NCBI RefSeq assembly: GCF_004152935.1
Contig: NZ_SETE01000006.1
Span: forward strand, 186,001 to 250,000
Source: Brumimicrobium glaciale
GTDB taxonomy: Bacteria > Bacteroidota > Bacteroidia > Flavobacteriales_D > Crocinitomicaceae
Length of the DNA: 64,000 nucleotides
Reading direction: 5' to 3'
The notes under the pieces: model-generated
Database searches by the model: none
What the model was told of the DNA's origin: nothing
Seen by the model: the letters and a program-made list of their open reading frames with translations, nothing else
Program-made: the position numbers and the translations under genes
In this document: one piece after another, positions 1 to 64,000 of the stretch
Position numbering within the stretch: the stretch's first letter is position 1
Layout: each line of letters opens with the position of its first letter

Positions 1-99
1 AGGATAGTTATAAGGTCTAAATAAGGCGTGAATTTATAAAGTTGATAATAGAGAAGCGTAAAGTTAAAGAAGTAAAAGATTTAAAGTAAATAAGTATAA
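1..99. other. Upstream edge of the dcw cluster, no resolvable gene
   Basis: All three plus-strand frames meet a stop within the first 24 bases (TAG at 5-7, TAA at 18-20, TAA at 22-24), so at most the last few codons of an upstream gene are present. By the usual Bacteroidota order that gene would be murD, but too little is left to confirm it. The remaining AT-rich bases lead into ftsW. Confidence 0.4.
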
Positions 100-1269
100 G
101 TGCAAAATATATTCAAATATCTAAAAGGAGACAGGGTAATCTGGATCGTCACCATTCTATTTTTGGGATTATCCATGGTGAGTGTCTACAGCTTTGTTCC
201 CATTCTTGTGAAAACAGAAGGAGGGACGCCATTTAGCTATTTGTTTAAGCATACCATATATATTGTTATTGGGTTTTTGACAATGTATTGGGTTCATCGA
301 CAGGACCCTAAATACATTGAAAAACTGTCTAAATTTATTTTTATTATTGCCATTGCCCTTCTGGTCTTCACTTTCTTCTTCGGCGTACGTGTCAATGATG
401 CATCGCGTTGGGTAAGGGTTCCAATCATTGGACTTACCTTTCAAAGTTCTGATTTTGCCAAGCTTGCATTAGTAATCTTGCTCTCTCGTCGTTTGGTCAG
501 TAATCGTGATTATTTTGATTCATGGAAGAAAAGTCTCTTCTCTGTAGTTGGTCCGATTTTATTAATTTGTGGATTAATTGCCAAAGACAACTTCTCAACC
601 GCAGCCATAATTTTTATGGTGAGTTTGCTTTTGTTGTTCGTAGGAAAATTTCCAATGAGCAAAATATTTACTGTCATTGGAAGTGGAATAGTTTTAGCTG
701 GAGCACTTGTTTTGACTCATATTGCTCTTCCAGCTGCTAACCTTTTACCGCGTTTTGATACTTGGGTAAATCGTTTCTTTAAAGCGTATGGTAGTGAAGG
801 TGCTTCTGTAGAAAATATGCAAGCCATTAATGCGAAATTAGCCATTCATAACGGTGGATATACGGGTGTTGGTGTTGGTGATGGAGACCTAAAGCATTAC
901 ACACCTGAAGCCTATGCCGACTTCTATTATTCTTCATTCGTTGAGGAATTTGGATTAATTAGTGCCATATTTTTAATCTTTTTGTACTTGATTTTATTTT
1001 ACCGTATCTTGAGAATCGGATTGAACGCTAAAAACTTATTTGATACGTATTTATCTATAGGAATTGGATTGTTGTTATTGTCCCAAGCCATGGTAAACAT
1101 GTTTGTTTGTACGGGAATTATGCCTGTCACCGGTCAAAATATGCCTTTCCTAGCAATGGGAGGATCAGCCATGGTAATGAGTTGCGTTTCTTTGGGTATT
1201 GTATTGAGCATTGCGCACAAGAATAATCCTAAAGGTGAATCTTTAAATTCAAACTTAAAATCGGAATAA
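100..1269 (+). CDS. ftsW: Cell division peptidoglycan polymerase FtsW
   Basis: A SEDS-family integral membrane glycosyltransferase that polymerises lipid II into septal peptidoglycan. The 389-residue protein is hydrophobic throughout, with about ten membrane segments, and carries the SEDS signature near its C-terminus (PVTGQNMPFLAMGGSA, where most relatives have PxTGxxxPFxSxGGS). FtsW is preferred over the paralogue RodA because murG, murC, ftsQ, ftsA and ftsZ follow directly. The start is a GTG at 100; the N-terminus YLKGDRVIWIV fits Bacteroidota FtsW proteins as I know them. It ends one base before murG, so the two are almost certainly co-transcribed and translationally linked. Confidence 0.93.
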   Translation: MQNIFKYLKGDRVIWIVTILFLGLSMVSVYSFVPILVKTEGGTPFSYLFKHTIYIVIGFLTMYWVHRQDPKYIEKLSKFIFIIAIALLVFTFFFGVRVNDASRWVRVPIIGLTFQSSDFAKLALVILLSRRLVSNRDYFDSWKKSLFSVVGPILLICGLIAKDNFSTAAIIFMVSLLLLFVGKFPMSKIFTVIGSGIVLAGALVLTHIALPAANLLPRFDTWVNRFFKAYGSEGASVENMQAINAKLAIHNGGYTGVGVGDGDLKHYTPEAYADFYYSSFVEEFGLISAIFLIFLYLILFYRILRIGLNAKNLFDTYLSIGIGLLLLSQAMVNMFVCTGIMPVTGQNMPFLAMGGSAMVMSCVSLGIVLSIAHKNNPKGESLNSNLKSE

Positions 1270-1270
1270 G

Positions 1271-2371
1271 ATGAGCATCAAAAAGGTAATCATTTCGGGC
1301 GGTGGAACAGGCGGACATATATTTCCAGCTATTGCCATCGCTAATCGCATTAAGAAAGAATATCCAGAAGCTGAAATTTTGTTTATTGGAGCTGAAGGAA
1401 GAATGGAAATGACGCGTGTTCCTGCTGCAGGCTATAAAATCGTTGGTTTATGGATCAGCGGATTTCAACGCAGAATTACAGCAAAGAATTTATCATTGCC
1501 TTTTAAAGTTTTGGCTTCTTTAATGAAGGCCAGAAAAATCATTAAGAATTTTAATCCTGATGTGGTCATTGGAGTAGGTGGCTATGCAAGTGCTCCAACT
1601 TTGAAGATTGCCAGTATGTTGAATATTCCAACAATTATTCAAGAACAGAATTCTTATCCTGGTAAAACAAATAAATTTCTATCTAAAAAAGCAACAAAAA
1701 TTTGTGTAGCTTATACTGGATTAGAAGAGTTTTTCCCTGCTCATAAAATTGAAATCACTGGAAATCCTGTAAGGGCAGAAGTGGTTCAAATTGAAGGATT
1801 AAAAGACAAAGGAATTGCACATTTTAAATTAGATCCAAACAAGCAAACTGTTTTAGTTGTTGGAGGAAGTTTAGGAGCGAAAACACTTAACGAAAGTTTT
1901 GTGGATAAAATAAAATTGCTTCAAGAAAACAATGTGCAGTTGATTTGGCAATCCGGAAGTTATCAATACGATGAAATGCTTGCCAGAACCAAAGATCTCG
2001 ATATGACAGGAATTGTGCTCACGAAATTCATCAATGAAATGGAAATGGCGTATGCTGTTGCAGACATTATCATTTCTCGTGCAGGTGCAATAGCGATTTC
2101 AGAATTGTGCATTATTGGTAAGCCGATTGTTTTGGTTCCTTCTCCTCATGTAGCAGAAGATCACCAAACAAAAAACGCAATGGCTTTAGTTAAAGACAAT
2201 GCTGCGATTTTAATAAAAGATGTTGAAGCAAGAGAGAAATTAGTTCCACGTTTATTAGAATTAATTAATAATCCGGAAGAACAAAAAGAATTGGCAACAA
2301 ACATTCAAAAGAAAGCAATTGCTAATGCAGATGAACGAATTGTAAATGTGATAAAAAGTATATTAGCGTAA
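1271..2371 (+). CDS. murG: UDP-GlcNAc:lipid I N-acetylglucosaminyltransferase MurG
   Basis: A GT28-family enzyme that adds GlcNAc to lipid I on the inner face of the cytoplasmic membrane, making lipid II. The N-terminal loop ISGGGTGGHIFPA is the family's glycine-rich signature, and GVGGYASAP and IIQEQNSYPGKTNK are further MurG blocks. The C-terminal donor half has SRAGAIAISEL and the HQTKNA segment that binds the nucleotide sugar. Its 366 residues are normal for the family. The stop codon shares one base with the murC start (TAATG), which suggests coupled translation. Confidence 0.97.
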   Translation: MSIKKVIISGGGTGGHIFPAIAIANRIKKEYPEAEILFIGAEGRMEMTRVPAAGYKIVGLWISGFQRRITAKNLSLPFKVLASLMKARKIIKNFNPDVVIGVGGYASAPTLKIASMLNIPTIIQEQNSYPGKTNKFLSKKATKICVAYTGLEEFFPAHKIEITGNPVRAEVVQIEGLKDKGIAHFKLDPNKQTVLVVGGSLGAKTLNESFVDKIKLLQENNVQLIWQSGSYQYDEMLARTKDLDMTGIVLTKFINEMEMAYAVADIIISRAGAIAISELCIIGKPIVLVPSPHVAEDHQTKNAMALVKDNAAILIKDVEAREKLVPRLLELINNPEEQKELATNIQKKAIANADERIVNVIKSILA

Positions 2372-3729
2372 TGAGATTAAATTATTCAAATATCTATTTT
2401 ATTGGAATCGGAGGAATCGGAATGTCTGCGCTTGCACGCTATTTTAATGCTAAAGAAATTCGTGTTGCTGGTTATGACAAAACAGAAACTCCGCTAACCA
2501 AGCAACTTTATTACGAAGGAATCGATATTCATTATAACGACCTTGGAAAAGATGTAAAATTAGTAGTCGGAGATCCATCTTCAACATTAATCGTAATTAC
2601 ACCGGCTGTTCCTGCAAATATGGAGGAATTACAATATTTAAAAGAACAAGGATTTACCATTAAAAAAAGAGCAGAAGTGTTAGGAAACATAACTGCTGAT
2701 TTCACAACTTTAGCAGTCGCTGGAACTCATGGTAAAACAACAACTTCTACCTTGCTTGCACATGTTCTTACCTCAACTGAGCATAAATGCAACGCTTTTT
2801 TAGGTGGAATTAGTGCTAATTTTAATTCAAATTTATTAATTGAAACTTCTAGTCAAATAATGGTTGTTGAAGCAGATGAATATGACAGAAGTTTTCATCA
2901 ATTAAAGCCTTTTTCATCCATTATAACTTCTACAGATGCTGATCATTTAGATATTTATAAAAGTAAAGAAGCATTAGTTCAAGCATTTGAAGAATACGGA
3001 AATTTGATTGCGCCAAAAGGAAAGTTAATTGTGCATCATTCAGTTGATGTTTGTCAAGATTTACCAAGAATTACTTACGGAGTAGAAACCAAAGTTAAAA
3101 CAGATTATAAAGGAAGTGGCTTGAAAATGGAAAACGGTCAATTCATGATGACCGTGGAAACACCAACAAAAATTTTTAAGAATGTTGTTTTAGGCCTGCC
3201 AGGAATTCACAATGCTGAAAATGCACTTTCTGTAATTGCAATGTGTGAATCAATCGGGATTAAAATGGAGGAAATTCAACCTGCTTTGGAAAGCTTTAAA
3301 GGTGTGAAAAGAAGATTTGAATTAGTAGCCCAAAAAGAAAACCTCATTTATATTGATGATTATGCTCATCATCCAACGGCGATAAATAGTTTACTAGATT
3401 CTGTAAGATTAATCTACAAAGATTTACCAATTCATGTTGTTTTTCAACCCCACTTGTTTTCTCGTACACAAGATTTTATGAATGAATTTGCAGCTTCTCT
3501 GAGTAAGGCAGATAATGTAATTTTATTGCCTATTTATCCAGCCAGAGAAGAGCCAATTGAAGGTGTAACAAGTGAAGCCTTGTCTGAAATGATGTCTGTT
3601 AAATCTCAGGTTTTATCTCCTGAAGAAGCTTTGAAAGCATTATCAAAAATAAATAAAGGAGTGATCTTAACAGTGGGTGCTGGAAATATTGATCGACTTG
3701 TAGAACCAATTGCTGAAATGATTTTATGA
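2371..3729 (+). CDS. murC: UDP-N-acetylmuramate--L-alanine ligase MurC
   Basis: A cytoplasmic Mur ligase that adds L-alanine to UDP-MurNAc using ATP, the first step of the peptide stem. The N-terminal Rossmann motif is FIGIGGIGMSALA, the ATP P-loop is AGTHGKTTT near residue 117, the central domain has VVEADEYDRSF, and the C-terminal domain has YIDDYAHHPTAI followed by FQPHLFSRT. Its 452 residues are standard. It overlaps murG by one base and ftsQ by four (ATGA). Confidence 0.97.
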   Translation: MRLNYSNIYFIGIGGIGMSALARYFNAKEIRVAGYDKTETPLTKQLYYEGIDIHYNDLGKDVKLVVGDPSSTLIVITPAVPANMEELQYLKEQGFTIKKRAEVLGNITADFTTLAVAGTHGKTTTSTLLAHVLTSTEHKCNAFLGGISANFNSNLLIETSSQIMVVEADEYDRSFHQLKPFSSIITSTDADHLDIYKSKEALVQAFEEYGNLIAPKGKLIVHHSVDVCQDLPRITYGVETKVKTDYKGSGLKMENGQFMMTVETPTKIFKNVVLGLPGIHNAENALSVIAMCESIGIKMEEIQPALESFKGVKRRFELVAQKENLIYIDDYAHHPTAINSLLDSVRLIYKDLPIHVVFQPHLFSRTQDFMNEFAASLSKADNVILLPIYPAREEPIEGVTSEALSEMMSVKSQVLSPEEALKALSKINKGVILTVGAGNIDRLVEPIAEMIL

Positions 3730-4523
3730 TTAAATTCCTCAAAATAGCGCTTTTAATATTCATCTTCGGAGGAACAGTATTTTTGTTGATTGCTGCCAAT
3801 GAGAAGATTGCAGAACAACGTTTACAAAGTCCTATAATTGAATTAAATGTTCAAGACGGAATTACTTTGTTGACAGAAGAAGAGCTTTTGAATGAATTAC
3901 GCGTTTTGCATTTATTTCGAGATAGTTTACAAAAATCGGAATTAAAAATCGAAGCAATTGAAAGCTATTTAGAAGAAATGAATGAGGTTTTAACCGCTGA
4001 TGTTTATATGCAATTAGACAATAAGTGGCACATTGATGTAAAAACAAGAAGGCCAATTGCAAGGGTTATTGCCAGCGGAGTTGATGATTTTTATATTGAC
4101 AATGATTATGAGTTAATGAGACTTTCACCCTATGCAAAACCAAAAATACTTGCATTCACAGGTTTAGAACAACTCATTAGTAGTAAGCTGGGTTACGACG
4201 AAATAATTAACAATGATAGTTTGAAAACTATCTGTAAGATGGATCAGATCTATCGTATTTCAAACTATGTTTGTAAGGATGCTTTTTATAATGCACAAAT
4301 TGTTCAGGTTCATTACACGAAAAAGGACGGTTTTATTATGATTCCAAGAGTAGGTGAACACAAGATCATTTTTGGAGCAGCAGATTCAGATGAGATGGTT
4401 GCAGATAAGTTTAAAAAACTAACCACCTTTTATGAAGAAGTTATACCGTACGAAGGTTGGAGTAAATATGAATCAATCAATTTGAAGTTTAAAGATCAAA
4501 TTGTTGCCAAGAAAAAAGAATAG
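3726..4523 (+). CDS. ftsQ: Cell division protein FtsQ/DivIB-like
   Basis: A single-pass inner membrane divisome protein. The sequence shows a short cytoplasmic N-terminus, one membrane segment at about residues 4-23, and a roughly 240-residue exported domain whose first part would be the POTRA region. Primary sequence conservation in this family is low, so the assignment rests on size (265 aa), topology and position between murC and ftsA. It begins with a four-base overlap with murC. ftsA starts one base after its stop. Confidence 0.87.
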   Translation: MIKFLKIALLIFIFGGTVFLLIAANEKIAEQRLQSPIIELNVQDGITLLTEEELLNELRVLHLFRDSLQKSELKIEAIESYLEEMNEVLTADVYMQLDNKWHIDVKTRRPIARVIASGVDDFYIDNDYELMRLSPYAKPKILAFTGLEQLISSKLGYDEIINNDSLKTICKMDQIYRISNYVCKDAFYNAQIVQVHYTKKDGFIMIPRVGEHKIIFGAADSDEMVADKFKKLTTFYEEVIPYEGWSKYESINLKFKDQIVAKKKE

Positions 4524-4524
4524 G

Positions 4525-5796
4525 ATGTCAGAAATAATTGTAGGAATCGATATTGGAACAACAAAAATAGCTTGTTTTGTTGGACGCAAAAATGAACATG
4601 GAAAGATCGAAATTCTTTCTATGGGAAAAACCGAATCTCATGGGGTAACGCGTGGAATGGTTTCCAATATTGAAAAAACAGTTAATTCTATAAGAGAAGC
4701 TGTTAATCAAGCGCAAGAACAAGTCGAAGGCGAATTAACAATTGGCTTGGTGAATGTCGGAATCGCTGGTCAGCACATTAAAAGTTTACAACACCGCGGA
4801 ATTTACACACGTAATTCAACGCATGAAGAAATATCTCAAGCGGATATTGATGCTTTGATTGATGACATGTACAAATTAGTGATGGAGCCGGGTGAAGAAA
4901 TTATTCACGTACTTCCTCAAGAATATATCGTTGATGGTGAACAAGGAATTATTGATCCTATTGGAATGTCTGGTGTTAGAATGGAAGCAAATTTCCATAT
5001 TATCGCGGGTAGAATTGCAGCAGCCAAAAACATTCAAAAATGTATTCATAAAGCAGATCTTGAAGTAGATGAAACTATTTTAGAGCCTTTAGCAAGTGCT
5101 GCGGCTGTTCTTTCAGATGAAGAAAGAGAAGCAGGTGTTGTTTTGGTAGATATAGGTGGTGGTACAACTGATATTGCAATTTTCCATGGTGGAATTATTC
5201 GTCATACTGCAGTTATTCCTTTTGGAGGAAATGTAATTACGGATGACATCAAAGAAGGATGCACAATTTTACAACGTCAAGCAGAATCTTTAAAAGTGAA
5301 GTTTGGTAGTGCCTTAGCAAGTGAAAGTCAAGAAAATGAAGTAGTTTGCATTCCTGGATTAAGGGGACGCGAGCCTAAAGAAATATCCATTAAAAGTTTG
5401 TCTGGAATTATTCAGGCGCGAATGGAAGAAATTATTGAACACATCTATTACGAAATTAAAAATTCAGGATATGAGAAACGTCTCATTGGTGGAATCGTTG
5501 TAACAGGTGGTGGAGCAGAATTAAACAATATTAATCAATTGTTTGAATACGTTACGGGAATGAATTCTCGTATTGGTTATCCTAACGAACATTTAGGACA
5601 ATCTGCTACCAAAGAAGAATTAACAAGCCCAATGTACGCAACAGGAGTTGGACTTGTGTTGAAAGGTTTTGAATCGAATGAACGCAACAAACGCTCAATT
5701 GCAGCGGTGAAAGGCCATTCGAAAAAAACAAAAGGATCATTTTTCGACAAGCTTCTTGAAAAAGGAAAAAGCTGGTTTGAGGAAGATGTAGAATAA
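4525..5796 (+). CDS. ftsA: Cell division actin-like ATPase FtsA
   Basis: An actin-family protein that tethers FtsZ to the membrane. The N-terminal phosphate-1 motif is VGIDIGTTKIACFVG, phosphate-2 is VVLVDIGGGTTDIAIF, and the adenosine motif is IVVTGGGAELNNI. A C-terminal amphipathic stretch (FFDKLLEKGKSWFEE) would be the membrane-targeting helix. I chose the ATG at 4525 (MSEIIVGID). An in-frame TTG at 4501 would add eight residues inside ftsQ and break the expected alignment of the phosphate-1 motif with the N-terminus. The product is 423 residues. Confidence 0.96.
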   Translation: MSEIIVGIDIGTTKIACFVGRKNEHGKIEILSMGKTESHGVTRGMVSNIEKTVNSIREAVNQAQEQVEGELTIGLVNVGIAGQHIKSLQHRGIYTRNSTHEEISQADIDALIDDMYKLVMEPGEEIIHVLPQEYIVDGEQGIIDPIGMSGVRMEANFHIIAGRIAAAKNIQKCIHKADLEVDETILEPLASAAAVLSDEEREAGVVLVDIGGGTTDIAIFHGGIIRHTAVIPFGGNVITDDIKEGCTILQRQAESLKVKFGSALASESQENEVVCIPGLRGREPKEISIKSLSGIIQARMEEIIEHIYYEIKNSGYEKRLIGGIVVTGGGAELNNINQLFEYVTGMNSRIGYPNEHLGQSATKEELTSPMYATGVGLVLKGFESNERNKRSIAAVKGHSKKTKGSFFDKLLEKGKSWFEEDVE

Positions 5797-5825
5797 TTAA
5801 TTAGCAACCGATAAAAATAAATAAT

Positions 5826-7442
5826 ATGGAATTTGATATCCCAAAAGATCACTCGTCAATCATCAAAGTAATTGGTGTTGGTGGTGGAGGAAGCAACGCG
5901 GTGAATCACATGTATAACCAGGGTTTTGATGGAGTAGACTTCATTGTTTGTAACACTGATCGTCAAGCACTCGATATTTCCCCTGTACCATATAAAATTC
6001 AGCTAGGACCTTCATTAACTGAAGGAAGAGGAGCTGGTTCTATTCCGGAAATAGGAATGAATGCAGCCATTGAAAATATTGAAGACATTAGAGAATTATT
6101 GTCAAACAATACAAAAATGGTTTTTGTTACTGCTGGAATGGGGGGTGGTACCGGTACTGGTGCAGCGCCTGTTATTGCAAAGGTAGCAAGAGAATTAGGA
6201 ATCTTAACTGTAGGTATCGTAACTGTTCCTTTCAATTTTGAAGGAAGAAAACGTCGCCAACAAGCAGAAGAAGGATTGGAAACTATGCGTCAATCTGTTG
6301 ATACTTTATTGGTAATCAACAACGAAAGATTACGTGAAATTTCTGGAAACTTAACGCTTGGAAATGCATTTGCGCAAGCAGATGATGTTTTAGCTACTGC
6401 GGCAAAAGGAATTGCTGATGTGATTTCTGTAACTGGAGCTATCAACGTTGATTTCAATGATGTAAACACAGTAATGAAAGACAGTGGAGTTGCTGTCATG
6501 GGTTCTGCGGTTGCTGAAGGAGATAATCGTGCAATGGAAGCTGTTCAAGCAGCATTGTCTTCTCCTTTATTGAATGATAATGATATTTCTGGAGCTGAAT
6601 ACGTATTGTTGAACATTACTTACGGTTCTAAAGAAGTGTTGATGGATGAAATTTCTGACATCACTGATTATATTCAAGACGAAGCAGGTTCAACTGCAGA
6701 TGTTATTTGGGGACATGGTTATGATGAAACACTTGGTGAAAGCTTAAGTGTAACTATCATCGCTACTGGCTTTAATCATACTCCAGTAACTGGATTCGAA
6801 AAAGCACCTGAAAAAAAAATTCAAATCCTAGAGGAGGAGAATAAAAAAGAAATTTCAACGCCTTTGGTTTCTGCAATTGCACAAAATCAATACAAAGCAC
6901 CAAAGGTTGAAGAACCATATATAAAGTCTAAAGAGGAAGAAGAAGTTGTTGATAAAATTGAAGAACCATCTGCACCAACCATGAATTGGGAAGTGAAGAC
7001 TGTTGTTCCAACTCCATCAACTCCTTCGCCAACACCTCAGCCTACTTCATCAGAACAGAAGCCAGAAGAAGCAAAAAAAGCTACTGAAACAACTGAGAAG
7101 AAGGAAAGCGTTAAACGTTTTTTCTTAGATGATGAAATGGATGAAGAAACTGCCTTTGAAGGGAATGTAACTTCGCATGAATTAACGCAAGAAGAACAAC
7201 AAAGACGTACACAAGAGCGTTTGGAGCGTATTCGTAATTATACTTCACACTTAAATAGTGCAGAAGGTTTGAGCGAATTAGAACGTGAGCCAGCTTTCAA
7301 AAGAAGAAAAATTAACTTGGACGAAAATGTAAGTTCTTCAAATGACACAACTTCAAGATATGAAGTTTCTGACCCAAAGAATAGCGATAACAATACAACG
7401 TTACGTGGTACGAATTCATTCCTACACGATAACGTAGATTAA
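5826..7442 (+). CDS. ftsZ: Cell division GTPase FtsZ
   Basis: A tubulin-like GTPase that forms the cytokinetic ring. The N-terminus has GVGGGGSNAVNHM, the GTP-binding tubulin signature GGGTGTGAAP lies near residue 106, and the catalytic T7 loop is NVDFNDVNTVM. The globular domain ends near residue 320. It is followed by a long, charged, Pro/Glu/Lys-rich linker (about 330-510) and a conserved tail NSFLHDNVD. At 538 residues it is far longer than E. coli FtsZ, as expected for Bacteroidota. It lies 29 bases after ftsA. Confidence 0.98.
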   Translation: MEFDIPKDHSSIIKVIGVGGGGSNAVNHMYNQGFDGVDFIVCNTDRQALDISPVPYKIQLGPSLTEGRGAGSIPEIGMNAAIENIEDIRELLSNNTKMVFVTAGMGGGTGTGAAPVIAKVARELGILTVGIVTVPFNFEGRKRRQQAEEGLETMRQSVDTLLVINNERLREISGNLTLGNAFAQADDVLATAAKGIADVISVTGAINVDFNDVNTVMKDSGVAVMGSAVAEGDNRAMEAVQAALSSPLLNDNDISGAEYVLLNITYGSKEVLMDEISDITDYIQDEAGSTADVIWGHGYDETLGESLSVTIIATGFNHTPVTGFEKAPEKKIQILEEENKKEISTPLVSAIAQNQYKAPKVEEPYIKSKEEEEVVDKIEEPSAPTMNWEVKTVVPTPSTPSPTPQPTSSEQKPEEAKKATETTEKKESVKRFFLDDEMDEETAFEGNVTSHELTQEEQQRRTQERLERIRNYTSHLNSAEGLSELEREPAFKRRKINLDENVSSSNDTTSRYEVSDPKNSDNNTTLRGTNSFLHDNVD

Positions 7443-7452
7443 TAAAGAAACA

Positions 7453-7899
7453 ATGAGTTTAACAGATCAAATAAACCAAGATATCAAGGACGCAATGCGC
7501 GCCAAAGACAAAGAGAAATTGGGTGCTTTACGTGATATCAAAGCAAAACTTTTAAACGAAGCAACTTCAGGAAAAGGAGATGTGGATGAAGCAAAAGAGA
7601 ATCAAATTATCATCAAGTTGCACAAGCAGCGTATGGATTCATACAACGTTTATGTTGAGCAAGGAAGAGAAGATTTAGCAGAAACAGAAATGTTTGAAGC
7701 GAAAATCATTGAAAACTATATGCCAAAAATGATGGATGAAGCAGAAATTAGAACTTTAGTAATTGAAGCAATTGCTAAATCTGGAGCTTCAGGCCCTCAA
7801 GATATGGGTAAAGTTATGGGTCCTCTGTCAGCTAAACTTGCTGGAAAAGCAGACGGTAAATTGATTTCAACAATTGTAAAAGAGGAATTAAATAAATAG
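7453..7899 (+). CDS. GatB/YqeY domain protein
   Basis: A 148-residue helical protein of the YqeY family, related to the tail domain of the GatB amidotransferase subunit. In GatB that domain contacts tRNA, but the role of stand-alone YqeY proteins is not settled. Recognisable blocks are LTDQINQDIKDAMRAKDKEKLGALRDIKAKL at the start (family hallmark: alternating K/D with LR.I.A), the central ENYMPKMMDEAEI, and C-terminal DMGKVMGPLSAKLAGKADGK. It is ten bases after ftsZ and is followed by a strong terminator, so it is the last gene of the dcw operon here. Confidence 0.92.
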   Translation: MSLTDQINQDIKDAMRAKDKEKLGALRDIKAKLLNEATSGKGDVDEAKENQIIIKLHKQRMDSYNVYVEQGREDLAETEMFEAKIIENYMPKMMDEAEIRTLVIEAIAKSGASGPQDMGKVMGPLSAKLAGKADGKLISTIVKEELNK

Positions 7900-7930
7900 C
7901 CAATTACTTGTTAATATAAAATCGGTTATG

Positions 7931-7968
7931 AAAAGACCTCTACTTTTTTTGAAAGTAGAGGTCTTTTT
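7931..7968 (+). terminator. Terminator of the dcw operon
   Basis: The sequence AAAGACCTCTACTTT is followed after a very short loop by AAAGTAGAGGTCTTT and more T residues. This makes a stem of about 15 bp with a U-run on both strands. It lies 31 bases after the yqeY-like gene. Confidence 0.9.
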
Positions 7969-8020
7969 CGTTCTAATATTTTTTCTTGAACAGTTCCCTC
8001 TTTTTTGAACAGACCACCAA

Positions 8021-8059
8021 AAATCAGCTACCGCGAGATTTTATCTCTTGGTCTGATTT
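8021..8059. repeat. TACC-CGAG family hairpin, copy 1
   Basis: The outer arms AAATCAG and CTGATTT enclose TACCGCGAGAT and ATCTCTTGGT. Two further hairpins at 31495-31531 and 33930-33961 have the same inner core (TACC, one variable base, CGAG; then CTCG-TGGT) with different outer arms that are again self-complementary. This points to a dispersed palindromic element rather than chance. Confidence 0.6.
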
Positions 8060-8164
8060 GCTAATACATCTTTTATGGTTCAGTTTTTGCACTTTAAAAA
8101 CGCAACACACTGTATATAATATAAATAAGTCTAGTTATCCTGAGGTCGTGACGCAACCATTCCT

Positions 8165-8172
8165 TATATTTG
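8165..8172 (+). promoter_or_regulatory. Candidate -7 box for the secreted protein at 8262
   Basis: TATATTTG matches the Bacteroidota sigma-A -7 consensus TAnnTTTG. No clear TTG is seen at the -33 distance, so the call is tentative. It would give a leader of about 80 bases. Confidence 0.4.
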
Positions 8173-8261
8173 GAGTTTGCAATGTGCAAAGCTAGCGGAT
8201 ACAAATATTTGCAATGCCCTCGGTACCTTAACCATTAGTCAATGTTTTAAATTTTAATAAT

Positions 8262-9182
8262 ATGAAGTCTTACATTTCGCAACTTTCTTTTGTATTGATC
8301 TTGGTCTTGACGTTTTCTAGTCCTTTCACTTCTTATGGACAATTGATAGATAACGCAAATGGAAAGGTATTCACCAACCGACCGTTTTTTAATGAAGATG
8401 TTATTCGAATGAAAGGAATTAAATCTATTTCAGGAAAGGAAATTCATTATAAATTAGGAGATAAACCAAGAGACACGGAATATTTCAAATCTTATATTTT
8501 TAATGAAAAAGGCCAGTTAACTCAGCAATTTGAAAGTGTTGAATTAACAATTGAGGCCGACACATTAATTACCTATTTTGATTATGATGACAACGGTAAT
8601 ATCTTAGCTATTCGTCAACGTGATAATTATGGGAATTACGCATACTTCTATGAATATGACGAAAAAGGAAGAGTAACTAACGAAGAATACCGACGTGAAT
8701 TATCATCTTTCCCTATCAAAACACCTGACTTTATTCTTGGTAAAAGATTTATTGCTTCTTCTGAAAGATCAACTTATGAAGATTTTGACGGAGTCCAAAA
8801 AAGAACTTTTTACAACAATGATTTTCCTTACAAAAGCATTATCACTCAATACAATAAAAAGGGTTTAATAATCGAAGAAGTCGAAAGACTAGAAAGAATG
8901 CCCGGTTCTAAAACTACCCAATACCATTACAATAGAAAAAGTGAAATAGACAGTATCACAGTGCGTTCGAGTATTGTTGGTTTTCAAAATAGATCTTTCG
9001 TCTATGGATATGACAAACTGGGAAATTTAGTGAAGAAAGAAGAATTCAAAAACGGAGATTACGTTATGCAATACCAAGTTTTGTATGATGAAGAAACATT
9101 GCTCATCGATGATGTATTGGTGCAACACATTTCCTCAGACTTTATAAAAGTACTTGAATTGAGAAGGTATGCTTATCATTAA
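8262..9182 (+). CDS. Secreted YD-repeat-like protein of unknown function
   Basis: A 306-residue protein with a clear Sec signal peptide (K2, hydrophobic residues 8-22, cleavage probably after TSYG at about residue 26). The mature part repeats short aromatic/aspartate units such as YFDYDDNGNILAIRQ, YFYEYDEKGRVTNEEY and FVYGYDKLGNLVKKEE. This is the YD/Rhs-type pattern seen as beta-hairpins in cell-surface proteins. There is no C-terminal sorting domain and no toxin-like tail. It stands alone after the dcw terminator. I cannot assign a function. Confidence 0.7.
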   Translation: MKSYISQLSFVLILVLTFSSPFTSYGQLIDNANGKVFTNRPFFNEDVIRMKGIKSISGKEIHYKLGDKPRDTEYFKSYIFNEKGQLTQQFESVELTIEADTLITYFDYDDNGNILAIRQRDNYGNYAYFYEYDEKGRVTNEEYRRELSSFPIKTPDFILGKRFIASSERSTYEDFDGVQKRTFYNNDFPYKSIITQYNKKGLIIEEVERLERMPGSKTTQYHYNRKSEIDSITVRSSIVGFQNRSFVYGYDKLGNLVKKEEFKNGDYVMQYQVLYDEETLLIDDVLVQHISSDFIKVLELRRYAYH

Positions 9183-9238
9183 TCGTCCTTGCTTCAAACA
9201 ATCACAAGTTATTCCTTAAATAATAAAAACGTTTTTCT

Positions 9239-9970
9239 ATGACTACTCATATAAGCGGGAATTTAAATATCATTCATAACAGAATTGTCAAAGCTTGTGA
9301 GAATTCTAAACGTAATCCGAAAGAGGTGCGTTTACTTTTGGCAACAAAAACTGTTGATTCCAATAAAATCCTTTTTGCACTAGAACAAGGCGAATTACTC
9401 ATCGGTGAAAACAAAGTCCAAGAGCTTACAGAAAAATGTACAGCTATAAAATCGTTGCATCCTGAAGTTCATTTTATAGGTCATTTGCAAAGTAATAAAA
9501 TCAAAGAAGTTCTAAAATGGGTGAGTTGTATTGAGACAATCGATAATCTTGATTTAGCAGAAAAACTACACCAAAGACTAACGTTTGAGAAAAAGGAAAT
9601 AGATATTTATATCCAAGTAAACACTTCTTACGAGGAAAGTAAATTCGGTGTCGCTCCGGAAGAAGCAATTGAATTAATTAAAAACGTTGCTTAATTTGAT
9701 AATATTCATATTAAAGGATTAATGACGATTGGATTATTTAGCGCAGAACCAGAGAAAGTTAGAAAATGCTTTAAACTCTTAAAGAGTATTCAATCGGAAG
9801 GTATAGCACTTAATTTACCAAACGTTGAGTTAAAAGAACTATCCATGGGAATGAGCGGAGATCTAGAAATTGCAATTCAAGAAGGTGCTACAATTATTAG
9901 AGTTGGTACCGCTATCTTTGGTGAAAGAATTTATCCTGATAGCTATTATTGGGATGAAGAGAAGAGTTAA
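9239..9970 (+). pseudogene. YggS-family PLP homeostasis protein split by an in-frame TAA
   Basis: YggS/PLPBP proteins bind pyridoxal phosphate and help balance vitamin B6 and amino acid pools. The reading frame is continuous from 9239 to 9970 except for one TAA at 9692-9694. The first 151 codons hold the PLP lysine (LLATKTVDS, K37), the GENKVQEL block and FIGHLQSNK. After the stop the same frame continues [13 protein letters not shown] and [17 protein letters not shown], then VGTAIFGER, which are the C-terminal family blocks. Removing the stop gives about 243 codons, close to normal length. Both halves look conserved, so the stop is recent, is a sequencing error, or is read through. A restart at the ATG 9722 could make only the C-terminal third. 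Confidence 0.88.
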
Positions 9971-10820
9971 TCTAAAAATATCCACCTTTTTAATCTGCGT
10001 TACATTGAGCGGTGTAGAATTATCATTTTTTGCCAGATCTTTTTGGTATTAAAACTAAATTAGTATTTATTGATTCAAATTTTCACTTGAAATAGTAGTT
10101 AGAACTATAAACAAGGGCTCTATATGAAATACTGTGGGTAATCAATTTTAATCCTTTAAAAAATTAATAGTGCTAGTACGAATTTAACTGTAACCTACAC
10201 GAGTTGTATTTTAAAGTATTTTTCCAAATCATCATTTTATTTTTACTGGAAAGTATATGGATATCTTTAATTCAGTTGGTTAGTCCCGTCGGGACGACAT
10301 ATTAACAGCCAAGGACGTAAGTCCTTGGTTTAAAACAAATAGATATAAAACAAAACCCAACAAAATCGGCCTAATTGCATGCAATTAGGCCGATTTTGTT
10401 GGGTTTTGTTTCGGTTTGTATCGTTTGGCGGATGGACTTACGTCCATCCCTATTAATATGCCGTCCCTCTGGGACTTATAACGATAAGTAATTAATTAAC
10501 AGGGGGTTATAAAATTAAGTGAAAAGTATTTTAATAGAAAGTTTCCATCTAAATAAAAGTAGAACCAAATTAACAATCGTTTAGCTTCAATTAAAACCAT
10601 AGATTTTAAATCTACCCACACAAAATCATATAGAACTATAAACTTGTTAGCACCAATTCTCTAAATCAGCTATTTTTATTTTTTTTCGATTCTCATTCGA
10701 TTTATAAGTGTCTTAAAATAGCAATTAATCAATTTTCTCCTTTTCTTAGTAGACTTTATTAGCAGCATCCAAAAGTGATTGCTTTGGTATTTTAATGTCG
10801 TATAAAATAAAACGATTTTG
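9971..10820. other. Gene-free stretch filled by a foldback element
   Basis: Most of this 850-base gap is the palindromic mobile element at 10117-10637. The flanks (9971-10116 and 10638-10820) are AT-rich, and I see no gene or clear promoter in them. Confidence 0.7.
10117..10637. mobile_element. Foldback (MITE-like) palindromic element, copy A
   Basis: About 521 bp with no coding potential. The ends form an imperfect inverted repeat of about 20 bases: CTATATGA-N5-TGTGGGTA at 10120-10140, matched in reverse complement at 10613-10633. Inside are two REP-like double hairpins facing each other: GTCCC/GGGAC (10283-10295) with CCAAGGAC/GTCCTTGG (10309-10328), and GGATGGAC/GTCCATCC (10430-10449) with GTCCC/GGGAC (10463-10475). 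They surround a 64-bp perfect palindrome (10348-10411). The flanks ATAAACAAG (10107-10115) and ATAAACTTG (10638-10646) look like a decayed target duplication. A homologous copy sits at 28306-28817. With no transposase of its own it would be non-autonomous. Confidence 0.72.
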
Positions 10821-12161
10821 ATGAATGAAATAAAATCTGCCTTAATTCCTTTGATTGAAAATCAAGAATGGAAGAAGTTGAAAAGTCAAGTTGAAAAGCT
10901 CGAGCCTTATGATGTTGCAGAGCTTTTTGAAGAACTTTCAGAACGTGATAAGATCATTGTTTTTCGTTTACTCAACAACGAACAAACCAAGGATGTCTTT
11001 AAAATGCTTTCTCATGAAAAGCAACAAGAGATAATTGACGGATTAGCCGAAAACGCTAATAAAATCACTCGCCTTCTAAATGATATTGAGCCAGATGATA
11101 GGACTGCATTTCTCGCTGAATTGCCTGGAGAAGTTGCACAGAAATTAATTCAACAACTTTCTCCTGAACAAAGAGCAATTACCAATCAATTGCTAGGGTA
11201 TCCAAAAGACAGTATTGGTCGACTAATGACCACGGAATATGTTGCTGTTCGACCAGAGTTTACTGTCGAGGAAACATTTCAGCATATCCGAAAATTTGGA
11301 CATGATTCGGAAACTTTAAATGTGATTTATGTCGTTGATGAAAACTGGAAGCTTATTGATGATTTACGCATCAAAGAATTGATATTAGCCGATCCAAATC
11401 AAATTGTTGACGATCTTATTAATCATAATTTCAAAGCGCTAAAAGCAACTGATGATCAGGAAGAAGCAATTAAGAAATTTAAAAATTATGATAGAGTTGC
11501 ACTTCCGGTTTTAAGTGAAGAAGGTGTGCTTATTGGTATTGTTACCTTCGATGATATCATGGATATTGCAGATAATGAATCTTCTGAAGATTTCCATAAA
11601 TTCGGAGCAATTCGTAGTGCCATCTCTAATCCATTAAAAGCGCGCGTTTTTGAATTGTACAAAAATCGAGTGGTCTGGTTATTGGCATTGGTTTTTATGA
11701 ATTTATTTTCTGGAGCAGCTTTAGAGAGTTTTGAAAATGTGATTCAATCTGTCGTTGCATTGGTGTTTTTCCTTCCGCTTTTAATTGATAGTGGTGGAAA
11801 TGCAGGTTCGCAAACGGCAACACTAATGATTCGATCTTTGGCTATGGGAGATGTAAAAATCTCTGACTGGTACAAACTAATTGGAAAGGAATTAGTGGTT
11901 TCATTATTTCTAGGAGTCACAATGGCTGCTGGAGTTTCCTTAGTCGCTAGTTTTCGAGCGCCAGAAGTAATAGGTGTTGTTGCGATAACAATGGTTTTGA
12001 CTGTCTTAATGGGAAGTATCGTTGGATTATTATTGCCATTTATCTTTACCAAGCTCAAACTCGATCCAGCAACTGCAAGCGCACCATTAATTACATCCAT
12101 TGCTGATATTAGTGGCGTTCTAATTTACTTTAGTATTGCTAGTTGGTGGTTTGGATTTTAA
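10821..12161 (+). CDS. mgtE: Magnesium transporter MgtE
   Basis: A Mg2+-gated magnesium channel/transporter of the inner membrane. The 446-residue protein has the full family layout: an N-terminal helical MgtE_N domain (residues about 25-130, with FLAELPGEVAQKLIQQLSPEQR), a CBS pair (about 135-255, beginning SIGRLMTTEYVAVRP), then five membrane segments from about residue 285 onward. The pore block is LPLLIDSGGNAGSQTATLMIRSLA. I chose the ATG at 10821; a TTG directly before it is less likely. It appears monocistronic. Confidence 0.96.
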   Translation: MNEIKSALIPLIENQEWKKLKSQVEKLEPYDVAELFEELSERDKIIVFRLLNNEQTKDVFKMLSHEKQQEIIDGLAENANKITRLLNDIEPDDRTAFLAELPGEVAQKLIQQLSPEQRAITNQLLGYPKDSIGRLMTTEYVAVRPEFTVEETFQHIRKFGHDSETLNVIYVVDENWKLIDDLRIKELILADPNQIVDDLINHNFKALKATDDQEEAIKKFKNYDRVALPVLSEEGVLIGIVTFDDIMDIADNESSEDFHKFGAIRSAISNPLKARVFELYKNRVVWLLALVFMNLFSGAALESFENVIQSVVALVFFLPLLIDSGGNAGSQTATLMIRSLAMGDVKISDWYKLIGKELVVSLFLGVTMAAGVSLVASFRAPEVIGVVAITMVLTVLMGSIVGLLLPFIFTKLKLDPATASAPLITSIADISGVLIYFSIASWWFGF

Positions 12162-12341
12162 TCATTTGTAACAAAGTCAGGGTAAAACTTCAAGTTTCTT
12201 GTATAGAATTACGATTAAACGAAATGCTCTGAATGTATTTATCTTTAACCCAAGAAATAAATATCACTTTAATGATATTTTCCCACATTCGCATTTTAGT
12301 TATTTTTAATAAGATTTATTACCTTGTTCAAAATTACGATT

Positions 12342-13184
12342 ATGAAAAAGATACTAGTACCTACAGATTTCTCTGAATTTGCTTTGAATGCTGCAAAATT
12401 AGCTGCTAGCATTGCTAAAAAGTTCGATGCACGAATCTATTTCCTTCATGTTGTATCAATGCCTCAATATGAAACAGGAATTATCCCTGGTCAGTCGAGT
12501 CAAGACGTTGCAGAAGGATTGTTCATCTTAAAAAAGGTGAAGATGGATTTTCAAAAATTGATAAGTCAAGATTTTCTAAAAGATGTAAATTTCGCAACTG
12601 CAATACAGTATGATGGAGTTTATGAATCTGTCGTGAGTCAAGCCAAAAAGCATGATATAGACTTAATTGTCATGGGAACACATGGTTCCTCCGGATATGT
12701 AAATGATTTCTTTATCGGTAGCAATACAGATAAGATCGTCCGACTTTCTGAAACGCCAGTCTTAACGATAAGAGATGAAGTGGTAAACCCAAAATTCGAT
12801 AAACTTGTTTTCGCAAGTGACTTTGGTGATGGTGTTGGACAATCTTTTAGAAGAATAGCTGATATAGCAGACAAGCTTAAGTCGACTGTTGAGTTAGTAC
12901 GTATCATTACAAGAGATGATTTCTACTTCTCAGGGCCAATGCTAGATGCTATGGATTTGTTCGCAAAAGAACACGGATTGTCAAACTACAACTGTCATGT
13001 TTATGCCGCTGAAAGTGTTCAACTAGGTATTAATGAATTTGCTCAACGTAAAAATGCAGACATGGTTACTACAATTACGCATGGAAGAAGAGGTTTAGCA
13101 AGACTATTTAATGGTTCAGTAACGAGTGATATCATGAAATCTAGTCCACTTCCTGTCTTATCTATCCGGGCCGAGAAAAAATAA
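12342..13184 (+). CDS. Universal stress protein, tandem UspA domains
   Basis: A 280-residue cytoplasmic protein with two Usp folds. The first starts KKILVPTDFSEFALNAAKLA and contains the nucleotide-binding segment MGTHGSSGYVNDFFIGSNTDK. The second begins FDKLVFASDFGDGVGQSF and ends with a degenerate counterpart, THGRRGLARLFNGSVTSD. Tandem Usp proteins of this size are typical in Bacteroidota; ligand and trigger cannot be read from the sequence. The ATG at 12342 is preferred to an upstream TTG at 12324 because MKKILVPTDFS is the standard Usp start. Confidence 0.9.
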   Translation: MKKILVPTDFSEFALNAAKLAASIAKKFDARIYFLHVVSMPQYETGIIPGQSSQDVAEGLFILKKVKMDFQKLISQDFLKDVNFATAIQYDGVYESVVSQAKKHDIDLIVMGTHGSSGYVNDFFIGSNTDKIVRLSETPVLTIRDEVVNPKFDKLVFASDFGDGVGQSFRRIADIADKLKSTVELVRIITRDDFYFSGPMLDAMDLFAKEHGLSNYNCHVYAAESVQLGINEFAQRKNADMVTTITHGRRGLARLFNGSVTSDIMKSSPLPVLSIRAEKK

Positions 13185-13247
13185 TTCATTGATTATATGG
13201 AGCTTGCAGAAAAGATTGAAAATATTTCATTTTTTTTCAGGTTATCC

Positions 13248-13279
13248 TTGTTTTAGATGAAATAAAATCTCTATATTTG
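13248..13279 (+). promoter_or_regulatory. Sigma-A type promoter upstream of tRNA-Asn
   Basis: TTG at 13248-13250 is followed after 21 bases by TATATTTG at 13272-13279, a good match to the Bacteroidota TTTG-N19-21-TAnnTTTG promoter. It lies about 87 bases before the tRNA, so a 5' extension would be removed by processing. Confidence 0.65.
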
Positions 13280-13365
13280 CACTCGCAGTTGAGGAAATGA
13301 TTTGTAATAACAAATGAAAATTTCAACTTTAGATTTTAACCAGAATATAATTATAAAGAATATAT

Positions 13366-13439
13366 TCCTCCTTAGCTCAGTTGGTTAGAGCATCTGACTG
13401 TTAATCAGAGGGTCCTAGGTTCGAGTCCTAGAGGAGGAG
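13366..13439 (+). tRNA. tRNA-Asn (anticodon GTT)
   Basis: This is a complete 74-base cloverleaf. The acceptor stem TCCTCCT pairs with AGGAGGA, with discriminator G. The D-arm is GCTC-AGTTGGTTA-GAGC. The anticodon stem TCTGA/TCAGA has loop CTGTTAA, with anticodon GTT at 13400-13402. The T-arm is CTAGG-TTCGAGT-CCTAG. No CCA is encoded. Confidence 0.98.
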
Positions 13440-13446
13440 CAAAATT

Positions 13447-13477
13447 GAGCTTATCGTTTTAACGGTAAGCTCTTTTT
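13447..13477 (+). terminator. Terminator after tRNA-Asn
   Basis: GAGCTTATCG pairs with CGGTAAGCTC across a six-base loop and is followed by TTTTT. It lies eight bases after the tRNA. Confidence 0.85.
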
Positions 13478-13492
13478 GTTTTAAAGAGGATT

Positions 13493-13540
13493 GTGTTTGG
13501 TTGGAGCGGTTGCAGCCATCCAAACAACGGATCAAACGAC
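13493..13540. repeat. REP-like sequence, inverted relative of 18846-18895
   Basis: The segment contains GTGTTT, then CATCCAAACAACGGATCAAA. The reverse complement of 18846-18895 contains GTGTTT, then CGTCCAAACGACGGATCAAT at the same spacing, so the two are diverged copies on opposite strands. An open frame crossing this stretch (13491-13808) overlaps the kinase gene antisense and is rejected as a gene. Confidence 0.5.
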
Positions 13541-13704
13541 AATCCAAATCAATAGACCATCCATACGCAGTCAAAACAACCATTCAGTCAGCCGGCACAA
13601 ACAATCACAAATAATAAAGAGCTTTGTGATGAATGTTTCTGAATTATGTCTTCATGGAAATATCAACCACACAAGCCCTAATTTGAAGTTTATGAATTAT
13701 CGCT

Positions 13705-14052
13705 TTACAAAAACCTCTCTACCAAATGGGGATAGAAAACCAAAATCCCAATTAAAACAGCAAAAAGGGCAGCTATTAAAACTGCCCCAGCGCTTATATC
13801 TTTTATAATTTTGATTTTTTGATTTGACTCTGTTGAATACAGATCACAGATTTTCTCAATGGCGGAATTAATAATTTCCAATGACATTACTAATCCGCTG
13901 ACTAAGAAAAGCGAAATCCAATCCTGAATTGAGATACTTAAGGAAAAGCCAAGTATAACAACCAATAAAAATGCTAGAATATGAATTTTGAAGTTACGTT
14001 CTGAACGCAACATCTGAAATAATCCACGAAACGCATGGTTAAAACCAAACAT
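13705..14052 (-). CDS. dgkA: Diacylglycerol/undecaprenol kinase family protein
   Basis: A small integral membrane kinase of the prokaryotic DAGK family, which phosphorylates diacylglycerol or undecaprenol using ATP. It shows FRGLFQMLRSERNFKIHI, then membrane segments near residues 25-43, 50-62 and 90-107 counted from the ATG. The signature EIINSAIEKICDL is followed by IKDISAGAVLIAA (usual form ExxNTAIE…KDxAAGAV). The ATG at 14052 gives 115 residues but leaves only one residue before the first conserved block. A TTG at 14091 would add 13 residues (MRTLFSSKKHIKY), which is also plausible. The substrate choice cannot be decided here. Confidence 0.85.
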   Translation of the reverse strand: MFGFNHAFRGLFQMLRSERNFKIHILAFLLVVILGFSLSISIQDWISLFLVSGLVMSLEIINSAIEKICDLYSTESNQKIKIIKDISAGAVLIAALFAVLIGILVFYPHLVERFL

Positions 14053-14107
14053 GTACTTGATATGTTTTTTACTGCTAAAAAGTGTCCTCAATAAAAGTAA
14101 TCATATT

Positions 14108-14166
14108 TGAATCTTTGATTAGAAAATTTATAAGACAAGTCTTGTGAAATTTTTAACTATCAGGAG
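14108..14166. repeat. Diverged copy of the 73-bp repeat found before purB
   Basis: TTTGATTAGAAAATTTATAA and then GACAAGTCTTGTGAAATTTT follow the same course as the two near-identical repeats at 24314-24386 and 24497-24569. Both sites are followed by the phrase AAGCATAACGCAGTA (here near 14237). This copy also lies at the end of a minus-strand gene. Confidence 0.55.
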
Positions 14167-14277
14167 TCCCAACTGTAAACGTCGGGATGCGATGCCCTGC
14201 GTTGTGCAGAGCCTGCCGAATTATGCTTGCCGTAGTAAGCATAACGCAGTACAGTATTTTGCGTTTCCTTGCAAAGA

Positions 14278-14535
14278 CTAGTTAATAAAAGTATCAGAAG
14301 GATCAACAGCTTCTACCCTTATTACTTCTGGAGCGGCTCTTTTTACAGCCTCTTCGAGTCCAGCTTTCATAGTCATTGCACTCATCGAACAATCGCGACA
14401 TGCACCTAATAATCTTACACGAACGACTTTATCTTCAGTAATTTCAACCAATTCCATATCACCGCCATCTTGTTCTAAAAATGGACGCAACTGGTCTAAT
14501 GCTTCGTTTACTGTGTCTTCTAATGTTTTGGACAT
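14278..14535 (-). CDS. NifU C-terminal domain protein, Fe-S scaffold/carrier
   Basis: An 85-residue stand-alone NifU-like domain that would bind and pass on an iron-sulfur cluster. It shows LRPFLEQDGGDMELV and the cluster motif CRDCS (C46, C49) followed by SAMTMKAGLEEAV. It is six bases downstream of the Mrp-like ATPase gene on the same strand, so the two would be co-expressed as a cluster carrier pair. Confidence 0.94.
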   Translation of the reverse strand: MSKTLEDTVNEALDQLRPFLEQDGGDMELVEITEDKVVRVRLLGACRDCSMSAMTMKAGLEEAVKRAAPEVIRVEAVDPSDTFIN

Positions 14536-14541
14536 GTTACC

Positions 14542-15594
14542 TTATTTTGTTATCTCTACAAACTTACGAACTAATTCATCAAATGCCTCAGAAACAACCG
14601 TGTTTTGTTGCATTACTGCCGGACGACCAATGTCTCCTGACTCACGAACACTTTGTACCAATGGAATATGACCCAAGAAACGTTGATTCATTCCTTTTGC
14701 CAAGTTTTTAACTCCGTCTCTTCCAAAAATGTAATATTTATAGTCTGGCAATTCCTCTGGTGTAAACCAAGCCATATTTTCAATTAAGCCTAAAACAGGT
14801 ACTTTAATAGTATCTAATTGGAACATATTCACTCCTTTTCTAGCATCTGCCAAAGCAACCTCTTGTGGTGTGGAAACGATAATCGCTCCATCTAAAGGAA
14901 TGTTTTGAACCAATGATAAATGAATATCTCCTGTTCCTGGTGGCAAATCGATTAATAAATAATCCAATTCTCCCCAATGTGTATCTGTAAACATTTGCGT
15001 TAATGCTTTTGCTGCCATCGGTCCACGCCATACAACTGCATCATCTTGTTCAGTGAAAAAACCAATAGACATGATTCCAATTCCATAAGACATTACAGGA
15101 GTCATCTTCGTTTCTCCGTCAACCTCAATAGAATTAGGTCTTTCTCCAACAACATCAAACATTGTTGGCATAGAAGGTCCATAAATATCAGCGTCTACAA
15201 TCCCAACTTTATAACCTGCTTTTGCTAGTCCTCCAGCTAAATTCGCAGTAATAGTTGATTTACCAACCCCACCTTTTCCAGATGCAATGGCAACAATGTG
15301 TTTAACCTCTGGTAAAACTTTTCTGCGTGATCCCTTGGCTTCAGCAGACATTCCCTGAACGCTTGTTTCTACTTCTATATCGTCTCCTAAGATTCTTTTC
15401 AAAGTGAAATTTACCGCTTCTTGCATTCTTTTTCTAGCATGCATTGCTGGATTCACCACTTTAACAGAAAGAGTGATTTTATTCCCATCAATCTTTAAAT
15501 CATCAATTAAATTTTGGGATACTATATCTTTTTTAAGGTCGGGCTCTATAACATTACCTAATGCATCTAAAACTTTATCTCTTGTAATTTCCAT
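14542..15594 (-). CDS. mrp: Mrp/ApbC/NBP35-type iron-sulfur carrier ATPase
   Basis: A ParA/MinD-superfamily P-loop ATPase with an N-terminal DUF59 (MIP18-like) domain at residues about 1-80, thought to load Fe-S clusters onto apoproteins. The deviant Walker A is ASGKGGVGKSTITANLA, followed by VGIVDADIYGPSMP and YLLIDLPPGTGDIHLSL. The usual C-terminal CxxC after IENMA is absent here (IENMAWFTPEELPDYKYY), which I recognise as common in Bacteroidota homologues. I chose the ATG at 15594 (MEITRDKVLDAL); in-frame codons further upstream have no conserved sequence. It is followed by the NifU-like gene. Confidence 0.95.
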   Translation of the reverse strand: MEITRDKVLDALGNVIEPDLKKDIVSQNLIDDLKIDGNKITLSVKVVNPAMHARKRMQEAVNFTLKRILGDDIEVETSVQGMSAEAKGSRRKVLPEVKHIVAIASGKGGVGKSTITANLAGGLAKAGYKVGIVDADIYGPSMPTMFDVVGERPNSIEVDGETKMTPVMSYGIGIMSIGFFTEQDDAVVWRGPMAAKALTQMFTDTHWGELDYLLIDLPPGTGDIHLSLVQNIPLDGAIIVSTPQEVALADARKGVNMFQLDTIKVPVLGLIENMAWFTPEELPDYKYYIFGRDGVKNLAKGMNQRFLGHIPLVQSVRESGDIGRPAVMQQNTVVSEAFDELVRKFVEITK

Positions 15595-15825
15595 AACTCT
15601 AAGTTTGTTCCTCAAAAGTATTGATTTATTCTATTTCCTCAGTTTTAAAATGAACTTTTATGTTTAAAAAAGACATAAGTCATTTTAGGCATGAACTCTT
15701 TGAATCTTCAATTGTAATGTATTAGTAATGCTTATTTTTGTATTCTAAAATGTGCAGGTTAAGTATTAAAAAGTATAGAGGAATAAAAAACTTTTAAACA
15801 ATAATAAAAGAAAGGAGTAAGCGTT

Positions 15826-15948
15826 ATGAGTGAAATGGTTTTTGGAATAAGAAAAAATTCCCGTAAATCATCAAGTTTGGCGCTATTATTGCAGCTTGAT
15901 ACTCAAAATAATTTAGCGAAAGACTTTTGTATTGTTAAAAAGAATTAA
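15826..15948 (+). CDS. Possible 40-residue peptide upstream of the desaturase
   Basis: An ATG at 15826 opens a 40-codon frame (MSEMVFGIRKNSRKSSSLAL and on to IVKKN) ending in TAA at 15946-15948. It is preceded by AAAGGAG, an unusually good Shine-Dalgarno match for this genome, nine bases before the ATG. Its 3' end overlaps the -33 element of the desaturase promoter. I recognise no family. It may be a small gene, a leader peptide or chance. Confidence 0.3.
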   Translation: MSEMVFGIRKNSRKSSSLALLLQLDTQNNLAKDFCIVKKN

Positions 15949-15962
15949 TTTACATATCTTTG
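15932..15962 (+). promoter_or_regulatory. Promoter of the fatty acid desaturase gene
   Basis: TTG (15932-15934), 20 bases, then TATCTTTG (15955-15962) is an excellent Bacteroidota sigma-A match, 38 bases before the ATG. Confidence 0.75.
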
Positions 15963-16000
15963 CTGCACTCTTTAGCTAAAGCAATATTAAAAATAAAAAT

Positions 16001-17098
16001 ATGGAATATTCAAATATCAGGTTTGATAGAAATACAAGTAACGTTGATTTCTATAAAACATTACAGAAAAAAGTGAGAAAGCACTTTAAAGACACGAACG
16101 CTTCCAAATATGGGAACGCTTCAATGGTTTTTAAATCGATTTTCATGCTTGCTTTATATCTTGTTCCATTTATAATGATCCTTACTGTCGTAGATAGTGT
16201 ATGGTTGTCATTTCTAATGTGGATTTTGATGGCATTGGGAATGTCAGGAATTGGACTATCAATTATGCATGATGCCAATCATGGGGCTTATTCAAAAAAT
16301 AAATTCGTGAACAATTTCATGGGAGACTTAATCTCAGTAGTTGGTGGTAGCGATGCAATGTGGAGAATTCAGCACAATGTTCTGCACCATACTTATACTA
16401 ATGTGTCAGGAATGGATGAAGATATTGATCCAGGAGCTGTACTTAGATTTAGCCCGCACGAAGAAAGAAAACCTTTTCATAAGTACCAACATTATTATGC
16501 TTGGTTCCTTTACGGAATGATGACAATTCTTTGGTGTACTGTTAAAGATTTTAAGCAAGCTATACGTTATAAAAAACTTGGATTAACAAAAACTGAAGGT
16601 GCTAGTTTCTCTAGAATCATTTCTAAAATTGTAGTCCACAAAGTTCTTTATCATGCTATCTTCTTAGTGTTACCATTAATTTTCTCACCAATTTCATGGT
16701 ATTTTATTGTTTTAGGATTCCTTTTGATGCACTTTATAACAGGAGTAATTTTGGGACTTATCTTCCAATCAGCTCACGTTGTTCCTACTTCAAATTATCC
16801 ATTGCCAGATGAAACAGGTAATATTAAAGCAGACTGGGCAGTAAGCCAATTAATCAACACTTGTAATTTTGCTCCAGATAGTAAAATTCTTTCATGGTAT
16901 GTTGGTGGATTGAACTTCCAAGTGGAGCACCACTTGTTCCCAAACATCTGTCACGTTCATTACAAGAAGATTTCTAAAATTGTTCGTGAAACAGCAGAAG
17001 AGTTTAACTTGCCTTACAATTCAGAAAAAACTTTCGGTTCTGCCATTAAGAGTCACGCAATGATGTTGAAAAAATTAGGTAGTCAAGACCAATTATAA
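16001..17098 (+). CDS. Membrane fatty acid desaturase (acyl-CoA/acyl-lipid type)
   Basis: A di-iron membrane enzyme that introduces a double bond into fatty acyl chains and so adjusts membrane fluidity. All three histidine boxes are present: HDANH at residues 90-94, HNVLHH at 125-130 and QVEHH at 307-311. Membrane segments lie near 45-85 and 210-255. The QxxHH third box is typical of front-end (delta-5/delta-6 type) desaturases, but there is no cytochrome b5 domain and position specificity cannot be read. It is 365 residues long with its own strong promoter. The gene at 17108 follows after nine bases. Confidence 0.93.
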   Translation: MEYSNIRFDRNTSNVDFYKTLQKKVRKHFKDTNASKYGNASMVFKSIFMLALYLVPFIMILTVVDSVWLSFLMWILMALGMSGIGLSIMHDANHGAYSKNKFVNNFMGDLISVVGGSDAMWRIQHNVLHHTYTNVSGMDEDIDPGAVLRFSPHEERKPFHKYQHYYAWFLYGMMTILWCTVKDFKQAIRYKKLGLTKTEGASFSRIISKIVVHKVLYHAIFLVLPLIFSPISWYFIVLGFLLMHFITGVILGLIFQSAHVVPTSNYPLPDETGNIKADWAVSQLINTCNFAPDSKILSWYVGGLNFQVEHHLFPNICHVHYKKISKIVRETAEEFNLPYNSEKTFGSAIKSHAMMLKKLGSQDQL

Positions 17099-17107
17099 GC
17101 TATCAAT

Positions 17108-17464
17108 ATGAATTTGGAAACGTTTCGAGATTATTGTCTTCAAAAGGACCATGTCGACGAAGCGTTTCCTTTTGATGATTCTACTTTGGTTTTTAGGATC
17201 AATAAAAAAATGTTTGCACTCTTAAGTTTAAAGGATGAAAGAAGTAATTCTTGTAATCTTAAATGTGATCCAGATCGCGCTTTAGAATTAAGAGCCGATT
17301 TCATGGGGATTCTTCCTGGTTATCACATGAGTAAAAAACATTGGAACACCATATCGTTTAATGAAGATGTATCCGATCAATTGATTTACGAATTAATTGA
17401 TAACTCTTATGATCTCGTCTTTAAATCATTTTCAAAAAAAGTTCAAAAAGAATTAAGTGAATGA
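17108..17464 (+). CDS. MmcQ/YjbR family protein
   Basis: A 118-residue cytoplasmic protein of the MmcQ/YjbR family, which has a CyaY-like double-wing fold and is often annotated as DNA-binding; its role is poorly known. It shows the typical course LETFRDYCLQKDHVDEAFPF, FRINKKMFALLSL, CDPDRALELRADF and YHMSKKHWNTISF. It overlaps the following S4-domain gene by four bases (ATGA), so the two are translationally coupled. Confidence 0.9.
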   Translation: MNLETFRDYCLQKDHVDEAFPFDDSTLVFRINKKMFALLSLKDERSNSCNLKCDPDRALELRADFMGILPGYHMSKKHWNTISFNEDVSDQLIYELIDNSYDLVFKSFSKKVQKELSE

Positions 17465-17856
17465 GTGTAAGAATAGATAAATTTATTTGGTTTACTCGCT
17501 TGTGTAAAACACGTTCAATAGCCACAGAACTAGTTAAAAAAGGGAAAGTCAAATTGAATGGTGAAGGAATTAAGCCAGCACGAGAAGTAAAAGTTGGAGA
17601 TGTTATCGGCATTGTAAAACACACCTCTCTTTTTACTTATAAAATAAAATCTCTTCTTAAAAATAGAGTAGGAGCAAAACTTGTTGAAGATCACTTAATC
17701 GATGTTACTCCTTTAGAAGAAATCGAAAAGTTCAAAGCCTATCAATCTGCTCAAAGTGCATATCGCGGACATGGAACCGGAAAGCCAACTAAAAAAGAAC
17801 GCCGTGTATTGGATTCATTTCTTCATTGGGATGATGAAGACGAAGATGATGTTTAG
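17461..17856 (+). CDS. hslR: S4-domain RNA-binding protein, Hsp15-like
   Basis: A small RNA-binding protein of the Hsp15 family, which in E. coli rescues 50S subunits carrying nascent chains. The S4 domain occupies residues about 1-65 (MSVRIDKFIWFTRLCKTRS, then ELVKKGKVKLNG and PAREVKVGDVI). A basic middle and an acidic tail (WDDEDEDDV) follow. Its 131 residues match the family. It overlaps the MmcQ/YjbR gene by four bases. Confidence 0.9.
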   Translation: MSVRIDKFIWFTRLCKTRSIATELVKKGKVKLNGEGIKPAREVKVGDVIGIVKHTSLFTYKIKSLLKNRVGAKLVEDHLIDVTPLEEIEKFKAYQSAQSAYRGHGTGKPTKKERRVLDSFLHWDDEDEDDV

Positions 17857-17938
17857 CGGTGGTCTAACAATCAAAAAAATATTTTTAAAAACAGCAATCG
17901 ATTACAAATTTCGTGTGATGAATAATCTCGAAATTTAG

Positions 17939-17946
17939 TATATTTG
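17939..17946 (+). promoter_or_regulatory. Candidate -7 box of the BI-1 family gene
   Basis: TATATTTG matches TAnnTTTG 23 bases before the ATG at 17970. The -33 position has GTG rather than TTG. Confidence 0.5.
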
Positions 17947-17969
17947 CATTTAATAAATTTTAAAGAATA

Positions 17970-18689
17970 ATGGAAAATTTCATTGACACACCAATTAATC
18001 AAACTGCTTCTAAAGTACAAGTAAAGCAGTTTTTTACTGGAGTTTACACGTATATGTTCATGGCACTTGTTGTTTCAGGTGTGGTTTCATGGTATTTAGC
18101 TAGTTCTGGACTATTCATGAAATGGTTTATCAATATGGAAACAGGTTCTGTTAGTCCATTGTTTTATGTGGTAGCTTTTTCACCTTTAGGATTAGTATTT
18201 TTGATTCAGGCAAAATACAAAAGCTTTTCTTTAGGTGCTTTAGTTGGACTTTTTGTTCTCTATTCTTCACTTATTGGAGCAAGTTTGTCATCTATATTTT
18301 TCGTGTACAGCATGGGAGATATCGCGATTACATTCTTCGTTACGGCAGGTGCATTTGGAGCAATGGCGATTCTAGGATTCACAACATCAGTAGATTTATC
18401 GAAAATGGGAAGCCTTTTGTATATGGCATTCATCGGAATATTTATCGCTGCAATCGTAAACATGTTCATGAACAGTGAGTGGTTAGCGTACTTAATATCT
18501 ATTGTTGGAGTATTTGTTTTTACAGGGCTAACAGCTTGGGAAATGCAACGCCTAAAAGCAATTGCACTGGACACAGAGATTTCAGAAGAAGATAAGCAAA
18601 AAGCAAGCTTAATGGGTGGATTGACACTTTATATTTTGTTCATCAACTTGTTTATATCATTACTACACTTATTAGGTGGTAGAGACTAA
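17970..18689 (+). CDS. Bax inhibitor-1 (BI-1/YccA) family membrane protein
   Basis: A 239-residue protein with seven hydrophobic segments in the BI-1/TMBIM arrangement; relatives are calcium-leak channels or, like YccA, modulators of FtsH proteolysis. Diagnostic blocks are FFTGVYTYMFMALVVSG, AGAFGAMAILGFTT and the C-terminal TAWEMQRLKAIA with LTLYILFINLFISLLHLLGGRD. It has its own promoter and a terminator 51 bases after its stop, so it is monocistronic. Confidence 0.93.
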   Translation: MENFIDTPINQTASKVQVKQFFTGVYTYMFMALVVSGVVSWYLASSGLFMKWFINMETGSVSPLFYVVAFSPLGLVFLIQAKYKSFSLGALVGLFVLYSSLIGASLSSIFFVYSMGDIAITFFVTAGAFGAMAILGFTTSVDLSKMGSLLYMAFIGIFIAAIVNMFMNSEWLAYLISIVGVFVFTGLTAWEMQRLKAIALDTEISEEDKQKASLMGGLTLYILFINLFISLLHLLGGRD

Positions 18690-18739
18690 ATTGGAATAGA
18701 AAGTTACTCAATCGGTGCTTTCAAAGACATCTTTTAATT

Positions 18740-18797
18740 CAAAACCCTCCAAAGTTTGTTCAGCATTAGCTAACCAATTTTGGAGGGTTTTGTTTTT
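18740..18797 (+). terminator. Terminator after the BI-1 gene
   Basis: CAAAACCCTCCAAA (18740-18753) pairs perfectly with TTTGGAGGGTTTTG (18779-18792) across a 25-base loop and is followed by TTTTT. It could also stop minus-strand transcription. Confidence 0.8.
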
Positions 18798-18845
18798 CCT
18801 ATTTTTATACCATAGCAAGTTTGAGATGTTTAGTGCAAAAGAAAA

Positions 18846-18895
18846 CGTTGATTGATCCGTCGTTTGGACGGTTGCGAACCATCCCTGCTAAACAC
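18846..18895. repeat. REP-like sequence next to the transposase-like gene
   Basis: It contains a small hairpin CCGTC-GTTTG-GACGG. The whole 50 bases resemble the reverse complement of 13493-13540. It ends nine bases before the 3' end of the RAYT-like gene, the location where REP/BIME units usually flank these transposases. Confidence 0.5.
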
Positions 18896-18903
18896 AAAAC
18901 TCA

Positions 18904-19347
18904 CTACTCACTACTGACTTTATGTAATTCTAATAGTTGAATGAATTCACTTTTATCAGGTGCTGTGAGATTCCTAATATCTTGGTCTCTGATGAAATTG
19001 AAAACTTCCTCAATGTTTGTTGAATTAACTGAAAGACAACTGAAGTCTTCCTCCCAAATAGCCTGTGCTTGTGTTTCTAATTTCGCGTTAATAAAGTCAG
19101 CACTTACTTTTTGAATTTGGTTTACAATTTCCTGAACTGATTTCTCAGGATTGAGATTGAATAAACAATTCAAATGGGTTGATGAACAATTAATGATTCT
19201 AACAGAAGAACCCATCTTTATGAAAGTATCTTCAACAATCTGATTTACTTCTTCTCTAAAATAAGGCTGAATAACTGGGTTTTCATCTTTGGCAGTTATC
19301 AAACAATGTATCCATGCATGACAGTGAACTTGGTCTTCGAAATCCAT
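18904..19347 (-). CDS. RAYT-like Y1 transposase-family protein with degraded active site
   Basis: This 147-residue protein follows the REP-associated/IS200 Y1 transposase layout: CHAWIHCLITAKDENPVI corresponds to the family's IWIHLVWSTKNR block, then INCSSTHLNCLFNL, VQEIVNQIQKVSADFIN, IWEEDFSCLSVN and VFNFIRDQDI. The family's HUH metal motif DHVH reads THLN here (H58 kept, second His replaced by N60). The catalytic Tyr of the YIxxQ helix is Phe (F118, with Q122 kept). Both changes should abolish DNA cleavage, yet the frame is intact. It could be a domesticated DNA-binding protein or an early-stage relic. The family assignment is by motif recognition, not by search. Confidence 0.68.
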   Translation of the reverse strand: MDFEDQVHCHAWIHCLITAKDENPVIQPYFREEVNQIVEDTFIKMGSSVRIINCSSTHLNCLFNLNPEKSVQEIVNQIQKVSADFINAKLETQAQAIWEEDFSCLSVNSTNIEEVFNFIRDQDIRNLTAPDKSEFIQLLELHKVSSE

Positions 19348-20092
19348 AATATTTTGATTTTAAGGGTTAGTGATGACTAAGTTATGGTTTTTTATCCAAA
19401 TTCAAAAGGGAAGGGTTAATTTAATTTTGGTGTGCTCAATCCTCGCATCAGGTTATTGTGTTCTGTTTTTAAGATAATGATGACAAAAACTAAACGTAAT
19501 ATTATTTGGTTCTACCACGAATTTAGTGGAATATCGCATGCCATTGAGAATAAAGCTTAAAGACTTTTCTAGTAATTTACTTTTTTAAAATCCTCGATTA
19601 TCACAAAACTCCACAGGTGAAAAAATCCGAGATCATCTACTTCGACTTCACTCTGCACAAGCGCGTTGCTTGCAGTTCTTTCGCGGTGACTGAGCATGCG
19701 CTGCATTGAGCTTGTCGAAATGTCGAAGGCCCGCGTTCTATTACAGCGCAACCAAAAAGATCAACCAAAGCTCTTGGGTTTTTCATTTTGCATAAAGCTT
19801 GTTATTTCAATAAACCATTAAAATCAGGGTAGAACCAGTTTAATAAATGATTTTGCGATTTAAAGGGGTAGCCCTATTATTCTATTAATTGAACAATGTC
19901 AGATGGTTTTGACAGGAGAAATACTATATCAAGCAATGCGTCCTGTCAGGAGAGCTCTTTTTAATAGTATCAAATAGAAGCCTAAAAATCAGTAGACCAA
20001 AATAAATTAACCCAAGCTGAATTTAAAACCCATTAGTATTCTAAAGAAAATTGTAATTGATTTCGTCCTCAATACTCCTTACTCAAAACGCT
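19348..20092. other. Gene-free stretch with repeat debris
   Basis: No convincing gene is present. 19639-19728 contains inverted CTTCGAC/GTCGAAG words and the phrase AGCTTGTCGAA (19709-19719), whose complement TTCGACAAGCT recurs at 24401-24411 and 28904-28914. The open frame 19569-19751 on the minus strand lies across this repeat and is not credible. The rest is AT-rich with no clear signal. Confidence 0.6.
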
Positions 20093-21307
20093 CTACTGTG
20101 ATCGTAATGCCTGCATTACAATCAATGTGGCGCCTCGTTTTTCTTCAATAAAATCTTTTACTTTAACCTTGATTTCTTCATTCTTTTTGAAAGTCGAATA
20201 AGCTTCAAAAAATGATTTGTTTTCATCGCAACTCTTACCTATTTCAGCATTTATAAACTCTTGAGCTTCTGGAAATTTCTTATGAATTGGGCCGAAAATA
20301 ACAGGTAAACCAAATGAAGCAGGTTCAAGTATGTTGTGTAATCCTGTTCCAAATCCTCCGCCAACATAAGCAATGTTTCCATATCTATAGGCATCCGCTA
20401 ATACGCCAATACAATCGAGAATGAGAACCTGTGTATGGCGTTTTAACGATTCCCCTTGCTGAATATTCGTGTACAATTGATAATTTACCTTTAATCGGTC
20501 TTCAATTTGCTGAATGTGCGGCCTATTTACTTCATGCGGTGCAATAATGACCTTCGTATTGATTTTGTAATCGTTTATGTAAGGAATAATCATTTCCTCA
20601 TCTGCTGGCCATGAACTTCCCATCACAAAGATGTATTCGTTTTCTGCCCAAGGTGCAATAATCTCATTTTGCTTTTCTTCAGCAGCTCTTTGTGCAACGC
20701 GATCATAACGTGTATCTCCAGAAACAGTAACGTTGTTAATTCCAACCTTAGACAATAAAGATTTACTCAATTCATATTGCACGAAAATATGATCAAATAG
20801 GAAAAGTGCATTTCTGAACGTTCCACCATACCATTTAAAGAAACGGTGATTTTTGCGAAAAGAAGCACTGACTGAATAGATTTTTGCACCACTCTTTTTT
20901 GCGGCTTTTAGGTGATTCACCCAAATTTCATATTTAATAAAAAACACCTTGGAGGGATGAAAATGCTTCATGAACTTCCTAGCATTCTTTTTGGTGTCAA
21001 GTGGCAGATAACAAGTGAAGTCTCCAACAGATTTATCTTTGACATTCTCATATCCAGACGGACTAAAAAAAGTGATTAAAATGAAATCTTTGGGATGCTC
21101 TTTCTTCCAAGCTTCCATAATTGGTTTGCCTTGATCATATTCCCCTAAAGAAGCACAATGAAACCAAATTACATTCTCATTTTCGAGATCTGGAATATTC
21201 TTCCAAAAATTTTTACGTCCGTTGACCCATTTTTTGGCTTTTGGATGAAATAGAGATCCAATTCTTAATAAAAAGCCGTAAAAATATATGCCGAATGTGT
21301 AAAGCAT
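20093..21307 (-). CDS. waaA: 3-deoxy-D-manno-octulosonic acid (Kdo) transferase WaaA
   Basis: A GT30 glycosyltransferase of the inner membrane that adds Kdo to lipid A precursor. The 404-residue protein has an N-terminal anchor (residues about 1-18) and the block VIWFHCASLGEYDQGKP with the conserved Glu of the acceptor site. FSPSGYEN, PLDTKKNARKFMKHFHP and KYEIWVNHL follow. The C-terminal donor domain has GSSWPADEE, APHEVNRPHI and GGGFGTGLHNILEPASFGLPV. It starts five bases after the stop of the barrel-like gene upstream, so they form one operon. Confidence 0.95.
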   Translation of the reverse strand: MLYTFGIYFYGFLLRIGSLFHPKAKKWVNGRKNFWKNIPDLENENVIWFHCASLGEYDQGKPIMEAWKKEHPKDFILITFFSPSGYENVKDKSVGDFTCYLPLDTKKNARKFMKHFHPSKVFFIKYEIWVNHLKAAKKSGAKIYSVSASFRKNHRFFKWYGGTFRNALFLFDHIFVQYELSKSLLSKVGINNVTVSGDTRYDRVAQRAAEEKQNEIIAPWAENEYIFVMGSSWPADEEMIIPYINDYKINTKVIIAPHEVNRPHIQQIEDRLKVNYQLYTNIQQGESLKRHTQVLILDCIGVLADAYRYGNIAYVGGGFGTGLHNILEPASFGLPVIFGPIHKKFPEAQEFINAEIGKSCDENKSFFEAYSTFKKNEEIKVKVKDFIEEKRGATLIVMQALRSQ

Positions 21308-21312
21308 ATAAA

Positions 21313-22089
21313 TTAGTTGAAGTAGTAATCTTTAACTTGACGTTTGTAAATTGGAATTAACCAACCAATTCTTAATCCAAACATTTGTTCAATACGCAAA
21401 TCTTTACTTACTTTTTCATTGGGATGGTCCCAAAATATATCTCTTTGATTTACTGTGTATCCTTGTTGTAAATATACTCCACCATAAAAGTTGAAAATAC
21501 CCCGATTGGCCATATAACTATAACCAATAAACTGGGATGTATTCGCACCTATTGTCAATCTATCATACCCCTTTAAATATTCACCTTGTAGTTGTGGGAC
21601 TTCGTCTTCCTGTGTTTCAATTCTTAATTTATGCCATAAATATCCTGCCGTAAGTTGTATCATAATTCCAGAATTTGCATTCGATTTCCAAATGGGGAAT
21701 ATCTTACTAACTGATGCATTTACGTTAAATCCTCTATTCATTAATAGAACAATCGCTGGTGTTCCAGAAGTATTAATTATTTGACCTTTGTCATCCATTA
21801 AGTTCTGAATTATTCCGTCAATATTTACGTCGTTCCCAAAAAAGAAATTTCCATCCACTCCATAAATCCAATTTTTTTTGGTTTTATATCCTGCGTGAGT
21901 TCCTAAAGCATTGGTAAAACCATAGCGATCTTTCAAGTCTCCACCTGTCCAGTTTGGACCGTAATGGATTCCAACATAAGGAGTCGAAATTGCTTCTGTA
22001 ACATCTCTTTGTGCATTTACTATTAATCCAAGCATAAAAGCCAGTATTAAAAAGAGTTGTTTTGTTATTGAAAATATTTTATTATTCAT
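21313..22089 (-). CDS. Predicted outer membrane beta-barrel protein, function unknown
   Basis: A 258-residue protein with a Sec signal peptide (KQLFLILAFMLGLIVNAQ, cleavage probably after about residue 26). The mature part is rich in Gly, Tyr and Trp with alternating hydrophobic residues (GVDGNFFFGND, IQLTAGYLWHKL, FNFYGGVYLQQGYTV) and ends with an aromatic pattern. This is what a small Bacteroidota outer membrane barrel looks like. It lies five bases upstream of waaA on the same strand, which suggests an envelope or LPS-related role, though none is demonstrated. Confidence 0.72.
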   Translation of the reverse strand: MNNKIFSITKQLFLILAFMLGLIVNAQRDVTEAISTPYVGIHYGPNWTGGDLKDRYGFTNALGTHAGYKTKKNWIYGVDGNFFFGNDVNIDGIIQNLMDDKGQIINTSGTPAIVLLMNRGFNVNASVSKIFPIWKSNANSGIMIQLTAGYLWHKLRIETQEDEVPQLQGEYLKGYDRLTIGANTSQFIGYSYMANRGIFNFYGGVYLQQGYTVNQRDIFWDHPNEKVSKDLRIEQMFGLRIGWLIPIYKRQVKDYYFN

Positions 22090-22180
22090 TGTGTGTTTTT
22101 CTATTTACAAAAGTATAAAGAACGAGCAAATTATCGGTTCAATATTATTTAAACTTTAATAATGGTTTACAGGTTTAAAA

Positions 22181-23800
22181 TCAATCGTGGAAACTAATAC
22201 TTCCTATTCTTTGTTTATTCCCTGATCTTCCATAAATCATTAGTTTTTTCGTTTGTGTAAATGGTCGTGCCAATAGAGGAACGAACAATAAGTCGGTTTC
22301 TTCTTTTCCGATAGTACTTTTTCTATTTATGTATCCGTCTTCTAGTCTTAAACTCACATGTGCAATTGTGTTTTTTCCAGAATTAAATTGTGCTGCAATT
22401 GGAAGGTCACCATTTTGGTTGTAAGCACCATCTTCATTATAATTTAATTGATTGTCATTAAAAAATAGATGTAGCTGTTCTGGACTTAAATAGGCTGCAT
22501 TCGATAAATGATAACCGCCGTCATTTATAGATCTTTGATATTTTGGAATTATCCTGTCCCAATCCATTTCACCTTTTAAGTTGAGTTTAAAAACAATTAT
22601 GTCGTTACTCCAAAAATAGGAGTCAACTGTATTGGTTGCTCCTGGAACATCTGCGCTGCCATATCTATATTCTAATGCATTAAACTCTACAATTCCAATG
22701 TATCCATTATCTGTGGATTGAAAATCAATGAGGTCGAATCCAGCATATTCATTTTTGATAGTGCTTTGGTCATTTAAAAAGTTTAAACTGAATCCTGAAA
22801 TTGATGTTTTTATTTCATTTGAAAATGAAGTGTATTTTTTGTTGCTGATTTTTCCTTCGTTGTTTATTGTTGCAGTAAAAACACCTTCCACTTTTCCATC
22901 TATAAATGGAGAATATAATCCACTTAAAAGAATTTGATCACCAGTATTGTAAAGACCAATTTCAGTATAAAATATCCCTTTATCTTCTAAAGTTTCATAT
23001 TTGAATGCTTGATTGGCTAACTTTCCAATGGTTATGGATTTAAAATAATTTTGTTTATTAATCCAACTGTTAGCAAGAGAAGATTCAGAATAATGTCCAG
23101 AAATGATAAATTGAGTATGCTCATCTTTAATATAAAAATCTAAAAACTCATATTCTTTTGTAGGAAATGGATAGATGAAATTACCACTTTGAGGCAATGG
23201 TGAGCCCACTTTGAAATTCAAATATTTTATGCTTCTGTAATTTTCTGGAGATCCTTGATGAACATAAATCATTGAAGCATATTTCTTATTCTCACTGCTT
23301 ACCAAAGTTATTTGTGATAGATCTATTTCATTATGAAAAGCAAAATAATCCTGTAATGAAAAACCATGATTCGATTTTCCTTGGGAGGACAGATCAATGA
23401 AGTGATAATATATCTTCTGCTCCTTCTTCATAAAAGTGGTTTGCACAGAAATACCTAGTGCATTGTCTCCCAAAACAGTATAGTGTGTCAGACTAGACTT
23501 CTTTCCATTTCCATAGAAAGTAATTGGGTGGGTTGCTGGTATTTTATAATCGGTGATATAGCTGAATGAATATTTTGAACTGTTTCTAGAGAAGATATTG
23601 AAAAACGAAAGTTCATTTTGTACGCAAAGTAAATTGTTTGATTTCGTTTTTATGAAATCCTCAATGTTAGCTCCTGACTTTTGTTTATCACCAAAGAAAA
23701 TTGAAATATCATTATAATCAGCGATCACTTGACCGAAAGATAATCTCCCCAAAAAGCTGAAGATGATAAGAACGATAAAATGTTGAAGAGTATTTTGCAT
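22181..23800 (-). CDS. Large secreted protein of unknown function
   Basis: A 539-residue protein from the ATG at 23800, which places a signal peptide (MQNTLQHFIVLIIFSFLGRL, cleavage near SFGQ) at the N-terminus. An in-frame extension to 23854 would put 18 polar residues ahead of it and is less likely. The body alternates beta-strand-like segments with phrases such as LLSGLYSPFIDGKVEG and NDIIVFKLNLKGEMDWDRI, reminiscent of beta-propeller proteins that report on file or query values in Bacteroidota. There is no TIGR04183-like sorting tail. It lies 91 bases upstream of the barrel-like gene. No function assigned. Confidence 0.7.
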   Translation of the reverse strand: MQNTLQHFIVLIIFSFLGRLSFGQVIADYNDISIFFGDKQKSGANIEDFIKTKSNNLLCVQNELSFFNIFSRNSSKYSFSYITDYKIPATHPITFYGNGKKSSLTHYTVLGDNALGISVQTTFMKKEQKIYYHFIDLSSQGKSNHGFSLQDYFAFHNEIDLSQITLVSSENKKYASMIYVHQGSPENYRSIKYLNFKVGSPLPQSGNFIYPFPTKEYEFLDFYIKDEHTQFIISGHYSESSLANSWINKQNYFKSITIGKLANQAFKYETLEDKGIFYTEIGLYNTGDQILLSGLYSPFIDGKVEGVFTATINNEGKISNKKYTSFSNEIKTSISGFSLNFLNDQSTIKNEYAGFDLIDFQSTDNGYIGIVEFNALEYRYGSADVPGATNTVDSYFWSNDIIVFKLNLKGEMDWDRIIPKYQRSINDGGYHLSNAAYLSPEQLHLFFNDNQLNYNEDGAYNQNGDLPIAAQFNSGKNTIAHVSLRLEDGYINRKSTIGKEETDLLFVPLLARPFTQTKKLMIYGRSGNKQRIGSISFHD

Positions 23801-24031
23801 TTCTAATATTGAGAACTCTAAATTTAGTCTCGTTAACGAATATACTATTCTCAAATTACATTCAACGCTGTTTCTCTACCAAAAATGAAAAAAGTGCCCA
23901 AACTCAGTTTGAACACGTTTCTATAATTGATTTGTTTTTTTTGATGTTAAATCGAGCAGCAACCATTTGACTAAGGTGAAAACCATTAAAACTTTCAATT
24001 TAACTATTATTTGGCTTCGCTTTCCAGAAAG

Positions 24032-24234
24032 ATCCTTCAATCAATAAAATCAAAGATTTATTTTGATTAAAGGATGACATAGTAAGGATGGATTTGGGTG
24101 AAAAAAGTAGAAAAAAAGTCGATGCATAGCATCAACTTTTTTTCTACTTTTTTCAAATGACCTCCCTGATAAGATTGTCATCCCTCGAATAAATTCTTTT
24201 ACAACAAGTTGATAAAAGAATTTATTCGAGGGAT
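24032..24234. repeat. Three consecutive long hairpins with competing pairings
   Basis: Hairpin 1 (24032-24075) pairs ATCCTT-AATCAA with TTGATT-AAGGAT. Hairpin 2 (24100-24154) has a 26-bp stem with one mismatch and a three-base loop: GAAAAAAGTAG… closes with …CTACTTTTTTC. Hairpin 3 (24180-24234) has a perfect 21-bp stem beginning ATCCCTCGAATAAATTC with a 13-base loop. An outer pairing GGATGACA (24072-24079) with TGTCATCC (24176-24183) would enclose hairpin 2 and compete with arms of 1 and 3. It has no U-run geometry of a simple terminator. Confidence 0.8.
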
Positions 24235-24313
24235 CTTGTTGGTATGAAAGGAATATCCTTTTTTATTTTAGAAAATTCATTATTCTAAAATTTTAAGATT
24301 TCTCAATATCCTT

Positions 24314-24386
24314 AAGTATTTGATTAGAAAACTTAAAAGATAAGGCTTGTGAAGTTTTAAATTGTAGGAGTTTATTTTTATAAATG
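24314..24386. repeat. 73-bp direct repeat, copy 1
   Basis: It begins AAGTATTTGATTAGAAAACT and ends TTTATTTTTATAAATG. It differs from copy 2 (24497-24569) at only two positions (TTAAAAGATAAGG here, TTCAAAGACAAGG there). A more diverged copy is at 14108-14166. Confidence 0.85.
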
Positions 24387-24496
24387 TTGCCTTCGACGCC
24401 TTCGACAAGCTAGTCAACGAAGTCAACGAGATTCCCTTTTGAAAGCAGAGAAATATTCTAAAATCAATAAAACTCCAATGTCATCTCGATACTTCC

Positions 24497-24569
24497 AAGT
24501 ATTTGATTAGAAAACTTCAAAGACAAGGCTTGTGAAGTTTTAAATTGTAGGAGTTTATTTTTATAAATG
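24497..24569. repeat. 73-bp direct repeat, copy 2
   Basis: 71 of 73 bases are identical to copy 1, which lies 183 bases earlier (start to start). Here GTTTTAAATTGTAG (24537-24550) is answered by CTACAATTTAAAAC (24571-24584), giving a perfect 14-bp stem that copy 1 lacks. Confidence 0.85.
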
Positions 24570-24620
24570 ACTACAATTTAAAACAAGCATAACGCAGTAT
24601 TTGGAGTTTTCTAACAAATA

Positions 24621-25964
24621 CTAAACTCCGGTATAGTTCTGTGGAGTAATCGCTTTCAACTCTTTCTTAATTTCATCCGAAACATTCAACGTATCCACAA
24701 ATGCATGAACAGTATTTTTCGTTACTTTCTCATTTTTACGTGTCAATCCTTTTAAAGCTTCATAAGGTTTTGGAAAACCTTCTCTTCTCAAAATCGTTTG
24801 AATTGCTTCTGCAACAACTGCCCAGTTATTTTCTAAATCAGCATCAATTGCAGCTTCGTTAATCAATAATTTTTCGAGTCCAGCCAATGTCGATTTGAAT
24901 GCAATTAAAGAATGACTTAATGGAACACCAACATTTCTTAAAACTGTTGAATCCGTTAAATCTCTTTGTAATCTTGAAATTGGTAATTTACTTGATAAAT
25001 GTTCCAAAAGCGCGGTTGAAAGTCCTAAGTTTCCTTCAGAATTTTCAAAATCAATTGGATTTACTTTGTGCGGCATTGCACTCGACCCAACTTCTCCTTC
25101 TTTCAATTTTTGCTTAAAATAATCCATTGAAATGTAAGTCCACATATCGCGATCTAAATCAATCAAAATACTATTGATACGTTTCATCGCATCAAATAGT
25201 GCTGCTAAATTATCGTAATGCTCAATTTGAGTTGTGGTTTGACTTCTTGATAATCCCAAATGTTCACTCACAAAATGATTTGCAAATGCTACCCAATTAT
25301 CATTAGGAAAAGCAACATGATGTGCATTTAAGTTTCCTGTTGCTCCACCAAATTTAGCTGAAAAAGGAACTGCTTTCAATTGTGCAATTTGAATAGAAAG
25401 TCTTTCATGAAAAACCAAAATCTCTTTTCCAAGACGCGTTGGAGAAGCAGGTTGACCATGTGTTTTTGCCAACATAGGAATGTTCTTCCAATCTGCTGAA
25501 TATTTTTCTAACAATGACAATACATCATCTAATGCAGGCAAATAAACTTCATTAACTGCCTCCATCATTGATAAAGGAACAGCAGTGTTGTTGATGTCCT
25601 GTGATGTTAATCCAAAATGAACAAATTCCAAGTGCTTCGATAATCCAAGTGCTTCCAATTTTTCTTTTACGAAATATTCAACCGCCTTAACGTCATGATT
25701 CGTTGTTCTTTCCGTTTTCTTAATTACAAGCGCATCCTCTTCAGTGAAGTTTTTGTAAATCAAACGCAAATCATCAAACTTGTCTTTAGGAAAATCTGCC
25801 AATGGCGCAACTCCAGAATTTACCATTGCGATAAAGTACTCAATCTCTACCAAAACCCTGTATTTTATCAATCCAAATTCTGAAAAGTAAGGGCTTAGTT
25901 CTTCAACTTTTCTTCGGTATCTTCCATCAATTGGAGAAATTGCAGTGAGTGTATTTAATTCCAT
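24621..25964 (-). CDS. purB: Adenylosuccinate lyase PurB
   Basis: A fumarase/aspartase-superfamily enzyme acting twice in purine synthesis: it splits SAICAR and converts adenylosuccinate to AMP and fumarate. The signature loop SSAMPHKVNPIDFENSEGN holds the catalytic serine. Other family blocks are ISPIDGRYRRKV at the N-terminus, TTNHDVKAVEYFVKE and KTHGQPASPTRLGKE. Its 447 residues are normal for the longer PurB type. A -7 box lies 36 bases upstream of the start. Confidence 0.97.
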   Translation of the reverse strand: MELNTLTAISPIDGRYRRKVEELSPYFSEFGLIKYRVLVEIEYFIAMVNSGVAPLADFPKDKFDDLRLIYKNFTEEDALVIKKTERTTNHDVKAVEYFVKEKLEALGLSKHLEFVHFGLTSQDINNTAVPLSMMEAVNEVYLPALDDVLSLLEKYSADWKNIPMLAKTHGQPASPTRLGKEILVFHERLSIQIAQLKAVPFSAKFGGATGNLNAHHVAFPNDNWVAFANHFVSEHLGLSRSQTTTQIEHYDNLAALFDAMKRINSILIDLDRDMWTYISMDYFKQKLKEGEVGSSAMPHKVNPIDFENSEGNLGLSTALLEHLSSKLPISRLQRDLTDSTVLRNVGVPLSHSLIAFKSTLAGLEKLLINEAAIDADLENNWAVVAEAIQTILRREGFPKPYEALKGLTRKNEKVTKNTVHAFVDTLNVSDEIKKELKAITPQNYTGV

Positions 25965-25999
25965 TGCGCTATTATTAAAATATTCAATATTAAAAAATG

Positions 26000-26007
26000 C
26001 AAAGATA
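26000..26007 (-). promoter_or_regulatory. Candidate -7 box of purB
   Basis: On the minus strand this reads TATCTTTG, a match to TAnnTTTG, 35 bases before the purB ATG. The -33 TTG is not evident. Confidence 0.5.
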
Positions 26008-26153
26008 CTAAATTAGTGTGAATTCAGGTAAAATGGTGCTAAGCTATATTCTTTCGCATTTATGCAGAGCCTAAATCCTAAAGCCATAATTGTTAAATCA
26101 TTTAGTTTTGTATTGGTTTGTCTTACTTTGGTGAGATTATACGTTCCTACTTT

Positions 26154-26264
26154 ATGGAAAATCTGTGTTTAATAATGCTTATTGGTCTTATTCTCTTTTC
26201 CTGTAGAAAAGAACGTACCTTCTTATCATTCAAAAAGTATGGAGTATTACTCTATATACAGTAG
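26154..26264 (+). pseudogene. Truncated lipoprotein start (36 codons)
   Basis: MENLCLIMLIGLILFSCRKE is a convincing lipoprotein signal peptide with lipobox LFSC (Cys17), but the frame ends after 36 codons at TAG 26262-26264. A short fragment with an export signal and no body suggests the remains of a gene. The open frame at 26321 is in a different frame and may or may not be its continuation. Confidence 0.4.
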
Positions 26265-26320
26265 ACCACATTGTTAATATTAAACAAATGCAAGAAATTA
26301 ATTAAGCATCAGGGTCTTAT

Positions 26321-26527
26321 ATGAAAGGGGGAGAAAATATTTTAAAATTCACAGATGTCTCCCACTCTGGACTTGGAGCTCTAACCAACTTAAATGAAAA
26401 GTTTACCCATAAATCTACGCTCACAGCATTAGGTATAGACCCAAATCTTTGGCCAAGTGACGGTTCACATTCGTTAAATATGCAAGGTTTAGGGTTTATG
26501 TTTAATAATTACCTTGATTTATCTTAA
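26321..26527 (+). pseudogene. 68-codon fragment, unknown
   Basis: The peptide includes ILKFTDVSHSGLGALTNLN and DPNLWPSDGSHSLNMQGLGF, with a composition typical of real protein (Trp, Pro, His, balanced charge) rather than AT-rich noise. It begins MKGGENILKF after AAGGGGGAG-like sequence, with no signal peptide. It may be the C-terminal end of a decayed gene. I recognise no family. Confidence 0.3.
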
Positions 26528-26596
26528 TTTACGGTGAAATAAGATTAGAGATGTATATGAATAGATATTTGTGTACTTAGAAAAAATATATTTTTC

Positions 26597-26626
26597 TTTG
26601 GAAGCTAGCGTGATAGCCTATATTTG
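26597..26626 (+). promoter_or_regulatory. Promoter of the T9SS cargo gene
   Basis: TTTG (26597-26600), 18 bases, TATATTTG (26619-26626) matches the Bacteroidota sigma-A pattern, 23 bases before the ATG. Confidence 0.7.
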
Positions 26627-26649
26627 TTTTTTAAATTAAACACGGAATT

Positions 26650-28194
26650 ATGAAAAATATCATTGCTTTCTTAACAATACTTACCATTTTTAGTTCTTAT
26701 GGACAGACAGTTAGTTTAGACTCCAGTTATGTAATAAATGGAATTAATAAATTAGAAATTGCCGCAGGGTCTGATGACCAAAGTCTTTTATCTGCAATTC
26801 AACCTGATAATAAAGTTTTGATATGTGGTGCTACTTATAGTCAATCACTAAATAATACTTATCCGTTTGTGAGTAGATATTTGCCAAATGGTGATTTGGA
26901 TTCAGCTTTTAATTCAACAGGAATAAACATAGTAAGTTCATTAGCAACTTGCTTTCCTTATTCAATGGTTTTACAAGACGATGGAAAAATTGTTTTAGCG
27001 GGTCAATATTATTCTCAAGGAAATGTAAGAGGAATTGTTATTCGGTTTAATGAAAATGGTAGTTTAGATTCAACTTTTAACCAAACTGGTTATAATGATA
27101 TTTCTTATTCTTCAAAGGATTATTATGGTAGAACAGTCACTATTCAAGGTGATAAAATTATTTTAGCCGGTTATATTCATAAGAGTAATACAAATTATGA
27201 TTTTTTTGCCGCACGATTTTTATCCAACGGAATTATTGATAGCACTTTTGGAATAAATGGTGTGGTAGAAAAGGATTTTGGTGGAGTAGATGTATGCAGA
27301 GGAGTTACCGTACAGCCTGATAATAAAATTATTTTAACGGGATATGAAGAAAATTCTTTCTCCCCTAATATTATACGTTTATTAGAAAATGGAAGCGAAG
27401 ATGTTCCTTTTAGTAATGAACTCGCTTTAAATACGCAGTATATATATGCTATGCCTTATCAGAGCTTAGTTCAAGAAGATTCGAAAATAATCAATGTAGG
27501 TTTTTCTTTTGACACGTTAACCGGCAAGATAAATACTTATGCTACAAGACTACTTCCAACAGGTGAAAAAGACGCTTCTTTTGGGGTTAATGGGGAATTT
27601 ATGATTAATATTTCAGGTGAGGATACGTATGGGATATATAGTGCTTTCTATGGAGATAATAAGTTAGTTATTGTTGGAAACTCTGGCGATGCGGCTACAA
27701 ATAAAATGAAATTGTTTGCTATAGGTTTAAATAGTGATGGGTCTATAGATTCTGCATTTATGAATAATGGAATTTATACGGATTTAATAAGTACTGATTA
27801 CGAACTTCTAAATGCAGTGCATTCAAACGATAATGGTAAAATAATTGCCACAGGTTATTATGATGAAGGTGGTAATTGGAATAAACCTGTTATTGTTCAA
27901 TTTAAAGTAAATGAATTAGCTGGTAATGTGATAGAAGATTTTAAAAATGATATCCGAATTTCATTAGGACCAAATCCGTTAGGAGACGAATACTTGAATA
28001 TTGTCAATAATAGCGAGCATAAATTGACTTACACTATTTATAACGCTATGGGAGAAACAATAATGGAGGCCAATGAAATTGATAAGCAAACCAATAGAGA
28101 GATTAGGCTAGATTTAAGTAAAGGGATTTATTTCGTTAAGTTTTATTCATCAGAAAAAAAAGTATCTAAAACGATTAGTCTTATTAAGCAATAA
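26650..28194 (+). CDS. Delta-60 repeat protein with T9SS type A sorting domain
   Basis: A 514-residue secreted protein. A signal peptide (residues 1-18, ending SSYGQ) is followed by about seven beta-propeller-like delta-60 repeats. Each has the course IQPDNKVLICG…RYLPNGDLDSAFNSTGI (for example VLQDDGKIVLAGQYY, VQPDNKIILTGYE). The last 75 residues form a T9SS type A sorting domain (ISLGPNPLGDEYLNIV, then YNAMGE, then KGIYFVKFYS and the basic end SKTISLIKQ). T9SS would carry it across the outer membrane and anchor it to the surface. Its ligand is unknown. Confidence 0.9.
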   Translation: MKNIIAFLTILTIFSSYGQTVSLDSSYVINGINKLEIAAGSDDQSLLSAIQPDNKVLICGATYSQSLNNTYPFVSRYLPNGDLDSAFNSTGINIVSSLATCFPYSMVLQDDGKIVLAGQYYSQGNVRGIVIRFNENGSLDSTFNQTGYNDISYSSKDYYGRTVTIQGDKIILAGYIHKSNTNYDFFAARFLSNGIIDSTFGINGVVEKDFGGVDVCRGVTVQPDNKIILTGYEENSFSPNIIRLLENGSEDVPFSNELALNTQYIYAMPYQSLVQEDSKIINVGFSFDTLTGKINTYATRLLPTGEKDASFGVNGEFMINISGEDTYGIYSAFYGDNKLVIVGNSGDAATNKMKLFAIGLNSDGSIDSAFMNNGIYTDLISTDYELLNAVHSNDNGKIIATGYYDEGGNWNKPVIVQFKVNELAGNVIEDFKNDIRISLGPNPLGDEYLNIVNNSEHKLTYTIYNAMGETIMEANEIDKQTNREIRLDLSKGIYFVKFYSSEKKVSKTISLIKQ

Positions 28195-29060
28195 AAACCT
28201 TGCATTGGTTAGGAAAATGATTCGCGAATTTTCGGATTTTTATAGAGTGGTATATATTGCTTTATTCCAGATGAATATCGAGGTTTAACATGAAAAACTT
28301 ACTTGGCTCCATATGAAATACTTAGGGTAATCAATTTTAATCCTTCGAAAAATTAATAGTTCTACTACGAATTTAACTGTAACCTGCACGAGTTGTATTT
28401 TAAAGTATTTATCAAAATAATTATTTACTTTTTACAAGTAAGCATATGGTGGTCTGTATTTCAATTGGTTAGTCCAGGCGGGACGGCATATTAATAGCCA
28501 AGGACGTTAGTCCTTGGTTTAAAACAAATAGATATAATACAAAATCGACCTAATTGCATGCAATTAGGTCGATTTTGTTGGGTTTTGTTTCGGTTTGTAT
28601 CGTTTGGCGGATGGACTTACGTCCATCCCTATTAATATGCCGTCCCTCTGGGAATTATAATGATAAATACTTAAGCAACAGGTGTTTATAAAATTAAGCG
28701 AATTAGATTTTTAATAGAAAGTATCCATTTAAATAAAAGTAGAACTAAATAAACAATCGTTTATCTTCAATTAAAACCATAGATTTTAAAACTACTCACA
28801 CAAAATCATATAGAACCACTTACTTGTAATTCGCTTTTAATTATAGAAAGTTCGGATAGCTTATAATCATAAAACTCTTTTTTCTCTACTTCGTCAGGTT
28901 CACTTCGACAAGCTCTGCAAAAGTGTGTAAATAATACACCGAATGCTATCTTAAAAAACTATTGAATACCTAAGTAGTTTTCTACTCTAATTTTGATCTT
29001 CTAATTAGGGCATCATAAAATTTATACTTCTTACATTTGGGGAATAATTTAAAATCTTTA
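28195..29060. other. Gene-free stretch filled by the second foldback element
   Basis: It contains foldback element copy B (28306-28817). The downstream part has the repeat word TTCGACAAGCT at 28904-28914 and a TACATTTG box at 29032-29039 that could serve the EI24-like gene, although no -33 element is seen. Confidence 0.65.
28306..28817. mobile_element. Foldback (MITE-like) palindromic element, copy B
   Basis: About 512 bp, homologous along its whole length to 10117-10637 with scattered substitutions and small indels. The central palindrome is 38 bp perfect here (28540-28577), because the left arm has lost bases that copy A keeps. The hairpin CCAAGGAC/GTCCTTGG and its mirrored partner GGATGGAC/GTCCATCC are intact. 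The two outer GTCCC/GGGAC stems are partly eroded. The element is flanked by identical ACTTACTTG at 28297-28305 and 28818-28826, which looks like a 9-bp target-site duplication. Confidence 0.75.
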
Positions 29061-29957
29061 ATGAAATTCTTCAAACATTTCGCTTTAGGCATACGAAGCT
29101 ATTGGAAAGCTATTGGGTTTATCAAAACACATAAGCTGTATTGGTACATGCCAATTCCAGCACTTTTAATGTTACTCATTTATTATGTTGGAAGTCAATT
29201 CGCTTCTTGGCAAGCCGATTGGTCAGCTGAAGAAGGGTGTTTGGCATGTGGAAATATGAATGAGACAATTTGGTTTCTCTTGAAAATGTTGTTGAGTATT
29301 TCAATAGGTTTAATCTTAATGAAATTTGCCAAATACATAGTCGTTGTTTTACTTTCTCCTATGTTATCAATCATTTCGCAGGTCGTAGAAAAGAAGCTGA
29401 CCAATAATAAATATCCATTCAGTTTACAACAAACCTTGCACGATGTAAAACGAGGTTTGCGGATTGCCATGAGAAACGTAATGTGGGAGTATGTCTTTTT
29501 TCTGCTCATTCTTATTGTCTCTGCATTAGGTTGGGATGAAGTGCATAAATCACCATTTTTCTATCTCACTTTTGCTATTGGGTTCTTTTATTATGGATTT
29601 AGTTTTATCGATTATATCAATGAAAGAAGAAGATTAGACATCGATCAAAGTATTCATTTCATTAGAAATCACAGAGGCTTGGCAATCGCCATTGGAAGTA
29701 TTTATTCTATATTTATTTTAGTTCCAGTAGATTTAGGTGAAATGGTTAATTACACGGGCTTTTTAGATCATCCTTTTGAGACCATTGGAACAAGTATATT
29801 TCAATTTTCACTTTGGATGCTGGCTTCAATTGCTCCTATATTAACTATAGTGGCCGCCACAATTGCAATGCATGATTTGGTCGATTTAAGCTCAAATATA
29901 TATGCCAACAATGATGAAATTGAATTAAAATCCGTTGATAATGAATTGGATGAGTAG
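29061..29957 (+). CDS. EI24/CysZ-like integral membrane protein
   Basis: A 298-residue protein with about six hydrophobic segments in the EI24 domain arrangement (FALGIRSYWKAIGFIKTHKL at the start, then PIPALLMLLIYYVG). In proteobacteria the relative CysZ imports sulfate, but Bacteroidota members are uncharacterised and no cys genes are nearby, so transport of sulfate should not be assumed. I chose the ATG at 29061 (MKFFKHFALG) over an in-frame TTG at 29037. The acidic tail is cytoplasmic or periplasmic. Confidence 0.82.
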   Translation: MKFFKHFALGIRSYWKAIGFIKTHKLYWYMPIPALLMLLIYYVGSQFASWQADWSAEEGCLACGNMNETIWFLLKMLLSISIGLILMKFAKYIVVVLLSPMLSIISQVVEKKLTNNKYPFSLQQTLHDVKRGLRIAMRNVMWEYVFFLLILIVSALGWDEVHKSPFFYLTFAIGFFYYGFSFIDYINERRRLDIDQSIHFIRNHRGLAIAIGSIYSIFILVPVDLGEMVNYTGFLDHPFETIGTSIFQFSLWMLASIAPILTIVAATIAMHDLVDLSSNIYANNDEIELKSVDNELDE

Positions 29958-30007
29958 AAAACAGGATTATTCTATTTATAAAAACGTCTTCTCTTCATAC
30001 ATTTTTT

Positions 30008-30015
30008 TATCTTTG
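30008..30015 (+). promoter_or_regulatory. Candidate -7 box of the TPR/PD40 gene
   Basis: TATCTTTG matches TAnnTTTG, 85 bases before the ATG at 30101. There is no clear -33 TTG. Confidence 0.4.
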
Positions 30016-30100
30016 GTTTGGAATATCGAAATCTTTTTATGTTTATAGAAAGATTGATAATTCCGAATAAAATATTAGATATTTAACACTATTATTACTT

Positions 30101-31480
30101 ATGAAACTGATTTATACACTTTTGTTTTCCTCTTTCATTTTTATCTCCCATGCAGAAACTGCTGAGTTAAATTGTGAGGTTTTACCCCCTGATTCTACTT
30201 CTTCTATAATTGACAGAACAACTTCATTATACTTTTTGGAAGAAGGTAAAAAAGAATTCTCTCGTGGAAAAACCAGAGATGCATTAAGAAGATTTCGGGA
30301 GGCATATGTTAGAGATCAATACAGTTCAAAAGCGGCTTATTGGATAGGGGAATCGCATTATAAAATGGATAATTTTGGATATGCATTAAAGTATGCTAGA
30401 ATTGCTGAAGGTTTAACAAGTGGGGTAGATGGAGATTTACTTTACTTAATGGGTAAATCATATCACCGTCAGAATAACATTGATTCCGCTGCAATGAATT
30501 ACGTGAAAGCTCAAGGCTTACTTTCCAATGCCAAGAATAAAGTATACAACATCGATGGTTTATTAGACGAGTTAAAGTTTGCTGATTCGGTTTCTAAACT
30601 TGAATCTTTGTTTGAAAGAAATCTGTTAAATGACAAAGTCAACTCTGGCTATGATGACTACAACATGGTAATTTCCAATGATGGGAAAGAAGCATTTTTT
30701 GTTTCAAGAAGACCAGATACCAAAGGGGGCAATGTGAATCCTGATGACCAGCGCTATTTTGAAGATATTTATTATTCAAAATGGAATGATACAACTAACA
30801 ATTGGGGAAATTCTACCAATGATTTAGGGAGACTAAATACCGAAGGTTTCGATGCGATTAGTCACATTGTTGCTGATGGATCAGAAGTTTATCTTACAGT
30901 TAATACTTCTGTTGCGGATGTTAGAAATCAAACCAGAAGTTCTGATATCTGTGTTGCTAAGAAATCAAAAGAAGACCGATGGAACTCTCCAAGAGCAATT
31001 CAAAATAAATCCATAAACACTTCATTTTTTGATGGTGCACCAACTTTAACACAAGATGGAAATACGATGTACTTTATGAGTGATAGAGATGGTGAGAGAT
31101 CACAGTCAGATATTTATGTTGTCTATAAAGTAGGAAGAGATTGGGGGACAGCTCAAAAATTACCTATGACTGTAAATACTAAAAACAATGAAACAACGCC
31201 ATTCATTACTCCAGATGGTCGCTTTTTGTTTTTCTCATCAGAAGGACACAAAGGAATGGGAGGTTATGATATTTACGTTACTGAAAACAAAGGAAACGAA
31301 TGGACTAAACCAATCAATCTAGGAGCTGATTTTAATACCGTAAATGATGACCTTTTCTTTAAATACTATGAACAACTGAAAAAAGCAGTAGTGTCAACTT
31401 ATAGAATTCAAGGTGATAAATCTAGTTTAGATATTTATGAAATAATAATCGAGAATTGGAGAATACCAACTTCCAAATAA
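30101..31480 (+). CDS. Secreted TPR and PD40 beta-propeller protein
   Basis: A 459-residue exported protein. The signal peptide (residues 1-18, ending SHAE) is followed by TPR-like helices at about 45-150 (GKKEFSRGKTRDALRRFREAY, then AAYWIGESHYKMDNFGYALKY). WD40-like PD40 strands from about 180 include NDGKEAFFVSRRPDTKGG, QDGNTMYFMSDRDGERSQSDIY and PDGRFLFFSSEGHKGMGGYDIYV. In Bacteroidota this pair often precedes an OmpA domain (as in PorE-like proteins), but here the protein ends after the propeller with no OmpA or sorting domain. It probably acts in the periplasm. Confidence 0.85.
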   Translation: MKLIYTLLFSSFIFISHAETAELNCEVLPPDSTSSIIDRTTSLYFLEEGKKEFSRGKTRDALRRFREAYVRDQYSSKAAYWIGESHYKMDNFGYALKYARIAEGLTSGVDGDLLYLMGKSYHRQNNIDSAAMNYVKAQGLLSNAKNKVYNIDGLLDELKFADSVSKLESLFERNLLNDKVNSGYDDYNMVISNDGKEAFFVSRRPDTKGGNVNPDDQRYFEDIYYSKWNDTTNNWGNSTNDLGRLNTEGFDAISHIVADGSEVYLTVNTSVADVRNQTRSSDICVAKKSKEDRWNSPRAIQNKSINTSFFDGAPTLTQDGNTMYFMSDRDGERSQSDIYVVYKVGRDWGTAQKLPMTVNTKNNETTPFITPDGRFLFFSSEGHKGMGGYDIYVTENKGNEWTKPINLGADFNTVNDDLFFKYYEQLKKAVVSTYRIQGDKSSLDIYEIIIENWRIPTSK

Positions 31481-31494
31481 TTACGAATTTTAAA

Positions 31495-31531
31495 ACCAAG
31501 TTACCGCGAGTTTGTACCTCGTGGTCTTGGT
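31495..31531. repeat. TACC-CGAG family hairpin, copy 2 (possible bidirectional terminator)
   Basis: ACCAAG…CTTGGT encloses TACCGCGAG and CTCGTGGT. It sits between the convergent TPR/PD40 and UvrD-like genes, so it could end transcription from both, though there is no U-run. Direct repeats of TAATTCGTAATT follow at about 31536-31561. Confidence 0.6.
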
Positions 31532-31564
31532 CTCTAATTCGTAATTCCTCTAATTCGTAATTAT

Positions 31565-33847
31565 CTACTCCACAATTGTCAGCTTCGCAAATTTCAAAAT
31601 CAATGTCTTCTGTCCAACTCTTGGAAAGAAAACCGTTGCTTTTTGATCTGATCCAGCACCCACCAAAGCGGTTACTTTTCCTTTTCCAAAACGGTCATGT
31701 TCAACGTTGAATCCTACTTTTAAATTATCGGTTGTTCCGCCGCCACTTTTTGCTGGAGCAGAAGTCGCTTCTTTCATTGTTTTAAGATTGCGTTTTCCGC
31801 CACCCATCATTCCAAAACCTTGTGTTCTTTCTTCGGATGGTCTTTGATAACCACTTAGTGATTTCCCACCAGAACGACCCCTTGTTTCATTTTCATGACT
31901 TACGAATTTTTTATCTACTTCGTCAATGAATCTACTTGGTTCCGCAGTAACTAACTGCCCCCAGCGGTATCTGCTCACTACATAAGACAATGTACACGTC
32001 TTTTCAGCTCTTGTAACGGCAACATAGAATAAACGACGTTCTTCTTCCAATTCTGTCCTGGAAGTCAACGAAAGTTGAGAAGGAAATAAATTTTCCTCTA
32101 GTCCTACAATAAACACATGCGGAAACTCTAATCCTTTCGATGCGTGAATGGTCATTAATGTAATCGTGTTTTTGTCTTCTTCGGTTGCTTTATCTGCATC
32201 GGTTAATAAAGCAACATCAATTAAGAAATCACTTAAAGTTCCTATTTCGTCTTTCTCTTCTTGTTGAACAGAAAATTCCTTAATCCCGGCCAATAACTCC
32301 TGAATGTTTTCATAGCGCGTTACACCTTCAGGTGATTTATCGTCATAAAGGTCTTTCAAAATTCCAGAAGACTGTGCAACATTATTTGCCAAATCATAAG
32401 CTGGAGAAGTTTCCATTTGAGCTGAATAACTTTGAATCTTCAATGCAAATTGAGCCATCTTATTTCTCGCTCCAGAACTAATTGAAACAGGATACCTTTG
32501 AAAATCAGAAATCACATCCCAAAGAGAAACATCATATTGACGAGCAGCTAAAATTACACTGTCCATTGACGTTTTACCAATTCCCCTTTTCGGATAATTG
32601 ATCACACGCTTCAATGCTTCTTCATCTTTGGGATTTGCCGATAGCCTGAAATAAGCAATTAAATCTTTAATTTCCTTTCTTTGGTAAAACGAAAGACCTC
32701 CATATATTTTATAAGGTAAATTCAGTTTTCTTAAGGACTCCTCAAAAGACCTTGATTGTGCATTTGTTCTGTATAAAATCGCGAAATCTTTATAATCTGC
32801 TCCTTCCCCTTGTTTAATATCGAAAATCTTATTCGTAATCACACGACCTTCCTCGTTATCTGTTAAGCAACGGATAATATTAATTTTTCCACCTTCAGCA
32901 TTAGAAGTCCAAACATCTTTCTGAATCTGATCTTTGTTTCGTTTAATTATACTGTTTGCAGCATTCACAATATTGCTCGTACTTCTATAATTTTGTTCCA
33001 GCTTAAACATTTTAAAATCTGGATAATCTTTCTTGAAATTCAGAATGTTTTCGATGTTCGCTCCACGGAATGAATAAATACTTTGCGCATCATCTCCAAC
33101 AACACAAATATTTTCATAAACCGCTGCCAATTTTTTCACAATTAAATATTGCGAGTAGTTTGTATCTTGGTACTCATCAACCAATGCATATTTGAATTTC
33201 TGTTGATAAAAATGCAAGACATCTGGAAAGTCTCTTAACAAAACATTTGTTTGATATAATAAATCATCAAAGTCCATTGCACCAGCTTGAAAACATCTTT
33301 TAGCATATTCCTTATAAATTCTAAAGATTTCTGGTTTTCTTGACATTCTGTCCTCAGAAACAATTTCCACATTTGCTTCATAAGCATTCGGAGAAATAAG
33401 ATTATTCTTAGCGCTAGAAATTCGAGATTGAACAGCGTTGGATTTATAGACTTTTTCATCTAATCCAAACTCTTTTACAATAGACTTAATTAAGCTTCTT
33501 GAATCTTGCGTATCATAGATTGTGAAATTAGACGGATAACCTAATTTATCAGCATTGTATCTCAATATACGTGCAAAAACAGAGTGAAATGTTCCCATTG
33601 TGATATTCATGGATTCATTTCCACCAACAATAGAATTTATACGTTCCTTCATTTCCTTAGCCGCCTTATTGGTAAAGGTAAGTGCCAGAATACTAAACGA
33701 GTCAACACCGTTTCTTAAAAGATGAGCAATACGGTAGGTGAGGACCCTAGTTTTTCCAGAACCTGCTCCTGCAATCACCATCATTGGTCCATCAATATGT
33801 TCAACAGCTTGTCGTTGACTCTCATTTAATCCGTCTAAATAATCCAT
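31565..33847 (-). CDS. UvrD/PcrA-type superfamily 1 DNA helicase
   Basis: A 3'-5' DNA helicase for repair and for clearing stalled replication forks. The 760-residue protein has motif Q/I (LNESQRQAVEHIDGP, AGAGSGKTRVLTYRIAHLL), motif II VDEYQDTNYSQ, motif III GDDAQSIYSFRGA, motif IV EQNYRS, motif V LMTIHASKGLEFPHVF and motif VI VAVTRAEK. The C-terminal tail, FNVEHDRFGKGKVTALVG, resembles the Tudor-like PcrA tail that binds RNA polymerase. PcrA and UvrD cannot be separated here. A TATCTTTG box ends five bases before the ATG, so the mRNA may be almost leaderless. Confidence 0.94.
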   Translation of the reverse strand: MDYLDGLNESQRQAVEHIDGPMMVIAGAGSGKTRVLTYRIAHLLRNGVDSFSILALTFTNKAAKEMKERINSIVGGNESMNITMGTFHSVFARILRYNADKLGYPSNFTIYDTQDSRSLIKSIVKEFGLDEKVYKSNAVQSRISSAKNNLISPNAYEANVEIVSEDRMSRKPEIFRIYKEYAKRCFQAGAMDFDDLLYQTNVLLRDFPDVLHFYQQKFKYALVDEYQDTNYSQYLIVKKLAAVYENICVVGDDAQSIYSFRGANIENILNFKKDYPDFKMFKLEQNYRSTSNIVNAANSIIKRNKDQIQKDVWTSNAEGGKINIIRCLTDNEEGRVITNKIFDIKQGEGADYKDFAILYRTNAQSRSFEESLRKLNLPYKIYGGLSFYQRKEIKDLIAYFRLSANPKDEEALKRVINYPKRGIGKTSMDSVILAARQYDVSLWDVISDFQRYPVSISSGARNKMAQFALKIQSYSAQMETSPAYDLANNVAQSSGILKDLYDDKSPEGVTRYENIQELLAGIKEFSVQQEEKDEIGTLSDFLIDVALLTDADKATEEDKNTITLMTIHASKGLEFPHVFIVGLEENLFPSQLSLTSRTELEEERRLFYVAVTRAEKTCTLSYVVSRYRWGQLVTAEPSRFIDEVDKKFVSHENETRGRSGGKSLSGYQRPSEERTQGFGMMGGGKRNLKTMKEATSAPAKSGGGTTDNLKVGFNVEHDRFGKGKVTALVGAGSDQKATVFFPRVGQKTLILKFAKLTIVE

Positions 33848-33852
33848 AAGAA

Positions 33853-33860
33853 CAAAGATA
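33853..33860 (-). promoter_or_regulatory. Candidate -7 box abutting the helicase start
   Basis: On the minus strand this reads TATCTTTG, then five bases, then the ATG at 33847. No -33 TTG is evident. Confidence 0.4.
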
Positions 33861-33929
33861 AAAATAACCTTTGATGTTGTGAGCGTTTTATATTTCTTTT
33901 ATTTCTGCTGTAAGATTTTTAAGATAAAA

Positions 33930-33961
33930 AAGCTACCTCGAGCTCGCTCGTGGTATTTCTT
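33930..33961. repeat. TACC-CGAG family hairpin, copy 3
   Basis: TACCTCGAG, a CTCG loop, then CTCGTGGTA gives a tight hairpin with one T/T mismatch, flanked by AAGA-like and TTCTT arms. The core is the same as at 8021-8059 and 31495-31531. Confidence 0.6.
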
Positions 33962-34002
33962 AAAAAATCCCCTCTATTTTTTAATTTATTCCAAATAATA
34001 AT

Positions 34003-34010
34003 TATATTTG
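34003..34010 (+). promoter_or_regulatory. Candidate upstream promoter (P1) of the rpsL cluster
   Basis: TATATTTG matches TAnnTTTG. The -33 position is T-rich but has no TTG. A transcript from here would carry a leader of about 250 bases including the stem-loops at 34079-34153. Confidence 0.45.
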
Positions 34011-34078
34011 CCTTGCTAAAAATATAAACTTTATAGTTTTTATAATTTCTTTACACCACAAACAAATCAAATAAAAAC

Positions 34079-34153
34079 TTTTTCTGTACCCAAAAACAGA
34101 AAGTAAAAGCCTGAAAAGGCAAAACAAAGAAATTTAATCAACACCTCTTTGTT
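34079..34153 (+). promoter_or_regulatory. Structured leader candidate upstream of rpsL
   Basis: Three stems follow each other: TTTCTGT/ACAGAAA (34081-34102); GCCT-GAAA-AGGC with a GNRA tetraloop (34109-34120); and AACAAAGA/TCTTTGTT (34123-34153). They lie between the two promoter candidates, so only P1 transcripts would contain them. Autoregulation by a ribosomal protein is a possibility, not shown. Confidence 0.4.
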
Positions 34154-34182
34154 AAAAATAAGGAAGTTTTCTTCATTATCTA

Positions 34183-34212
34183 TTGGATTCTAAATTAATA
34201 TATTTATTTTTG
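34183..34212 (+). promoter_or_regulatory. Main promoter (P2) of the rpsL-rplQ cluster
   Basis: TTG at 34183-34185, 19 bases, TATTTTTG at 34205-34212. This is a near-ideal Bacteroidota sigma-A promoter, 55 bases before the rpsL ATG. Confidence 0.8.
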
Positions 34213-34267
34213 CAACCCTTAAAGTCGTTTTGAGGGAGTATTTATTGTAAAAATTTAATGTAAAAAT

Positions 34268-34642
34268 ATGCCAACTATACAACAGTTAGTGCGCAAGGGA
34301 AGAACTGCGCCGGTCAAAAAGAGCAAGTCAGCAGCACTTGATTCTTGTCCGCAGCGTAAAGGAGTATGTGTGCGTGTGTACACCACTACACCTAAGAAGC
34401 CTAACTCAGCTATGAGAAAAGTAGCCAGAGTACGTTTAACAAATGGTAAAGAAGTCAATGCTTACATCGGTGGAGAGGGTCACAACCTTCAAGAGCACTC
34501 GATGGTATTGGTTCGAGGAGGAAGAGTAAAAGACCTTCCTGGTGTTCGATATCATATCGTTCGTGGTGCAGAAGATACCGCGGGTGTTGAAGGTAGAACA
34601 CAACGTCGTTCTAAGTATGGTACTAAAAGACCTAAAAAATAA
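34268..34642 (+). CDS. rpsL: 30S ribosomal protein uS12 (RpsL)
   Basis: A 124-residue decoding-centre protein of the small subunit. It begins [12 protein letters not shown]. It keeps [21 protein letters not shown], with the lysine whose changes give streptomycin resistance (Lys is the sensitive form), and [14 protein letters not shown], whose Asp is the methylthiolation site in other bacteria. It is the first gene of the 17-kb cluster; rpsG follows after ten bases. Confidence 0.98.
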
Positions 34643-34652
34643 AACGTAAGTC

Positions 34653-35123
34653 ATGAGAAGAAAAAAGGCCAAAAAAATTGAGATCCTTCCAGATCCAAAA
34701 TTTAATGACGTACAAGTAACTAAGTTTGTAAATAACTTAATGCTTGACGGTAAGAAAAACACTTCTTTCAAAATCTTTTATGATGCAATTGACATCGTTG
34801 AAAGTAAATTGGAAGACCAAGTAGGTTTGGACGTGTTTAAAAAAGCAATCGAAAACATTACTCCTAGTGTAGAAGTAAGAAGTAGACGTGTTGGTGGGGC
34901 AACTTTCCAAATACCTACTCCTGTTCGTGAAGGAAGAAAACAATCATTAGCTATGAAGTGGATGATTACTTTCTCTCGTAAGCGTAACGAGAAAACAATG
35001 GCTCAGCGTTTAGCAAATGAGTTTATTGCAGCTTCTAAAGAAGAAGGTGGTGCTTACAAGAAAAAAGAAGATACTTTAAGAATGGCTGAGGCCAATAAAG
35101 CATTCTCTCATTTCAGATTCTAA
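34653..35123 (+). CDS. rpsG: 30S ribosomal protein uS7 (RpsG)
   Basis: A 156-residue protein that nucleates assembly of the 30S head and lines the E site. Family blocks include [15 protein letters not shown] (a Bacteroidota-style N-terminus), [41 protein letters not shown] and [15 protein letters not shown]. It sits between rpsL and fusA, the str-operon order, with a nine-base gap to fusA. Confidence 0.98.
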
Positions 35124-35132
35124 ATTGAAGTT

Positions 35133-37241
35133 ATGGCAAAAAGAGATTTAAAATATACAAGAAACATCGGAATTATGGCGCACGTAGATGCTGGGAAAAC
35201 CACAACTACGGAGCGTATTCTTTATTATACAGGAATTAGCCATAAAATAGGTGAGGTTCATGATGGTGCAGCCGTTATGGATTGGATGGAGCAAGAGCAA
35301 GAAAGAGGTATTACCATTACTTCTGCTGCAACAACTGCTTCATGGACTTATTTAGACAAAGAATATAAGCTTAATATTATTGATACACCAGGTCACGTTG
35401 ATTTTACTGTAGAGGTAGAGCGTTCATTGCGTGTTTTGGATGGTGCAGTTGCATTATTTTGTGCTGCATCAGGTGTTGAACCACAATCGGAAACGGTTTG
35501 GAGACAAGCTGATAAGTACGGTGTGCCAAGAATTGGTTTCGTAAATAAAATGGACCGTGCAGGTGCAGATTTTTTAGGAACTGTAAAGCAAATTAAGGAA
35601 AGATTAGGAGGTACGCCAGTTCCTCTTCAATTACCAATTGGTTTTGAAGAAACATTTAAAGGTGTTGTTGACCTTATTGTAAACAAAGCATTTGTTTGGA
35701 ATGAGGAAGATTTAGGAATGACTTGGACAGAAGTTCCTATCCCAGAGGATATGTTGGAGCAAGTTGAGGAATACAGAAACTACCTTATTGAAACTGTAGC
35801 TGAGTCTGATGATGCTTTGATGGAGAAGTTTTTCGAAGATCCAGAATCAATTTCTGAAGAAGAAATGATGATTGCGATTAGAAAATCTACAATAAGCATG
35901 GCAATTACCCCAATCATGTGTGGTTCTGCATTCAAAAATAAAGGTGTTCAAACACTTTTAGATGCGGTTATGGCATTCTTGCCTTCACCTTTGGATGTTG
36001 AAGCAATCGAAGGAACTAACCCAAATACTGGGGAGATGGAGAAGAGAAGACCAACTATTGAAGAGCCAATGTCAGCATTAGCATTCAAAATTGCTACTGA
36101 TCCATTCGTAGGTCGTTTATGTTTCATTAGAACTTACTCAGGACAAATTCCTGCTGGTTCTTATGTATTCAATACACGTACTAACAAAAAAGAGCGTATC
36201 TCTCGTTTGTTCCAAATGCACTCAAGTAAACAAAATTCAATAGAAATGTTGGATTGTGGTGATATCGGAGCAGCAGTTGGATTTAAAGATATTCGTACTG
36301 GTGATACTTTATGTGATGAAAAACATCCTATCGTATTGGAGTCAATGTCTTTCCCAGTTCCAGTTATTGGTATCGCTATCGAGCCTAAAACAAAGGCTGA
36401 TGTTGATAAACTTTCAATTGGTTTGAATAAATTAGCTGAAGAGGATCCAACATTCCAAATTACATCAAATGATGACTCAGGACAAACGATTATCTCAGGA
36501 ATGGGAGAATTGCACCTTGAGGTTCTTATTGAGCGTTTAAAGCGTGAGTTTAAAGTTGAGGTGAACGAAGGTGAACCACAAGTTTCTTACAAAGAACAAA
36601 TTTCTGCTGAAGTAGAACATAGAGAGACATACAAAAAGCAATCTGGTGGTCGTGGTAAATTTGCTGACATTGTTGTTAGAATTAGCCCACAGACGGACGA
36701 TGAAAAAACAGGTTTAGAATTCATTAATAGCATTAAAGGTGGTAACGTTCCTCGTGAATACATTCCATCAGTTCAAAAAGGTTTTGAAACTGCTATGAAA
36801 AATGGTGTTCTAGCTGGTTATCCTATGGATTCTTTAAAAGTAGAATTGTTAGACGGATCTTTCCACGCAGTCGATTCAGATTCTCTATCGTTTGAGGTAG
36901 CAGCAAAAATGGCTTATCGTCATGCTGTTCCTAAAACAAAGCCACAACTTCTTGAGCCAATTATGAAGCTTGAAGTTGTTACTCCAGAAGAAAATATGGG
37001 GGATGTTGTAGCGGATTTAAATAGAAGACGTGGACAAATGCAAGGAATGGATGATCGTTCAGGAGCAAAAGTTGTGAAAGCAATCGTTCCACTTTCAGAA
37101 ATGTTTGGATATGTTACTACTTTGAGAACACTTTCATCAGGTCGTGCTAACTCAACAATGGAGTTTTCACACTACGATGTTTGTCCAAAGAACATTGCGG
37201 ACGAAGTTGTCGCAAAAATTAAAGGAAATGTCAACGCTTAA
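35133..37241 (+). CDS. fusA: Translation elongation factor G
   Basis: A 702-residue GTPase that drives ribosomal translocation and recycling. G1 is [15 protein letters not shown], the switch I region is [13 protein letters not shown]3 is DTPGHVDF and G4 is [11 protein letters not shown]. Domain IV has [13 protein letters not shown] and domain V has [17 protein letters not shown]. It is full length and lies in the canonical str position. The usual downstream tuf gene is missing: rpsJ follows ten bases later, which fuses the str and S10 clusters. Confidence 0.98.
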
Positions 37242-37251
37242 TCTATAAGTA

Positions 37252-37557
37252 ATGAGTCAGAAAATTAGAATAAAATTAAAGTCATACGATTACAACTTGG
37301 TTGACAAGTCAGCTGAGAAAATCGTTAAAACAGTAAAAACAACTGGAGCTGTTGTTAGTGGACCAATTCCTCTTCCAACGCACAAGAGAATTTATACTGT
37401 ATTAAAGTCACCACACGTTAACAAAAAAGCACGTGAGCAGTTCGAATTATGTTCTTACAAGAGATTGTTAGATATCTATAGTTCGTCTTCAAAAACTGTT
37501 GATGCTCTAATGCGTTTAGAGTTACCAAGTGGTGTTGATGTAGAAATTAAAGTTTAA
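37252..37557 (+). CDS. rpsJ: 30S ribosomal protein uS10 (RpsJ)
   Basis: A 101-residue protein of the 30S head; in E. coli it is also NusE, an antitermination partner of NusB. It begins [20 protein letters not shown] and keeps [26 protein letters not shown]-type sequence and [12 protein letters not shown] at the end. It is the first gene of the S10 part of the cluster, without a promoter of its own that I can see. Confidence 0.98.
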
Positions 37558-37573
37558 TTATAATTAAGAAAGA

Positions 37574-38188
37574 ATGCCAGGAATTATTGGAAGAAAAGTC
37601 GGAATGACTAGTGTCTACAGTGTCGAGGGTAAGGCAACACCATGCACAGTGATAGAAGCTGGTCCTTGTGTAGTAACACAGGTTAAAACAAGTGACAGAG
37701 ATGGTTATGATGCCATCCAACTTGGTTTTGGAGAGCGTAAAGAAAAAAACACTCCTAATGCCTTGAAAGGTCACTTTAAAAAAGCAAATACTACTCCTAA
37801 GAGTGATTTAGTTGAGTTCGATGGTTTCGAGCAAGACTTAAAAGCTGGAGAAGTAGTTAATGCAGCAATGTTTGTCGAAGGTGAGTTAGTTAATATCTCA
37901 GGAACTTCAAAAGGTAAAGGTTTCCAAGGTGTTGTAAAACGTCACGGATTTCATGGATCTGAAACTTCTCACGGTCAAAAGAGCATGAGAAGAGCTCCAG
38001 GATCTATCGGGATGGCTTCAACGCCAGGTCGAGTTTTCAAAGGGAAGAAAATGGCGGGTCAAATGGGTAACCATAGAGTTACTATTGAAAACCTTGAGGT
38101 AATTAAGGTTCTTGCCGACAAAAACATTATAGTAGTTAAAGGTTCTATCCCAGGAGCTAAAGGTTCAACAGTAATAATTGAGAAGTAA
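37574..38188 (+). CDS. rplC: 50S ribosomal protein uL3 (RplC)
   Basis: A 204-residue protein reaching the peptidyl-transferase centre. It begins MPGIIGRKVGMTSVY and contains GTSKGKGFQGVVKRHGFHG and GSIGMASTPGRVFKGKKMAGQMG-type blocks, including the glutamine (AGQMG) that is methylated in E. coli. Its stop shares one base with the rplD start. Confidence 0.98.
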   Translation: MPGIIGRKVGMTSVYSVEGKATPCTVIEAGPCVVTQVKTSDRDGYDAIQLGFGERKEKNTPNALKGHFKKANTTPKSDLVEFDGFEQDLKAGEVVNAAMFVEGELVNISGTSKGKGFQGVVKRHGFHGSETSHGQKSMRRAPGSIGMASTPGRVFKGKKMAGQMGNHRVTIENLEVIKVLADKNIIVVKGSIPGAKGSTVIIEK

Positions 38189-38814
38189 TGGAAGCAAAAG
38201 TATTAGATACAAAAGGTAAAGCTACTTCAGACAAAGTAACATTGTCTGATTCAATTTACGGAATTGAACCAAATGACCACGCAATTTACTTAGATGTAAA
38301 GCAATACTTGGCGAATCAACGTCAAGGAACGCACAAGTCTAAAGAAAGAGCTGACATCACTGGAAGTACTAGAAAAATTAAAAAGCAAAAAGGAACAGGT
38401 ACAGCACGTGCTGGTTCTATTAAGAGTCCAATCTTTAGAGGTGGAGGTCGTGCTTTTGGACCACGTCCAAGAAACTACCGTTTCAAACTTAACATTAAGT
38501 TGAAAAGAGTAGCGAGAAGATCTGCATTGTCTCTTAAGGCGAAAGAAGAGAATATTTTAATTCTTGATGGACTTAAGTTTGACACACCAAAAACAAAAGA
38601 GTTTTTATCAGTTTTGACAGCGTTGAAATTGGAGAATGAGAAAGTATTGTTTGTTGTTGGAAATGAAAGCGATAATGCTTACAAATCAGCAAAAAACCTT
38701 AAGAACACTAAAATTGTTTCTGCTGACTCACTTAACACTTACGATGTGTTGAATGCAAGAAAAGTTGTAATTGCAAAAGATGCAGTTGACGTAATTGAAA
38801 AGATTTTAAACTAA
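38188..38814 (+). CDS. rplD: 50S ribosomal protein uL4 (RplD)
   Basis: A 208-residue protein with a long loop that lines the exit tunnel: KKQKGTGTARAGSIKSP and IFRGGGRAFGPRPRNY are the tunnel-loop blocks, the site of macrolide resistance changes elsewhere. In E. coli L4 also represses the S10 operon; no matching leader is visible here because rpsJ has no own upstream region. It overlaps rplC by one base. Confidence 0.97.
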   Translation: MEAKVLDTKGKATSDKVTLSDSIYGIEPNDHAIYLDVKQYLANQRQGTHKSKERADITGSTRKIKKQKGTGTARAGSIKSPIFRGGGRAFGPRPRNYRFKLNIKLKRVARRSALSLKAKEENILILDGLKFDTPKTKEFLSVLTALKLENEKVLFVVGNESDNAYKSAKNLKNTKIVSADSLNTYDVLNARKVVIAKDAVDVIEKILN

Positions 38815-38820
38815 TTGGTG

Positions 38821-39117
38821 ATGAACACAATTATTAAAAAACCTCTTATTACAGAAAAGGCTACTATGGATAGCGAAATGAACAATCGTTTCACTTTCGT
38901 AGTAGACCATAGAGCTAATAAGATTGAAATTAAAAAGGCCGTCGAGAACATGTATGGCGTATCAGTGGAAGCTGTTCGCACCATGAATTATGGCGGTGGA
39001 AAACCCTCTGTTAAATTTACTAACAAAGGTATCGTTGAGCAGCGCAGTAGCAAATTCAAAAAAGCTATTGTAACTGTTGCAGAAGGAGAGACGATTGATC
39101 TGTTTACTAATGTTTAA
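38821..39117 (+). CDS. rplW: 50S ribosomal protein uL23 (RplW)
   Basis: A 98-residue protein at the tunnel exit that docks trigger factor and SRP. It starts MNTIIKKPLITEKATMDSEM and continues NRFTFVVDHRANKIEIKKAV and MNYGGGKPSVKF. In-frame TTG and GTG codons precede the ATG at 38821, but the ATG places the KPLITEKA block at the usual distance from the N-terminus. Confidence 0.96.
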   Translation: MNTIIKKPLITEKATMDSEMNNRFTFVVDHRANKIEIKKAVENMYGVSVEAVRTMNYGGGKPSVKFTNKGIVEQRSSKFKKAIVTVAEGETIDLFTNV

Positions 39118-39130
39118 TTAATTAAAAGAA

Positions 39131-39955
39131 ATGAGTCTTAAAAAATTCAAGCCTACAACTCCAGGGCAGAGACACAAACTCATCAGTGATTATTCTGAAA
39201 TTACGACGTCAAGTCCAGAAAAGTCCCTACTAGCTTCTAGAAAGAAGTCAGGTGGACGTAACAATTCTGGTCGTATGACAATGCGTTATATCGGAGGTGG
39301 TCACAAGCAGAAGTACCGTATTATCGACTTTAAAAGAGATAAAGCGGATATTCCTGCTACAGTTAAAAGTATTGAGTACGATCCAAATCGTACAGCAAAT
39401 ATTGCTTTACTTTTCTACAAAGATGGTGAGAAGCGTTACATTATTGCGCCGGAGGGATTAGAAGTTGGGGACACTGTTTTGTCTGGAAAGAATGCTACAC
39501 CTAATACAGGTAATGCGATGTATATCGCTGACATTCCTCTAGGAACAACTGTTCATAATGTTGAGATGACACCTGGAAAAGGTGGTGTTATAGCACGTGG
39601 TGCTGGAACATCTGCTCAACTTATAGCTAGAGAAGGTAAATTTGGTATTTTAAAAATGCCATCAAGTGAAGTTCGTATGATCTTAACTACTTGTTTAGCT
39701 TCTATCGGTGCGGTATCGAACCACAATCACAGTTTGTCTGTTTCTGGTAAAGCGGGTCGTTCAAGATGGTTAGGCCGTCGTCCTCGTGTTAGAGGGGTAG
39801 TGATGAATCCTGTAGATCACCCAATGGGTGGTGGTGAAGGTCGTCACTCAGGTGGACATCCAAGATCGCGTAATGGTATTCCTGCAAAAGGATACAAAAC
39901 ACGTTCTGCTAAGAAATATTCAGATAAGTTTATCATCGAGAAAAGAAAGAAATAG
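39131..39955 (+). CDS. rplB: 50S ribosomal protein uL2 (RplB)
   Basis: A 274-residue protein needed for subunit joining and peptidyl transfer. It shows [34 protein letters not shown], the SH3-like middle, and the C-terminal [20 protein letters not shown], which holds the conserved histidine near the catalytic centre. Size and order are canonical; rpsS starts after three bases. Confidence 0.98.
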
Positions 39956-39958
39956 GAT

Positions 39959-40237
39959 ATGAGTAGGTCATTAAAGAAACCACCATTTGTGCACTATAAG
40001 TTAGTGCAAAAAGTGGAAACAGCACAGTCCTCAAAATCTAAGAGTGTAATTAAAACTTGGTCTCGTGCCTCTACAATTACTCCTGATTTTGTTGGATTCA
40101 CAATAGCAGTACACAATGGTAATAAATTTATACCAGTGTTTTGTACTGAGAATATGGTAGGGCATAAATTTGGAGAATTCGCACCAACGCGTAGCTTCAG
40201 AGGACATGGCGGTAATAAAAAAGACAAAAGAAGATAA
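39959..40237 (+). CDS. rpsS: 30S ribosomal protein uS19 (RpsS)
   Basis: A 92-residue protein of the 30S head, partner of uS13. It begins [20 protein letters not shown] and has the blocks [21 protein letters not shown] and [18 protein letters not shown]. Only three bases separate it from rplB. Confidence 0.98.
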
Positions 40238-40252
40238 CTAAAACTTCAGATC

Positions 40253-40651
40253 ATGGGTGCTAGAAAAAGAATTAAAGCCGATAAAAGAAAGGAAGAAAAT
40301 AAGTTGATCGCTTTTGCATCACTTAATAATTCCCCTATTGCTCCAAGAAAAATGAGATTAGTTGCTGATCTTGTTCGTGGAGTAGAAGTAAATAAGGCGC
40401 TAAATATACTACAACATAATCCAAAGGAAGCTTCAAAAAGCCTCTCAACGTTATTGCGTTCAGCAATTGCAAACTGGGAAGCGAAAAACGAAGATAAAAG
40501 CTTGGAAGATGAAGAGTTAATTGTGAAAACTATTGAAGTTTCACAAGCCGGAATGTTGAAGAGAATTCAACCAAGGGCTCAAGGTAGAGCGAATAGAATT
40601 AGAAAACGATCCAACCACGTACGTATAGTTGTGGACGGAGTTAAAAATTAG
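40253..40651 (+). CDS. rplV: 50S ribosomal protein uL22 (RplV)
   Basis: A 132-residue protein whose long beta-hairpin lines the exit tunnel. It shows NNSPIAPRKMRLVADLVRG, then SALA-type helix KSLSTLLRSAIANWEAK, and the hairpin tip region MLKRIQPRAQGRANRIRKRS. The N-terminus (MGARKRIKADKRKEENK) is extended and basic, as in other Bacteroidota. Confidence 0.97.
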   Translation: MGARKRIKADKRKEENKLIAFASLNNSPIAPRKMRLVADLVRGVEVNKALNILQHNPKEASKSLSTLLRSAIANWEAKNEDKSLEDEELIVKTIEVSQAGMLKRIQPRAQGRANRIRKRSNHVRIVVDGVKN

Positions 40652-40654
40652 GAA

Positions 40655-41362
40655 ATGGGACAAAAAACTAATCCAATAGGAAATAGATTAGGTTACATCC
40701 ACGGTTGGGATTCCAACTGGTACGGAGGATCTAACTATGCGGATAAAATTGTTGAGGACGATAAGATTAGAAAATACTTAAATGCCCGTTTATCACGTGC
40801 TAGTATTTCTAAAATTATTATCGAAAGAACTTTAAAGTTGGTTACAGTTACTATCAATACTTCACGTCCAGGAGTGATTATTGGTAAAGGTGGTCAAGAG
40901 GTAGATAAGCTGAAAGAAGAGTTAAAGAAGTTGACAAACAAAGAAATCCAAATCAATATATTTGAGATCAAACGTCCAGAATTGGATGCTCATTTAGTTG
41001 CGGATAACATTGCACGTCAAATCGAAGCACGTATCTCTTTCAGAAGAGCTATCAAAATGTCAGTTGCTTCTACTATGAGAATGGGTGCAGAAGGAATCAA
41101 AGTTAAGATATCTGGTCGTTTGAACGGAGCTGAAATGGCACGTGACGAGATGTATAAAGATGGAAGAACTCCATTGCATACATTTAGAGCAGATATTGAT
41201 TATGCATTAGCTGAAGCTCACACAACTTACGGTCGTATCGGTATTAAGGTATGGATTTGTAAAGGTGAGATCTTTGGTAAACGTGATCTTTCACCTAACA
41301 TTGGGCTTGAGTCTCAAAAGAAAGGTGGTCGCCGTGGCGGTCCTAAGAGAAAGAAAAAATAA
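40655..41362 (+). CDS. rpsC: 30S ribosomal protein uS3 (RpsC)
   Basis: A 235-residue protein at the mRNA entry channel with helicase activity. The N-terminus is [20 protein letters not shown], the KH domain contains [20 protein letters not shown], and the C-terminal domain contains [20 protein letters not shown] and [11 protein letters not shown]. The basic tail ([14 protein letters not shown]) is typical. Confidence 0.98.
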
Positions 41363-41386
41363 TTAATACTTAAAAAGTACTGAAAG

Positions 41387-41815
41387 ATGTTATCACCAAA
41401 GAAAACCAAATTTAGAAAAGCGCAGAAGGGAAGAAACACAGGAATTGCTCATAGAGGAAGTACTGTTGCTTTTGGATCTTTTGGACTAAAAACCTTGGAA
41501 CCAGCATGGATTACATCCAGACAAATCGAAGCTTCACGTATCGCCGTTACTCGATTCATGAAGAGAGAAGGTAAAGTTTGGATTCGTATTTTTCCAGATA
41601 AGCCTGTTACGTCTAAACCTGCAGAGGTGCGTATGGGTAAAGGGAAAGGTGCACCAAGTCACTGGGTTGCTGTTGTTAAGCCAGGACGTATTTTATTTGA
41701 AGCAGATGGAGTGTCTTACGAAACAGCAAAAGAAGCTCTTCGTTTAGCAGCACAAAAGCTTCCTGTAAAATGTAAATTCGTTACACGTAACGATTATGTA
41801 GTTCCAGGAAAATAA
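41387..41815 (+). CDS. rplP: 50S ribosomal protein uL16 (RplP)
   Basis: A 142-residue protein near the A-site tRNA, incorporated late in assembly. It begins [19 protein letters not shown] and keeps [38 protein letters not shown] and the loop with the arginine that is hydroxylated in some bacteria. It stands 24 bases after rpsC. Confidence 0.98.
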
Positions 41816-41823
41816 TAAAACAA

Positions 41824-42018
41824 ATGAAACAAGAAGAAATCACTCAATTGTCCCTAAACGATCTTAAAGATCGTCTTGACACAACAACTGAAAAAATTGG
41901 TAAAATATCGTTGACACATAAAGTGTCTCCTTTAGAGAATCCAATGCAAATTAAGTCGCTGAGAAAGACAATCGCAAGATTGAATACGGAATTGACTAAA
42001 AGAAACAAGCAAGCTTAA
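41824..42018 (+). CDS. rpmC: 50S ribosomal protein uL29 (RpmC)
   Basis: A 64-residue two-helix protein at the tunnel exit. It begins [19 protein letters not shown] and ends with the family block [19 protein letters not shown]. It is located between rplP and rpsQ as expected. Confidence 0.95.
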
Positions 42019-42044
42019 GCTCGCAATTTAGAAAATGCCTTGAT

Positions 42045-42302
42045 ATGGAAAATCAACATTTAAGAAAAGAAAGAACTGGTGTTGTAACTAGTGATTTGAT
42101 GGAGAAATCTATCGTAATTACAGTTGAACGAAAAGTAAAACACCTGAAATATGGTAAATTTATTAAAAAATCTACTAAATTTGTAGCCCACGACGAAAAA
42201 AACGACTGTAACATAGGTGATACAGTTCGTATACGTGAGTGCCGACCTTTGTCTAAGACAAAGAATTGGAGATTAGTAGAAATTTTAGAAAGAGCCAAAT
42301 AA
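42045..42302 (+). CDS. rpsQ: 30S ribosomal protein uS17 (RpsQ)
   Basis: An 85-residue OB-fold protein that binds 16S rRNA early in assembly. It shows [20 protein letters not shown], the conserved [20 protein letters not shown] and [20 protein letters not shown]. It lies ten bases before rplN. Confidence 0.97.
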
Positions 42303-42312
42303 TCATTAAGAA

Positions 42313-42681
42313 ATGATACAACAAGAATCAAGACTTGCAGTAGCCGACAATAGTGGCGCTAAAGAAGTATTGTGTATCCGAGTTCTCGGAGGTACAAAAC
42401 GTCGTTACGCTTCTATTGGAGATAAAATAGTGGTTTCTGTCAAGAGCGCAATGCCCTCTGGTAATGTCAAAAAAGGACAAGTAGCTACGGCTGTGGTAGT
42501 AAGAACGAAAAAAGAAATCCGTCGTCCTGATGGGTCTTATATTCGATTCGATGATAATGCTGTTGTTATATTAAACACAGCAAATGAAATGAGAGGAACT
42601 CGTATTTTTGGACCAGTAGCAAGAGAGCTACGTGATAAGAATTACATGAAGATTGTTTCATTAGCACCTGAAGTGCTTTAA
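42313..42681 (+). CDS. rplN: 50S ribosomal protein uL14 (RplN)
   Basis: A 122-residue protein at the subunit interface, forming bridge B8. It begins [20 protein letters not shown] and keeps [39 protein letters not shown] and [20 protein letters not shown]. Confidence 0.98.
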
Positions 42682-42693
42682 AACTTTAAGATC

Positions 42694-43011
42694 ATGCAAA
42701 AGAAATTACACATAAAAGTAGGTGACACCGTAAAAGTTATTAGCGGTGAGCATCGTGGTCAGGACGGAAAAGTCCTATCAATAGACAGAAATAAAGAGCG
42801 CGTGCTTGTGGAAGGTGTCAACGTTGTAAAACGTCACACTAAACCAGATGCAGCGAACCCTCAAGGTGGTATTGTGGAGAAAGAAGCGGGACTCCATATA
42901 TCCAACCTCATGCTTGTTTTCAATAACGAACCAACGAGAATTGGTCGTAAGAAAAACAAGGATGGAAAGCTAGTTCGATTCGCTAAGAAATCAGGAGAAG
43001 AAATTAAGTAA
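42694..43011 (+). CDS. rplX: 50S ribosomal protein uL24 (RplX)
   Basis: A 105-residue assembly initiator of the large subunit. The KOW motif is [20 protein letters not shown], and the family blocks [20 protein letters not shown] and [18 protein letters not shown] follow. Its stop shares a base with the rplE start. Confidence 0.97.
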
Positions 43012-43562
43012 TGAGTTATACACCAAGACTTAGAAAGCAGTACAAAGAGGAAGTAGTTCCTGCTTTGCAAGAACAGTTCGGTTTCAAATCTGTAATGCGT
43101 GTACCAAGAATTGAGAAAATTATTTTATCTCAAGGTATTGGAGAAGCAGTTGCTGATAAGAAAATCATTGATGGAGCAATCGAAGATATTACTGCAATTA
43201 CAGGACAAAGACCTATTGCGACAGTTTCAAAGAAAGACGTTTCTAACTTTAAGTTAAGAAAAGGAATGCCAATTGGAACTAAAGTTACTCTTCGTGGAGA
43301 TAACATGTATGAATTTTTAGATAGACTGATTTCAGTTGCTCTTCCTCGTACACGTGACTTCAAAGGAGTACCGGCAAGAGGTTTTGATGGACGTGGTAAT
43401 TTTAATATGGGAGTTAAAGAACATATTATTTTCCCGGAAATCGATATCGATAAAGTAAATAAAATTTTAGGAATGGATATTACATTTGTTACTTCAGCAG
43501 ATACTGACGAAGAAGCAAAAGCGTTATTAGACGCGTTCAAATTTCCGTTTACAAAAAAGTAA
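43011..43562 (+). CDS. rplE: 50S ribosomal protein uL5 (RplE)
   Basis: A 183-residue protein that binds 5S rRNA and contacts P-site tRNA. It shows [46 protein letters not shown]-type [16 protein letters not shown], and [19 protein letters not shown]. It overlaps rplX by one base and is four bases before rpsN. Confidence 0.98.
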
Positions 43563-43566
43563 GAAA

Positions 43567-43836
43567 ATGGCAAAAGAATCAATGAAAGCGCGTGAGCGCA
43601 AAAGAGAAGCGATGGTCGCTAAGTATGCTGATAAGCGTAAAGCGCTTAAGGATGCTGGTGACTGGGAAGGTCTTCAAAAATTGCCAGCTAATTCATCAAA
43701 AGTTAGATTGCACAATCGTTGCAACCTAACTGGTCGTCCAAGAGGTTATATGAGACAATTTGGACTTTCAAGGGTGACTTTTAGAGAAATGGCTCTTTCT
43801 GGTAAAATACCAGGAATTAAAAAAGCAAGTTGGTAA
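43567..43836 (+). CDS. rpsN: 30S ribosomal protein uS14, zinc-free type (RpsN)
   Basis: An 89-residue protein of the 30S head. It is the long form without the zinc ribbon: only one cysteine remains in the block [20 protein letters not shown] where the short zinc form has CxxC pairs. The end [17 protein letters not shown] is canonical. Confidence 0.97.
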
Positions 43837-43854
43837 TCTTATAGTTTAGAAAAT

Positions 43855-44253
43855 ATGAATACAGATCCAATAGCAGATTTTTTAACTCGCATCAGAAATG
43901 CGAGCAGTGTAACTAAGAAAGTTGTTGAAATGCCATCTTCAAACACTAAGGTAGCAATGGCGAAAATTCTTTTTGAAAAAGGATATATCGCTAACTATAA
44001 AGTTGAAGAGGACGATAAACAAGGAGTAATTAAGATTGCACTTAAATATAATCCATCGACGAGAGTACCTGCAATTACGAAATTGCAACGTGTATCATCT
44101 CCAGGATTAAGAAAGTATAGTAATTCAAAAGAATTGCCACGTGTATTAAACGGTTTGGGAATCGCAATTATATCTACATCAAAAGGTTTGATGACAGATA
44201 AAGAAGCGAGAGTACAAAAAGTTGGTGGTGAAGTTCTTTGTTACGTTTATTAA
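43855..44253 (+). CDS. rpsH: 30S ribosomal protein uS8 (RpsH)
   Basis: A 132-residue 16S rRNA-binding protein; in E. coli it represses the spc operon. It begins MNTDPIADFLTRIRNASS and keeps VEMPSSNTKVAMAKILFEKG, LQRVSSPGLRKYSNSKELPR and the RNA-contact block NGLGIAIISTSKGLMTDKEA. Confidence 0.98.
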   Translation: MNTDPIADFLTRIRNASSVTKKVVEMPSSNTKVAMAKILFEKGYIANYKVEEDDKQGVIKIALKYNPSTRVPAITKLQRVSSPGLRKYSNSKELPRVLNGLGIAIISTSKGLMTDKEARVQKVGGEVLCYVY

Positions 44254-44274
44254 TTTTAAAAGTAGTAATAAGCA

Positions 44275-44826
44275 ATGTCAAGGATAGGTAAATCCCCAGT
44301 AAGTATCCCGAGTGGAGTAGAAATTAAAATGGATGGACAACTCGTGACAGTGAAAGGCCCTAAAGGTGAGATAACTCATCTATTAGATCCAGAAATCACT
44401 GCTCAAATCGAGAATGATACGATCACATTTAACCGCGCATCAGACGCCCCAGCAACACGTGCTAAACACGGTCTTTCAAGATCTTTGGTTAGTAATATGG
44501 TTCAAGGAGTATCGGAAGGGTTTAAGAAGGTATTAGAAGTAATAGGAGTTGGTTTTAGAGCTGAGGCTCAAGGTCAAATGCTGACAATGTCAGTAGGGCA
44601 TTCTCACCCTATTGTTTTCGAAATTCCGCAAGAAGTTAAGGTATCTGCAGAAACCGCAAAAGGTAAACCACCAGTTGTGACTTTAGAGTCATTTGATAAA
44701 CAACTGTTAGGACACGTAGCAGCCAAAGTTCGTTCCTTCCGTAAACCTGAACCATACAAAGGAAAAGGTATCCGCTTCCAAGGGGAGTATGTAAGAAGAA
44801 AAGCAGGTAAAGCCGCAGGTAAATAA
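44275..44826 (+). CDS. rplF: 50S ribosomal protein uL6 (RplF)
   Basis: A 183-residue protein next to the sarcin-ricin loop. It begins MSRIGKSPVSIPSGVEIKMD and shows VKGPKGEITHLL, NMVQGVSEGFKKVLEVIGVG and the C-terminal RSFRKPEPYKGKGIRFQGEY with a basic tail. Confidence 0.98.
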   Translation: MSRIGKSPVSIPSGVEIKMDGQLVTVKGPKGEITHLLDPEITAQIENDTITFNRASDAPATRAKHGLSRSLVSNMVQGVSEGFKKVLEVIGVGFRAEAQGQMLTMSVGHSHPIVFEIPQEVKVSAETAKGKPPVVTLESFDKQLLGHVAAKVRSFRKPEPYKGKGIRFQGEYVRRKAGKAAGK

Positions 44827-44844
44827 CCTTAAACTTAAGAAAAA

Positions 44845-45198
44845 ATGGCATTTAGTAAAATAGCTAGAAGAGCTAAAATTAAAAAACGTATCCGTAAGAA
44901 TTTGACGGGTACTGAGACACTTCCAAGATTGACTGTGTACAGAAGTAATAAGCAAATTTACGCACAGGTAATCAACGACTTGAAAGGAGAGACTTTAGTT
45001 TCTGCTTCATCTCAAGGACAAAAAGAATGTGAAAACCTTCCGAAGATCGATCAAGCAAAATATGTTGGTAAATTAATTGCTGAAAAAGCGATTAAAGCGA
45101 ACATTGAAGCTGTGAAATTTGACCGTAATGGTTATTTATATCATGGTAGAGTAAAATCACTTGCTGATGGAGCAAGAGAAGGCGGACTAAAACTTTAA
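44845..45198 (+). CDS. rplR: 50S ribosomal protein uL18 (RplR)
   Basis: A 117-residue 5S rRNA-binding protein. It shows [39 protein letters not shown] and the C-terminal [20 protein letters not shown] with EGGLKL at the end. It is four bases before rpsE. Confidence 0.98.
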
Positions 45199-45202
45199 GA
45201 AA

Positions 45203-45721
45203 ATGGCAGCAAATATTAATAATCGCGTTAAACCAGCTGACTTAGAACTTGTAGACAAGTTAGTAGGAATTAATAGAGTTACAAAGGTAACTAAAGGTGG
45301 GCGTACGTTCAGTTTCTCTGCAATCGTAGTGGTTGGTAATGAAAACGGAATTGTAGGTCAAGGATTAGGTAAAGCAAATGAAGTAACTGAAGCAATTTCT
45401 AAAGGAATTGATGATGCGAAAAAGAACTTAATTCGTGTTCCAATCATTAACAATACTGTGCCACACACACAGAAAGGTAAATTTAGTGGAGCAAGAGTTT
45501 TACTCAAGCCAGCATCAGAAGGTACAGGTGTTATTGCAGGAGGTGCAATGCGTGCTGTATTAGAAAGCGCTGGAATCCATAATGTTTTGGCAAAATCGCA
45601 AGGTTCATCAAACCCACAAAACGTAGTTAAAGCAACAATCGATGCATTGTCTCAAATGAGAGACGCATTCTCTGTAGCTAAACAACGTGGTATTACCATG
45701 GATCAAGTGTTTAACGGTTAA
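45203..45721 (+). CDS. rpsE: 30S ribosomal protein uS5 (RpsE)
   Basis: A 172-residue protein of the mRNA entry tunnel, involved in decoding accuracy. It shows [46 protein letters not shown], and the C-terminal [20 protein letters not shown] with [20 protein letters not shown]. Confidence 0.98.
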
Positions 45722-45732
45722 TATAATTTATA

Positions 45733-45912
45733 ATGGCAAAGACAGTAAAAATTAAACTTGTAAGAAGTGCTATTAACCGAACACAACGTCAAAAAGACAC
45801 GGTAAAAGCATTAGGATTAAGAAGAATGAATCATACAATCGAAAAGGAAGCAACTCCTCAAGTTATGGGTATGATCGCTAAAGTTCAACACTTAGTTGAA
45901 GTAGTTGAGTAA
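45733..45912 (+). CDS. rpmD: 50S ribosomal protein uL30 (RpmD)
   Basis: A 59-residue protein encoded between rpsE and rplO, 11 bases after the former. It reads [20 protein letters not shown], then [20 protein letters not shown], and ends [13 protein letters not shown]. The [11 protein letters not shown] block is the family signature. It is short but certain from sequence and position. Confidence 0.97.
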
Positions 45913-45932
45913 AACATAAAAACTGAAAAGCA

Positions 45933-46379
45933 ATGAGTTTAAATAATTTAAAACCAGCTAAGGGTTCTACACATCACCAGCGCCGAATCGGAAGAGGACA
46001 AGGTTCAGGATATGGAGGAACTGCTACGCGTGGTCATAAAGGTGCTAAATCAAGATCTGGTTATAGTAAGAAAGTCGGATTTGAAGGTGGACAGATGCCA
46101 CTTCAAAGACGTGTACCTAAATATGGTTTTACGAATATTAATAGAGTAGAATACAAAGCAGTTAATCTGGATGTAATTCAAACTTTAGTAGATCGTAAAA
46201 ATCTTACAGAAATCAATCCTGAAGTACTACGTCAAAATGGGCTATTAGGAAATAGAGAATTAGTTAAAATCCTTGGAAGAGGTGAACTAAAAGCAAAAAT
46301 TAGCGTTTCTGCTCACAAGTTTTCGACTACTGCGAAAGCAGAAATTGAGTCGAAAGGTGGTGATTGTTCAGAAATCTAA
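45933..46379 (+). CDS. rplO: 50S ribosomal protein uL15 (RplO)
   Basis: A 148-residue protein with a long basic N-terminal extension: LNNLKPAKGSTHHQRRIGRG, then GSGYGGTATRGHKGAKSRSG and FEGGQMPLQRRVPKYGFTN. The globular C-terminus has VKILGRGELKAKISVSAHKF. It ends 26 bases before secY. Confidence 0.98.
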   Translation: MSLNNLKPAKGSTHHQRRIGRGQGSGYGGTATRGHKGAKSRSGYSKKVGFEGGQMPLQRRVPKYGFTNINRVEYKAVNLDVIQTLVDRKNLTEINPEVLRQNGLLGNRELVKILGRGELKAKISVSAHKFSTTAKAEIESKGGDCSEI

Positions 46380-46405
46380 TTAAATTTGCAAACTATTTTA
46401 CCCAG

Positions 46406-47710
46406 ATGAAGAAACTAATAGAGAATATAAGTAATATTTGGAAAGTTGAAGAGCTAAGGAAAAGGTTATTAATAACCTTTTCTTTAATTCTCGTTTTCCG
46501 AATCGGATCGTTTATTGTTTTACCAGGTGTTGATAGTTCTAAGCTGGCAACAGATGGAGCTGACGCAGGTACTATTGAAGGCCTTTTAGGTTTGCTTTCT
46601 GGAGGAGGATTTACTAATGCCTCTTTTCTGGCGTTGGGAATTATGCCTTACATTTCTGCCTCTATTATTATGCAGTTAATGGGAATGGCTGTTCCAGCGG
46701 TTCAAAAGATGCAACAGGAAGGTGAAAGTGGTCGTAAACGTATAAATAATTATACGCGTATCTTGACCATTATCATTTGTGCTGTTCAAGCGCCTGGGTA
46801 TTTATCACTTTATGTTGCAGGTAAGAATGCAATTCCTGAAGCATTTATTAATTCACCTTTGTGGTGGACACAATCTGTATTAGTACTTGTTGCTGGTGCA
46901 ATGTTCGCTGTTTGGTTAGGTGAAAGAATAACTGACAAAGGAGTTGGTAATGGTATTTCATTATTAATTACAGTAGGGATTATCGCTCGACTGCCACAAT
47001 CATTTGTTGCAGAAACAGCACAACACTCTTTCTTAATTGTAATAATTGAAGTTATTGTTTTCATGCTTATTGTAATGGTTACCGTATTAATTGTTCAAGG
47101 TGTTCGAAAGATCCCAATGAATTATGCAAAACGTGTAGCTGGTGCAAGAGGTGGAGCAGTGGATGCGCAAGGTGCACGTTCTTATTTACCAATTAAGGTA
47201 AATGCTTCTGGTGTAATGCCAATCATCTTTGCTCAGGCAATTATGACGGTTCCTGTAATGTTTATCGAAAAGCAGTTCGGAATTTTCGGATTGTGGTACA
47301 ATCTTGTATTGTTTATCTTAATTATCGTGTTCACGTATTTCTATACAGCGATAATGATAAATCCTAAGAAGATGGCTGACGATATGAAAAGAAATGGAGG
47401 ATTTATCCCTGGCGTAAGACCTGGTGATGAGACTGCTAGTTACATCGATAATTTAGTGTCTAAGATAACACTTCCTGGATCTGTATTTTTAGCGTTAATT
47501 GCTATTATACCTGCAATTGCAGTACAGTTCGGAGTAGGTGATGGATTTGCACTCTTCTTTGGTGGAACATCTCTATTGATTATGGTGGGAGTTGTTTTGG
47601 ATACTTTACAACAAATAGAATCCTATTTACTAAACCGTCACTATGATGGATTAATGGAAGGAACTAAAATTAGAGGACGTCGTACGCAAGGCGAAATGTC
47701 TGGAATGTAA
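46406..47710 (+). CDS. secY: Protein translocase channel subunit SecY
   Basis: The 434-residue channel of the Sec translocon, with ten membrane segments. It shows WKVEELRKRLLITFSLILVF at the start, ALGIMPYISASIIMQLMG, GNGISLLITVGIIARLP and the C-terminal cytosolic loop MKRNGGFIPGVRPGDETASY. The ATG at 46406 gives the normal N-terminus; an earlier in-frame start at 46364 would lie inside rplO. adk and map, which often follow secY in other bacteria, are absent; infA comes next after 15 bases. Confidence 0.98.
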   Translation: MKKLIENISNIWKVEELRKRLLITFSLILVFRIGSFIVLPGVDSSKLATDGADAGTIEGLLGLLSGGGFTNASFLALGIMPYISASIIMQLMGMAVPAVQKMQQEGESGRKRINNYTRILTIIICAVQAPGYLSLYVAGKNAIPEAFINSPLWWTQSVLVLVAGAMFAVWLGERITDKGVGNGISLLITVGIIARLPQSFVAETAQHSFLIVIIEVIVFMLIVMVTVLIVQGVRKIPMNYAKRVAGARGGAVDAQGARSYLPIKVNASGVMPIIFAQAIMTVPVMFIEKQFGIFGLWYNLVLFILIIVFTYFYTAIMINPKKMADDMKRNGGFIPGVRPGDETASYIDNLVSKITLPGSVFLALIAIIPAIAVQFGVGDGFALFFGGTSLLIMVGVVLDTLQQIESYLLNRHYDGLMEGTKIRGRRTQGEMSGM

Positions 47711-47725
47711 TTTATACTATAATAA

Positions 47726-47944
47726 ATGGCTAAACAGCAATCAATAGAACAAGACGGTACGATTATAGAGTCATTATCAAACGCAATGTTTAGAGTTGAG
47801 TTAGAAAATGGTCACATAATCACCGCGCACATATCGGGAAAGATGAGGATGTATTACATCAAGATTCTACCTGGAGATCGTGTCAAAGTAGAAATGTCTC
47901 CTTATGATCTAACAAAAGGGAGAATCACATTTAGATATAAATAA
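47726..47944 (+). CDS. infA: Translation initiation factor IF-1
   Basis: A 72-residue OB-fold protein that occupies the A site during initiation. It begins [20 protein letters not shown] and continues [20 protein letters not shown] and [20 protein letters not shown]. Size and location (secY-infA-rpmJ) are canonical. Confidence 0.98.
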
Positions 47945-47977
47945 GTGAGCGTTTGAAACGCATAAATAGAAAGTAAA

Positions 47978-48094
47978 ATGAAAGTAAGAGCTTCAGTAAA
48001 AAAGCGATCGGAAGATTGTAAAATCGTAAAACGAAAAGGAAGAGTTTACGTTATAAACAAAAAAAATCCGAAGTTAAAACAACGACAAGGATAA
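47978..48094 (+). CDS. rpmJ: 50S ribosomal protein bL36 (RpmJ), zinc-free type
   Basis: A 38-residue protein, [20 protein letters not shown] continuing [18 protein letters not shown]. Only one cysteine is left where the zinc form has four ligands (C,C,C,H), so this is the C-minus type. It lies 33 bases after infA and 16 before rpsM. Confidence 0.96.
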
Positions 48095-48110
48095 GATAAT
48101 TGTAAAAGTT

Positions 48111-48485
48111 ATGGCGAGAATTGCAGGAATAGATCTACCAAAAAATAAGAGAGGTGTTATTGGATTAACATATATCTTCGGTATAGGACGTAGCATGTCA
48201 AAAGAGATTTTAAAAGCTAATAGTATTGACGAGAACATCAAAGTTCAAGACTGGGATGATGACCAAATTGGTCTTATTCGTACTACTATTAACGAAATTA
48301 AAGTTGAGGGTGCATTGCGTTCAGAGGTTCAATTAAACATCAAACGTTTAATGGATATAGGTTGTTATAGAGGTGTTAGACATAGATCTGGATTACCTTT
48401 AAGAGGACAACGTACTAAGAACAACTCTAGAACAAGAAAAGGTAGAAGAAAAACTGTTGCAAACAAGAAAAAAGCAACTAAATAA
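48111..48485 (+). CDS. rpsM: 30S ribosomal protein uS13 (RpsM)
   Basis: A 124-residue protein of the 30S head contacting the P-site tRNA and the large subunit. It begins [20 protein letters not shown] and has [34 protein letters not shown] and a basic tail ending KKKATK. It is the first gene of the alpha-operon part of the cluster. Confidence 0.98.
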
Positions 48486-48497
48486 TTAGTATTTAAT

Positions 48498-48884
48498 ATG
48501 GCAAAGTCTAATCAAAAGAAGAAGAAAAATGTTAAAGTAGATGCTATTGGTGAAGCGCATATCCAAGCTACCTTCAACAATGTCATTATTTCTTTAACCA
48601 ATGCACAAGGTCAAGTTATTTCTTGGTCATCTGCAGGAAAAATGGGCTTCAAAGGATCTAAAAAGAACACTCCTTATGCTGCACAAGTGGCTGCAGAAGA
48701 GTGTGCTAGAGAAGCGCATGACTTCGGATTACGTAAGGTAAAAGTATTTGTAAAAGGGCCTGGTTCTGGAAGAGAATCAGCGATCCGTGCAATACACAAC
48801 TCAGGAATTGAGGTAACAGAAATTAATGATGTTACTCCATTACCACACAATGGTTGTCGTCCTCCGAAACGTAGAAGAGTATAA
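48498..48884 (+). CDS. rpsK: 30S ribosomal protein uS11 (RpsK)
   Basis: A 128-residue platform protein. It shows [56 protein letters not shown] and the C-terminal [20 protein letters not shown] with PKRRRV. A 77-base structured gap separates it from rpsD. Confidence 0.98.
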
Positions 48885-48899
48885 TTTTATAAACAACAA

Positions 48900-48945
48900 G
48901 AGGAGTCACACTGGCGAAGGAAGATGCCTTAATTCCCGGTGCCTC
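48900..48945 (+). promoter_or_regulatory. Structured leader candidate upstream of rpsD
   Basis: In the 77-base rpsK-rpsD gap, GAGG (48900-48903) pairs with CCTC (48942-48945). CACTGG (48909-48914) pairs with CCGGTG (48936-48941) with one G-T, and AAGG (48917-48920) pairs with CCTT (48927-48930). A five-base bulge and internal loops separate the stems. All other gaps in this cluster are 33 bases or less. uS4 is a known autoregulator in other bacteria, so this may be its binding site. That is inference. Confidence 0.5.
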
Positions 48946-48961
48946 ACAATAACAATTTGAA

Positions 48962-49567
48962 ATGGCAAGATATACAGGACCAAAGTCGAAAATTGCTCGT
49001 AGATTTAGAGAACCAATTTTTGGCCCAGACAAAGCACTGGAAAAAAGAAGTTATGGACCGGGACAACACGGACCAAACAAAAGAAGAGGAAAACAATCTG
49101 AGTACTCTATTCAGTTAACTGAAAAGCAAAAAGCAAAATACACGTATGGTATTTTGGAGCGTCAGTTTTTGAATTTATTTAAAAAAGCCTCAGCAATGAA
49201 GGGAATTACAGGTGAAAACTTGTTGATTCTTTGTGAGTCACGTTTAGACAATACAGTTTACCGTTTAGGAATTGCTCCTACGCGTAGTGCTGCACGTCAA
49301 TTTGTTTCTCACAGACACATTACTGTAAACGGTAATTTAGTGAACATACCTTCTTATACTCTTCGTGATGGAGATGTAGTAGGTGTACGTGAGAAATCTA
49401 AATCTTTAGAAGCAATTACAAATTCAATTGCATCGAAGTCTACTAATTATGATTGGTTGAACTGGGATTCTGGAAGTATGTCTGGAACAGTTATGAGCAC
49501 TCCTTCAAGAGAAATGATTCCTGAAAATATTAAGGAACAACTGATTGTAGAATTATATTCTAAATAA
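48962..49567 (+). CDS. rpsD: 30S ribosomal protein uS4 (RpsD)
   Basis: A 201-residue primary 16S rRNA-binding protein, often a translational repressor of its own operon. It begins [20 protein letters not shown] and shows [20 protein letters not shown], the S4 domain ([35 protein letters not shown]), and ends [10 protein letters not shown]. No N-terminal zinc cysteines are present. It is preceded by a structured leader candidate. Confidence 0.98.
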
Positions 49568-49583
49568 AAATTAATTTATTATT

Positions 49584-50576
49584 ATGGCTATTTTAGATTT
49601 TCAAAAGCCGGACAAGGTGATCATGATTGAGTCTAACGAACACGAAGGTCAATTCGAGTTTCGTCCGTTAGAACCAGGTTATGGTATCACTGTTGGAAAC
49701 GCTTTAAGACGTATATTACTTTCCTCACTAGAAGGCTTTGCAATATCATCAATTCGAATTGAAGGTGTGGATCATGAGTTTTCTACAATCAAAGGTGTAG
49801 TAGAAGATGTAACTGAGATCGTTTTGAACTTAAAACAAGTACGTTTTAAGCAACAAATCGAAGATCAAGACGAAGAAACTGTTATTATTTCTGTAGGAGG
49901 TCAAGACACTTTCACAGCGGGTGATATCGGGAAATTTACAACAGCATTTCAAGTATTGAACCCAGATATGGTTCTTTGTAACATGGATGCTTCTGTTAAA
50001 TTGGATATTGAACTGAAAATTATTAAGGGAAGAGGTTATGTTCCTGCTGAAGAGAATAAAACAGCTAACGCGCCTTTTGGAACAATTTTTATTGACTCGA
50101 TTTTTACACCTATTAAGAATGTAAAATTCACAGTTGAAAACTTCCGTGTAGAGCAAAAAACAGATTATGAAAAATTAATCTTTGACATCTTAACGGATGG
50201 CTCTATTCATCCTAAAGATGCTTTGCAAGAAGCTGCAAAAATCCTTATCCATCACTTTATGTTGTTCTCTGATGAGCGCATAACGTTGGATAGTGAAATC
50301 AAATCTGAAACTGAAGAGTTCGATGAGACTTCATTACACATGCGTCAGTTGTTGAAATCAAAATTAGTTGACTTGGACTTATCAGTTCGTGCACTAAACT
50401 GTTTGAAAGCTGCTGATGTAGATACCTTAGGAGATTTGGTAGTCTATAATAAAAACGACTTATTGAAGTTCAGAAACTTCGGTAAAAAATCCCTTACAGA
50501 ACTTGAGGATCTTGTTGATGCTAAAGGATTGTCGTTCGGAATGAATACGTCTAAGTACAAATTAGACAAAGAGTAA
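49584..50576 (+). CDS. rpoA: DNA-directed RNA polymerase alpha subunit
   Basis: A 330-residue protein. The N-terminal dimerisation domain has [40 protein letters not shown] and [20 protein letters not shown]. The C-terminal DNA- and activator-binding domain is at about 250-330: [20 protein letters not shown], then [20 protein letters not shown]. It is located between rpsD and rplQ, as usual. Confidence 0.98.
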
Positions 50577-50597
50577 AAACTGAAATAAGACTTTAAA

Positions 50598-51212
50598 ATG
50601 AGACACGGTAAGAAAAATAATAGTTTAAGTAGAACTTCTGCCCATAGAAAAGCAATGCTTTCTAACATGGCGTGTTCACTTATTGAGCACAAAAGAATTA
50701 ATACAACCGTAGCAAAAGCAAAAGCACTTCGTGTGTACATTGAACCTTTGTTAACGAAATCAAAAACAGATTCTACACACTCTCGTCGTATAGTATTCAA
50801 ATACTTACAAAGTAAAGAAGCTACGACAGAATTGTTTAGAGAAGTTGCACCAAAAATTGCTGATAGACCAGGAGGATATTTACGTATCATCCGTATTGGA
50901 AACCGTTTAGGTGACAATGCTGAAATGTGTATGGTAGAATTGGTTGACTTTAATGATTTGATGACTAAAGAACCAGCTGAAAAGAAAACTCGTCGTTCAC
51001 GAAGAGGTGGTGGTTCATCTGATACTGCTGAAAATACTGAAGAGAAATCAACAGATGCTTCAACAGAGAAAGAAGAAAAGCCTAAAGCTAAAAAAGCGGC
51101 TCCTAAAACTGCAAAGAAAGCAGATGATAAAAAGGACGCTCCAAAAGCTGAAGCTAAAAAAGAAGCTCCTAAAAAAGAGGAGAAAAAAGAAGATAAGAAA
51201 GACGATAAATAG
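50598..51212 (+). CDS. rplQ: 50S ribosomal protein bL17 (RplQ) with long charged tail
   Basis: The first 116 residues or so are a complete bL17: [40 protein letters not shown], and [20 protein letters not shown]. After that comes a tail of nearly 90 residues, made almost only of Lys, Glu, Ala, Asp, Pro, Thr and Ser (for example RRSRRGGG, then [19 protein letters not shown]). The tail is low-complexity and probably disordered. The usual bL17 is about 120-130 residues; extended forms do occur in Bacteroidota. It is the last gene of the cluster. Confidence 0.96.
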
Positions 51213-51242
51213 GTAGCATATACTTATTAAGTTAAAATTATT

Positions 51243-51279
51243 AAGAGGCTGTCTGAACTTTTCGGCAGCCTCTTTTTTT
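51243..51279 (+). terminator. Terminator of the ribosomal cluster
   Basis: AGAGGCTG pairs with CAGCCTCT across a loop of about 14 bases and is followed by seven T residues. It lies 30 bases after rplQ. Confidence 0.88.
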
Positions 51280-51360
51280 ATTTTGTCCTGAATACTAATG
51301 TTTATTGATTCAGGTTTATACCAATTTATTCCGCAATTTTGCAGTTAGAAAATAGAATAT

Positions 51361-52236
51361 ATGAGTCACAAATCTGGTTTTGTTAATATAGTGGGAAGTC
51401 CAAACGTAGGTAAATCTACGTTGATGAATCGCCTTTTAGGGGAGAAGCTTTCTATTGTTACCTCCAAAGCCCAAACCACGCGTCACCGTATTCGTGGAAT
51501 TTTAAATCATGAGGATTATCAAATCGTATTCTCAGATACACCTGGAGTAGTTAATGCAGCTTATGAGTTGCATCAATCAATGATGAGATATGTTAGTTCT
51601 TCACTTAGTGATGCTGATGTATTGTTATTCATTACTGATGTTTTTGAAGACACAATGAATCATGTAGAAACATTGGAAAAGATTAAAGAACTAAAGGTTC
51701 CTGTAATCTGTCTTGTCAATAAAATGGATTTAAGAGATCAAAAAGTTGTAGCAGATAGATTAGCACATTGGCAAAAAGAATTGCCGAATGCTACCGTTTT
51801 ACCTGTTTCTGCTTTGCATAATTTTAATGTTGATCCAATCATGGAATTGATATTAGAGAAATTACCAGAATCTCCAGCATTTTTTGATAAAGAAGCCATC
51901 TCGGATCGTCCAATGCGTTTCTTTATCTCTGAAATAATTCGGGAGAAGATATTTTTAAATTTGAAAAAAGAAGTTCCTTACGCATGTGAAGTTGAAGTAA
52001 CTGAATACATCGAGGAAGAAAATATTATAAGAATTAGAGCCAATATCATTGTAGAAAGAGATTCTCAAAAAGGAATCTTGATTGGCGCTAAAGGAAGACA
52101 ATTGAAATATATTGGTATTGATAGCCGTAAAGACATCGAAAAATTTGTCGATAAACACGTCTTCCTTGAAACTTTCGTTAAAGTCGATAAAGATTGGCGC
52201 AGTAACGAAGGGAAACTTAAAAAATACGGATACTAA
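51361..52236 (+). CDS. era: GTPase Era
   Basis: A GTPase that binds the 3' end of 16S rRNA during 30S maturation. G1 is [19 protein letters not shown], the switch region [13 protein letters not shown]3 DTPGV and G4 NKMD. The C-terminal KH domain contains [21 protein letters not shown]. At 291 residues it is standard. der follows after two bases, so the two ribosome-assembly GTPases are co-transcribed. Confidence 0.97.
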
Positions 52237-52238
52237 TT

Positions 52239-53546
52239 ATGAGTAATATAGTAGCAATTGTTGGTAGACCAAATGTTGGGAAATCAACTTTATTTAATCG
52301 TTTAACAGAATCTCAAAACGCCATTACGGAAGAAATGAGTGGTGTTACTCGAGATAGAATTTACGGTAAAGGTGAATGGATAGGTTATGAATATTCTGTT
52401 ATCGATACCGGAGGTTATGTAAAAGGGTCAGATGACATATTCGAAAAGGAAATTCGCAAACAAGTTGAATTAGCAATTGACGAAGCAAATGTGATCATTT
52501 TCGTAGTTGATGTAACAACTGGAGTAACAGATTTAGATGATAAAGTAGCAAAATTATTGCGTTCTTCTAAAAAGAAAGTATTCTTAGCTGCCAACAAAGT
52601 TGATAATACTGGAAGAGTAGGATTGTCTTCTGAATTTTGGTCGTTGGGTGTTGGAGAAGTTTATGATATCGCTGCAGCTAGTGGATCAGGAACAGGTGAA
52701 TTGTTAGATGACATTGTAAAGGAGTTTCAATCTAAAACAATTGAGTCTGACAGTGATTTACCTCGTTTTGCCATTGTAGGGAAACCTAATGTAGGGAAAT
52801 CATCTTTAGCTAATGCATTAATTGGTGAAGAAAGAAATATCGTAACACCAATTTCTGGAACAACTCGTGACTCTGTGAATACACGTTATTCTGCATTTGG
52901 TTTCGAATTCATATTAATCGATACTGCAGGAATTAGAAAGCGTGCTAAAGTACATGAAGATATTGAGTATTATTCTGTTCTTCGTTCTGTAAGAACTATT
53001 GAAAGTGCTGATGTTTGTATCTTTATGATAGATGCAACGGAAGGAATTCAAAAGCAAGATTTGAACATCTTCTATATGTGTGAGAAAAACCATAAAGGAG
53101 TAGTTGTTCTTGTAAATAAATGGGATTTAATCGAAGACAAAGGAACACAATCAATCAAAGAAGCTGAGGACGCAATCCGTGAGCAACTTGCGCCGTTTAA
53201 TGATGTTCCTATTGTATTTACTTCTGCAATTACAAAACAACGTATTCACAAAGCGCTAGAGGTAGCAATGAAGGTTTACAACAATAGAATTAAGAAAATA
53301 CAAACCTCTGTGTTGAATGAGGTAATGCAAAAAGAAATTTCACATTTCCCACCACCATCTTTAAAAGGGAAGTATGTCAATATTAAATATATAACTCAGT
53401 TGCCAACTCATGCTCCGGCATTTGCCTTTTATAGTAACTTGCCGCAATATATTCCTGATAGCTATAAACGTTTCTTGGAAAACAAAATTAGAGGTCATTT
53501 CGATTTCGAAGGTGTTCCGGTGAGGATTTTTATGAGAAAGAAATAA
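52239..53546 (+). CDS. der: Ribosome biogenesis GTPase Der (EngA)
   Basis: A double-GTPase-domain protein required for 50S maturation. Domain 1 has [20 protein letters not shown] and DTGGY. Domain 2 (from about residue 170) has [41 protein letters not shown] and NKWDLIED. The C-terminal KH-like domain ends near residue 435. Its two bases of spacing from era and its own terminator mark a two-gene operon. Confidence 0.97.
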
Positions 53547-53564
53547 TATTATTTGAAATTAAAT

Positions 53565-53599
53565 AAAAAGGCTAAGTAAGAAATTACTTAGCCTTTTTT
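53565..53599 (+). terminator. Terminator of the era-der operon
   Basis: A perfect 15-bp stem (AAAAAGGCTAAGTAA with TTACTTAGCCTTTTT) closed by a GAAA tetraloop and running into T residues. Confidence 0.92.
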
Positions 53600-53722
53600 G
53601 ATATAAACCATAATTAAAACTGCTAACATAACGGCAGATTTTCAGAAAGGGTTGTAAAAAAATGAAGTAATTCTAAAAACTGTAAACCGTTCTTCGTATA
53701 TTCATCCAAGAAAAAAAAGAAT

Positions 53723-55258
53723 ATGCCGTTTAATGCAATTTTTGGGTGGATAATTAAAAAGCGAATACATCAAATTGATTTATTTAGAATGCATCCTGCT
53801 GAAGTTCAGAAGGAGTGGTTCGAACGTCTTATTTTAAATGGTAGAAAAACGATTTTCGGCAAGAAATACAGCTTTGACGATATCAATCATTATGACGATT
53901 TCAGAAAACTTGTTCCACTACAAGATTACGATGATGTAAAAGAATGGGTTGAAAGGGAAGTAACAGGAGAAGAAGATGTGCTATGGCCTGGTGAAACACA
54001 ATGGTTTGCAAAGTCTTCAGGAACAACTTCAGACCGAAGTAAATTTATTCCCGTAACCAAAGACTCATTAGAGGAATGTCATTATAAAGGTGGTAAAGAC
54101 CTTTTGGCAATTTATTATTCTCAATTCCCTAATACAAAATTATACAAAGGAAAGCATCTTGTTGTTGGGGGAACAGCTGAGCAGAATAAGCTAAGACCAG
54201 ATAGTTATACTGGTGATTTGTCATCGATTATATTAAAGAACTTGCCTTGGTGGGTTGAAATAAAAAGAATTCCATCTCGTGAAACTGCATTAATGAGCGA
54301 ATGGGAAGAGAAAATTGAGAAACTTGCTGAAGAAACAATGTATGAGGATGTTTCTAGTATTTCGGGTGTTCCTAGTTGGACATTGGTTTTGTTGAATCGA
54401 ATTTTAGAAAAAGCTGGAAAAACTGATATCAGAGAAGTTTGGCCAAACCTTGAGTTATTCATGCATGGTGGTGTAAGTTTTAAACCTTATGAGAAAGAAT
54501 TTAATAGAATAATTCCGCATGATGATATGCATTATATTGAATCCTATAATGCGTCAGAAGGATTTTTTGGAATTCAAGATGAAATAGATGGAGATTTATT
54601 ATTGATGCTGGATTACGGAATCTTCTTTGAATTTATTCCTATGACTGATTATAAAGGAACTCAGTCGGAAACCGTAATAAGTTTGAGTGAAGTGAAGTTG
54701 AATAAGAATTATGCTATTGTAATTTCAACAAATGGCGGACTTTGGCGTTATATTTTAGGAGACACAGTAAAATTTACGAGTACAAAGCCTTATCGAATCA
54801 AAGTTTCAGGCAGAACGAAACATTATATTAATGTCTTTGGAGAGGAGGTTATCGTGGACAATACAGATAATGCGATAAGGATAGCATGTGAAGAAACGAA
54901 TGCATTATTAAAAGATTATACTGCTTGTCCTATTTATATGGAAGAAGGAAAGCAAGGCGGGCACGAATGGATTATAGAGTTTAATAAAGATCCAGATAAT
55001 TTGCAGGTATTTGCACAGATTTTGGATCAAAATTTAAGATTATTAAACTCAGATTACGACGCTAAACGAACGAAAGATTTAAGTTTAAAATTTCCAACTG
55101 TTCATAAAGCAAGAGAAAACTTATTTGATGATTGGTTAAAAAGTAAAGGGAAGTTAGGTGGTCAACATAAAGTTCCAAGATTATCAAATGATAGAAAAAT
55201 ATTAGACGAAATTCTTAACCTGAAACCTAGCACTATTTTTGAAGTTAAGGAAATATGA
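53723..55258 (+). CDS. GH3 family acyl-adenylate-forming enzyme
   Basis: A 511-residue member of the GH3 family, the firefly-luciferase-like superfamily that in plants conjugates amino acids to auxin and jasmonate. The ATP-binding motif is KSSGTTSDRSKFIPVT, followed by the family blocks EIKRIPSRETAL, YNASEGFFGIQ (motif 2, YxASEG) and YILGDTVKF (motif 3). Bacteroidota members are widespread but their substrates are unknown; an amide or thioester ligase role is inferred from the family only. It overlaps the next, secreted, protein by four bases, so the two act from one transcript. Confidence 0.88.
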   Translation: MPFNAIFGWIIKKRIHQIDLFRMHPAEVQKEWFERLILNGRKTIFGKKYSFDDINHYDDFRKLVPLQDYDDVKEWVEREVTGEEDVLWPGETQWFAKSSGTTSDRSKFIPVTKDSLEECHYKGGKDLLAIYYSQFPNTKLYKGKHLVVGGTAEQNKLRPDSYTGDLSSIILKNLPWWVEIKRIPSRETALMSEWEEKIEKLAEETMYEDVSSISGVPSWTLVLLNRILEKAGKTDIREVWPNLELFMHGGVSFKPYEKEFNRIIPHDDMHYIESYNASEGFFGIQDEIDGDLLLMLDYGIFFEFIPMTDYKGTQSETVISLSEVKLNKNYAIVISTNGGLWRYILGDTVKFTSTKPYRIKVSGRTKHYINVFGEEVIVDNTDNAIRIACEETNALLKDYTACPIYMEEGKQGGHEWIIEFNKDPDNLQVFAQILDQNLRLLNSDYDAKRTKDLSLKFPTVHKARENLFDDWLKSKGKLGGQHKVPRLSNDRKILDEILNLKPSTIFEVKEI

Positions 55259-56073
55259 AAACACTGATTCTCTTCTTACCTTTAGTATTTATTATTTCTG
55301 GAAATTGTTTTGGACAAACTTTCACATGGAAATTAGAACATACTTATGTCAATAAGAACATAGAGGCTTGGGATATCACTCCGCTTGAGGAGCTTATTGT
55401 TTCAGAGCAAGGAACATTGCACAAACTTGATACAAATTTCAAAGTAGCATTTACACAAAGCAGAAAAGAGTTCGGGACCATCTCTAAAATTGATGCCCGA
55501 CATTCTCTTAAAACAATGCTTTTTTCTGAAAATCAACAAATGATTGGTTTTGTAGACAACACACTTTCTTTTCAAGACGGGAAAATTGATTTAGCATTGC
55601 TTAATATTGGATATGGAACACATGTTTGTTATTCTGATCAGACAAGTCGCTTCTGGGTATTTGATGAGCAAAACGCACGCTTAGTTCGATTTGAAGGTAT
55701 AAAATCAAGTGTAGCACAATCAGAGATTTCTAATTTAATGGCCATAACTTATAACGATATGCCTACATCATTAATTGAAAGTCAGAATCAGCTTTTTCTG
55801 TTTTACGAAGGACAAGATATTTTTGTGTTTGACTACTACGGAAGTTTATTGCGTAAATATTTTCATGAAGACGCCATTCAAATTTATCCAACCGAAAAAT
55901 ACCTTTACATTTTAAAGAAGAGCACTATAGTTAGACTCAATAGGAAAACGGATCAGGAAGAATCTATCGCTTTACCAATAAGAGGAATTGAGGATCTTCG
56001 TGTGTTTGGAAATGAAGTCTACTTCAAAGATAAAAAAGGAGTAAGTAAATATTCTTTGATACCAATTAAATAG
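55255..56073 (+). CDS. Exported beta-propeller-like protein paired with GH3
   Basis: A 272-residue protein with a signal peptide (LILFLPLVFIISGNCFG, cleavage near residue 20). The body has repeated strand-turn-strand units (GTLHKLDTNFKVAFTQS, SRFWVFDEQNARLVRFEG, DIFVFDYYGSLLRKY, STIVRLNRKTDQEESIA) that look like a six- or seven-bladed propeller of NHL/PQQ type. No catalytic residues or sorting tail are recognised. It starts inside the GH3 stop codon (ATGA), a coupling I infer to be functional. The role is unknown. Confidence 0.75.
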   Translation: MKTLILFLPLVFIISGNCFGQTFTWKLEHTYVNKNIEAWDITPLEELIVSEQGTLHKLDTNFKVAFTQSRKEFGTISKIDARHSLKTMLFSENQQMIGFVDNTLSFQDGKIDLALLNIGYGTHVCYSDQTSRFWVFDEQNARLVRFEGIKSSVAQSEISNLMAITYNDMPTSLIESQNQLFLFYEGQDIFVFDYYGSLLRKYFHEDAIQIYPTEKYLYILKKSTIVRLNRKTDQEESIALPIRGIEDLRVFGNEVYFKDKKGVSKYSLIPIK

Positions 56074-56190
56074 AATTTTTTAAAGAGGTTTTATTTTTAA
56101 TTAAATATAAAAAGGGATTATTCACACCAAGTAAACTCTATATTTAAAACAATATTAGTATTTTAGTCCATCAATTAAACAAGTTAAATT

Positions 56191-56805
56191 ATGCATATCG
56201 CAGTTGCAGGAAATATAGGGTCAGGGAAGACAACTTTAACAGAGTTATTGTCCAAGCATTATGGTTGGGAAACGCATTATGAAAATGTATCTCAAAATCC
56301 ATATTTGAATGATTTTTATGAAGACATGCAACGTTGGTCTTTCAATCTACAGGTTTATTATTTGAATAGTAGATTTACGCAGATTCAAGAGATTCAGCAG
56401 ACGGATAAAGTGGTTATACAGGACAGAACTATTTATGAGGATGCATATATATTTGCACCAAATCTTCATTCAATGGGATTGATGACAACAAGAGATTTCG
56501 AAAACTACTTTTCTTTATTCAACTTGATTGAATCATTTGTTTCGTCTCCAGATTTATTGATTTATCTAAGAGCAAGCGTTCCAACTTTGGTCAACCAAAT
56601 CCAAAAAAGAGGACGTGAATATGAAGAGTCAATTCGTTTAGATTATTTGAAACGCTTGAACGAAAGATACGAAGCATGGATCAGTACTTACGATAAAGGA
56701 AAAATGATCATTGTGGATGTGGACAACAATAACTATCATGAAAATCCAGAAGATTTAGGGAAGATTATTTCTGGTATAGATGCGGAGATTAATGGGTTGT
56801 TTTAG
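56191..56805 (+). CDS. Deoxynucleoside kinase (dAK/dGK-like)
   Basis: A cytoplasmic kinase of the deoxynucleoside kinase family that salvages deoxynucleosides with ATP. The 204-residue protein has the P-loop AGNIGSGKTTLTELLSK (residues about 6-21), ENVSQNPYLNDFYED (substrate side), QDRTIYEDAYIF (the family's DRS motif as DRT) and the lid region KRGREYEESIRLDYL. Bacteroidota carry one or two of these; substrate preference cannot be read. Confidence 0.9.
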   Translation: MHIAVAGNIGSGKTTLTELLSKHYGWETHYENVSQNPYLNDFYEDMQRWSFNLQVYYLNSRFTQIQEIQQTDKVVIQDRTIYEDAYIFAPNLHSMGLMTTRDFENYFSLFNLIESFVSSPDLLIYLRASVPTLVNQIQKRGREYEESIRLDYLKRLNERYEAWISTYDKGKMIIVDVDNNNYHENPEDLGKIISGIDAEINGLF

Positions 56806-56906
56806 CTGGATCAGCTTTAAGCCATAGGCTGTAAGCTATATGCGATGATGTATGTGGAAAAAAAAATAATATTCTTTAATGGATCAAAATCAATATTTTT
56901 TATTTT

Positions 56907-56965
56907 GCCTAAAGCCTAAAGCCTAAAGCCTAAAGCCTAAAGCCTAAAGCCTAAAGCCTAAAGCC
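56907..56965. repeat. Heptamer tandem repeat (GCCTAAA)8
   Basis: Eight perfect head-to-tail copies of GCCTAAA (56907-56962), then GCC. It sits between the kinase gene and the convergent HEAT-like gene. AAGCCATAG occurs both at the right edge of the array and near 56817. The copy number is likely to vary by slippage. Confidence 0.97.
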
Positions 56966-56972
56966 ATAGAAC

Positions 56973-57539
56973 TTACATAATCTGATCATCAAAAGACTTC
57001 ACCAACTTAGAAATTTCTAATATCATCTGAACTTTCTTTTCTTCTTCGGCTTTTTCCTCATTGTGCTTTTCAGCAAATTCTCTCAAGATAATTTCAGCAT
57101 CTAAAATATGGTGCTCTTCGAATGGACCTTCCATGTTTTCAATAATAGTCAAACACTCTAAAGCTACTGCGAAGTCATACTGAACAGCAAGAGAAACGAA
57201 GTCTACTATGTATTCTGAGTAATCAACCTTACTGTTCCAAATAGTCGATAACAAAGGGATATGGATTTCATTGTATTCTTCATTCAACAAAACATCCATT
57301 ATAGTTTGTGCGCTAGAAGTCGACTTTATATCTCCAATAAAAGTGATTATTTCTTGTTCTATATTGGCCGTTACACCTTTATTCCAAAGGTCAACAATTG
57401 GCAAAATAACATTGTCATCACCATTTACTTTCAAAGCTTTTAAACCATCAATGATTTTCTTTTCGTCACCTGTATTGATGTCTTTAAGAATTGATTTAAT
57501 CTTTGCTCTTTGTTCTTCTGCTCTTTCTGCTGATGCCAT
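56973..57539 (-). CDS. Conserved HEAT-repeat-like cytoplasmic protein
   Basis: A 188-residue acidic, helical protein without signal or membrane segment. Successive helix pairs (IIDGLKALKVNGDDNVILPI, then IITFIGDIKSTSSAQTIMDV and VSLAVQYDFAVALECLTII) look like HEAT/armadillo units. The N-terminus (MASAERAEEQRAKIKSIL) and the EEKAEEEKKV stretch near the end are charged. A scaffolding role is possible; no partner is indicated by the neighbours, which are convergent or divergent. Confidence 0.75.
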   Translation of the reverse strand: MASAERAEEQRAKIKSILKDINTGDEKKIIDGLKALKVNGDDNVILPIVDLWNKGVTANIEQEIITFIGDIKSTSSAQTIMDVLLNEEYNEIHIPLLSTIWNSKVDYSEYIVDFVSLAVQYDFAVALECLTIIENMEGPFEEHHILDAEIILREFAEKHNEEKAEEEKKVQMILEISKLVKSFDDQIM

Positions 57540-57718
57540 TTTAATATGTTTTTTACAAAGTTAAGGATAAGTAAACTTTATACCCCATTTTCCTAACGAC
57601 TTATTCAAGTTCTTCCAGATAGTTTTGGATTTATCTTTATATTTACGTGATAGCTATTACTTTTAATGAAATCTAAAAGTTAAGTAATCCAATTTTATTC
57701 ACTTTCAATAACAACAAA

Positions 57719-58126
57719 ATGGCAAAATCTTCAACAGAGTTAAGATACGGAAATGATATCAATGCATTAGTGTTGAGAGTGGTATTGGGTTTGTCCATGT
57801 TTTATGGTCACGGTTTCGGGAAAATGAAAGTACTTTTTGGAGATGGTGAAATACAATTTGCTGATCCGTTGGGAATGGGAGTAACACTTTCATTGATTTT
57901 AGCTGTATTTGCGGAGGTTGTTTGCTCTTTCTTAATAGTTGGTGGACTGCTGACTCGTTATGCAGTGATACCTTTAATAATTACAATGGCAGTTGCTGTT
58001 TTTGTAGTGAACAGCGGTCAAATTTTTGGAAAAATTGAATTGCCATTAATTTACTTAGCTGGCTTTGTTGCGCTATTTTTTATTGGGCCAGGTCGTTTTT
58101 CATTAGACTACCTTATCAGAAAATAG
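57719..58126 (+). CDS. DoxX-family membrane protein
   Basis: A 135-residue protein with four membrane segments and the DoxX/DoxD-like pattern: ALVLRVVLGLSMFYGHGFGK, LSLILAVFAEVVCSFLIVGG (conserved Glu in segment 2), LLTRYAVIPLIITMAVAVFV and YLAGFVALFFIGPGRFSLDY. Members are linked to thiol redox chemistry or quinone-linked processes, but few are characterised. The TrmH-like gene follows after 27 bases. Confidence 0.87.
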   Translation: MAKSSTELRYGNDINALVLRVVLGLSMFYGHGFGKMKVLFGDGEIQFADPLGMGVTLSLILAVFAEVVCSFLIVGGLLTRYAVIPLIITMAVAVFVVNSGQIFGKIELPLIYLAGFVALFFIGPGRFSLDYLIRK

Positions 58127-58153
58127 AGTCGAGTAAATTTTAATAAAATAATT

Positions 58154-58621
58154 ATGAAAGTTAAAACGGATAATGCCAATTACTATGGCATTGGAATTAT
58201 GCAACACAAGCGCGGCTATAATATTGGAACTTTGTGGAGGTCGGCCTATATTTTAGGAGCTTCTTATATTTTTACGATTGGTAAAAGTTACAAGAAACAG
58301 ACATCTGATGTGTTGAAATCTTGGAGAGAAATTCCATTATTTCATTATGAGGATTTTGATGATTTCTACAAACATATTCCTTACAACAGTAAGTTAGTAG
58401 GTGTTGAGTTAGATGAGCGCGCAGAAATGTTATCTGAATACACGCATACTCCACGTGCTGTATACTTATTAGGAGCTGAAGACAATGGTTTGCCGCCAGA
58501 TGTTTTAGACAGGTGTCATGAATTGATTCAGTTGCCAGGAACAAACTCCTTGAATGTTGCCGTTGCAGGAAGTATTGTAATGCACGACAGAGTTTCTAAA
58601 ATCCCTACAAAATTGCCATAA
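58154..58621 (+). CDS. TrmH/SpoU-family RNA 2'-O-methyltransferase
   Basis: A 155-residue SPOUT methyltransferase with the trefoil-knot SAM site. Motif 1 is HKRGYNIGTLWRSAYILGAS (N and the catalytic R), motif 2 is YLLGAEDNGLPPDVLDRCHE and motif 3 is QLPGTNSLNVAVAGSIVMHD. It has no extra RNA-binding domain, as in TrmL-type short members. The RNA target cannot be deduced. Its stop codon touches the downstream terminator. Confidence 0.92.
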   Translation: MKVKTDNANYYGIGIMQHKRGYNIGTLWRSAYILGASYIFTIGKSYKKQTSDVLKSWREIPLFHYEDFDDFYKHIPYNSKLVGVELDERAEMLSEYTHTPRAVYLLGAEDNGLPPDVLDRCHELIQLPGTNSLNVAVAGSIVMHDRVSKIPTKLP

Positions 58622-58656
58622 AAAAACCGTCCAAACTTTACGTCAGGACGGTTTTT
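58621..58656. terminator. Bidirectional terminator between trmH-like gene and rplI
   Basis: AAAAACCGTCC pairs with GGACGGTTTTT across a loop of about 13 bases. With A and T runs on both sides it would stop both convergent transcripts. Confidence 0.88.
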
Positions 58657-58675
58657 AAAATATTGTTTACAAAGA

Positions 58676-59122
58676 TTACTCTTCGATCACTTCAAATTTG
58701 AATTCTGCAGAAACTTCTTTGTGAAGATTTGCTATTCCAGTATAAGTTCCAATTTCTTTAATTGGCTCTTCTACAATTTTCAAAGATCTTCTGTCTACTT
58801 CAACACCTTCAGCTTTTAACATTTCAGCTAACTGAATTGTGTTAACAGAACCGAAAATACGTCCATTTTCTCCAACTTTTGCTCCAATCTTGATAGTAAT
58901 ACCTTCGATTTTCTTAGCAACTGCTGCAGCTTCTTCTTTGATTTTATCTTCTTTATGAGAACGTTGTCTCAAAACTTCTTCATGTGCTTTTTTAGTTGAC
59001 TTAGTTGCAACTGCTCCATATCCTTGAGGAATTAAAAAGTTAAGCGCATATCCAGGTTTTACTTCAACGATATCGTCTTTGTAACCTAGTTTATCAACAT
59101 TTTTCTTTAATATGATTTCCAT
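58676..59122 (-). CDS. rplI: 50S ribosomal protein bL9 (RplI)
   Basis: A 148-residue protein with two domains joined by a long helix. The N-terminus is MEIILKKNVDKLGYKDDIVE with VKPGYALNFLIPQGYG. The connecting helix spans about 45-75, and the C-terminal domain has GRIFGSVNTIQLAEML. It is the last gene of the rpsF-rpsR-rplI operon, 31 bases after rpsR. Confidence 0.98.
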   Translation of the reverse strand: MEIILKKNVDKLGYKDDIVEVKPGYALNFLIPQGYGAVATKSTKKAHEEVLRQRSHKEDKIKEEAAAVAKKIEGITIKIGAKVGENGRIFGSVNTIQLAEMLKAEGVEVDRRSLKIVEEPIKEIGTYTGIANLHKEVSAEFKFEVIEE

Positions 59123-59153
59123 AATTGTCTTTTTAATGTGTTAATAAATGGGC

Positions 59154-59414
59154 TTATCTTAATTGATCTCCAACGTATGGAAGGATCGCTATGTGACGAG
59201 CACGTTTAACAGCCTTGTTCACTCTACTTTGAAACTTAGAAGAAGTTCCAGTGATACGACGTGGTAAAATCTTACCTTGTTCGTTTAAGAGTTTCAATAA
59301 AAAGTTTGCGTCTTTGTAATCAACGAATTTAATTCCGCTTTTCTGAAAACGACAGTATTTGTCCTTTTTAATGTCAATGTTTACCGGCGATAAATATCTT
59401 ACATCTTGTGCCAT
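59154..59414 (-). CDS. rpsR: 30S ribosomal protein bS18 (RpsR)
   Basis: An 86-residue platform protein, partner of bS6. It shows KDKYCRFQKSGIKFVDYKDA, NFLLKLLNEQGKILPRRITG and TSSKFQSRVNKAVKRARHIA followed by ILPYVGDQLR. The middle operon position between rpsF and rplI is canonical. Confidence 0.98.
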   Translation of the reverse strand: MAQDVRYLSPVNIDIKKDKYCRFQKSGIKFVDYKDANFLLKLLNEQGKILPRRITGTSSKFQSRVNKAVKRARHIAILPYVGDQLR

Positions 59415-59445
59415 AATTGCAATTTTTTTTGGTTCTTTACTTTAA

Positions 59446-59805
59446 TTACTTTGCTTCAGCCTTTGCAGGTTTCGCATTTTTCATTCTTGACTTTCTTTTC
59501 TCAGCCCACTCTTTGTGATGCTTGTCCATTTTAACAGTTAAGAAACGCATTACACGTTCGTCACGTTTGTAAGTCACCTCTAATTCAGATACTAGGTTTC
59601 CTTCTCCTTCATATTCTAAAAGAAAGTAAAATCCTGTTGTTTTTTTCTGAATTGGATAAGCCAATTTTTTCAAGCCCCAAGACTCAGAATTAGTTAGTTT
59701 TCCGCCAAGAGATTTAATCTCTTCTTCAAACTTCTTTACTGCTTCCTTTGTCTGATCTTCTGACAAAACGGGAGTTAAAATGAAAACAGTCTCGTAGTTA
59801 TTCAT
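59446..59805 (-). CDS. rpsF: 30S ribosomal protein bS6 (RpsF)
   Basis: A 119-residue protein that forms a heterodimer with bS18. It begins MNNYETVFILTPVLSEDQTK and contains SWGLKKLAYPIQKKTTGFYF and VTYKRDERVMRFLTVKMDKH. The Lys/Ala-rich end (KNAKPAKAEAK) is typical. A -7 box lies about 26 bases upstream. Confidence 0.98.
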   Translation of the reverse strand: MNNYETVFILTPVLSEDQTKEAVKKFEEEIKSLGGKLTNSESWGLKKLAYPIQKKTTGFYFLLEYEGEGNLVSELEVTYKRDERVMRFLTVKMDKHHKEWAEKRKSRMKNAKPAKAEAK

Positions 59806-60348
59806 AATATTATGTTTTATAATTAAGGCGACAAAGATAGATAAAAATCCTTTAATCCTATCGTTTTTAGTTAAAATGTTGGATGAGTTGAAATTGTGTT
59901 GTTAAGTGTGGTAATTCTGAATCATAAATGAGGAGCTATGAATTTTGCCATTCATGTTATATTGGTGAAGTTTTAAGGGTGATGAGTTTCTTAACTAGTA
60001 CTTATAATAAGGCAAATATTATTTTTTGCATTTGTCACTTTTAAGCAAATCTATTTGATTTTATTTAATGGTAATCGGATTAAATTTAATTGAAAGTAGG
60101 AGGTACTTATGTTTGAATTTCAAACCTATAGCTACTTTAAAAACTGATTGTTTCGAACTTCGTGAAATTAGAAACAACATAAAGTAGATTGTACTACTTC
60201 ATAATTATGATTTTATCATTACTTTTATGATAAGCTAACCAAATCCTTATTGTTTTGGAAGTGAGGTTAGCATAAATTTTAACAATCTATTTGAATTAAT
60301 AAATCATAAGAACTGTAAAGTTTAAGATTTAACAAAAGGAGTAATATT
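59806..60348. other. Divergent intergenic stretch, mostly unassigned
   Basis: Apart from the rpsF -7 box I see no gene, long palindrome or repeat here. It is AT-rich. An AAAAGGAG sequence immediately before the ATG at 60349 is an unusually good ribosome-binding site for this genome. Confidence 0.55.
59832..59839 (-). promoter_or_regulatory. Candidate -7 box of the rpsF operon
   Basis: On the minus strand this reads TATCTTTG, 26 bases before the rpsF ATG. There is no clear TTG at -33. Confidence 0.55.
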
Positions 60349-61959
60349 ATGCGGAAAAAATTCGTAGTCATTAGCACAGTGTTATTAATTATTACACTTG
60401 CTCTCTCTATTTACCTAAGTAGAAACTGGTACGTAGCCTTTGGTCTGTTTTTTATATTAACCGTCATGGGTTATATCGACATGATACAAACCAGGCATTC
60501 TATTCGTCGAATTTATCCTTTATTGGGGCGCTTGCGTTATGTGATGGAAGAGTTGAGACCGAAAATGTACCAATACTTTATTGAATCAGATATTGATGGT
60601 CGTCCATTTAATCGTTTAGATCGTTCTTCAATTTATCAACGCGCTAAAAATGTTAGAGATACTATTCCATTTGGAACTCAGTTAGATTTATATGCTGAGG
60701 GTTATGAATGGATGTGTCATTCTGTTGCACCGCGGGCTTTTGATACATTAAATCAAGATCCTAGGGTGAAAATGGGGAATAAGGATTGTAAGCAGCCTTA
60801 TTCTGCTAGTATATTAAATGTTTCTGCGATGAGTTTTGGTTCTCTAAGCGCAAATGCTGTTGAGGCATTGAATGGAGGGGCTAAACTTGGTAACTTTGCA
60901 CATAATACAGGAGAGGGAGGTTTAAGTGATTACCATTTAAAGCACGGAGGAGATGTCATTTGGCAAATCGGAACTGGATATTTTGGCTGTCGTGATGAAA
61001 ATGGAAACTTCAATCCAGAATTATTTTCTAAGAAATCACAGCACCCCAATGTTAAAATGGTTGAATTAAAACTTTCTCAAGGTGCAAAACCTGGTCACGG
61101 TGGAATTCTACCTGCCTCTAAAAACTCTGAGGAGATTGCTAGAATTCGTCACATTAAACCACATACTGTTGTTTCTTCACCACCTTTCCATTCTGCATTT
61201 GATACTCCGTTGGAGATGATTAAATTTATTAAGGAATTGCGAGATTTATCGGGAGGTAAGCCTGTAGGATTTAAATTATGTATTGGACATAAAAGTGAAT
61301 TTATTGCGATTTGTAAAGCAATGATTCACTTAGATATTTATCCAGATTATATTGCTGTTGATGGAGGTGAAGGTGGAACAGGTGCTGCTCCGCCAGAGTT
61401 TAGTAACTATGTTGGTGCACCAATGATTGATGGTCTAGACTTCGTTCATAATATCTTAAATGGATTAGGGATACGTCAACACATTAAGATTATAGCTTCT
61501 GGTAAAATCACTTCGGCATTTCACGTAGCTAGAGCAATGGCGCTTGGTGCTGATGCTTGTTATCAAGCACGTGCAATGATGATGGCCTTAGGTTGTATTC
61601 AAGCTTTAATTTGTAATACGAACGAATGTCCAACAGGAATTACTACTCAGAAAAAAGAATTGACTGTTGGTTTAGTCGTAAAAGATAAAAAGACACGTGT
61701 TGCTGAGTATCACAAGAAAATGCTGAAGAACTATGTAGAGCTTTTAGGAGCATCTGGACTAGATGAAACTAAAAACATTACGAGATCTCATATATATCGT
61801 CGTGTTTCTCTGAATGAGATGATCACTTATGAAGAACTTTTCCCTTCTATTGATTCTGGATCAATGTTAGAAGATGCTGGTATTCCAACAAAGTATAAAT
61901 TAGACTTTGCTAATGCGGATATGGGATGTTGGGGAATAAAATTTCATAAATTACAGTAG
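60349..61959 (+). CDS. Membrane-anchored FMN-binding glutamate synthase-family protein
   Basis: A 536-residue protein with two N-terminal membrane segments (residues about 5-22 and 27-45), then a complete glutamate synthase FMN barrel: SAMSFGSLSANAVEALNGGA, NTGEGGLSDYHL, KLSQGAKPGHGGILPASK and AVDGGEGGTGAAPPEFSNYV. Three cysteines, C416, C422 and C427 (spacing Cx5Cx4C), match the [3Fe-4S] ligands of GltB. The glutaminase domain is absent, so this is not a complete GOGAT. Such stand-alone barrels are widespread, and their reaction is unclear. The start is ATG after AAAAGGAG. Confidence 0.92.
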   Translation: MRKKFVVISTVLLIITLALSIYLSRNWYVAFGLFFILTVMGYIDMIQTRHSIRRIYPLLGRLRYVMEELRPKMYQYFIESDIDGRPFNRLDRSSIYQRAKNVRDTIPFGTQLDLYAEGYEWMCHSVAPRAFDTLNQDPRVKMGNKDCKQPYSASILNVSAMSFGSLSANAVEALNGGAKLGNFAHNTGEGGLSDYHLKHGGDVIWQIGTGYFGCRDENGNFNPELFSKKSQHPNVKMVELKLSQGAKPGHGGILPASKNSEEIARIRHIKPHTVVSSPPFHSAFDTPLEMIKFIKELRDLSGGKPVGFKLCIGHKSEFIAICKAMIHLDIYPDYIAVDGGEGGTGAAPPEFSNYVGAPMIDGLDFVHNILNGLGIRQHIKIIASGKITSAFHVARAMALGADACYQARAMMMALGCIQALICNTNECPTGITTQKKELTVGLVVKDKKTRVAEYHKKMLKNYVELLGASGLDETKNITRSHIYRRVSLNEMITYEELFPSIDSGSMLEDAGIPTKYKLDFANADMGCWGIKFHKLQ

Positions 61960-62059
61960 CTGGGGCTTCTGTAATTTGTGAAATTTTCAATATTGAGGGT
62001 GAGTTTTGAGTATTGAGGCGAGATCAATTGAAGAGTGAGCTTTGGAAATTTATAATATT

Positions 62060-62091
62060 GGGATTTTCTTTAATTAGAAAATCCCTTTTTT
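62060..62091 (+). terminator. Terminator after the glutamate-synthase-like gene
   Basis: GGGATTTTCT pairs perfectly with AGAAAATCCC across a six-base loop and is followed by six T residues. Confidence 0.88.
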
Positions 62092-62206
62092 GTTCTATAG
62101 GGTTTTAGAAATATAAAGTATTGAACCGATTTACTTCCTGACTGTACAAAGTGTTGTTAAGTGCTAATTTTATGTTAGCTACTTTTAAATATAACACACA
62201 TTTATT

Positions 62207-62875
62207 ATGTACAGATTGTTCCAGCTTACCTTATTGATTTCTATTTCCTTTTCAGGCTATTCTCAAAAAGATAAAAATGAGATTGTTTTTATAGATTCCT
62301 TAGGAAATAAAATTGAATCTAATGAATCCTATTTTGTTTTCAAACTGAATAATAGAACTGACTCAATAAAGCTTGATCACTTGTATGGTGGCGATTATTT
62401 CCGTATTTTTCCGATTAACTCAGTTCCTCAAGATTCAAATAGTAGTTCTTCATTTGTTCAAACTTATCACTCAACAGACCTTATTAGGTCGTGCAGAAAG
62501 GAGAAGATTGAGATTGTTGATTCCATAGATATTAATCAAGATGGTATTAAGGAATTATTCTTGCACCGTAAATGGAATTGTTCTGCAAATCCACCAGTTC
62601 CTAGTCCTTATGGTGTCGGGAATAGCTGGCAGAATTATAGTCAATATGAAGTGTGGGATATTCAATCAAAGAAAAGAATATTTGAAGTGAAAAATGTTAG
62701 TGAAGGATTTGCTGTTGTCTCTACAAGCGTTGTGAGAAGTTCTGGCTACAGCTTTAAAGTTGAAATAGACAAAAGTGGCTCAATTTTTATTTCGGATTTA
62801 ACAGGGAGGGATATTGATTTCGAAATGGGAGAATACGTTTTTGATAGAGAGACGGGGAGGTATAGAAAGGATTGA
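62207..62875 (+). CDS. Exported protein of unknown function
   Basis: A 222-residue protein with a signal peptide (MYRLFQLTLLISISFSGYSQ, cleavage near residue 20). The segment SIDINQDGIKELFLHRKW has the DxNxDG calcium-loop shape of FG-GAP/VCBS-like repeats, and a Ser-rich stretch lies near residue 80. No sorting domain or lipobox is seen. It is flanked by a terminator upstream and yidD downstream. The family is not recognised. Confidence 0.7.
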   Translation: MYRLFQLTLLISISFSGYSQKDKNEIVFIDSLGNKIESNESYFVFKLNNRTDSIKLDHLYGGDYFRIFPINSVPQDSNSSSSFVQTYHSTDLIRSCRKEKIEIVDSIDINQDGIKELFLHRKWNCSANPPVPSPYGVGNSWQNYSQYEVWDIQSKKRIFEVKNVSEGFAVVSTSVVRSSGYSFKVEIDKSGSIFISDLTGRDIDFEMGEYVFDRETGRYRKD

Positions 62876-62954
62876 ATTGTATAATATATTTTATGACCTC
62901 TTTTTGCAACCAATGTCACTCAACTTCCTCCTATAAAATCCGTAATTTTACACC

Positions 62955-63206
62955 GTGGAAGTAATCAAAAAAATCATACGATTTCCTTTTATTGTTTTGA
63001 TTCGATTGTATCAATACATCATCAGTCCGATATTTCCTGCGAATTGTCGGTATAATCCAACTTGTTCGCAATATTCTGTTGATGCAATTAAAGAATGGGG
63101 AGTGCTGAAAGGTGGTTGGATGGCAATAAAGCGAATTGGTTCTTGTCATCCGTGGGGTGGTTTTGGAGATGATCCTGTTCCGAAGAAAGAATCTAAAGAT
63201 TCATAA
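62955..63206 (+). CDS. yidD: Membrane protein insertion efficiency factor YidD
   Basis: An 83-residue membrane-associated protein that helps YidC-dependent insertion. The family core is complete: [40 protein letters not shown] and [17 protein letters not shown], with the three conserved cysteines. The start is a GTG at 62955; no nearby in-frame ATG would keep the N-terminal amphipathic helix. In many bacteria yidD sits in rpmH-rnpA-yidD-yidC, but here it is isolated. Confidence 0.93.
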
Positions 63207-63207
63207 A

Positions 63208-63236
63208 TTGTTTGCGGTTGTTTGCGGTTGTTTGCG
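63208..63236. repeat. Three tandem copies of TTGTTTGCGG
   Basis: Two full copies and a nine-base third copy, directly after yidD. It is immediately followed by the inverted-repeat element at 63244-63399. Confidence 0.9.
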
Positions 63237-63243
63237 CTGTATT

Positions 63244-63399
63244 GGAACGCGGATGACACGGATGCAAGCAGCGCGGATAAAAGCGGATTTTTTATTGTAA
63301 CAAACTATCGTTTGTGAATTTGTTTTATTTGGGCGTAAAAAAGATGTTTTTAAAAATCCGTGTAAATCTGCGTTCGGAGATCCGCGTCATCCGCGTTCC
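63244..63399. repeat. Inverted-repeat element rich in CGGAT words
   Basis: GGAACGCGGATGACACGGAT (63244-63263) is answered in reverse complement at 63380-63399 with one mismatch. The interior also pairs partly (GCGGATTTTTT against AAAAATCCG). No frame is open across it. Confidence 0.8.
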
Positions 63400-63551
63400 G
63401 TCATGAGTAACACCCACGCCAACCAATTCGTAATTAAAAGATTCTTATTCCGATAGCTATCGGAATGTAATTAATTTCCGTTCTTTATGGAATTGGTACT
63501 TTCTTTGCATCCCAAGGAATTCAAAACGATAATACACTTTAATAACACATC

Positions 63552-64000
63552 ATGAATATTCAACGTCTCGTTATTCTATTTTTCATTCTTTTTACATTCA
63601 ATACTTACAGTCAAGAAGACAATCGGCTACAAAAAGTGGATAGTCTATTAGAAATTAGGCAACCCAATGCAGCCCAAGCAGAATTGTGGAATGCAATTGA
63701 AAAAGCTAAAATCGAGAAAGACCATTCAACGCTTTTAAAAGCATATCCTTATTTTTTAAGAATCGTTGGTCCTTTGGATAAAGATGAACGTGCAGCATTA
63801 TATTTCAAAATATTAGAAAGTACAAAAACGCTACCTGCTCCATCAAATTCGATTGCTCAATTGCAAATGATTCAGCAAATGACTTATAATAATTATCAAT
63901 GGATGAGTTATGGCTATTTGAAAATCTACGACTCTTTAAATTTGAGTGAAGACACAGTGCGACATAATTTCATTTTGGAAAATATCAAAACATTAGAAAG
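63552..64000 (+). CDS. Start of a large exported protein, alpha-2-macroglobulin-like (partial)
   Basis: The frame is open from the ATG at 63552 past the window edge (149 complete codons seen). A signal peptide (MNIQRLVILFFILFTFNTYS, cleavage near SQ) is followed by a helical stretch LQKVDSLLEIRQPNAAQAEL, then KAKIEKDHSTLLKAYPYFLR. That course resembles the N-terminus of the long Bacteroidota MG2/alpha-2-macroglobulin proteins (typical WKKVDSL…LPKSALEEV…KAK). The rest lies outside, so the family call is tentative. Confidence 0.6.
   Translation, partial: MNIQRLVILFFILFTFNTYSQEDNRLQKVDSLLEIRQPNAAQAELWNAIEKAKIEKDHSTLLKAYPYFLRIVGPLDKDERAALYFKILESTKTLPAPSNSIAQLQMIQQMTYNNYQWMSYGYLKIYDSLNLSEDTVRHNFILENIKTLE

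Follow-up and report, generated by a model that had tools for sequence, protein, structure and literature searches.

The element that occurs twice in the window, i.e. the whole stretch of 64,000 nucleotides of Brumimicrobium glaciale DNA that was analysed, is with good probability an ISL3-type MITE that carries a REP-pair element as a passenger. The outer element would derive from an insertion sequence of the ISL3 family by loss of the transposase; an ISL3-type DDE transposase could bind its two ends in trans and insert it with an 8-bp duplication; the likeness of the ends and the duplication are observed, and the enzyme is the supposed part. The inner REP pair with its palindrome would fold, when single-stranded, into hairpins such as those that HuH/Y1 transposases recognise. 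This inner element probably came into the MITE from outside, perhaps through a Y1 enzyme, and has since been carried by it to more than 20 sites, its location being identical in all 22 full-length copies. The ends and the mobility are of a known kind, and what is new is the combination of a REP pair and an ISL3-type MITE: by titles and abstract openings among the matches listed, with subscription journals outside the search, no literature joining the two was found.

Copies A and B and their family in the genome

The homology of copies A and B (Table 1) was borne out; in both, imperfect inverted repeats form the ends, a pair of double hairpins faces inwards and the palindrome at the centre is perfect. 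The original prediction had delimited the two stretches rightly except for their starts, given as 10117 and 28306, which lie one base earlier, at the first base of GGCTC. The direct repeat described around copy B is present with a length of 8 bp and not 9, the "ninth" G being the element's own first base, and the imperfect repeat around copy A, formerly read as a 7/9 match, agrees at 6/8 positions and has a G in excess; copy A alone therefore makes a weak case for a duplication. The folding energies of the inner parts, taken as single strands, were -66.8 kcal/mol for A (200 nt) and -55.1 kcal/mol for B (191 nt), corresponding to z values of -14.1 and -11.8 relative to shuffled sequences, and in each case none of 200 shuffles equalled the native fold.

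Table 1. Positions of the features of copies A and B in the window
Feature	Position	Strand	Remarks
Copy A, full-length MITE	10116..10637	+	522 bp
Copy A, left target duplication ATAAACAA	10107..10114	.	agrees with the right one at 6/8 positions; additional G precedes the element
Copy A, ISL3-like left end	10116..10143	+	complement resembles last codons of ISL3 transposase (..KIDYPQYFI, stop)
Copy A, REP unit, Rfam RF01687 Acido-Lenti-1	10282..10328	-	45.0 bits (gathering 37)
Copy A, central palindrome	10350..10409	.	perfect, 60 bp
Copy A, inverted partner REP unit	10430..10476	+	RF01687 31.5 bits (below gathering)
Copy A, right terminal inverted repeat	10612..10637	-	
Copy A, right target duplication ATAAACTT	10638..10645	.	
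Copy B, full-length MITE	28305..28817	+	513 bp
Copy B, left target duplication ACTTACTT	28297..28304	.	
Copy B, REP unit	28471..28517	-	RF01687 33.8 bits (below gathering)
Copy B, palindrome	28539..28578	.	perfect, 40 bp, shortened
Copy B, inverted partner REP unit	28609..28655	+	via alignment and pattern; no cmscan match
Copy B, right target duplication ACTTACTT	28818..28825	.	

The element had been taken for a two-copy one, which did not hold: the genome (4.27 Mb, 12 contigs) contains 22 full-length copies, A and B among them, and 12 further copies that are nested, deleted or shortened, or interrupted. The search of the genome by blastn gave 83 matches, 22 of which span the whole element; the figure of 83 is not a copy number, since fragments are among the matches and the palindromic interior also matches its own opposite strand. 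A scan for the terminal bases, which had been proposed as a check of mobility, located the left end with up to three mismatches at 26 places in forward and 22 in reverse orientation, and the reversed pattern at none. The family exhibits the features expected of bacterial MITEs, i.e. terminal inverted repeats, many copies and absence of a transposase gene. The full-length copies show a mean divergence of 5.3% from their consensus and of 8.8% from each other, from which we infer that the burst of spread was not recent. The interiors of the copies are mosaic, ends and interiors having been exchanged among them.

A terminator-like placement of the family was also considered and rejected. The nearest frames of at least 90 aa around the 22 copies were arranged > > in eight cases, < > in five, < < in five and > < in four, which, by the counts, gives no clear orientation bias.

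The inner element and the Y1 transposases

The inner element is composed of two inward-facing REP units on opposite strands around the perfect palindrome, each unit comprising two hairpins. The original prediction could not place the architecture in a named family, and both halves can now be given a name, the ends being ISL3-like and the REP units belonging to Rfam Acido-Lenti-1 (RF01687). In the excerpt of PMC2864571 this family figures among the non-coding RNAs, with Acidobacteria and Lentisphaerae as its hosts; its two-hairpin unit is the same as that of the MITE, the left unit of copy A alone exceeding the gathering score, and the difference is that here, in Bacteroidota, it forms part of mobile DNA and adjoins Y1 genes. 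Elsewhere a regulatory role as RNA has been ascribed to Acido-Lenti-1, as in Tannerella, where it lies next to protease genes (excerpt of PMC13298647).

The alignment of 14 units, namely 13 of the 49 distinct units and L046R, chosen for diversity, showed that 9 of the 13 pairs had changed on both sides. In total 87.9% of the cells pair, a share attained in none of 500 shuffles and inflated by the pre-filtering of the 49 distinct units for pairing; the stem changes are readable in the alignment itself. The stems vary in step, with GTCCC/GGGAC in the MITE and GTTCC/GGAAC and GCTCC/GGAGC in L046 and L069. An inverted pair of covarying hairpins, as expected for REP/REPIN sequences, is thus present in units that had been pre-selected for pairing, and the GTAG foot was found in the linker of one of the 49 distinct units and in L046R. 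The REPIN/REP dimers with RAYT (PMC3116915; excerpts of PMC3733652) have in common with the present element the two inverted REP hairpins and the link to a Y1 transposase gene, and REP dimers inside palindromes are on record for such systems. The inner element differs from them in the usual absence of the GTAG foot, the two-hairpin unit, the DDE-type MITE as carrier and the Y...Q..HH type of the Y1 genes.

The inner element is a separate component, since MITE copies exist that do not contain it (L039, L040, L033, short hairpin instead; L096 of Brumimicrobium oceani, none). Related inner elements were located at L042-L046, of which that of L046 lies inside a third MITE, that of L042 beside a second MITE and that of L044 near a MITE-like left end. 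Most of the inner copies found lie inside MITEs, and this, together with the exchange of ends and interiors among copies, would agree with an inner part that is only a structural passenger, captured through recombination between MITEs and never moved by a Y1 enzyme. Such an origin appears rather unlikely, as L043 and L045 carry the inner element and, over the 650-700 bp examined, no MITE ends, and the outer hairpins of L046 agree with units of an array at the Y1 locus L069 at 26 of 27 positions for either stem variant.

This genome possesses nine Y1_Tnp genes. In the array just mentioned, fifteen units of outer hairpin plus linker, with the second hairpin absent, surround the gene of L069; the other eight loci have 2, 1 and six times 0 units, one of the two at the second-ranked locus being unlike a REP, and simple base shuffling gave a mean of 0.36 units for the nine loci together. 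The L069 unit, searched in the window with up to three mismatches, was found in copies A and B only, and in none of 100 shuffles. The Y1 gene of L068 is flanked by another variant, which looks, on inspection by eye, like the inside of the element nested in L033.

A survey of Bacteroidota, in which up to 29 candidates were scored per genome, showed RF01687 at E up to 0.001 in at least 42 of 198 genomes, at least 21 of them above the gathering score, and Y1_Tnp was searched in 23 of the 42. The proximity count comprised 147 of the 150 listed matches (one each of G217, G158 and G317, outside the Y1 search, were dropped) and 114 of 122 Y1 places, the 8 weakest being left out. Among the matches listed, 15 of the 147 have a Y1 gene at a distance of up to 1 kb (0.46 expected from uniform placement), and these are distributed over 8 of the 23 genomes (0.45 expected). 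The excess is real and its size approximate, because the null ignores the intergenic location of the repeats and the clustering of mobile DNA. The B. glaciale genome contributes none of the 15, as none of its 23 listed matches is within 2 kb of a Y1 gene. Of 26 RF01687 loci that were inspected, four contained a Y1 gene. Acido-Lenti-1 units stand on both sides of the Y1 gene at L194 and L195 and on one side at L196-L200, with matching stems that are specific to each locus.

All nine Y1 genes situated within 1 kb of RF01687 matches bear the signature Y...Q..HH, as do four of the nine resident ones (L068-L071); it is not specific to the RF01687-linked genes, since it also occurs in 16 of 23 other Y1 genes examined. 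According to the excerpt of PMC6006769 it is the signature of TnpA-Y1 subclass 1.2, for which the table there gives no REP; the same signature is borne here by resident and by RF01687-adjacent Y1 genes. The L069 array and the excess near Y1 genes together suggest that the Acido-Lenti-1 "RNA" is probably a DNA REP of Y1 "subclass 1.2". We lean, by a little, towards the wider proposal that Acido-Lenti-1 is a DNA hairpin recognised by subclass 1.2 Y1 (HuH) transposases rather than an RNA gene, that it constitutes a REP system of Bacteroidota, and that in this genome its inverted pairs have become passengers of DDE-type MITEs, whereby a single small element would hold substrates of two unrelated transposition machineries.

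The RNA reading of Rfam would make the inner part a transcribed structured RNA, the MITE merely distributing a regulatory RNA or a bidirectional terminator. It agrees with the label of sRNA given to RF01687, with the conserved pairing and with the statement, in the excerpt of PMC3733652, that REPs are often said to be transcribed. It is nevertheless judged improbable in view of the two units per element on opposite strands, the neighbouring frames, the counts of which reveal no clear preference in orientation at the 22 copies, and the number of genomes in which RF01687, among the matches listed, adjoins a Y1 gene. With Acido-Lenti-1 as a DNA REP, an Rfam family of unknown function, so far read as regulatory RNA, would gain a probable identity, and a transposase subclass reported without a substrate would gain a probable one; moreover, the case would illustrate how a hairpin element can acquire another means of transport inside a DDE-type MITE. 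Both proposals, on the identity of RF01687 and on the Y1 substrate, are directly testable, and the former is the part most worth testing.

Ends, target duplications and mobility

The affinity of the ends was examined at 30 loci with an ISL3 transposase (PF01610) from other Bacteroidota. A likeness to the left end of at least 18/25 was found in two of them, L124 of genome G340 (21/25) and L104 (18/25), and the 73 other foreign loci (218 kb) reached 17/25 at the most. Twenty shuffled queries reached a maximum of 18/25 on the ISL3 loci, and the score of L104 alone is therefore weak, being no better than the best of these. The end of the ISL3 insertion sequence of G340, GGTTCTAAATGGAATACCGTGGGTAATC, agrees with the MITE consensus, GGCTCTATATGAAATACTGTGGGTAATC, in 24 of 28 bases, and it recurs on a second contig. 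It codes for the last residues of the transposase, ..LKFDYPRYSI, and the complement of the MITE reads ..IKIDYPQYFI; the last approximately 10 codons of the ISL3 transposase are thus alike in the MITE, but there is an overlap with the very sequence of the end. Among the remaining ISL3 loci, most differ at the C-terminus and have no end of this sort. Exact 8-bp duplications with inverted ends were present at the ISL3 loci L102, L103 and L106. The likeness of the left end to that of an ISL3 insertion sequence, including its last codons, indicates that the outer element is most likely an ISL3-type MITE.

An ISL3 transposase was sought in the B. glaciale genome itself, where PF01610 gave no match at E up to 0.001. 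A search of genome contigs with the Tnp protein gave nothing. A MITE of Microcystis, assigned to ISL3 in the excerpt of PMC11448079 (ITR GGCTCTTCG, 8-nt repeats), shares with the present one the GGCTCT ends, the 8-nt duplications, the absence of a transposase and a stem-loop. It is simple and 187 bp long, whereas the Brumimicrobium MITE has 510-530 bp and a REP pair and, unlike that of Microcystis, resides in a genome in which no ISL3 transposase was detected.

The larger relative with a transposase, the existence of which had been anticipated, was found at L031, and taken as a parent it is misleading, since its transposase belongs with its own kind of insertion-sequence end. This copy of 2.0 kb has both MITE ends and an 8-bp duplication around a gene for a 433-aa DDE_Tnp_1/IS4 transposase and a 62-aa MazE-like frame, an arrangement that would suit an autonomous parent and hence an IS4-type MITE family. 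Relatives of the transposase, with 22-39% identity, are located in insertion sequences; four of the five that have terminal inverted repeats (L080, L083, L084, L086) end in a CATAAGCG-type sequence and L085 in another, none of the five has GGCTCTATATGA ends, and the duplications measure 7-11 bp in four of them, L084 having none. An IS4-type end (16/18 to L083) follows directly after the gene in L031, with MITE sequence again from the very next base onwards; a left IS4-type end was not found in L031, and the transposase is present in a single copy in the genome. The IS4-type end inside a MITE copy largely refutes L031 as an autonomous parent, which is very improbable, and points to L031 as being most likely a MITE that was hit by another insertion sequence, since decayed.

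The 8-bp flanks match in at least 7 of 8 positions in 24 of the 34 copies, compared with 9 of 1,122 mismatched flank pairs taken from different copies, and in 8 of 8 positions in 17. The 34 copies are the 22 full ones, of which 18 and 13 reach these two levels, and the 12 variants, with L024 and L040, which have no recognisable end, kept in the count. At alternative lengths of 7, 9 and 10 bp only 3, 1 and 0 of the 34 copies had at most one mismatch, with means slightly above those of the controls; the target duplication is of fixed length, 8 bp. The 10 copies that have no 7/8 duplication include copy A and, with the end missing, L024 and L040. Spread by homologous recombination instead of transposition, to which the mosaic interiors might be attributed, is hardly credible, as the flanks differ and 8-bp duplications occur at most copies.

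Copy A is situated between the genes for an Ala_racemase_N protein, which we take to be yggS-like, and for an MgtE transporter. In Brumimicrobium oceani C305 (G002) the same two genes adjoin with a gap of 167 bp and the MITE is absent. The DNA identity of the flanks is 72% and 78% on either side, and the gap itself is too diverged to align, so that the place is empty at the level of the gene gap and not base-exactly. A 91-bp relic of the family lies in B. oceani on the other side of mgtE. The comparison of 38 own loci with 11 of B. oceani gave two comparable places. At the other (L039 and L089) MITEs stand beside the same orthologous gene in both species, with differing adjoining bases, which could mean that a number of the insertions are old or that this is a hot spot. 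An autonomous copy was sought at the 11 B. oceani loci, where no frame of at least 100 aa lay between paired ends; fewer than two ends were recognised at L093, L095, L097 and L098. The proposed reading as a mobile but non-autonomous element, MITE-like at its ends and REP-like within, is supported by the many copies, the 8-bp duplications, the gap in B. oceani and the occurrence of the inner module elsewhere.

Nested elements and neighbouring sequences

The consensus may itself be read as a MITE within a MITE: positions 54-451 (AGTTCTACTACG..AAGTAGAACC) are flanked by AAATTAAT and AAATTAAC, which match in 7 of 8 bases, and their end has a likeness of 20/24 to that of the third MITE. A copy of the outer element only was looked for and none was found, and this reading therefore stays a hint.

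The second MITE, with GGGTTACCAAGATAGGTCGTTAAT ends and a 10-bp duplication TTAAAGTATT, was located at L032:1452-2299, L033:1566-2328 and L034:1434-2127. It is nested at the identical base of the first MITE, and its interior is inverted or exchanged between the copies. In the window, 19508-19836 is occupied by another MITE-like element (GGTTCTACCACG..CAGGGTAGAACC), the ends of which also enclose the inner element in L046. It adjoins a Y1_Tnp paralogue (18904-19347, minus strand) whose motifs are, by eye, broken, with HLN in place of HuH and F in place of the catalytic Tyr (FIRDQ), and which is perhaps domesticated.

The yggS-like frame of the window (9239-9967, plus strand) contains an in-frame TAA at 9692-9694 that is absent in B. 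oceani; it is either a pseudogene or the result of a sequence error. In the sister species G001 (C1, 216-225 kb) the loci L053, L056 and L058 contain REP-like units about 525-540 bp apart, in an array that resembles a tandem one.

Follow-up and report, generated by a model that had tools for sequence, protein, structure and literature searches.

The window, a 64,000-nucleotide stretch of the Brumimicrobium glaciale genome, carries two homologous non-coding elements. Copy A (10116..10637, + strand, 522 bp) lies beside a gene encoding an MgtE protein, whose nearest named relatives come from Brumimicrobium, and copy B (28305..28817, + strand) is 513 bp long. The initial annotation saw no gene in them, and neither copy overlaps an ORF of at least 50 aa. 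That annotation described a two-copy element; the homology and the non-coding character held up, but the genome contains 22 full-length copies and many partial ones. It had also placed the copies at 10117-10637 and 28306-28817. Both right-hand ends are correct. Both starts were set one base too far in because the element begins with GG, and the true first bases are 10116 and 28305.

Copy A ends in imperfect terminal inverted repeats (TIRs). The left repeat (10116..10140, +) was defined by arm pairing with its first base set by the flanks, and the right repeat (10613..10637, -) by arm pairing and flank comparison. The paired arms are 22 nt long and 82% complementary (10119-10140 with 10613-10634), and those of copy B are 13 nt long and 85% complementary. 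Inside copy A, a left REP-like double hairpin (10282..10328, -) matches the Rfam family RF01687, Acido-Lenti-1, at 45 bits, above the gathering score of 37 bits. A right, inverted one (10430..10476, +) reaches 31.5 bits, below the gathering score. The central perfect palindrome (10348..10411) has 32-nt arms and the centre TAATTGCATGCAATTA. In copy B the left REP-like unit is at 28471..28517 (-; RF01687 33.8 bits, below the gathering score) and the central palindrome at 28539..28578, with 20-nt arms and a 10-bp deletion in the left arm. The right, inverted unit (28609..28653, +) was placed by similarity to copy A and is not among the RF01687 matches listed. By arm pairing, both copies have the two inward-facing double hairpins and the central palindrome first described for them, and the palindrome arms are 100% complementary in each. 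The folding energy of copy A has a z of -9.7, and 0 of 100 shuffles folded equally well.

Copy B is flanked by an 8-bp target site duplication, ACTTACTT, at 28297..28304 and 28818..28825 (both +), as determined by flank comparison. The identical 9-mers reported earlier included a ninth G on the left, which is the first base of the element itself. The reported 7/9 match around copy A drops to 2/8 with the corrected ends. Across flank lengths of 6 to 11 bp copy A showed no clean fit, and a clean 8-bp duplication is absent. A 13-bp direct repeat, TAGAACTATAAAC (left member 10100..10112, +; partner 10631-10643), overlaps the right end, which makes this junction ambiguous.

We searched the 4.27-Mb genome (12 contigs) with copy A as query. 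The search returned 83 matching stretches, which include 22 full-length places (copy A among them) that are 86-100% identical to copy A, and more than 12 shorter or rearranged copies. The full-length copies are 91-96% identical to their own consensus, and the ends of this family, TIR-A, are GGCTCTATATGA...TCATATAGAACC. The initial annotation had let the mobility of the element depend on further copies with the same ends, and dozens were found. The target duplications are 8 bp long and AT-rich. The 8-bp flanks match at 8/8 positions in 13 of the 22 full-length copies and at 7/8 in five; the other four match at 4, 4, 4 and 2 positions, the last being copy A. When left and right flanks of different copies were paired as a control, 0 of 462 pairs matched at 8/8 and 6 of 462 at 7/8. 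A wider flank scan, which excluded copy A, found both ends in 29 of 32 sources, with 15 perfect duplications, seven at 7/8 and seven lower. Duplications were poor in L031, L033, L035 and L036 (4-6 of 8) and in L015, L017 and L028 (4/8), although the flanks of L028 match at 11/11 at another offset. Together with copy A, these loci indicate that some copies are old or recombined. Both ends are present in 28 of 31 loci scored for placement; mechanical ORF calling with a minimum of 90 aa put 0 of these 28 within an ORF. Their gene context is tandem in 15, divergent in eight and convergent in five, which does not support a terminator-like placement.

TIR-A copies fall into four subfamilies. The long form carries the full cassette of hairpins and palindrome. 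The coreless form is about 347 bp long (L037; L038, which has another insertion; and the truncated L039) and has AGTCC-n-AGTTGG-n-GGACT or a close variant in place of the cassette. The short form is about 262 bp long (L033, L035 and L036 here, L048 and L056 in B. oceani); it stops within the left palindrome arm and continues directly with the right end. L044 has another kind of inside. By eye, a third TIR element (GGGTTACCAAG...) lies at the same TIR-A site, about position 105, in L029, L034 and L038, and in L061 of B. oceani. It stands in opposite orientations in L029 and L034 and has a different inside in L038, so repeated targeting or in-place inversion at this position is likely on the sequence comparison.

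The coreless copy L037 lies in a region of near-duplicate segments, and the neighbouring duplicate holds its base-exact empty site. AAAATTCT occurs once at the empty site, between the same flanks with no element, and twice around the element in L037. L037 and L038 are coreless and have perfect duplications, which shows that the cassette is not needed for the outer element to move. Copy A as query matched 8 of 99 genomes, the own genome included, and the match was strong only in B. oceani (G002). There 166 bp separate the two genes that flank copy A, and the element is absent from between them; here the distance is 850 bp. Base-exact empty sites were not obtained in relatives, where the flanking genes can be aligned but not the DNA between them, and the comparison between species therefore holds at the level of genes. 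B. oceani has TIR-A copies of its own elsewhere, and those examined are short or partial. A 514-aa ORF (26650-28194 of the window) adjoins copy B, and both the ORF and copy B are missing from the syntenic stretch of B. oceani.

Copies A and B are a real and mobile non-autonomous element, a miniature inverted-repeat transposable element (MITE), most probably of the DDE type. They are short and lack a transposase gene. They have TIRs and a fixed 8-bp duplication (at least 7/8 in 18 of 22 copies), and the family is multi-copy with an empty site. The initial proposal, that MITE-like ends and REP-like innards together form a mobile element that is not autonomous, was borne out by dozens of copies, the 8-bp duplications and the empty site. 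By its own terms, finding the element at orthologous positions in relatives and no empty sites would have spoken against it, and the opposite was seen. Mobility of the element is seen base by base at one copy and as gene-level absence at the place of copy A in B. oceani.

The order of the cassette is REP-like unit, perfect palindrome, inverted REP-like unit. In having two REP-type hairpins in inverted orientation it resembles a REPIN/BIME. The palindrome centre TAATTGCATGCAATTA was found 28 times exactly, six times with one mismatch and never with two; the backward-read control gave two per strand. Of the exact occurrences, four lie in a second TIR family, TIR-C (GGTTCTACCACTATTTTAATGG ends), to which L045 also belongs. 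The cassette occurs in TIR-A, in TIR-C (L045, L121-L124) and, with no ends detected, in L041 and L043. When L040-L043 and L051 were scanned for TIRs, no pair of ends with an 8-bp duplication turned up. Only L041 and L043 were counted as end-less, because the left end of L042 is TIR-A-like and a TIR-B element adjoins L040. Among 14 cassettes compared, identity was 88-96% within TIR-A, 95-100% within TIR-C and 59-77% between groups. In another genome (G005) a TIR-A-like end lies beside a cassette whose palindrome arms are of largely different sequence and match each other at 27/28 positions.

The window also contains a TIR-C element (19508..19836, +), GGTTCTACC...GGTAGAACC, with a different inside and no duplication (3/8); the corresponding site in B. 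oceani is shorter by more than the element length. We examined 13 two-ended TIR-C elements, ten in loci from this genome, this one from the window and one each from G009 and G024. Eight have perfect 8-bp duplications, one matches at 7/8, and the others at 6, 5, 3 and 2 of 8. A ACTTCGACAAGCTC-like sequence near copy B (28890-28920) resembles one inside the TIR-C element (19630-19740) and is perhaps another dispersed repeat. Two contigs, C8 at its end (L130) and C7 at its start (L131), stop about 126 bp inside a TIR-C end. This suggests that the inner hairpins break assembly, and C8 and C7 may be neighbours.

We compared the palindrome arms in 34 palindromes, 33 from this genome and one from G005 (L124 was dropped as a repeat of L123). 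Only 15 of 966 arm pairs are mismatched, and across cassettes the arms diverge around the fixed centre. For the arm alignment we used 23 of the 25 TIR-A palindromes, leaving out L025 and copy B, which have left-arm deletions. Symmetric variants comprised seven types in 20 cells, 11 of these cells being one widespread variant. One-sided variants comprised nine types in ten cells, and all but one type were singletons. With identical rows counted once, two-sided changes occupied 17 cells. Shuffling gave a mean of 4.5 and reached 17 in 0 of 500 trials, although relatedness inflates counts of this kind. Sliding the arms by 1-3 columns left 0-1 cells.

Template switching between the arms of inverted repeats homogenises them, as described in part of the literature (PMC8604942), and we think it somewhat probable that these arms were homogenised in this way. 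The main competing possibility is that selection keeps the arms complementary, for a terminator, a protein site or an RNA hairpin, and that no templated correction takes place. The near-invariant centre and the divergence of the arms around it fit such selection. However, four of the seven symmetric types are transversions, which cannot pass through a G-U pair and would need a mispaired intermediate, and the one-sided variants are as expected of fresh, unrepaired mutations. Selection has a real chance of being the correct explanation, though we do not prefer it. On our reading, what keeps the arms matching is most likely template switching during replication and not selection on a transcript.

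There are nine Y1_Tnp loci in the genome. In one of them, L080, arrays of units with a hairpin and the motif CATATTAATAG border the Y1 gene on either side, and their hairpin-plus-TATTAATATG motif is similar to that of the REP-like units of the cassette. The L080 protein has HVH and YIKNQ motifs. From these motifs it reads as IS200-type and not as a RAYT with YIxNP. The other eight loci have no such arrays, apart from one lone weak match in L086 in a second scan, which omitted L083. RAYT subclass motifs, as outlined in PMC6006769, include YIHNNP for Bacteroidetes subclass 2.6; L085 has YIHNNP, and the surrounding stretch examined contains no REP-like motif. The window itself carries a small Y1_Tnp/IS200-like gene (18904-19347, -; NF033573 at 39.7 bits, below the cut-off of 55). 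Its HUH and tyrosine motifs look degraded by eye, yet B. oceani retains the gene in the corresponding position with 72% DNA identity, so it is possibly a domesticated transposase.

These loci bear on the idea that an HUH/Y1 single-strand transposase moves the whole element, which would then be a repeat of the REP/REPIN (BIME) type with incidental terminal repeats. The inverted REP-like units inside, the nine Y1_Tnp loci, the end-less cassettes and the L080 gene between arrays of a similar motif would all agree with it. Y1 transposition, however, makes no target duplication, and 8-bp duplications are the rule here, the coreless copies included. We consider movement of the whole element by this route very unlikely. 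HUH/Y1 movement may still apply to the cassette alone.

Another reading takes the element for a structured or regulatory RNA gene, Acido-Lenti-1, that was duplicated by chance. The match in copy A passes the gathering score, and when 150 of 335 first-look candidates in the genome were scored there were at least 43 matches, at least 21 of them above the gathering score. The match in copy A covers only 47 of 522 bp, though, and is part of the mobile cassette. Of the 43 matches listed, 36 lie in places found with the copy A query, and seven lie outside them (L114-L120). Placement relative to genes is unselective, and the arm changes include transversions that are barred from the G-U route. From this sequence evidence, an RNA gene appears highly improbable.

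Returning to the MITE, we looked for an autonomous parent. In the own genome, the left-end and right-end TIR-A patterns revealed no autonomous partner. Unpaired TIR-A ends were inspected and gave no parent; one of them, at C9:2830, is a left end that stands alone among ordinary genes. The TIR-C pattern in 40 genomes, the own genome included, gave no parent, and the pairs that could be matched lay less than 600 bp apart. There were 0 matches in viral contigs with two end patterns, in a plasmid collection with the coreless element as query and in a phage collection with copy A as query. A larger relative that encodes a transposase with the same ends, proposed at the outset as a check, was therefore not found in these searches. 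Autonomous partners are often missing for bacterial MITEs, according to the portion of PMC2229807 that deals with them, so the absence of a partner here is not disqualifying for this class.

One TIR-A copy, L032, has a 433-aa IS4-family transposase between its MITE arms, within the 8/8 duplication AAACTTTT. Nineteen loci are related to this transposase, and 13 relatives were scanned for ends together with L032. Six of the 13 have ends like CATACGCGTTAACTTAAG / CATACGCG; the other seven have no clear ends. L089, L093, L096 and L104 lie within 9-10-bp duplications CCC..GGG, L088 lies within CCTGTAAGG (8/9), and L092 has CCCGTAGGG on the left. In L032 the right IS end matches the ends of the relatives on the other strand and is followed by CCCTCTGGG, which forms stem and loop in the right REP-like unit. 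L032 lacks the left IS end and consensus positions about 248-349. The IS4-like transposase in L032 is thus a passenger that inserted into the inner hairpin. At E <= 1e-30 it is absent from the other 148 of 149 genomes examined, the own genome being included in the 149. That the MITE is instead a deletion derivative of this IS, with the IS as the autonomous parent, would suit the position of the transposase between MITE arms and the perfect duplication, but is scarcely credible when six of 13 relatives have their own ends of this kind and the right IS end in L032 is the same, and L032 was rejected as parent for this reason.

The IS4 subgroup, found mostly in Bacteroidota (L088, L089, L092, L093, L096, L104), often lies in hairpin-like CCC-N3-4-GGG targets; such sites would be expected if the IS inserts into REP-type hairpins. 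L032 has a 62-aa ORF (2260-2448, -) upstream of its transposase, which by eye resembles an AbrB-type DNA-binding protein. Similar letters lie upstream of the transposase in L088 and L094.

We regard as very probable an explanation in which a MITE carries an inner REPIN-like cassette. A DDE-type transposase acting in trans would recognise the GGYTCTATATGA ends and move the element into AT-rich intergenic DNA; this enzyme may be gone from the genome. Judging from the two end-less copies only, the cassette would once have spread alone, plausibly with an HUH/Y1 transposase of the L080 kind. It would then have entered the MITE and been copied along with it afterwards. Other elements are in turn drawn to the hairpins, one of which holds an IS4-like IS.

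A wider picture is tentative and rather doubtful. There may be a two-layer system in the genus, in which a REP-palindrome-REP cassette that spreads via single-stranded hairpin DNA was captured as cargo by at least two DDE end families, so that two transposition chemistries would meet in one sequence. The central palindrome would be actively homogenised, with new arms turning symmetric and a 16-bp centre fixed. In that case, cassettes of this kind may be the source of many Acido-Lenti-1 'RNAs' in Bacteroidota.

The findings connect mobile DNA with a 'candidate RNA' of Rfam whose function is little known. They also offer a natural experiment in which the persistence and change of long perfect palindromes in bacteria can be counted: 34 places share the centre and have divergent, matching arms. 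Small elements of a little-studied marine genus are seen in layered parasitism, an IS having entered a hairpin and a second MITE occupying one and the same internal site. Assemblies may be broken by such elements, as two contigs of this genome end inside a TIR-C relative.

The closest known system is QMITE2 of Coxiella burnetii, described in part of PMC5896051 as a MITE that has TIRs and direct repeats of 7-11 nt and contains a REP targeted by IS1111. Both are MITEs with TIRs and direct repeats that contain a REP struck by an IS, so a REP inside a MITE that is struck by an IS is not new. QMITE2, however, is 150-190 bp long and has a GTAG REP, whereas the element here has an inverted Acido-Lenti-1-type pair around a long perfect palindrome. 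In addition, a second TIR family shares the cassette here, and the IS that invaded a copy is IS4-like. For an inverted REP pair around a homogenised palindrome in two TIR families, we found no precedent in the accessible parts of open-licence PMC papers, including a MITE review (PMC10969869).

The cassette resembles REPINs/BIMEs, as outlined in PMC6006769, in that two inverted REP-like hairpins can form one large hairpin and are intergenic and multi-copy. It differs in the outer TIRs with target duplications and in the central palindrome of roughly 58-64 bp, and its cognate transposase is only suggested. The atypical REPs of Bacteroidetes TnpA-Y1 subclass 2.6, as sketched in the same source, share the phylum and the dispersed atypical secondary structures, but the sole YIHNNP Y1 locus here, L085, showed no REP-like motif in the stretch examined. 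BrickBuilt / MITE464 of Porphyromonas gingivalis are likewise Bacteroidota MITEs with similar terminal repeats and differing insides; as far as PMC4596501 describes them in part, their insides are tandem 23-nt repeats, their duplications are irregular and their ends are different. ISRm22, an IS4-family IS that inserts into REPs according to a portion of PMC1525189, is a precedent for the IS in L032, although from another host phylum. Acido-Lenti-1 RNA (RF01687) is a published candidate RNA of little-known function, as noted in parts of PMC2864571 and PMC13298647. The left hairpin pair of copy A reaches the gathering score of that family; here it has an inverted partner, and the two are carried within a mobile element.
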